Shown here: positions 1 to 22,873 of the stretch, piece by piece | Layout of the letters: each line of letters opens with the position of its first letter | Numbering within the stretch: the stretch's first letter is position 1 | From: JBFJWU01 sp041623475 [NCBI: bacterium] | GTDB lineage: Bacteria; J088 | Length of the DNA: 22,873 bases | Direction of reading: 5' to 3' | Assembly: GCA_041623475.1 (NCBI GenBank) | Contig: JBFJWU010000006.1 | Location: 1-22,873 of the forward strand | Position numbers and translations under genes: made by a program | The notes under the pieces: generated by a model | Databases searched by the model: none | What the model saw: the letters and a program-made list of their open reading frames with translations, nothing else | What the model was told of the DNA's origin: nothing

Positions 1-172
1 GCCAGTTAAGTACCATATCCGCTACGGGAAACCAATTGATTTCTCACAGACATTTTCTCCTGACGATGCCAGCGACCCGACGCTGGTTGAGAACCTGGCG
101 CGGGAGGTTCAGGGCGTTGTTCAGGGACTGGTTGATTCAGGTCTGAACGACAGAAACGGGATCTTCAGATAA
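1..172 (+). CDS. Lysophospholipid acyltransferase-like protein, C-terminal fragment
   Basis: Only the last 56 codons are present; the reading frame is open to the left edge (codons in phase from base 2) and stops with TAA at 170-172. The tail reads VKYHIRYGKPID and ends VQGVVQGLVDSGL. It matches the tail of the acyltransferase at 1168-1935 (VRIHYEFGAPIE, VQSVLQGMLDAGM), so the two are paralogues. That gene carries the acyltransferase motifs, and this fragment is named by that similarity. The catalytic part lies outside the window. The next gene starts two bases after the stop, which indicates co-transcription. The family transfers acyl chains to glycerol- or alcohol-type acceptors at the membrane; the substrate here is unknown. 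Confidence 0.75.
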   Translation, partial: PVKYHIRYGKPIDFSQTFSPDDASDPTLVENLAREVQGVVQGLVDSGLNDRNGIFR

Positions 173-174
173 CT

Positions 175-1161
175 GTGACCAAAAGCAGATCCAAAGGTAC
201 TTCGCGACGACGGGGATATCTGGTGACGGGTGCCACGACCTCACTGGGGGCACGGACGGTCGAGTTCCTGCTCCAACAAACGGATACCCGCATTGTTATT
301 GGGGTTGCTGCCGAAAAGCAGGGACCGGACATTCGCGATTCAGACGGTCGATTTGAGTATCGCCGAGCCAATCTTCTGCGTTCGCGCGATCTGAAGAACC
401 TGTTCAACGGCGAGGAAATTTCCGGTGGATACGTGGACACCGTGGTCCACCTTGCGTATCGTCACCTGCCAGAGACTGCCGGGCAGGGAACGCACCAGCT
501 TAATATCAGCGGAACAAACAGCCTTCTCTCCCACAGCCTGGAGGCGCGTGGCATCAAGAGGTTTGTCCTTCGTTCCAGCGCAATGGTTTACAGGATTTCC
601 CCATTGAATCCCAGCATCCTGCCTGAAACCTGCGATCTGGACATGGAACCGGATACCCACCCGATTATCCAGGATGAAGTCAACGCCGAAATGCTGTGCC
701 GGATGAAAATGGACCACCCGGAAACAGAGATTGTCGTCCTTCGCCCTGCCTACACTGTCGGCAAAGACACGAGGTCTTTTATCTCGGCCTTCTTGCAATC
801 CAGGGTTTGCCTGACGGCAGTGGGCTACAATCCGCTTGTGAACATCCTGCATCACGACGACATGGTCCGTGCCCTTTGTCTGGCCGCGCATAATGGCCGA
901 AAAGGCGTTTACAACATTCCTGGCTCCGAAACGGTGCCGATGAACCATATGGTTCGACTGGCGGGTCGAAGTCCTCATGCGATTCCCTGGCGATTCCTGC
1001 CCGCCGCGTACCGGGGCCTGCGGAATCTTGGCCTGTCAACTTTTCAGGTAGAGGTCAGCCCCGAGCGTATGCGATACCCGTGTATTCTGGACGGCACGCG
1101 GGCTGCGCGGGCACTTGGCTACGAGCCACAACAACGCGTCGATTTTTCATCGCTGGCCTAA
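175..1161 (+). CDS. NAD-dependent epimerase/dehydratase-like (extended SDR) protein, atypical active site
   Basis: This is a 328-residue protein with a Rossmann fold. The nucleotide-binding loop TGATTSLG is at residues 18-25 after a beta strand (GYLV). VVHLAY near 90-95, VLRSSAMVY near 131-139 and VLRPAYTVG further on match the extended SDR layout, and the length is normal. The usual YxxxK catalytic pair is not visible: where it should stand, just before the conserved NAEM helix, residues 164-168 read I-I-Q-D-E. It may therefore bind a nucleotide without normal dehydrogenase chemistry, or use other residues. The GTG start at 175 is chosen because it sits two bases after the upstream stop and leaves a short basic leader before the fold. 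It is flanked by two paralogous acyltransferases, which suggests lipid modification, but the substrate is unknown. Confidence 0.8.
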   Translation: MTKSRSKGTSRRRGYLVTGATTSLGARTVEFLLQQTDTRIVIGVAAEKQGPDIRDSDGRFEYRRANLLRSRDLKNLFNGEEISGGYVDTVVHLAYRHLPETAGQGTHQLNISGTNSLLSHSLEARGIKRFVLRSSAMVYRISPLNPSILPETCDLDMEPDTHPIIQDEVNAEMLCRMKMDHPETEIVVLRPAYTVGKDTRSFISAFLQSRVCLTAVGYNPLVNILHHDDMVRALCLAAHNGRKGVYNIPGSETVPMNHMVRLAGRSPHAIPWRFLPAAYRGLRNLGLSTFQVEVSPERMRYPCILDGTRAARALGYEPQQRVDFSSLA

Positions 1162-1167
1162 GACACT

Positions 1168-1935
1168 GTGGCACACCCTGCTTGCTGGAATCTGGACCTG
1201 AATGACTTTGCGCGGGTCATGCGGCGCCGACAATTTCTCTGGGACTGGTTCCAGCCAACTGCTGCCGGATTGGAAAATCTGGACGGCCTGGGCGGTGCTT
1301 TACTCGTCAGCAATCACGGTGTCTTTGGCCTGGATTTAACTGTTCTGATCCAGACAGTATTTCGGCAAACCGGCCGTCCGCTCAGAACCCTGGGTGACCA
1401 CGTCGTCTTTTCGACGCCGGGATTTCGCGACGCGGCCTGGCGAATTGGCGCGGTCGAAGGCACACCTGACAATGCAGACTGGTTGTTGCAAAACGGGCAC
1501 CTGGTACTCGTGTATCCCGGCGGCGCAAATGAAGCTCTGGCTCCGGAGTCCCGGAAACACCAATTGATGTGGAACGCCGCCGACGGCTTTGTAAAAACAG
1601 CGATCCGGAATCAGGTGCCGATTGTTCCCGTCGCGGGGTTGGGTGTGGACGACACGTACAGGCAGGTCCTTGATCGCCGCCAGGTCGGGCGCACACCGTT
1701 GGGATGGCTGATCAGGCGTTTGTTCGGTGAGAAGTACATCCTGCCAATCTACGCTGGCCTGGGGCCATTGCCACGACGAGTCCGGATCCACTACGAATTT
1801 GGCGCTCCTATTGAAATGCCTGGCAACCCGGCATCCGCCGGGGATCCGGGCATCGTTGAACAATTCCGGAATCAGGTTCAGTCCGTGCTGCAAGGCATGC
1901 TTGATGCAGGAATGCTGGCGCGGCGTCAGCATTAA
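1168..1935 (+). CDS. Lysophospholipid acyltransferase family protein (MGAT/TMEM68-like)
   Basis: The product has 255 residues. SNHGVFGLD contains the catalytic His and Asp in the HX5D spacing seen in MGAT/TMEM68-like members rather than the HX4D of PlsC. LVYPGGANEAL matches the YPGG-REAL acceptor-site motif of the same branch. There is no signal peptide or clear membrane segment, as expected for a peripheral membrane acyltransferase. The GTG start at 1168 follows the preceding TAA by six bases. The C-terminal part is plainly paralogous to the fragment at the left edge, so this is a tandem pair separated by an SDR gene. Family members make di- or triacylglycerol, wax or related esters; which product is made here cannot be read from the sequence. 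The gene converges on the CopD-like gene with an eight-base gap. Confidence 0.85.
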   Translation: MAHPACWNLDLNDFARVMRRRQFLWDWFQPTAAGLENLDGLGGALLVSNHGVFGLDLTVLIQTVFRQTGRPLRTLGDHVVFSTPGFRDAAWRIGAVEGTPDNADWLLQNGHLVLVYPGGANEALAPESRKHQLMWNAADGFVKTAIRNQVPIVPVAGLGVDDTYRQVLDRRQVGRTPLGWLIRRLFGEKYILPIYAGLGPLPRRVRIHYEFGAPIEMPGNPASAGDPGIVEQFRNQVQSVLQGMLDAGMLARRQH

Positions 1936-1943
1936 GCGTCGGG

Positions 1944-2432
1944 CTACCCGCGAACCAAACGTACTCCCAGCCAGACGGCTGCCAGGGCAAGAACCAGGGT
2001 AACCCGCCCCATCCAACGGGCAGCCACGCGCAGGTTGGCAGCTGCAGTACCATCTGGTTCGTTCTGCCACAGACGGGTTGCCCCCGGACCGATCACAAAG
2101 TCATGACACGCCGAAACCGCCAGAATAATCGCAACAATGACCAGTTTCAGTTGCAATAATCGAATAAATCCCGCTTCGTGCGAGGTCAAGAATACGGATT
2201 CCAATGTTGCCCCGCGAACAGACGCCAAGGCCGCACCCGTTGCAACCAGCAGGCAAAGACTGGCCCATCCGGCCGCACGGAATCTACGCCCCGCGCCATC
2301 CACAAGCCGCGCCCTGGTCAAATCATCCAGTACTTTCAGCTCCGGCACAAGTACCAGTACCAGGAAAAACATCCCGCCGATCCAGATAAACGCTGCCAAC
2401 AGATGCAGCCAGACAAGCGCCGGATAGCTCAA
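1944..2432 (-). CDS. CopD-like integral membrane protein
   Basis: The product has about 162 residues and four hydrophobic segments. The first is WLHLLAAFIWIGGMFF near residues 7-22; the last ends near the C-terminus at VWLGVRLVRG. LQLKLVIVAIILAVSACHDF followed by IGPGATR matches the KL-HDF-GP pattern I associate with small CopD-like/DUF-type inner-membrane proteins, some of which are near copper or haem genes. The reading frame stays open far upstream because it runs antisense to hemN, so the start is uncertain. I chose TTG at 2432, just before the first membrane segment and after a weak GAG. GTG at 2480 is the alternative and adds 16 residues. The gene diverges from hemN across a region holding an FNR-type palindrome. 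Function is unknown. Confidence 0.6.
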   Translation of the reverse strand: MSYPALVWLHLLAAFIWIGGMFFLVLVLVPELKVLDDLTRARLVDGAGRRFRAAGWASLCLLVATGAALASVRGATLESVFLTSHEAGFIRLLQLKLVIVAIILAVSACHDFVIGPGATRLWQNEPDGTAAANLRVAARWMGRVTLVLALAAVWLGVRLVRG

Positions 2433-2512
2433 TTCAGACTCGATTCGGCAAGGCCCCCGGTCCAGTATGAACCGGACCACGAGCTTGATTGGAATGCACG
2501 ACACATGGATAA

Positions 2513-2518
2513 ATCGTA
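2513..2518 (-). promoter_or_regulatory. Candidate -10 element for the CopD-like gene
   Basis: On the - strand this reads TACGAT, matching four of six bases of TATAAT. Its downstream edge is 34.5 bases from the centre of the palindrome at 2541-2554. That is the class II FNR/CRP distance (activator centred at -41.5) and would put transcription start near 2506. The hexamer alone is weak; the spacing is what supports it. Confidence 0.3.
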
Positions 2519-2540
2519 TCGATCCAGCGAATTGGAAACA

Positions 2541-2554
2541 TTGACCATTGTCAA
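2541..2554. promoter_or_regulatory. FNR/Anr/Dnr-family operator between hemN and the CopD-like gene
   Basis: The 14-base sequence TTGACCATTGTCAA is a perfect TTGAC-N4-GTCAA palindrome and fits the family consensus TTGA-N6-TCAA. It lies 56 bases before the chosen hemN start. A weak -10 stands at the class II distance on each side (TACCAT at 2577-2582 and TACGAT at 2518-2513), so one dimer could serve both directions. In Pseudomonas, hemN is known to be controlled by Anr and Dnr. Which regulator acts here is unknown, and no regulator gene is in the window. Confidence 0.75.
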
Positions 2555-2576
2555 GGACGCAAACCGCCAGTCGGGT

Positions 2577-2582
2577 TACCAT
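2577..2582 (+). promoter_or_regulatory. Candidate -10 element of the hemN promoter
   Basis: TACCAT matches four of six bases of TATAAT. It ends 34.5 bases from the centre of the FNR-type palindrome at 2541-2554, the spacing of a class II activated promoter. Transcription would start near 2589, about 20 bases before the GTG of hemN. No good -35 is seen, as expected when an activator overlaps that position. Confidence 0.4.
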
Positions 2583-2609
2583 CGATGGCATTACTGGACG
2601 GAGCTCCCA

Positions 2610-4028
2610 GTGCCCACAATTGCGACTGCGAACAACGCCAATAGACCCGGACATCCGGGTACCACGCCGCGACCGGGTGATTTGGATAAGTACATCCGCC
2701 GTGGCCCACGCTACACCAGTTACCCAACGGCCGTCGAGTTCTCGCCCGCAGTTGACAGTGTTGCATTTGAATCTGAACTGGCACGGATTGAATCCGGGAA
2801 CCAGCAGCATTCGTTGTACATTCACATTCCTTTTTGCAGGTCGCTGTGTACCTATTGCGGCTGCAACATGGTTGTCCGTCGTGACACCAGCCAGGCCAGT
2901 CGGTACCTGGACTGTCTGGATCGTGAATTGGCAATGATCGCTGGTTCTGTTGCTGGCAAAATTCGGCTGCAGGGATTGCACTGGGGCGGCGGGACACCGA
3001 ACTTCCTGTCTGACAGCCAGATCTGCCGTCTTTGGACATCGATCCACAGTCGATTTGAACTGAATCCGGACGGCGAACGCTCGATTGAACTGGATCCTCG
3101 GTGCACTACACCGGCGCAATTGGAATTGCTAAAAGAACTGGGCTTTCAACGCATCAGTTTTGGTGTCCAGGACTTTTCACCCAATGTCCAGCAGGCGATC
3201 AACAGACAGCAGTCCGTGGACCTGCTGACATCGCTGACCGCACATGCGCGCCGAATCGGGATCAAGGGCATCAATTTCGACTTGATCCTTGGACTGCCCC
3301 ACCAGACGCCGGATTCATTTGCGACAACGTTGCGCCACGTGATCCGGCTGCGTCCGGACCGTATCGCAGCCTACAATTTTGCCTGGCTTCCAACACTGAA
3401 AAAGCACCACCAGAAGATCCAGCCGGAATGGCTGCCAGCCGCCGACGTCCGCAGCCAGATCTATGAGCGGACCCATCAGGTTTTGTGCAATGCCGGCTAC
3501 CGCCATATTGGCCTGGACCACTTCGCCCTGGCCGACGACCCGCTGGTCCGGGCCCAGGACGATGGGCGATTGTTCCGTAATTTCCAGGGTTATACGACGG
3601 GCCACGACCAACTGTTGCTTGGCGCGGGAATGTCCGCAATCTCGCAGCTTGAAGGGTGCTTTGCCCAGAACAGGAAAACCATCAGAGCCTATATGGATGC
3701 TATTGAATCCGGCAAATTCGCAACCGACCGTGGCACCCTGCTCACAGATGATGACCATATCCGGTCAGCGGCAATCCAGCAGATCATGTGTAACTTCAAA
3801 CTGGATCTCGATGCCCTGTCGATCCAACTGAACCGCACTATGGACGGGGTGTTCGCTGATGAGTTGGAGCGTTTGCAGGTGTACCAGCGCGACGGCCTGA
3901 TCCGATTTGGCTCCAACGGTTTCTCGGTAACCGATATCGGTCGTTACTACGTACGGACAATCGCGATGGAATTCGATGCCTATCGGCGAGGGAACGGCGA
4001 AACAGGAACCTTCTCGCAAACGGCTTGA
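2610..4028 (+). CDS. hemN: Oxygen-independent coproporphyrinogen III oxidase (radical SAM)
   Basis: HemN converts coproporphyrinogen III to protoporphyrinogen IX without oxygen in the cytoplasm, using S-adenosylmethionine and a [4Fe-4S] cluster. GPRYTSYPTAVEFS near residues 32-45 is the characteristic HemN N-terminus. The cluster motif FCRSLCTYCGC gives Cys76, 80, 83 and 85, the CX3CX2CXC pattern that separates true HemN from HemW-like proteins. GGGTPNFL, SFGVQDF and DLILGLPHQT follow in the usual order. The frame is open upstream, but GTG at 2610 has GGAG six bases before it and gives 472 residues, close to the E. coli length of about 457. An FNR-type palindrome upstream suggests anaerobic induction together with the neighbouring nap cluster. 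The gene converges on nrfD-like with a 29-base gap. Confidence 0.95.
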   Translation: MPTIATANNANRPGHPGTTPRPGDLDKYIRRGPRYTSYPTAVEFSPAVDSVAFESELARIESGNQQHSLYIHIPFCRSLCTYCGCNMVVRRDTSQASRYLDCLDRELAMIAGSVAGKIRLQGLHWGGGTPNFLSDSQICRLWTSIHSRFELNPDGERSIELDPRCTTPAQLELLKELGFQRISFGVQDFSPNVQQAINRQQSVDLLTSLTAHARRIGIKGINFDLILGLPHQTPDSFATTLRHVIRLRPDRIAAYNFAWLPTLKKHHQKIQPEWLPAADVRSQIYERTHQVLCNAGYRHIGLDHFALADDPLVRAQDDGRLFRNFQGYTTGHDQLLLGAGMSAISQLEGCFAQNRKTIRAYMDAIESGKFATDRGTLLTDDDHIRSAAIQQIMCNFKLDLDALSIQLNRTMDGVFADELERLQVYQRDGLIRFGSNGFSVTDIGRYYVRTIAMEFDAYRRGNGETGTFSQTA

Positions 4029-4057
4029 ACGTACAGAAATCGAAACTGTTGCCGTTT

Positions 4058-5269
4058 TCAGTGTTCCCCTGTAGGTCCTTTACCGATCTGGCCGGTTTCA
4101 ATCGCGACCGCTACTTTTGCCAGTACTGTAAAGACGAACAGCCCCAGCGCCAGGATTCCGGCGGAGACCAGCAGCTCAATCGCAGTGGGCGCGTACTCGA
4201 CAATCTCACCCAATGGCGACGGAATGAACCCGGGCACGACCAGCCCCATGCCCTTTTCAATCCAGATCGCAAAAAATAACACCGTGGCAGCGGGCACCAG
4301 TACCTTGACCTTTCGCCGTAACGGATGAATCGTCAGGATTGCAGTCATGGCAACATTCAACCCGATCGCGGTCCATATCCATCCGGTCAGAGCGTTGTGC
4401 CCATGGAGCCCGAAAAACAGGTATCGAGCGCTCAGGCTGTGATGCGTCGGCCAATAGAACTCTTTGAACAGTTCAGACGCCAGCATCACCAGATTAATCT
4501 GGGCCGCCACCGTTACAATCAGCCCTAACTTGTGCAGTGTTTCGTCCTTGATTTTGTACTCGGTAAACCGCCGAATCATTACCAGCGAAACAATAATAAA
4601 TGATGGCCCAGCCGCAAATGCAGATGCCAGAAATCGGGGCCCCAGGAGCGATGTATTCCAGTAGGGACGAGCCGTCAGCCCCGCATACAGGAACGCGGTG
4701 ACCAGATGGATTCCAAAGGCCCAGAATACGCTCAGGAAAACGAACGGGACGTACAGATTACGCCGGGGCTGACGTCCGTGGTAGTGCTGGTACAGAACGT
4801 ACATCGGAATCAGCAGGTTCAGCGCCAGGTACCCGTTCAGGACAAGCACATCCCACGTGAGCATCGACTGGGGAAAGTTGAAATAGCCAATGCCCGGCAT
4901 CATGTGCCACAGCCGGGTCGGACCACCCATGTCCGCTGTGACGAACGCCAGGCACATTACCAGGGCCGAGACCGCAACGCCTTCGCCGACCAGCACCGCC
5001 CGGGAAAAATCGACATCCTGAAGCACGTACGCGGGCAGGACAATCATTACGGCTGCTGCGGCCAAACCAACCAGAAACGTAAAGTTTGAAATATAAAGGC
5101 CCCAGCTGACGTGGTCCGTCATGCCGGTAACAACCAGCCCCTCGCGAAATTGTACGCTGTAGGCGTAACCACCGACGATCATAACCAATGACAACGCGCC
5201 CATCCACAGGTGGTAAGCCCGTCCACCTGTTGTCGCCACGACAATCCCGTCTTTGAAGAAAGAAAACAC
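4058..5269 (-). CDS. NrfD/PsrC-family quinol-oxidising membrane subunit (DsrP-like)
   Basis: The product has 403 residues and about ten predicted membrane helices, roughly at residues 20-40, 54-80, 92-112, 140-165, 173-195, 210-235, 248-270, 285-310, 322-345 and 365-390. The length and layout fit the NrfD/PsrC superfamily, which exchanges electrons between quinols and a periplasmic ferredoxin subunit and carries no cofactor itself. The internal stretch FNFPQSMLTWDVLVLNGY and the following WNTSLLGPRFLASAFAAGP resemble, from memory, the DsrP branch rather than short NrfD. It starts 11 bases after the ferredoxin stop and closes the nap operon. I infer that it replaces NapC or NapGH as the quinol dehydrogenase. 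The family call is firm; the nitrate role rests on context. Confidence 0.88.
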   Translation of the reverse strand: MFSFFKDGIVVATTGGRAYHLWMGALSLVMIVGGYAYSVQFREGLVVTGMTDHVSWGLYISNFTFLVGLAAAAVMIVLPAYVLQDVDFSRAVLVGEGVAVSALVMCLAFVTADMGGPTRLWHMMPGIGYFNFPQSMLTWDVLVLNGYLALNLLIPMYVLYQHYHGRQPRRNLYVPFVFLSVFWAFGIHLVTAFLYAGLTARPYWNTSLLGPRFLASAFAAGPSFIIVSLVMIRRFTEYKIKDETLHKLGLIVTVAAQINLVMLASELFKEFYWPTHHSLSARYLFFGLHGHNALTGWIWTAIGLNVAMTAILTIHPLRRKVKVLVPAATVLFFAIWIEKGMGLVVPGFIPSPLGEIVEYAPTAIELLVSAGILALGLFVFTVLAKVAVAIETGQIGKGPTGEH

Positions 5270-5280
5270 TTAACTCGCCC

Positions 5281-6351
5281 CTAGTCCATGAAGTACCAGA
5301 ACTTGGGATCGGTCCCCAGGTCCTCTTTCAATCGAAATACCTTCTTGTTTGCCAGAACCCAGCGAATTTCACTGTTGGGATCCAGCAGATTCCCAAAAAT
5401 CCGCGCGCCGGTCGGGCACGCTTCGGCACAGGCCGGCTGCTGACCTTCCCGTGTTCGCTGGATACAGAATGTGCATTTCTCCATAACGCCCTTTTTGCGC
5501 GGCCGGTTTCCCAGGTAATGCTGACGAGGATTGACTTGTTCTGCGGGAACAACCGGCTCTGCCCAGTTGAATCTCCGGGCCCAGTATGGACATGCAGCCT
5601 CGCAGTAGCGGCAACCGATACACCAGTCGTAGTCGATCACTGTGATACCATCGGGCTCTTTCCAGGTTGCACCAACCGGACAAACAGTGACGCACGGCGG
5701 ATTCTCACACTGAAAACATTGCGTCCCAAGATAAAAATGACCTTCCGCCGGCACATCGTGGAAATAATCGGCTTTCCCGTCTTCCAGGTTCATCCGACCA
5801 TTCTCCATCTCGAATATCCGAATGTATTGCATGTTCGAACGTCGGTCCTGATTGTTTTCCAGCACACAGGCCTTGACACAATCCCGGTAGCCTCGGCAAG
5901 TGGAGATATTGAATGCGTAACCATACAGGACATTTGGGCGCGCCTGTGTACCGGCAATATGGACGTCGCGGCCAGTTTTCATTTCGGCCAGGCGTTCCAG
6001 GCGGCTGATGGTCTGTTGGCGCTCAGCGGGGGTCATCAACCGGAAGTTCCCCTTGAAGTACTCCTCCCACTCCAGTGCCTTGCGTTCCTTGGCGGCCTCT
6101 GCTTCCAGCGGATTTGCAGCGGCACGTACGACCCCCGCTGTGGCCACGGCGCCGCCGAACATCGCAGCCAGACTGGCACGCCGGCTCATTTTCTTGTTCC
6201 CAAGGCCGCCAGATCGCTCTATTTCCGGGTCGCATTCGCATCCGCTGCCACAGGACCCTGCTCGTTCGGTGCGCTCGATTCGTGGATCCGCCCCGGAGGT
6301 CAGCAATCGCATGAATCCAGCGAAATCGATCGGTTTTTGCTCGTTGCTCAT
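5281..6351 (-). CDS. NrfC/DsrO-like 4Fe-4S ferredoxin with internal Tat signal
   Basis: The product has 356 residues. It is expected to carry electrons from the NrfD-like protein to periplasmic cytochromes. Three complete cluster motifs are seen: CFQCENPPCVTVCP, CIGCRYCEAACP and the split CTFC...CAEACP. The first motif, around residues 152-162, reads CRGYRDCVKAC with Tyr155 where the second Cys normally stands, so that site may hold a [3Fe-4S] cluster or none. SRRASLAAM at residues 56-64, followed by a hydrophobic stretch, looks like a Tat signal. It is preceded by an unusual leader containing SCGSGCEC (Cys34, 38, 40). The ATG at 6351 is one base after the upstream stop, which supports it. 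An internal ATG at 6189 would give a normal short Tat leader and is the main alternative. Confidence 0.85.
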   Translation of the reverse strand: MSNEQKPIDFAGFMRLLTSGADPRIERTERAGSCGSGCECDPEIERSGGLGNKKMSRRASLAAMFGGAVATAGVVRAAANPLEAEAAKERKALEWEEYFKGNFRLMTPAERQQTISRLERLAEMKTGRDVHIAGTQARPNVLYGYAFNISTCRGYRDCVKACVLENNQDRRSNMQYIRIFEMENGRMNLEDGKADYFHDVPAEGHFYLGTQCFQCENPPCVTVCPVGATWKEPDGITVIDYDWCIGCRYCEAACPYWARRFNWAEPVVPAEQVNPRQHYLGNRPRKKGVMEKCTFCIQRTREGQQPACAEACPTGARIFGNLLDPNSEIRWVLANKKVFRLKEDLGTDPKFWYFMD

Positions 6352-6352
6352 T

Positions 6353-6949
6353 TCAGTGTCCAGCCTTTTTTGCACGATCGGGCGCGATCGTCGGTTGTGC
6401 AACGGGCATCCTTGTTTCCAATGCAGGGGAATGTGGATTATGGCAGCCTGCGCAGGTTTTAATGACCCGGGGTTCCGCCCAACCGGTTAACCGTTTTCCG
6501 TGCGCACCGCCAAGCCAGTCCTGTCGCTGATCACTGTGGCACTTACCGCACAATTCGTTCGCAAACTCGAATCCCAGTTTCGATTCGCCAAGCAATTCCA
6601 GGGATCCAGGATCCTGTGCCACATGGCAATCCCTGCAGGTCATTCCAGGCGCGTGGACCAGCGAGACCTGCCAATGGGCCGCCCGCTGTTCGGGCAAAGT
6701 CCTGGACGTGCGCCCCGTCATTCCCGGACCGTGACAGTTTCGGCACGCTCTCGCATCGGGATTGTGCCCGGCCACCCAGGATTCAAATGTCGCATCTGGA
6801 ACCGGAACGGCATCCAGTGTCGCAACGGTTCTCGACGCGTCGTCGGGACTGACCAGCAGCGCCGGACCGATTCCGGTCCCGTTGTGTTCTGACTCGAAGC
6901 AGGAAACCAACAACAGGGCAGCAAGTATGCCGGTCACTATCCGGATCAT
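6353..6949 (-). CDS. Tetrahaem c-type cytochrome lipoprotein
   Basis: The product has 198 residues. A lipoprotein signal (LLLVSC, acylated Cys17) would anchor it in a membrane facing the periplasm. Four CXXCH haem sites are visible: CRNCH at residue 69, CRDCH at 105, CGKCH at 134 and CAGCH at 166. Extra conserved-looking His residues (for example His92, His99, His150, His173) could supply distal ligands. The ATG overlaps the napB stop as ATGA, and the ferredoxin gene starts one base after its own stop, so all three are translationally linked. By position it should carry electrons between the ferredoxin and NapB. It is comparable in role to NapM of Desulfovibrio or DsrJ, but I cannot assign it to either family. 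The reading frame continues upstream inside napB, but that extension is antifamily in composition and is rejected. Confidence 0.88.
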   Translation of the reverse strand: MIRIVTGILAALLLVSCFESEHNGTGIGPALLVSPDDASRTVATLDAVPVPDATFESWVAGHNPDARACRNCHGPGMTGRTSRTLPEQRAAHWQVSLVHAPGMTCRDCHVAQDPGSLELLGESKLGFEFANELCGKCHSDQRQDWLGGAHGKRLTGWAEPRVIKTCAGCHNPHSPALETRMPVAQPTIAPDRAKKAGH

Positions 6950-7632
6950 GGGGAACCATCCTGTGGTGGAAACGGTGCCGCCGGTTCCTGGGGGACGTGG
7001 CATTGTCTGCAATTTACCCGTTCTGGATGTGTTGTCCGGATTTCTGCGACGGCCGCAGGCCCCGTGTGGCACGCCTGGCAGTTTTCGCGCAACTGTAATC
7101 CGTGCGGCATCACCAGCGGACTGGTCGGCAACGCACGGCGTCCGATTTCGCGTACTGCGGGCTCCTGCCAGTTGATTCCGCGGAAATTTGTCGCCGAAAC
7201 CTGGGGGACGTGGCATTGTCGGCAGTTTGCAAATGTCGGGTGTGGCGTAATTGGCGCATAGGCGCGTAAAGTCGGCGCGTAGCCGCCGTTCTCGTGACAA
7301 ACCATACAATCATCAGCGACCAGCCCATCATCATCAATCGGATGCGGAATCGTTGGCGGTGCACCGGCATAAGCCCGATTTGCGCTGAGATTTCGAAGCG
7401 TTCGCCGCCTCGCCCCCGGTATCGCAGGTGCCAGTGTCATCGCAACTGGATAGGCCTGGTACATCGCACCTTCGGCCTGGTTGACCGGACCGTCAGTGCT
7501 GGCCGCCATCGGTGCCTGGCCGGTAAATGCCGAATCCGGACCGCCGCGAACGGTCTCGCCGACCAGCCACACGACGACCGGGACCGTCGCAAAGAAGGTC
7601 GCGATCAGGACTATACGTGTCCCCGGGTTCAA
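6946..7632 (-). CDS. napB: NapB-like periplasmic nitrate reductase cytochrome c subunit, four haem sites
   Basis: The product has 228 residues and passes electrons to NapA in the periplasm. The NapB signature is present: PPTIPHPI near residue 92, then CMVCH at 109 and CRQCHVPQ at 137. Two further haem sites follow, CQACH at 185 and CRQCHVPQ at 208. Canonical NapB has only two haems, so this one has an added C-terminal two-haem module that ends in the same CRQCHVPQ string. The N-terminal hydrophobic stretch (residues 7-24) is a signal peptide or anchor. The start is a TTG at 7632, 14 bases after the napA stop, with AGGG seven bases before it; no ATG or GTG lies suitably placed. The 3' end overlaps the tetrahaem lipoprotein gene by three bases. 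Confidence 0.85.
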   Translation of the reverse strand: MNPGTRIVLIATFFATVPVVVWLVGETVRGGPDSAFTGQAPMAASTDGPVNQAEGAMYQAYPVAMTLAPAIPGARRRTLRNLSANRAYAGAPPTIPHPIDDDGLVADDCMVCHENGGYAPTLRAYAPITPHPTFANCRQCHVPQVSATNFRGINWQEPAVREIGRRALPTSPLVMPHGLQLRENCQACHTGPAAVAEIRTTHPERVNCRQCHVPQEPAAPFPPQDGSP

Positions 7633-7646
7633 CGCCGCGCCCTGCC

Positions 7647-9959
7647 TCAGGCCCGCTCAACGCGGACGGCGCATTTCTTGTAATCCGGCTGCTTGGAAAT
7701 CGGGCAGTATGCGTCGAGTGTCAGCTCATTGACCAGCAGGCTTTCGTCAAAGAACGGGACAAACACCTGTCCGCGCGTTGGATTACCCCGACCGTTAATA
7801 CTTGCGCGGATGCGCAGAACACCACGCCGACTGGTCAACACAACGCGATCGCCGTCAGTGATTCCCAATGACGCGGCATCTTCTGGATGAATCTCCACGT
7901 AGGCCGACGGCACCGCGCGATGCAGTACCGGGATCCGCCGCGTCATGGAACCTGAATGCCAGTGTTCGATAACTCGACCCGTGTTCAGCCAGAACGGATA
8001 CTCATCGTCCGGGACTTCCGGGGGTGCCTCATATGGACGCGCCCAGATCCAGGCCCTGTGGTCCGGCTTGCCGTAAAAGTCGAACGGTTTAGTCGGATCG
8101 CATGCCGGATCATATGTACTGTTAAATCGCCACCGTGTTTCCTTGCCTTCAACGAAGGGCCACTGAACCCCGGCACGAGACTTCAAGACGTCGTAAGGTG
8201 CCATCTCGTGCTTCGGTCCCGCGTGGAAACGACGGTATTCGTTCCAGATCTCTTCGATATGTGTCGCTGGTTGGTATGGGAATTCCTTTTCGAACCCCAT
8301 ACGACGCGCGACCTCGATCATTTGCCAGGTATCGCTCATTGCGTCGCCTGGGGGATCTACCAACTTTTCGAAATGTTGCGTACGCCGTTCCGAGTTACCG
8401 TACATACCTTCGCGTTCGATCCACATGGCGGCCGGCAGGATGACATCAGCCACCTCGGTTGTCGGTGTCGGGTAGATGTCCGACACAACGACGAAACGTC
8501 CTTCCTTTTCCAGCCCCCCACGATAGCGGTTCAGCTTGGGCATCGTGACCATTGGATTGGTCACCTGAATCCAGACGAACCGGATGTCGCCTCGGTCAAG
8601 ACCGCGAAACATGTCGACAGTATGGTTGGACGGCTTGTCGGGAATTCGCTCGACCGGAACACCCCAGATTTCTGCAGCAAATTTGCGGTGATCCGGGTTC
8701 ATTACAACGCCTTTGGGCAGCTTGTGTGTAAGCGTCCCGACCTCACGCACTGTTCCGCATGCACTCGGCTGGCCTGTCAGCGAAAACGGACCATTCCCGG
8801 GCTGTGAGATCTTGCCGGTCAGCAAGTGGATGTTGTAAACCAGATTGTTGATCCAGGTGCCACGTGTGTGCTGATTCATCCCCATGCACCAAAAGGAGAC
8901 GACTTTTTTCCGGGGATTGCCGAATAGCCTTGCCAGGTACCGGATGTGCCCTGCGGACACCCCGCTGACCTCCTCTACTTTCTCCGGGGTATAGTCCGCC
9001 AGGAAGGCCCTGTACTGATCCACGTCCATCGGCTGCGCTTCGTCGCCGAATTTGAATTCGTCCTCGAGGCCGTAACCAATATTTGTCTTGCCTGACTTGA
9101 ACGAGACATGGTTTCGAACAAATTCCTGGTTGATCCAGCCGTTCTCGAACAACTGCTGGCAAATACCGTTGGCAATCGCCAGGTCTGTTTGCGGATGAAA
9201 CAGGAACGAGTGATCTGCAGCGTGGCTGGTCCGCGTCGTGCGGGTTGCCAGGTCAATAATGACGGTTTCCGGATGTGTGCGTTTGCGTTCCAGAAGTCTC
9301 GAAAACAGCACTGGATGCATTTCCGCCATATTGTTGCCCCATAGGACAAACACATCTGCGTGTTCGATATCCTCGTAGCAACCCATGGGTTCGTCCATCC
9401 CGAAGCTGGTCAGGAACCCGGTAACCGCGCTTGCCATGCACAGGCGAGCGTTGGCCTCCAGGTTGTTCGTGCCAATACAGCCCTTGGTAAATTTACTGGC
9501 CACATACCCATCCGGAATCGTCCACTGGCCCGATCCATAGATAGCAACTGCATCTTTGCCGTGCTGTTCGATTGTTTCCCGCATCTTCGATGCGACCAGA
9601 TCCAGCGCTTCGTTGATGGGAACGTCAACCATCTTGCCGTTGCGGCGCACCTTCGCCTTTTTCAGGCGATCGCGACCGTACATCGACATCACCGAATGGT
9701 ACCCCTTGACGCAGGCCAATCCCTTGTTGGCGGCACCTTTAGGATCGCCCTTTACGCCGACGGCACGCCCACCCTTGATTGCGATCTGCAACCCACAACC
9801 GACGCCACAAAACCGGCACGGGGCCTTGTGCCACTTGGCTCCGTCCAGTCCGGACGCGTCGGCAATGTCAGGAAACACAACACCCGGCACCAACTGAGCC
9901 GCTGCCGCCGCAGCAGCGGCGGCAGCAGATCGTTGAACCAGTTCACGGCGTTGAATCAT
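7647..9959 (-). CDS. napA: Periplasmic nitrate reductase catalytic subunit NapA
   Basis: NapA reduces nitrate to nitrite in the periplasm with a bis-MGD molybdenum centre and one [4Fe-4S] cluster. The 770-residue product has a Tat-type start (QRRELVQ, then a run of ten alanines). Cluster ligands are Cys48, 51, 55 and 83 (CRFCGVGC and LACVKGY), and the NapA signature [10 protein letters not shown] gives Cys174 as the likely Mo ligand. The C-terminal molybdopterin-binding part contains [18 protein letters not shown]. It is shorter than E. coli NapA (about 828), nearer to the compact types. The ATG at 9959 has GAGGAGGA five bases before it and overlaps the end of napD by 17 bases. Neighbouring napD and napB make nitrate the likely substrate rather than the assimilatory Nas role. 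Confidence 0.95.
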
Positions 9960-10194
9960 GATGCTCCTCCTCGTTCCAGGCGAATGCCAACGAAAGGCAC
10001 TGGATCCCGTCAACCGACTCCAGATAGCCCCGAACATCCTTGTCCTGGTGGCGATCAACTGTATCGGTCACGATGACGAACAGGTTGTGCTCAGCGGAAG
10101 GGAAACAGCTGACAGACGGATGCCTGTCCAGTTCGGCCTGGACCTGACAGGTTTTCTGTTGGTCAATGTGCGCAACGTAACTTGCGATTGTCAT
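9943..10194 (-). CDS. napD: NapD, Tat-signal chaperone for NapA
   Basis: The product has 83 residues. It starts [10 protein letters not shown], like the first beta strand of NapD, and has the ferredoxin-like beta-alpha-beta layout: an N-terminal strand, a helix with [12 protein letters not shown], a strand [10 protein letters not shown], then a helix and [14 protein letters not shown]. NapD binds the NapA twin-arginine signal in the cytoplasm and holds back export until the cofactor is inserted. The acidic tail NEEEHHDS is encoded by the same bases that form the strong napA ribosome binding site, and the two genes overlap by 17 bases. It is the second gene of the operon, 75 bases after the DUF2892 gene. 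Confidence 0.85.
9965..9972 (-). promoter_or_regulatory. Strong ribosome binding site of napA inside napD
   Basis: On the - strand this reads GAGGAGGA, five bases before the ATG at 9959. It decides the napA start over the longer open frame and lies within the last codons of napD, which couples translation of the chaperone and its client. Confidence 0.75.
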
Positions 10195-10269
10195 GGGTGC
10201 CCGAACCCTTTCAGCAGCACTTGACTGCCCGTTTGTTGTTTTGACGGCGCCTGGGCCAAACCGGTCTTT

Positions 10270-10485
10270 CTAGTGACCGCTCTCGCGCCAGGCAAGCGTG
10301 TCAGTGCCTTTGATCAAGTACAGTGGACAGATCCCGCTGAGCGCAGTCAGCATCAGGATCGTTGAGATACCCAACACAACCAGATCTGCACCGCCCGGGA
10401 CAACCCCGGCCGCAGTCAGGCTGAATCCCATGATCGAAATCGTTCCACGAATTGCCCGGTCGGGGCCGCCCACGTTGGTTTTCAT
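10270..10485 (-). CDS. Small DUF2892-type (YgaP-like) membrane protein
   Basis: The product has 71 residues. The N-terminus KTNVGGPDRAIRG and the end SGICPLYLIKGTDT are the marks of the DUF2892 family, as in the membrane part of YgaP. Two hydrophobic hairpin segments lie between them (residues about 16-32 and 34-52). The family has no settled function; it is often seen near sulfur or redox genes. It is the first gene of the nap operon, which places it where napE sits in other clusters, but it is not NapE in sequence. AGGAG stands nine bases before the ATG at 10485. The gap to napD is 75 bases, with no promoter that I can recognise in it. Confidence 0.8.
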   Translation of the reverse strand: MKTNVGGPDRAIRGTISIMGFSLTAAGVVPGGADLVVLGISTILMLTALSGICPLYLIKGTDTLAWRESGH

Positions 10486-10541
10486 CGTTCATTGCTCCTG
10501 CAAGATCTGCGGATCAGCTCCGCTTTTCAAGTATGCCGAAC

Positions 10542-10547
10542 ATAATC
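10542..10547 (-). promoter_or_regulatory. Candidate -10 element of the nap operon
   Basis: On the - strand this reads GATTAT, four of six bases of TATAAT. Its downstream edge is 34.5 bases from the centre of the palindrome at 10570-10583, the class II activator distance. Transcription would start near 10535 and leave a leader of about 50 bases before the DUF2892 gene. Confidence 0.4.
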
Positions 10548-10569
10548 TGCGATCGATCCCGGACTTTCC

Positions 10570-10583
10570 TTGACCTGTGTCAA
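10570..10583. promoter_or_regulatory. FNR/Anr/Dnr-family operator, nap side
   Basis: TTGACCTGTGTCAA is a perfect TTGAC-N4-GTCAA palindrome with the same half-sites as the hemN operator. It lies about 85 bases before the first gene of the nap operon and has a fitting -10 (10547-10542) in that direction. No matching -10 is found at the same distance in the porin direction, so it is assigned to nap. Confidence 0.75.
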
Positions 10584-10633
10584 TAATTGAGACACACAGC
10601 CCTTCCAGACCCGATTTTCCGGTTTCTACAATC

Positions 10634-10647
10634 TTGACGGTGGTCAA
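10634..10647. promoter_or_regulatory. FNR/Anr/Dnr-family operator, porin side
   Basis: TTGACGGTGGTCAA is a third TTGAC-N4-GTCAA palindrome. Its centre is 64 bases from that of the nap-side site and it stands 73 bases before the porin start. The -10 at the class II distance toward the porin is poor: CACGAT or GATATG near 10669-10677 match three of six bases. Its direction of action is therefore less certain. Confidence 0.7.
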
Positions 10648-10720
10648 TGAGATTCCTCTGATTTCTGTCACGATATGTCCCAGTTTCGGGAATCGTGATC
10701 AAAATGGGAAGGATCAGGCA

Positions 10721-11929
10721 GTGAAAAAACTGGTATCAAGAGCCGCGTTGGCTGCTGGAATAATTTCGATTTCGGCGACTGTCGCAGTCGCCGCTGACCT
10801 GGAGCACTCGGCCCAATACCGGCCCCGGTTTGAACTCCAACGTGGCACCGTCTCGACGCCGAACACCGTCTTTGCGGCCAGCCACAGGGCTCGCCTGACA
10901 CTCGGGTATGGCTCCGAAAGCTGGAAAATCTCTGTGGCACCCCAGCATGTACTGGTCTGGGGGTCCTCGGGATCAACGTTGTCTGGCCTGTCAGGGGACC
11001 TTGATTTCCACACCGCATTTGCGCAATACGCGTTTACCGACACCACATCGATCCGCATCGGCCGCCAGGAAATCGCAATCGCCGACCAGCGATTGATTGG
11101 CAGCGTCAACTGGACTCAGCAGGGCCGCAGTTTTGATGCGGTATCGGTAAATCACGCCAGCGTTGACAAAACCTACCAAAGCACCTCTTTTGCGGCCATC
11201 GTCCACGAAGGTGGTTCTATTGATGAGTTACTGGCCGGCGTACACTTCACGGAACGGCTCGACTCGTTATCAATCTCGGGAATGGCGATACTGGAACAAT
11301 CGCGGCGGCGGGTCAATGGTGACGAAGACTTTGTCCGAGTTACACCGGGCCTGCTGCTCGACTATTCAGGGGATGCGCTTCAGGCAGGTGTTTCCGCGTA
11401 TGGCCAATTTGGAACCGTTGCACCGGGAGGCACGACCAGTCAGTCGATCGCCGCAGCGCTGGTTGCCGCAAACGTGTTGGTCAAGTCCGAATCCGCAGGA
11501 CATTTTGGCTGGGGGCTGGATTTCCTGACAGGATCAAAAGCCTCGGGTAGTGGCCCTGACGCATTTGACACCCTGTACGCAACCAACCACAAGTTTTACG
11601 GCTCTATGGACTATTTCCTCAATCTGCCCGTACATACTGGCGGGCTGGGATTGATTGATAGCCACATGACGTGGTCGTCAAACGTCCTGGATAACCTGGA
11701 TCTTGGCGTAAAGGTCCACCAGTTCCTGGCAGCCAATGAAACCGCCGCGGGCAACCGGAACTTCGCCACCGAATTCGACCATTTTGCGAAATGGAAGTTC
11801 AAGCCCGCCACACTGGTTGGAGGCTACTCATTTGCATTTCACGGCGACGCATTGAAAGACATTGGGAGAGTCGCAGCCAATGACGATATCGGCCATTGGC
11901 TGTGGCTGATGCTGGATGTACAGTTGTGA
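10721..11929 (+). CDS. Alginate-export-family outer-membrane porin
   Basis: The product has 402 residues with a signal peptide of about 24 residues (KKLVSRAALAAGIISIS, cleaved near AVA-AD). The mature part is rich in alternating strands and begins HSAQYRPRFEL. GRQEIAIADQRLIG at residues 114-127, followed by VNWTQQGRSFDA, is typical of the alginate export (AlgE-like) porin family. It should form an outer-membrane beta barrel. The frame is open upstream, but GTG at 10721 has AAGGA seven bases before it and gives a proper signal peptide. The gene is transcribed away from the nap operon and has its own FNR-type palindrome, so I infer a role in anion passage, perhaps nitrate or nitrite, under anoxia. 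Alginate is unlikely, as no alginate genes are near. Confidence 0.82.
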   Translation: MKKLVSRAALAAGIISISATVAVAADLEHSAQYRPRFELQRGTVSTPNTVFAASHRARLTLGYGSESWKISVAPQHVLVWGSSGSTLSGLSGDLDFHTAFAQYAFTDTTSIRIGRQEIAIADQRLIGSVNWTQQGRSFDAVSVNHASVDKTYQSTSFAAIVHEGGSIDELLAGVHFTERLDSLSISGMAILEQSRRRVNGDEDFVRVTPGLLLDYSGDALQAGVSAYGQFGTVAPGGTTSQSIAAALVAANVLVKSESAGHFGWGLDFLTGSKASGSGPDAFDTLYATNHKFYGSMDYFLNLPVHTGGLGLIDSHMTWSSNVLDNLDLGVKVHQFLAANETAAGNRNFATEFDHFAKWKFKPATLVGGYSFAFHGDALKDIGRVAANDDIGHWLWLMLDVQL

Positions 11930-12020
11930 ATCCAAACTTAACCAAAGTCAACGATTTACTGGCAATTCCACCCGATAATGGTCCCGTAACATCAGGCAAT
12001 TGGCTTAAAAGGAGCAAATA

Positions 12021-12464
12021 ATGGCGCTGCAGTTGAGCAAATCCGCAGAATTAATGACACCGGATCCGGTTAGCGTCGACCCGGCGGCAACACTTCGGGA
12101 TGCGATGACGATGATGCATCGATTCAACGTGCGCCACCTTCCGGTCACAATGGGTAAGCAGTTGATTGGCATTTTGTCGGACCGTGACATCCGGCTTTAC
12201 CTGAGCGAACGAACCGGCACAATTAATGAAACGGCAGCGGATGAATCCAAACTGGACACCGTGATCGTCGAAGACTTGATGACGCGGGGGCCGGTGACGA
12301 TCAATCCGGACACGCCGTTGCTGGAAACGATAGATCTATTGCTGGAAGAAAAAATTGGTGCTGTTCCCGTGGTCGACAGTGCCACCAATGGTGACCTGGT
12401 CGGGATCGTCAGCTACCTGGACCTGTTGGCGTACCTGCGGGACCTGGTGGTCAGCGACGGCTGA
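12021..12464 (+). CDS. Protein with two CBS domains
   Basis: The product has 147 residues. Two CBS domains occupy nearly the whole length, about residues 8-65 (AELMTPDPVSVDP...GILSDRDIR) and 80-143 (EDLMTRGPVTINP...GIVSYLDLL). Paired CBS domains bind adenine nucleotides and act as energy sensors; no attached effector domain is present. AAGGAG lies six bases before the ATG. The 91-base gap after the porin shows no clear terminator or FNR-type box, so it may be read from the porin promoter or from its own. Its target cannot be told from the sequence. It converges on selO with a 27-base gap. Confidence 0.9.
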   Translation: MALQLSKSAELMTPDPVSVDPAATLRDAMTMMHRFNVRHLPVTMGKQLIGILSDRDIRLYLSERTGTINETAADESKLDTVIVEDLMTRGPVTINPDTPLLETIDLLLEEKIGAVPVVDSATNGDLVGIVSYLDLLAYLRDLVVSDG

Positions 12465-12491
12465 ACACGCGCTATCGGACTGTTTCCGGGT

Positions 12492-14060
12492 TCAAGACGA
12501 ACACGACAGCATCGAACAACCCGGAGCGTCCCTGGCCCAGTCCGGACGCTTTGCCGCATATTTTTCACGCCCTGGCTGTTCGTCATAGGGCTGCCTGATC
12601 ACGCTCATCAGACTGCCCAGTTCACTGTAATCACCGTGCGTGGCATCGTTGATCGCCTGCTGTGCGAGGTAATTTCGCAAAACGTACTTTGGATTGACCC
12701 GGTTCATCTGTTCCGCCCGCAGATGGTCTGGCACAGTTTCATGCCGCAGTCGATCCTGGTAGCGAACAAGCCACTGTCTCAATACACCTGCCAGGCCCGA
12801 TTCAAACGCATTTGCATCGTAGAAAATGTCTTCGTTTGATTTCAGCCAATCCTCTACACCTGGCGCATCTTTGGACAATCCAGCCAATCTTCGGAAAAAC
12901 AGCGTCATATCTGTTTCGACTGCGGACAGGGCCGGCGGCAACGCTTCAATCAGTTCGCGATCACTGTCGTCGCGCACCTCGTTCAACCCGATCTTGTCTG
13001 CCATCATCCTCAGGTACTGGTGCTGGAAAAGCCCGGCAAAACCACTGACGGCCTGTTCCAGGTCGGGGACGCTGTTGACCACGGGATGCAGGGCCTCTGC
13101 AAATCGTATTACGTTCCATTGGGCGATACCTGGTTGATTGCCAAAGCTGTAACGTTTCCCGGCCGCATCGGTTGTATTTGGTGTCCAGCCCGGATCGAAA
13201 TCGTCCAGCCACCCGTACGGACCGTAGTCGATTGTCAAGCCATGGACCGACATATTGTCGGTATTCATGACGCCGTGGACAAACCCGACCCGCATCCAGC
13301 CGACGACCATCTCGATGGTCGTGCGAACCACGTCGTCAATCAATGCCAGCGCTCCGTCCCGGCCACGTTCCCTGATATTCGGGAAATGATGATCCAGCAC
13401 GAAGTTCATCAGCGATTCCAGGGTGTCGGTCGCTTGACGCGCAGCAAATATCTGGAAGTTGCCAAATCTCACAAATGACGGCGCGACGCGACAGACGATG
13501 GCACCGGGCTCGGGTTCAGGGTTCCCGTCGTAGAACATATCCCGTACAACGGCATCTCCGGTCAGTACCAGGCTCAGTGCACGAGTCGTCGGAACGCCCA
13601 GGTGATACATCGCCTCTGAGCACAGAAACTCCCGGACTGACGACCGCAGGACCGCACGTCCGTCGCCCATTCGCGAGTAAGGCGTGGGACCAGCGCCCTT
13701 TAATTGCAATTCCCAACGGCGGTTGTCGTGAACGACCTCACCGATGGAAATCGCCCGCCCGTCTCCCAGCTGCCCGGCCCAGTTACCAAACTGGTGGCCC
13801 CCATAGCACGCAGCCCATGGCTGCATGCCGGGAAGCGACCCGTTTCCCGACAGGACATTGATCATTTCCTGCGATCGAACCTCGTTATCGTCCAGCCCGA
13901 CCAGCCGTGCAACTTCCGGCCAGTATTCAACCAGCTTCGGTGCACTGACCGGCGTCGGCGAAACAAGCGAGTACGCCGAAGGGCCAACCTGCCTCCGGTA
14001 ATTATCAATTATCGGGTCAGCGGGTAACGATTTACGAAACTGGTCGTCTAGTTGAATCAT
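12492..14060 (-). CDS. selO: SelO/YdiU-family protein adenylyltransferase (AMPylator)
   Basis: The product has 522 residues, close to the usual length. SelO is a pseudokinase-fold enzyme that moves AMP from ATP to Ser, Thr or Tyr of proteins and links to the oxidative stress response. Family blocks are GMQPWAACYGGHQFGNWAGQ near 77-96, WELQLKGAGPTPYSRMGDGR near 116-135 (Lys121), HGVMNTDNMS near 262-271 and DYGPYGWLDDFD near 278-289. The C-terminus ends CSMLSCSS, with Cys where some homologues have selenocysteine, consistent with a redox-sensitive tail. The ATG at 14060 begins the usual N-terminus. It follows the cyclase gene by 48 bases on the same strand. Confidence 0.95.
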   Translation of the reverse strand: MIQLDDQFRKSLPADPIIDNYRRQVGPSAYSLVSPTPVSAPKLVEYWPEVARLVGLDDNEVRSQEMINVLSGNGSLPGMQPWAACYGGHQFGNWAGQLGDGRAISIGEVVHDNRRWELQLKGAGPTPYSRMGDGRAVLRSSVREFLCSEAMYHLGVPTTRALSLVLTGDAVVRDMFYDGNPEPEPGAIVCRVAPSFVRFGNFQIFAARQATDTLESLMNFVLDHHFPNIRERGRDGALALIDDVVRTTIEMVVGWMRVGFVHGVMNTDNMSVHGLTIDYGPYGWLDDFDPGWTPNTTDAAGKRYSFGNQPGIAQWNVIRFAEALHPVVNSVPDLEQAVSGFAGLFQHQYLRMMADKIGLNEVRDDSDRELIEALPPALSAVETDMTLFFRRLAGLSKDAPGVEDWLKSNEDIFYDANAFESGLAGVLRQWLVRYQDRLRHETVPDHLRAEQMNRVNPKYVLRNYLAQQAINDATHGDYSELGSLMSVIRQPYDEQPGREKYAAKRPDWARDAPGCSMLSCSS

Positions 14061-14108
14061 ACTGTCATGGAAACACAGGCCGAAGACAGTGTTCAGCGGC
14101 CCGAATGT

Positions 14109-16214
14109 CTAACCGCCGTCCAGCCCCGTCCGTGCCTCGCAGAGAGACAGATAATATTGGGCGGCCGTGTCAGACGGATCAGTCTTCAACACGAACCGGA
14201 ATTCAACCAGCGATGCTGCAAAATCCTGGTCCAGGTAGGCCCGCACGGCGTCCTCGAACCGATCACGCGTCTGACGTTTACGTTCTGCGACCTCTGGAAC
14301 GTCGCCGTGAAACACGTCAAAGATGTCAACGCGTTCCTGTTTGCCCTTCAGCTCGACGCGCCCCAGGAACCGAATATCATCAAAGGCGTTGCCCGCCACG
14401 TCATCCAGCACACTGGACGTCGCAATGATATCCGCACCGAACAGCCTGGTCAGCCGTTCGACGCGGGCAGCGGTATTCACCGAATCCGAAATAACTGTCC
14501 CCTCCAGCCGCTCCTCGACACCAACCGTTCCCAGCATCATTTCGCCCACGTGCATACCTACGCCGATACTGATCGGCTGGTATCCGCTGTTGGCACGGTA
14601 CCCATTGTAAATCCGGATCTGTTCGATCATACCCACCGCCGAGCGCAGCGCATCTGCGGGATCCTCGGGGAACAACGCCATCACCTCGTCACCTATGTAC
14701 TTGTCAATAAATCCCCGGTGGCGGGCGATCATTGGCGTTACCATCCCCAGGTAACCATTGATGAAACGGAAATTCTCTTCGGGTGTCATGGTTTCCGACA
14801 ATGTCGTAAAGTTGCGAATATCGGCAAACAGGATCGTCATTCGTGCTTTGGTATGGTCGCCCAGTTTGATCTGTTCGATGCTTTCCCGACCCAGGGTTTC
14901 CAGGAATTCCCGGGGTACAAACCGGGCAAATGACCGGGTCATTTCCTGCTGCGCTTCCAGCGCTTCCCGTTCGGCGCGGAGCAGGCTGAGCTGGGCATGG
15001 TTTTTCTCTCGACGCAGGACATTGATTCGATCGGCCAGCGCCAGGGACAAAAGGACGACTTCGACCACGGTGCCAATTTGTAATGAATACCGGGTGACCG
15101 GCGATGCGGGAAAAACGCCCAGTTTGCCGGCAATGTGCAGCCACTGGCCGACAATCAATGACACCCACGCCACCAGAAAGAAACGTGCCGGCAGGAACCC
15201 CTTGCGCAGGCAGATTATGCCGGCCACCAGGATGGTAACCCCGGACAAGGATCCCACCAGGCTCAGGATGCCGACACCGCTGTAATAATCGTACATCCCG
15301 TAAATGGTCAACACAAAAATCGCCACGGACAAAACCCTGAAAAACCTGTGCAACCGCGGCGTATAGATGTGTGTCTGCAGGAACGATGGCGTAAACAACA
15401 ACAAAAAGAAATTGGCGCCGCCACCGGTCAGGATAATGACCGGGTCGGTCCATCCGGGGGACTCGCGCCACAGATAAAGGTTGGCGAATCCGTTCTGGGC
15501 AAACTGGAAAAGGACGATCAGTCCGATATAGCAGACGTACAAAAGGTAGTTCCGGTCCCTGACCGTCACATAGACGAACAGGTTGTACAGGACCATCACC
15601 AGCATCATTCCGTAATATGCCCCGAACAGCATCTGAGATTCGGTCTGGGCATCAAAAAACGCGTCTTCGTCCCAGACACTCAAGGGCAGGCTGATATTGC
15701 TGACACTGACCACGCGAATATAGACCATTACTGATCCGCCGGGCTCGATTTCCACCGGGAAAACCGGCGTACGACTCTGGACTGTACGTTTGGAAACCGG
15801 AACTTTGTCCCCGGCCAACATGTGCTGGATAGCCCCGCCGTTACGAACGACATAGGCATCGATCCGGTCAAGGACCGCTTCTTCGAGGTTCACGATCAGT
15901 TCCAGGCGGTCATCGCTGCTGTTACGCAAGCTAAACCGAATCCAGAAAGCGTCGCTGGAATAGGAAAAATTGGGCCGCAGGGTATCGTTGGCCTGGAATT
16001 CGGCCTCGAACTCGCCAGCCAGGACCTGGTCAATGGTCAATTGACGTGTTGCGTCCCGCATGATGTCAACGTGCTGGTCCAGGGTGACACGGTCTTTGCC
16101 AGCGTCTACCGGAACAATGTCAGCCTGTGCTGGACCGGCCAGGCAGATCAACAGCAGGGCCAGCGGCATCAGTGCATTGAACAACCGGCGGACTATGGTT
16201 GGGGCGGCCATCAT
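14109..16214 (-). CDS. Membrane adenylate cyclase with 7TMR-DISM sensor
   Basis: The product has 701 residues. The layout is a signal peptide (about 1-32), an extracytoplasmic 7TMR-DISMED2-type sensor (about 45-185), seven membrane helices (about 195-400), a coiled linker rich in Glu and Arg (about 405-440) and a class III cyclase domain. FADIRNFT (Asp465) and DKYIGDEV (Asp509) bind metal; NTAARVE holds Asn580 and Arg584. LKGK near 622-625 with Thr573 gives the Lys/Thr pair of adenylate-type cyclases. A short tail (about 650-701) looks TPR-like. It should make cAMP in response to a periplasmic ligand, probably a carbohydrate-like molecule. The start is ATG 16214; the frame is open upstream, but only this start gives a signal peptide, and no strong ribosome binding site is seen. 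Confidence 0.9.
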   Translation of the reverse strand: MMAAPTIVRRLFNALMPLALLLICLAGPAQADIVPVDAGKDRVTLDQHVDIMRDATRQLTIDQVLAGEFEAEFQANDTLRPNFSYSSDAFWIRFSLRNSSDDRLELIVNLEEAVLDRIDAYVVRNGGAIQHMLAGDKVPVSKRTVQSRTPVFPVEIEPGGSVMVYIRVVSVSNISLPLSVWDEDAFFDAQTESQMLFGAYYGMMLVMVLYNLFVYVTVRDRNYLLYVCYIGLIVLFQFAQNGFANLYLWRESPGWTDPVIILTGGGANFFLLLFTPSFLQTHIYTPRLHRFFRVLSVAIFVLTIYGMYDYYSGVGILSLVGSLSGVTILVAGIICLRKGFLPARFFLVAWVSLIVGQWLHIAGKLGVFPASPVTRYSLQIGTVVEVVLLSLALADRINVLRREKNHAQLSLLRAEREALEAQQEMTRSFARFVPREFLETLGRESIEQIKLGDHTKARMTILFADIRNFTTLSETMTPEENFRFINGYLGMVTPMIARHRGFIDKYIGDEVMALFPEDPADALRSAVGMIEQIRIYNGYRANSGYQPISIGVGMHVGEMMLGTVGVEERLEGTVISDSVNTAARVERLTRLFGADIIATSSVLDDVAGNAFDDIRFLGRVELKGKQERVDIFDVFHGDVPEVAERKRQTRDRFEDAVRAYLDQDFAASLVEFRFVLKTDPSDTAAQYYLSLCEARTGLDGG

Positions 16215-16269
16215 TACCGCTAATCTACCGGAACTGTCCCGGGCACGCCTCTGGAACAGGGGCAAACCG

Positions 16270-16290
16270 AATACCGTACCAGCCGGTATT
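16270..16290 (-). terminator. Possible hairpin terminator after pirin
   Basis: AATACCG and CGGTATT form a perfect seven-base stem around a seven-base loop, four bases past the pirin stop. No proper T run follows on the - strand (CGGTTTG), so it would be a weak terminator or a stabilising hairpin between pirin and the cyclase gene. Confidence 0.3.
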
Positions 16291-16293
16291 ATT

Positions 16294-17301
16294 TCAGGGC
16301 GATTCCTCGCGTCCGTCACCATGGATGGCAAACCGGTCCTGGTCGCGCGGATGGACAGGTCCATGGTCCGGCCATGGCCAGCCACCGAACTGGGTGCGCT
16401 GGTACTCGACAATCGTTTCCTGGATTTCCTCGCGCGTATTCATGACAAACGGGCCGTGCTGGAATACCGGTTCATTGATCGGACGGCCCTGCAGCATGAC
16501 CAGTTCGCAGTCACCCGGACCCGCTGTTAACGGCACATCCCTGGCCGAATCCAGGTCGACGGCGTTGTAATTGCCGATCACCTGTCCATCGACCGTCAGT
16601 TGGTCTCCTTCGTAGAAATATAGCGTTCGGTTCAGGCCCGGGGCCGCCGCCGGCAACGTCCAGCCAGCACCGGCCGGCAGGCGGATCATCCAGACTGCCA
16701 CGTGATTCGCCGGGTCCGCCGCCCATGAATCCGGCGGTGGCGACGGCGGCTTCGCGTCGTCCAGTTCGCCGGCAATCACGGTGACCGTTACGGGTGTATC
16801 ACCGGCACCCGGAAATTCGAGCCGGGGAACCTGCTCGGACCAGAACATTGAAAAGTATGGTTCGCACAATTTGCCCTTCCGGGGCAGGTTCAACCAGATC
16901 TGGAAGATTTCCAGTGTATTGGGTCCGTTCGGGTCGCGCAGCGGAAACATCTCGGAATGAACCACCCCCTGGCCCGCGGTCATCCACTGGACATCGCCCT
17001 GTCCAAACCTGGCCGTCGCACCCATCGAATCCGAGTGATCCACAAAACCCTGACGGGCCAGGGTGATCGTTTCGAAACCGCGATGCGGGTGCTGTGGAAA
17101 GCCCGGCACTTTGGTGCCGTGATACATACTCCAGCCATCTTTGCGGGAAAAATCATTGCCCAGGACACGCCCCGTCAGCGAATCTTCGGGAGCCATCGCC
17201 TCATTTCCGGCCGGATACCGGTCCAGGTGATGCGCGCAGAACAGAAAGGGGTCCCGCGTCTCCCAGGGAAACCCCATCTGCCGGACGGCCAGGACGGTCA
17301 T
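16294..17301 (-). CDS. Pirin family protein
   Basis: The product has 335 residues with two cupin domains. The N-terminal cupin carries the metal-binding set His71, His73, His115 and Glu117 in HPHRGFETI and TAGQGVVHSEMF, spaced as in human pirin. The C-terminal part (about 190-310) is the usual second cupin without a clear metal site. Bacterial pirins are cytoplasmic iron proteins; some act as quercetinases, others bind metabolic enzymes, and sequence alone does not decide. AGGGA stands eight bases before the ATG. The gene follows the unrecognised lipoprotein by 37 bases on the same strand and may share its transcript. Confidence 0.93.
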   Translation of the reverse strand: MTVLAVRQMGFPWETRDPFLFCAHHLDRYPAGNEAMAPEDSLTGRVLGNDFSRKDGWSMYHGTKVPGFPQHPHRGFETITLARQGFVDHSDSMGATARFGQGDVQWMTAGQGVVHSEMFPLRDPNGPNTLEIFQIWLNLPRKGKLCEPYFSMFWSEQVPRLEFPGAGDTPVTVTVIAGELDDAKPPSPPPDSWAADPANHVAVWMIRLPAGAGWTLPAAAPGLNRTLYFYEGDQLTVDGQVIGNYNAVDLDSARDVPLTAGPGDCELVMLQGRPINEPVFQHGPFVMNTREEIQETIVEYQRTQFGGWPWPDHGPVHPRDQDRFAIHGDGREESP

Positions 17302-17338
17302 TCAAATTTCCCTGCTGAAAAAGACAGGATGCGGAGGG

Positions 17339-18535
17339 TCATTTGAGAATGCTGAACGACATGAACGTCATAACATCCGTGCTGCTGCAGTTCAGTCCGC
17401 TACCGGTAACACCGATTTCGCCGCCGCACTCGCCGCTGTAACTGGCCAACTCCTGCAACGCACCGTCGTCGGTATAGGTGAACTCCAGGCAGAACGAAGC
17501 GGTTGCACCCTCGCTGGTGGCCGTCCGGACTTGTACCAGTCGGTTGTTTGCATACGTAAAGAAGTTGGTATCGGTATCCGTCAAATCAGCGACTGCTGTT
17601 GTCCTGCCGTCTTCGGCGTATGTGTAGCCCCTGTCAAATGCCAGAAATGGTCCCTCGTACATTATCTGGCGACTGACCCGGCCCGACTCGCCAGTGGTTG
17701 TGGTTACAGTAACCAATGCGCGACCCGTGGTTCCGGTAATCGATTCCAGCGCCCCGGACTCGCCATAGACGTAAATCGCATCGTCATCGACAAACGGGCT
17801 GCCCGTCGATACGGCACCCCAAACAGTTTCCATTGTGATTCGACCCTGCGCGTCAAAAAGAACATCCGTGCGAGAATCCGTCGTCTCGATGTCCAAGCCG
17901 CACTGTTGATCAGTCTCATGGGCCGGCAACGCGGTCGAAGCACCCACCAGGATCGCCTGGAACGGGCTGAACGTTTCGGTCTGCCCGGATACCAGGCCAG
18001 CCGCGGGATCCGCCGTCGATCCGACCAGAATCGTCATTGCGGTATCCTCGGTACCCATCTGGTGCCCCAGTTCGACATTGGAAACCTGGTCTGCGGCAAC
18101 CTGGGTTACGTCATAAGGCATCTGAACGGTTGCTTGCCGACGAAGCGCAATTCGCTCCTCCGAAAAGCCATCCAGTTCGTTGCGCCAGGCCCGCAATCGA
18201 ATTTCTGCGGGAGGGCCAATGGGGCGCTGGATGTCCGGATCCGGCGGCTGGAAGTCCGATTGCTCGATGGACAGGATCGCGCTGTCTACATCCTCGGGCA
18301 ACCCGTCGGCCGGTATATTGACCTGTGTCCCGAACAGCGGGCTGGATTCGTCTTCGAACTTCAGTTCGAACGGCTGCCCGGCCGAAACAATGCCGGCCAC
18401 GCCGCCATTGGCCTTGACCGCATCAATCGCCAGCTGGGCCGCTGCATCGGTCAGTCCTTTGATCAGCTCGGAACACGCAACCGCCGCGACCAGCAACAGT
18501 GACGCAAACAAAATCCTGTAGCCGCGAATCTTCAC
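17339..18535 (-). CDS. Unrecognised lipoprotein
   Basis: The product has 398 residues and I do not recognise its family. A lipoprotein signal is clear: basic KIRGYR, a hydrophobic run and VAAVAC with Cys at about residue 21. The N-terminal third has a proline-rich stretch (FQPPDPDIQRPIGPP). The rest is rich in Thr, Gly, Ser and Asp and appears to be beta strand; short repeats such as TYAEDGR and TYTDDGAL with aromatic ends faintly recall YD/RHS-type beta repeats. GTG at 18535 is chosen because GGAGG stands nine bases before it and it starts the signal peptide; the frame is open further upstream. Pirin follows. It diverges from the large lipoprotein at 18635 across about 100 bases. Confidence 0.75.
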   Translation of the reverse strand: MKIRGYRILFASLLLVAAVACSELIKGLTDAAAQLAIDAVKANGGVAGIVSAGQPFELKFEDESSPLFGTQVNIPADGLPEDVDSAILSIEQSDFQPPDPDIQRPIGPPAEIRLRAWRNELDGFSEERIALRRQATVQMPYDVTQVAADQVSNVELGHQMGTEDTAMTILVGSTADPAAGLVSGQTETFSPFQAILVGASTALPAHETDQQCGLDIETTDSRTDVLFDAQGRITMETVWGAVSTGSPFVDDDAIYVYGESGALESITGTTGRALVTVTTTTGESGRVSRQIMYEGPFLAFDRGYTYAEDGRTTAVADLTDTDTNFFTYANNRLVQVRTATSEGATASFCLEFTYTDDGALQELASYSGECGGEIGVTGSGLNCSSTDVMTFMSFSILK

Positions 18536-18634
18536 AACCTCTGTCCTCCAGTGATAAAAAGATGGAACCGATTCGGCAGAAAACAGTTTACACCGCCCGT
18601 CCACCGGCACTGTGCCCGTTTACAATAAGAAGCT

Positions 18635-20857
18635 ATGGTACGCGTCCAGTTATTTTTCGTGTTTTTGGCCGTCTGCCTGTGTGCGCCGCTTGGTGCGTGC
18701 AATGATGGGCCCGCGGTCCCGGCCCCGGCCCTTGCGCCGTCCGTACACTCGTGGCAATTGACCCGCCAGAACGAGTTCCTGCAGGCTGCTTGCGCACAGA
18801 AGCTGGACCCCGGCAATCTGAACAGTGTGCTGGTTCACCTGGAATGCGACCAGCGTGGCTTGGACACCGACCTGGCGGCAAATGCCGTACCGGTCGATGC
18901 CTGGGACGGGTTGTTTGAAAAGCTTTTCCGCCTGCGCGATACAAGCGACTTCGACATGACGCGGATCATGCACTTGCTCTATGACTACCGCAACCATCGT
19001 GCGGTCCCCGCCGAACTGTGGGCAAAGACGGAACAAGCGGTCCGCGACTTCAAATACTGGTACACGGATCCGACGCCCGCGCGGAAGTTCAATGGCGAAC
19101 CGGTTGTCGACAAGATGTGGTACTGGACTGAGAACCACATCATGATCTTCCACGTTTGCGAGTATCTGGCCGGCCAGTTGTTTCCTGACCAGACATTCTC
19201 GGTCACTGGCCTCAAGGGCCGCGAACACATGGCGCGGGCACGCCCGCTGATCCTGGAATGGCTGGCCGAACGCAGCCGCTGGGGCTTTACCGAGTGGCAT
19301 TCGGACGTTTACTACAACTGGGACATGCAGCCGCTACTTGCGCTGATAGAGTATTCCGCGGACAGGGAACTGGCCCAACTGGCGACGATGGTCCTGGACC
19401 TGGTCATGCTGGATGTCGCGCTGCACTTGCACAAGGGCAACATGGGTTCGACACACGGACGGTCCTATATTAAAGACAAGCCGGCGGCCGTCCTGCAGAA
19501 CATTTATGACGGCGCCAAGTTGCTGTTCGATGACAGTCGTGAACCGTACAGTTCGTTTTCGGGAACCAACGGCGTCGCATTCGCCCGCGCGCATAATTAC
19601 GCCCTGCCGTGGGTCATTCGCGAGATCGCCCGGGATGATTCGCCGCTTGAGGATCGACAACGGATGAACCTGCCAATCGACGAGGAACCGCCGACAGATC
19701 CAGAGGCGCCGCTGCCATCGCCGCCGATGGGCCTGGACTGGGAAGACGAACACAACCTGCCGTTCTGGTGGTCCATGAACGCAATGACAACCTGGCCACT
19801 GCTAGCCAAAACCTACGAGATCGCAGACCGGTACGACCTGTGGGACGCACAGTTTGAACCGCTGGGCGTCATCCGGACCCTGCTTGGTCCCTATGAAGGT
19901 CCCGACGTATTCCGCCGTACCGTATTCCCTTTTTACAATGACTTCTGGCGCCTGATTACGGAACCGCTGCTGGAAGAAGTGAACACCTATACATATCGAA
20001 CAGCGGATTACATGTTGTCCGCTGCGCAATCTTATCGACCCGGCAACCGGTCCAACCAGACCCACATCTGGCAGGCCACACTGGACGAACACGCAGTCGT
20101 GTTTGCGACGCACCCAGGCAAACGCCCGCCCGCAGGGACTGAACAGATAGACTGGCAGGATTTTGATGAACCGGGCCCGGGGTACTGGTCCGGTCACGGT
20201 GCGCTGCCTCGGGTCGGTGCGTGGCAGAACATTGCCATCGCGATCCACGCGCCGCAATACGAACCTCGCCCGCTGGGCCTGGACGCATTTGATTACCTGG
20301 ATGAGACCCATGCCTATTTCCCGGTCGCCCATTTTGAAGAAGTAATCACGGCTGGGAACTGGACGGTTGGCCACGCCGATACCGGGTTTGTCGGGTTGTA
20401 CTCCTGGCGCCCGGTCACCTGGCGATCAGACACACCGGAAGTTTTCGCAAACGGCGACCAGCCGTTCGACCTGGTTGCCACCGGTGGCGCGGACAATGTT
20501 TGGATCGTCGAACTTGCAGCGGCCAGCGACTGGAGCGACCTGCAGGAATTTGCTGACAAACTGACCGCCGCGACCATTGCGGTAACTGCAAACGCGCCCC
20601 CCGAACTGGCGTATCCGTTGGGTGCAACGGTTGCCTATCATTCTCCTTCGGCTGGCTGGATCAAATTTGACTGGACAGGCCCATTGACCGTTAATAGCGA
20701 ACCCGTTGCCCTGACTGACTATAAGCGGATCGACAATAAGTACGCGACGGTAGACTTTGACGATACACGCTACGAGATAACAACCGGCGGCCACCACCTG
20801 ATCCTGGATTTCGATCAGCAATTGCGTGATGCATCGCCGCCCCCGGAGGCAGAATAA
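18635..20857 (+). CDS. Large uncharacterised alpha-helical-toroid-like lipoprotein
   Basis: The product has 740 residues. The signal ends CAPLGAC with acylated Cys22, so it should sit on a membrane facing the periplasm or outside. The centre is rich in helices with His, Trp and Tyr clusters: WTENHIMIFHVCEYLAGQLF near 165-185, GFTEWHSDVYYNWDM near 214-228 and GSTHGRSYIKDK near 270-281. WSGHGALPRVGAWQN lies further on, and the C-terminal part looks beta-rich. This arrangement recalls the (alpha/alpha) barrel plus beta-sandwich of polysaccharide lyases such as heparinase or chondroitinase AC, but I see no motif that assigns it to a lyase family. The next gene is GH88/GH105-like and starts five bases after its stop, so a shared glycan-degradation task is likely. 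Confidence 0.8.
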   Translation: MVRVQLFFVFLAVCLCAPLGACNDGPAVPAPALAPSVHSWQLTRQNEFLQAACAQKLDPGNLNSVLVHLECDQRGLDTDLAANAVPVDAWDGLFEKLFRLRDTSDFDMTRIMHLLYDYRNHRAVPAELWAKTEQAVRDFKYWYTDPTPARKFNGEPVVDKMWYWTENHIMIFHVCEYLAGQLFPDQTFSVTGLKGREHMARARPLILEWLAERSRWGFTEWHSDVYYNWDMQPLLALIEYSADRELAQLATMVLDLVMLDVALHLHKGNMGSTHGRSYIKDKPAAVLQNIYDGAKLLFDDSREPYSSFSGTNGVAFARAHNYALPWVIREIARDDSPLEDRQRMNLPIDEEPPTDPEAPLPSPPMGLDWEDEHNLPFWWSMNAMTTWPLLAKTYEIADRYDLWDAQFEPLGVIRTLLGPYEGPDVFRRTVFPFYNDFWRLITEPLLEEVNTYTYRTADYMLSAAQSYRPGNRSNQTHIWQATLDEHAVVFATHPGKRPPAGTEQIDWQDFDEPGPGYWSGHGALPRVGAWQNIAIAIHAPQYEPRPLGLDAFDYLDETHAYFPVAHFEEVITAGNWTVGHADTGFVGLYSWRPVTWRSDTPEVFANGDQPFDLVATGGADNVWIVELAAASDWSDLQEFADKLTAATIAVTANAPPELAYPLGATVAYHSPSAGWIKFDWTGPLTVNSEPVALTDYKRIDNKYATVDFDDTRYEITTGGHHLILDFDQQLRDASPPPEAE

Positions 20858-20862
20858 CCACT

Positions 20863-22062
20863 ATGGGGACACGTAGAAAACGATTGACCACAGTAACGGT
20901 CGTACTCGCAGGCCTGCTGGTAGCAGCCGTCGGCGGTTGCCTGGGTAGCGACAACCTGACGACTGAGCCGCAATTGCCGACCCCTCGTCTGCCGCAGGCC
21001 ATGCCGGCATCTACAGACAAAGCCACGGCCCTGATCAATGAGTGGATCGCGGACGACCCGGTGATCGCCTGGGGATGGGTGGATATGGTACTGACCTATG
21101 GCTTCTGGAAACATTACGAGGTTTCCGGCGATCCAAAGATACTGGACTACATAGCCGACTATATGGATGACGACTGGCGCGGATATCAGCCGATCGCATC
21201 GGACTGGCTGTCGCCAGCGGTCCTGGACCTGCTGGTCTGCAAGGAAACGGGGGCGGCCGACAACTGCGAACGACTTCCTGAATACGATGACTATTTTGTC
21301 ACTGTCAATCGCGAAGATGGCATGACTGTGCACTGGACCGGCGTGCCCGAAATCGCCCGCGAGGTCTGGGTCGATACGATCTTTATGGCCGGTGCCTATA
21401 TGATCGAGCGGGCCCGGATGCTGGACGGCGATGAATCAACTGCCTGGTGGAACGACGTGACCCTGCAGTTCATCAAATTCGACACATACCTGACCGACGC
21501 CGATACCGGCCTGATGAACCACGCGTATGATTTCTCGGCCACCGACCCGATCATGAACGGTCCTGACGCATTCTGGGGTCGTGGAAACTCCTGGTATGTC
21601 GCGGCCCTGGGTTTCACGTTGCAGGTTTTGCCCGACGATCATCCGGATCGTCCGGCCCTCGAACAAATCTGGCACGATCGTATTGACGCGCTGATACCGT
21701 TGCAGGACGAGAACGGGTACTGGCACACGCTGCTGCTGCGTACCGATGACGATTACCCCGAAGCCAGTGCGACGGCGCTGATCGCATATGGAATTGCGGC
21801 CGGCCTGAACGCCGGAATGACCCACAGTGGAGCCCGCGACGCAGTCGACGCGGCGATGGCTGTCCTGGACAATTCGATTTATTTAGAAGAAGGCCGGCAC
21901 ATCCTGCCACAGATATCGTTGGCAACCGTCCCCGGCACCGCTGACGAGTACCTGAACGTCAAGATTGACGACAATGTCGCGTATGGCGTCGGCGGCTATG
22001 TAATGGCATCGGTTGAAGTCGCCATCCTGCGCGGCGAAATCGACCGCCGGGACCACCCGTAG
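20863..22062 (+). CDS. Glycoside hydrolase family 88/105-like lipoprotein
   Basis: The product has 399 residues. The lipoprotein signal ends VAAVGGC (Cys26). Blocks of the unsaturated glucuronyl/galacturonyl hydrolase fold are visible in order: WVDTIFMAG with Asp171 near 169-177, DADTGLMNHAYD near 212-223, FWGRGNSWYVAALG near 237-250, LQDENGYWHTLLL and EASATALIAYGIAAGLNAG. These match GH105/GH88 (YteR-like), which hydrate the double bond of lyase-made unsaturated oligosaccharides. The length fits. Most YteR-type enzymes are cytoplasmic, so a lipoprotein form points to periplasmic or surface action. It lies five bases after the large lipoprotein gene and 12 bases before the SRPBCC gene. The substrate is not known. 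Confidence 0.85.
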   Translation: MGTRRKRLTTVTVVLAGLLVAAVGGCLGSDNLTTEPQLPTPRLPQAMPASTDKATALINEWIADDPVIAWGWVDMVLTYGFWKHYEVSGDPKILDYIADYMDDDWRGYQPIASDWLSPAVLDLLVCKETGAADNCERLPEYDDYFVTVNREDGMTVHWTGVPEIAREVWVDTIFMAGAYMIERARMLDGDESTAWWNDVTLQFIKFDTYLTDADTGLMNHAYDFSATDPIMNGPDAFWGRGNSWYVAALGFTLQVLPDDHPDRPALEQIWHDRIDALIPLQDENGYWHTLLLRTDDDYPEASATALIAYGIAAGLNAGMTHSGARDAVDAAMAVLDNSIYLEEGRHILPQISLATVPGTADEYLNVKIDDNVAYGVGGYVMASVEVAILRGEIDRRDHP

Positions 22063-22074
22063 AAACGCAACTAC

Positions 22075-22542
22075 GTGAAACTCCATCGCCTTTATCGCGA
22101 ACAGGTTGTCCCGGTATCATTGGATACCGCCTGGGCGTTCTTTTCAAACCCGCGAAACCTGCCTGACATCACGCCACCCGACATGGGGTTCGAGATTACC
22201 AATGTGCCGGAACCGAAAACCTACGCCGGCCAGATTATCACCTATCGCGTCCGACCTTTGGCAGGAATCGCGATGAATTGGGTCACCGAAATCACCCAAT
22301 GCCAGCCACCGCATTTTTTTATTGACGAGCAGCGATTTGGGCCTTACCGATTCTGGCACCACCAGCACCGTTTTATTGAATTCGACGGCCAGACAACCTG
22401 TATCGACGAGATTCACTATGGCCTGCCATTGGACGTGCCATTCCAGCTGGTACATCGACTGCTGGTCCGACCGCGCCTGGAACAGATCTTTGCATTCCGA
22501 CGAGACGCCCTTCAGAGACGCTGGCCGGGCACTCAGGATTGA
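22075..22542 (+). CDS. SRPBCC family (START-like, cyclase/dehydrase) protein
   Basis: The product has 155 residues with the helix-grip fold pattern. It has an N-terminal strand LYREQVVPV, then SLDTAWAFFSNPRNLPDITPP, typical of SRPBCC proteins that hold hydrophobic ligands. Middle strands ITYRVRPLAGIAMNWVTEI and the turn GPYRFWHHQHRF follow, and a long C-terminal helix ends FAFRRDALQRRW. No signal peptide is present. GTG at 22075 is used, 12 bases after the GH105-like stop; no strong ribosome binding site is seen. Homologues often accompany SDR proteins in lipid or quinone metabolism, but no function can be given here. Confidence 0.85.
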   Translation: MKLHRLYREQVVPVSLDTAWAFFSNPRNLPDITPPDMGFEITNVPEPKTYAGQIITYRVRPLAGIAMNWVTEITQCQPPHFFIDEQRFGPYRFWHHQHRFIEFDGQTTCIDEIHYGLPLDVPFQLVHRLLVRPRLEQIFAFRRDALQRRWPGTQD

Positions 22543-22557
22543 CCGGTTGCTCCGGTC
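22541..22557. terminator. Possible bidirectional terminator hairpin
   Basis: GACCGG and CCGGTC form a perfect six-base GC-rich stem with a five-base loop (TTGCT). It fills the gap between two converging stop codons. There is no T run on either side, so intrinsic termination would be weak; position is the main support. Confidence 0.35.
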
Positions 22558-22873
22558 TACTCGAGCGTCTGCTCAAACGGGTCGCAGGCGCTGCCATTTG
22601 ATCGATCGACAACCGAAAACGTTGACGGCCACGGACTCTCGGCAATAACACGCTTGCAGTCGATCATCGCGTCCGGAACAATCGAGCTAGCATTAACGCT
22701 GCCGGGATCCGCGACCATGTCCTTGATGTCCTGGACGGTCAGTCGGTTTGGATAGCCGACACCGACAAAGATACACATTTCATCATTGGCGCTACCGCCG
22801 TCAACGACCTTTCGGTCTTCCGGATTGTCCCAGTGGCACGCCCAGTGTACCCCGTCTCCCTCGCGCATTTCCC
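22557..22873 (-). CDS. Copper type II ascorbate-dependent monooxygenase-like protein, C-terminal fragment
   Basis: The reading frame enters from the right edge and stops with TAG at 22559-22557, so about 105 residues are seen. REGDGVHWACHWDN followed by DEMCIFVGVGYP matches the end of the C-terminal domain of the PHM/DBH copper monooxygenase family. In peptidylglycine monooxygenase the Met of DEMC is a ligand of the catalytic copper. Several Cys (in WACHW, DEMC, DCKR and ACDP) would form disulfides, which implies an exported protein. The N-terminal domain, with the His ligands, is outside the window, so activity cannot be judged. Bacterial members of this fold are mostly uncharacterised. An internal ATG at 22868 is not the true start, as the frame stays open before it. 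Confidence 0.7.
   Translation of the reverse strand, partial: EMREGDGVHWACHWDNPEDRKVVDGGSANDEMCIFVGVGYPNRLTVQDIKDMVADPGSVNASSIVPDAMIDCKRVIAESPWPSTFSVVDRSNGSACDPFEQTLE

What the first reader, a model, noticed from the sequence alone, without database searches (positions are those of the whole stretch)
4058..10485. Nitrate reductase operon wired through an NrfCD/DsrOP-type module instead of NapC or NapGH
The operon reads DUF2892, napD, napA, four-haem napB, four-haem lipoprotein, Tat-type ferredoxin, NrfD-like protein. Genes overlap or nearly touch from napD to the end. Known Nap systems take electrons from NapC or NapGH. Here the only quinol-reactive gene is the NrfD-like protein, and the implied path is quinol to NrfD-like, ferredoxin, tetrahaem lipoprotein, NapB, NapA. 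The ferredoxin and membrane subunit look closer to the DsrO/DsrP branch, with the cytochrome in the place of DsrJ, which suggests a module shared between sulfur and nitrogen respiration. I do not know of this exact set having been characterised biochemically.
Basis: partly seen in the sequence, partly recalled or inferred. Interest (0 to 1): 0.8.

Follow-up and report, generated by a model that had tools for sequence, protein, structure and literature searches.

The report
Nitrate reductase with DsrOP-type quinol module
A bacterial nitrate-breathing operon, found in many flavobacteria and in several other phyla, seems to draw its electrons through a membrane module related to one from sulfate-reducing bacteria instead of the usual nitrate-reductase partners.

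Summary
The minus-strand operon (10194 to 4058) encodes NapD, NapA, a four-haem NapB, a tetrahaem lipoprotein, a Tat-type ferredoxin and an NrfD-family membrane protein. The last two belong to the DsrO/DsrP branch, not to E. coli NrfCD. The architecture is conserved: 70 of the 80 loci kept from a genome scan with the NapB profile have all six genes in order. In 199 genomes of one flavobacterial family, NapA and DsrP occur in the same 37, close together. The specific NapH and NapC models reached their cut-offs in 0 of 42 and 0 of 49 carriers. NapA, ferredoxin and membrane protein each form one clade, which fits inheritance as a unit. NapB is a tandem duplication of the dihaem unit; the two cytochromes keep eight further histidines, enough to ligate all eight haems. 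The quinone-site residues reported for DsrP are kept. The cassette without nap was described in 2026 in cable bacteria with unknown function. My ten searches of an open-licence library did not find the nap-linked form; a 2026 review lists four other nap operon kinds. Most likely it is a quinol:nitrate reductase with a DsrOP-type quinol dehydrogenase. Electron flow and proton pumping are untested; the window's own genome is not held.

The parts
9943..10194 (-). napD: chaperone of NapA
   Evidence: PF03927 22.2 bits, under its cut-off of 28; position and 17-base overlap with napA; own two-sequence NapD profile finds it upstream of napA in most relatives
7647..9959 (-). napA: molybdenum nitrate reductase, 770 aa, CxxCxxxC motif at 48, C83, RLCMASA with candidate Mo-ligand Cys174
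   Evidence: TIGR01706 944.4 bits over cut-off 930.55; motifs (role of the Cys recalled); clade 100/99 with the other operons of this kind, sister to canonical NapA
6946..7632 (-). napB4: four-haem NapB, a tandem duplication of the dihaem unit, perhaps held by an uncleaved N-terminal helix
   Evidence: PF03892 38.8 bits; four CXXCH; internal repeat; four further invariant His 97, 131, 177, 202; helix 3-29 at high pLDDT in an otherwise poor model; the anchor is inferred
6353..6949 (-). tetrahaem lipoprotein, lipobox LVSC with Cys17
   Evidence: four CXXCH; Cys17, four CXXCH and His 92, 99, 150, 173 invariant in 45 nap-linked sequences; a crude lipobox pattern alone matched 92 of 120 nap-linked and other cassette members
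5281..6351 (-). DsrO-like Tat ferredoxin, 356 aa
   Evidence: best NCBIfam model DsrO, 180.4 bits, under its cut-off of 200; RR motif; tree
4058..5269 (-). DsrP-like NrfD-family membrane subunit, proposed quinol dehydrogenase
   Evidence: NF045798 DsrP 399 bits over cut-off 350; quinone-site residues Y59, D113, S135, D140 kept; tree
10570..10583 (.). FNR/FixK-type palindrome TTGAC-N4-GTCAA upstream of the operon
   Evidence: 3 exact TTGAYNNNNRTCAA in the window, 0.12 expected, 0 of 100 shuffles reach 3; name of the motif recalled
10634..10647 (.). second FNR/FixK-type palindrome in the same region
10270..10485 (-). DUF2892/YgaP-like membrane protein, upstream of napD; not part of the conserved module
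   Evidence: PF11127 42 bits; hits in 2 of 80 related loci, far away
10721..11929 (+). divergent alginate-export-type outer-membrane porin, perhaps associated
   Evidence: PF13372 33.5 bits for 10577-11929; homologues near the nap operon in 23 of 76 loci; start inferred

Best explanation
This is a periplasmic nitrate reductase operon of an architecture outside the four listed kinds: napD-napA-napB(4 haem)-tetrahaem lipoprotein-dsrO-like-dsrP-like. Its quinol dehydrogenase is a DsrOP-type module instead of NapC or NapGH. Proposed path: quinol is oxidised at the P-side site of the DsrP-like subunit. Electrons pass through the Fe-S clusters of the Tat-exported DsrO-like protein to the lipid-anchored tetrahaem protein, then to the duplicated four-haem NapB, then to the [4Fe-4S] cluster and Mo centre of NapA, which reduces nitrate to nitrite. 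Shown: gene content and order, conservation, one clade per tested gene (NapA, ferredoxin, membrane protein), no NapC or NapH at the cut-offs of the specific models in the relatives tested, conserved candidate haem ligands and quinone-site residues. Inferred: complex formation, direction and order of electron transfer, nitrate as substrate, regulation by an FNR-type factor.
For: Six-gene order in 70 of 80 loci from a scan with the NapB4 profile; 8 of the other 10 are cut by contig ends, 1 (L073) lacks a detected napD and is cut downstream, 1 (L081) lacks napA and napD. A search not based on NapB4: 37 of 199 genomes of one family have NapA (E<=1e-150), the same 37 have DsrP (E<=1e-40), on one contig 4.2-5.3 kb apart in 37 of 37; NapB4 beside NapA in 37 of 37, the rest of the cassette in 9 of 9 fetched with long flanks. 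NapH over cut-off 0 of 42; NapC/NirT TIGR02161 over cut-off 0 of 49, best 31.9 against 310.6 bits, while E. coli passes. Looser family PF03264 over cut-off in 25 of 42, of which 23 carry an NrfH over NrfH's cut-off; 17 of 42 have none over cut-off. Trees: nap-linked DsrP 99*, ferredoxin 98*, NapA 100/99*. DsrP quinone-site residues 4 of 4 kept in 21 of 21 rows (positions from PMC8076601). Four haem motifs in 80 of 80 NapB4 and 79 of 79 tetrahaem proteins of L003-L082, and four further invariant His in each.
Against: No biochemistry. The window's own genome is not held, so napC or napGH elsewhere in it cannot be excluded. The lipoprotein could face the outer membrane. L081 has the last four genes but no napA or napD nearby. 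Structure models of both cytochromes were poor (mean pLDDT 63.7 and 53.1), so haem spacing is unchecked. The ferredoxin and NapD fall under their curated cut-offs. In G037 and G042 further NapC/NirT-like frames exist besides NrfH. NapH was searched in only 2 Gemmatimonadota carriers, the group nearest the window in the trees. The cassette also exists without nap, once even inside the flavobacterial set (G570, L239).
Confidence: 0.85

Rival explanations
1. The tetrahaem-DsrO-DsrP cassette is a general quinol-to-periplasm wire that feeds several periplasmic acceptors; NapA is only one client, and in these genomes it also serves others such as NrfA.
For: The same cassette occurs without napB4 in Desulfobacterota and Gemmatimonadota, alone or beside octahaem, 11-haem or other molybdoenzyme genes. 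PMC13047784 section 11 proposes such a role in cable bacteria. Thermosulfurimonas and Dissulfuribacter have a Hao/NrfD/ferredoxin/cytochrome locus near napMADGH (PMC5276818 passages).
Against: The nap-linked members are a separate clade in both module trees, overlap or nearly touch the nap genes in the window, and no DsrP at E<=1e-40 occurs in the 162 of 199 family genomes without NapA.
Confidence: 0.2
2. NapB4 and NapA take electrons from another quinol:cytochrome c route (NrfH, alternative complex III, cytochrome bc) and the DsrOP cassette serves an unrelated acceptor.
For: NrfH over cut-off in 23 of 42 carriers; a second NrfD-family protein of 469-470 aa is present in two Bacteroidota carriers, by size an ACIII subunit but not checked with a family model.
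Against: 17 of 42 carriers have no NapC/NirT-type protein over cut-off; strict co-occurrence 37 of 37; one clade each for NapA, ferredoxin and membrane protein.
Confidence: 0.1
3. The NapA-like enzyme reduces another oxyanion rather than nitrate.
For: It is 770 aa, shorter than the 830-position canonical NapA models, and has a different partner set.
Against: It passes the NapA equivalog cut-offs, keeps the FeS and Mo-Cys motifs and is sister to canonical NapA; anaerobic hemN with an FNR-type box lies nearby.
Confidence: 0.04

Closest known systems
Periplasmic nitrate reductases napEDABC, napDAGHB, napCMADGH, napAGHBFLD (the four operon kinds listed in PMC13223375, passages seen)
   Same: NapD, NapA and a NapB-type cytochrome; NapA sister to the canonical NapA rows used
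   Different: No NapC, NapG, NapH or NapM in the operon; NapB has four haems; the quinol module is DsrOP-type
dsrOhPh-tetrahaem locus of cable bacteria, Desulfobulbales and Beta-/Gammaproteobacteria (PMC13047784, section 11 read)
   Same: Tetrahaem cytochrome with His-His haems plus DsrO and DsrP homologues, separate from dsrMKJ; DsrP homologue near but outside canonical DsrP
   Different: There it stands apart with unknown function; here it is part of a nap operon with NapB4 and NapA. Its published sequences were not on hand, so no direct comparison was made
DsrMKJOP of sulfate reducers
   Same: DsrP-like subunit passes the DsrP cut-off; order cytochrome-O-P matches J-O-P
   Different: No DsrM, DsrK, DsrJ in the operon; the tetrahaem protein is not convincingly similar to DsrJ; separate clade
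napMADGH plus Hao/NrfD/ferredoxin/cytochrome cluster of Thermosulfurimonas dismutans and Dissulfuribacter thermophilus (PMC5276818, passages)
   Same: NrfD-family protein, ferredoxin and multihaem cytochromes in one cluster with nap
   Different: NapGH present, NapB absent; the NrfD set was tentatively assigned to nitrite reduction or sulfur metabolism. Sequences not compared
NrfABCD
   Same: Ferredoxin plus NrfD-family quinol dehydrogenase feeding a periplasmic N-oxyanion reductase through a multihaem cytochrome
   Different: Both subunits are far from NrfC/NrfD

Membership tests
Periplasmic nitrate reductase (Nap) | NapA catalytic subunit by curated model | tested here: met
   TIGR01706 944.4 over 930.55; NF010055 970.5 over 904
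Periplasmic nitrate reductase (Nap) | NapD chaperone | tested here: inconclusive
   PF03927 22.2 bits, cut-off 28; right place
Periplasmic nitrate reductase (Nap) | dihaem NapB | tested here: not met
   NapB family hit over cut-off but four haems; duplication of the dihaem unit
Periplasmic nitrate reductase (Nap) | NapC or NapGH as quinol dehydrogenase | tested here: not met
   none in the operon; 0 of 42 NapH and 0 of 49 NapC over cut-off in carriers; own genome not held
Periplasmic nitrate reductase (Nap) | nitrate reductase activity | not testable with these tools
   needs an assay
DsrMKJOP | DsrP by curated model | tested here: met
   NF045798 399 over 350; but the model also catches members outside dsr loci
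DsrMKJOP | DsrO by curated model | tested here: not met
   NF045797 180.4 under 200
DsrMKJOP | adjacent dsrM, dsrK, dsrJ | tested here: not met
   not among the operon's genes; a genuine locus, L142, has all five over cut-off
NrfABCD | NrfC/NrfD by model and tree | tested here: not met
   TIGR03149 118.8 under 377.6; trees
dsrOhPh-tetrahaem locus | DsrO homologue, DsrP homologue and bis-His tetrahaem cytochrome outside dsrMKJ | tested here: met
   bis-His judged from invariant histidines only; definition from PMC13047784
dsrOhPh-tetrahaem locus | sequence clade of the published DsrPh proteins | not tested
   published sequences not on hand; the cassettes without nap found here stand in for them

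The most novel reading that the evidence does not exclude
This is an energy-conserving periplasmic nitrate reductase: the DsrP-type subunit moves protons across the membrane while oxidising quinol, so that nitrate reduction by this Nap is electrogenic, unlike NapC-type Nap. 13 of 16 proposed ion-path residues of DsrP, the Lys gate included, are kept in at least 19 of 21 nap-linked rows, and the free energy from quinol to nitrate would allow it (recalled).
Probability: 0.3. Interest if true: 0.82.

Novelty: new variant of a known kind. Interest (0 to 1): 0.63.

Why it matters
It adds an operon kind to the four that a 2026 review lists for Nap, found in 37 of 199 genomes of one flavobacterial family and in several other phyla. 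It ties the tetrahaem-DsrO-DsrP cassette, reported in 2026 with unknown function, to a terminal enzyme. RefSeq labels a nitrate-operon protein 'sulfate reduction electron transfer complex DsrMKJOP subunit DsrP' (Flammeovirga), which can mislead metabolic reconstructions. It also makes testable whether a periplasmic nitrate reductase can conserve energy. Whether it is the only nitrate reductase of its carriers was not tested.

Tried and rejected
NrfCD origin: rejected by model scores and trees. DsrJ homology of the tetrahaem protein: not supported (hmmsearch E 0.03-0.36 against four DsrJ; hhalign probability 3.6). DUF2892 as a part: rejected. Haem spacing from predicted structures: both models too poor to use, so no fold search was run. 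Sigma-70 promoter scan of 3900-10800: nothing found. Taxonomy of the window: not settled; its NapA, ferredoxin and DsrP group with Gemmatimonadota rows on a branch of their own (supports 92/90, 90, 92), and no whole genome is held. PDB search with the DsrP pair finds three chains, two named NrfD and one ACIII subunit C. A haloarchaeal DsrO-type hit on a plasmid is a different molybdoenzyme operon.

Dropped or limited rows: one search kept the best 80 of 131 relatives. For the cytochrome alignments I dropped frames with under four CXXCH: 0 NapB4 and 3 tetrahaem frames (L121, L124, L132, all without nap), out of 102 and 131 considered; near-identical rows and odd lengths were dropped too. In the trees I used a chosen subset of loci; one search left out one short row (L182), its outgroup branches are long, and the outgroup proteins other than E. 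coli and Shewanella NrfCD were not named by a family model. The NapA searches used E<=1e-150 and could miss remote NapA. NapH was tested in 42 carriers, which include 7 of the 37 flavobacterial genomes and 2 Gemmatimonadota. In one search, 76 of 80 loci had both ends of the operon and were used. The Desulfovibrio DsrP itself was not on hand; its numbering was carried over through L096, and the Lys gate sits one position off there. The DUF2892 profile rests on one sequence.
Full report
What is in the window. On the minus strand from 10194 down to 4058 lie napD, napA, a NapB-family cytochrome with four CXXCH motifs, a lipoprotein with four CXXCH motifs, a ferredoxin with a twin-arginine motif and an NrfD-family membrane protein, with gaps of -17, 14, -4, 1 and 11 bases. 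NapA passes the curated NapA models; the membrane protein passes the DsrP model (399 over 350) and the ferredoxin's best model is DsrO (180.4, under 200), with NrfC far below its cut-off. A DUF2892 gene precedes napD by 75 bases but is not conserved with the unit.

Conservation. Flammeovirga kamogawensis (Bacteroidota) has the same six genes in order (identities 67% NapA, 58% ferredoxin, 61% membrane protein, 39% and 35% for the cytochromes). One scan of genome contigs with the two-sequence NapB4 profile found 131 relatives, of which the best 80 were kept: mostly Bacteroidota, above all Flavobacteriaceae and kin, also two Gemmatimonadota, a Calditrichia, a Nitrospina and a Desulfosudis bin (by record titles). 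Of these 80, 70 carry all six genes in order; 8 are cut by contig ends; L073 lacks a detected napD and is cut downstream; L081 has the last four genes but neither napA nor napD in 18.7 kb.

A search not based on NapB4 gives the same answer. Of 199 genomes of one flavobacterial family, 37 have NapA at E<=1e-150 and exactly the same 37 have a DsrP-family protein at E<=1e-40, on the same contig and 4.2-5.3 kb away in 37 of 37. One of the 37, G570, has a second DsrP, in a cassette without nap (L239). NapB4 lies beside NapA in 37 of 37, and the tetrahaem-ferredoxin-DsrP part follows in the 9 of 9 fetched with long flanks. Across the phylum NapA is rare at that threshold: 3 of 247, one being the centre genome and the other two also among the 37. 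In Gemmatimonadota 24 of 200 genomes have a DsrP-family protein at E<=1e-40; of those whose surroundings I read, 11 genomes show the nap-linked form (one of them, L232, cut before napA) and 7 the cassette without nap.

Other quinol dehydrogenases. In 42 carriers NapH reached its cut-off in none (41 have weaker matches; among the 14 control genomes 12 have matches and 1 passes). NapC/NirT by TIGR02161 reached its cut-off in 0 of 49 carriers, 37 of them the family sample, best 31.9 against 310.6 bits, while E. coli passed as a control (8 of the 49 are also among the 42). The looser Pfam family PF03264 is over cut-off in 25 of 42: 23 of these hold an NrfH over the NrfH cut-off and the other 2 hold only frames of 502-677 aa; 17 of 42 have none over cut-off. 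G037 and G042 hold further such frames besides NrfH. Among 12 Gemmatimonadota and Desulfobacterota carriers 9 have a PF03264 match over cut-off; the four short ones lie beside a 487-530 aa protein with 4-5 haem motifs, an NrfHA-like arrangement judged by size and order only. The NapB-family matches listed for the 42 lie in frames of 226-247 aa, the size of NapB4. The window's own genome is not held, so it could not be searched.

The cytochromes. In L003-L082, 80 of 80 NapB4 and 79 of 79 tetrahaem proteins have exactly four CXXCH motifs. Over 62 aligned NapB4 sequences four further histidines (97, 131, 177, 202) are invariant, and the two halves align with each other better than 1000 shuffles even with haem motifs masked (score 49, best shuffle 46; 104 against 61 unmasked), so NapB4 looks like a duplicated dihaem NapB. 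In 63 tetrahaem proteins with and without nap, histidines 92, 99, 150 and 173 are invariant; in 45 nap-linked ones the lipobox cysteine 17 is too. Three tetrahaem-type frames with three motifs, all without nap, had been left out before alignment. Eight extra histidines fit bis-His ligation of all eight haems; that is an inference. Predicted models of both proteins were poor and were not used further.

The membrane protein. Published positions for the quinone site and ion path of Desulfovibrio DsrP (PMC8076601, passages seen) map onto the dsr-group DsrP rows with 16-19 of 20 matches. All four quinone-site residues are kept in 21 of 21 nap-linked rows (window Y59, D113, S135, D140), and 13 of 16 ion-path residues, including the Lys gate (window K339, one position off in the carried-over numbering), are kept in at least 19 of 21; R152, K162 and T194 are changed in most rows (the window keeps T206 at T194's place). 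Quinol oxidation by this subunit is thus well supported by sequence; proton movement is only possible.

Trees. For the membrane protein (82 rows) the nap-linked rows are one side of a branch (99), the rows of the dsr group another (97), and the cassettes without nap lie between and are not one group (nap plus cassette 91); E. coli NrfD and other NrfD-family proteins of these genomes are far off, on long branches. For the ferredoxin (79 rows) nap, dsr and nap-plus-cassette have 98, 98 and 100. For NapA (32 rows) the operon's proteins form a clade (100/99) sister to six canonical NapA (100/99). The rows were a chosen subset; the first two trees are quick searches. One reference dsr locus, L142, was verified gene by gene. 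The window groups with Gemmatimonadota rows in all three trees (supports 92, 90, 92/90), on a branch of its own.

The cassette outside nap. In the Desulfobacterota-type phylum of G039, 75 of 118 genomes have a DsrP-family protein at E<=1e-60. Of 25 lower-scoring places whose surroundings I fetched, 22 are a tetrahaem-ferredoxin-DsrP cassette without NapB4, 1 is nap-linked (L131) and 2 are dsr-like (L140, L141). The cassette stands alone, or beside an octahaem cytochrome plus a tetrahaem cytochrome and a different NapA-like enzyme (L116, L118, L119), an octahaem cytochrome (L128), or an 11-haem protein with partial similarity to ExtM (L130). A 2026 paper on cable bacteria described such a dsrOhPh-tetrahaem locus, all haems His-His, with unknown function and possible quinol-to-periplasm transfer (PMC13047784, section 11 read). 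The nap-linked operon adds a terminal enzyme tied to the cassette.

Regulation and surroundings. Three exact TTGAY-N4-RTCAA palindromes occur in the window against 0.12 expected; two lie between the operon and a divergent porin gene, one near the start of hemN (upstream if hemN starts at 2610, which is not settled). Homologues of that porin lie near the operon in 23 of 76 loci, and many loci have genes upstream that look like molybdenum-cofactor genes (read by eye, no family model). This fits anaerobic nitrate respiration.

Prior art. Ten literature searches, limited to the open-licence library, turned up no description of napDAB with a DsrOP-type module; I opened nine of the listed papers, mostly passages, and saw the rest as listings only. 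A 2026 review lists four nap operon kinds, none with an NrfD-family subunit (PMC13223375, passages). The NrfD-family survey of 2021 has no NapA in its text (PMC8076601). A 2023 Dsr study notes DsrO homologues of unclear function beside NrfD-domain genes (PMC10504309, passages). The nearest reports are the napMADGH plus NrfD cluster of Thermosulfurimonas and Dissulfuribacter (PMC5276818, PMC4911364, passages) and Caldithrix abyssi, whose nap lacks NapB and NapC but has NapGH and a Rieske/cytochrome b (PMC5317091, passages). Most subscription papers are not held, so an earlier mention cannot be excluded.

Verdict. It is a new variant of a known kind: Nap with a DsrOP-type quinol dehydrogenase and a duplicated NapB.

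Noticed in passing
window 2541-2554, 10570-10583, 10634-10647: Three exact FNR/FixK-type palindromes TTGAC-N4-GTCAA, near the start of hemN and between the nap operon and a divergent porin; 0.12 expected.
   Followed up: partly
window 10577-11929: Alginate-export-type porin divergent from the operon; homologues near the nap operon in 23 of 76 loci, perhaps a nitrate/nitrite porin.
   Followed up: partly
L116 2243-10272; L118; L119: Operon octahaem cytochrome - tetrahaem - DsrO-like - DsrP-like - HEAT-repeat protein - tetrahaem - NapA-like enzyme (L119 shows no HEAT gene and is cut). A possible nitrate-to-ammonium operon with the same quinol module.
   Followed up: partly
L081: NapB4, tetrahaem, ferredoxin and DsrP-like genes present but no napA or napD in 18.7 kb; cofactor-like genes lie directly upstream, read by eye.
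   Followed up: partly
L243 8785-11811: Persicobacter NapA-like enzyme (39% identity) followed by a 223-aa four-haem protein; no DsrO- or DsrP-like hit in the stretch.
   Followed up: no
L001 12397-13614: RefSeq names this nitrate-operon protein 'sulfate reduction electron transfer complex DsrMKJOP subunit DsrP', a misleading label.
   Followed up: yes
L256 4316-4621: 102-aa NapC/NirT-like frame with two haem motifs just downstream of dsrP in G553, perhaps a shortened nrfH.
   Followed up: no
L130 2761-5169: 11-haem protein with partial similarity to ExtM (214.8 bits, cut-off 800) beside the cassette.
   Followed up: no
window 14109-16412: 7TMR-DISM receptor joined to a guanylate/adenylate cyclase domain.
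   Followed up: no
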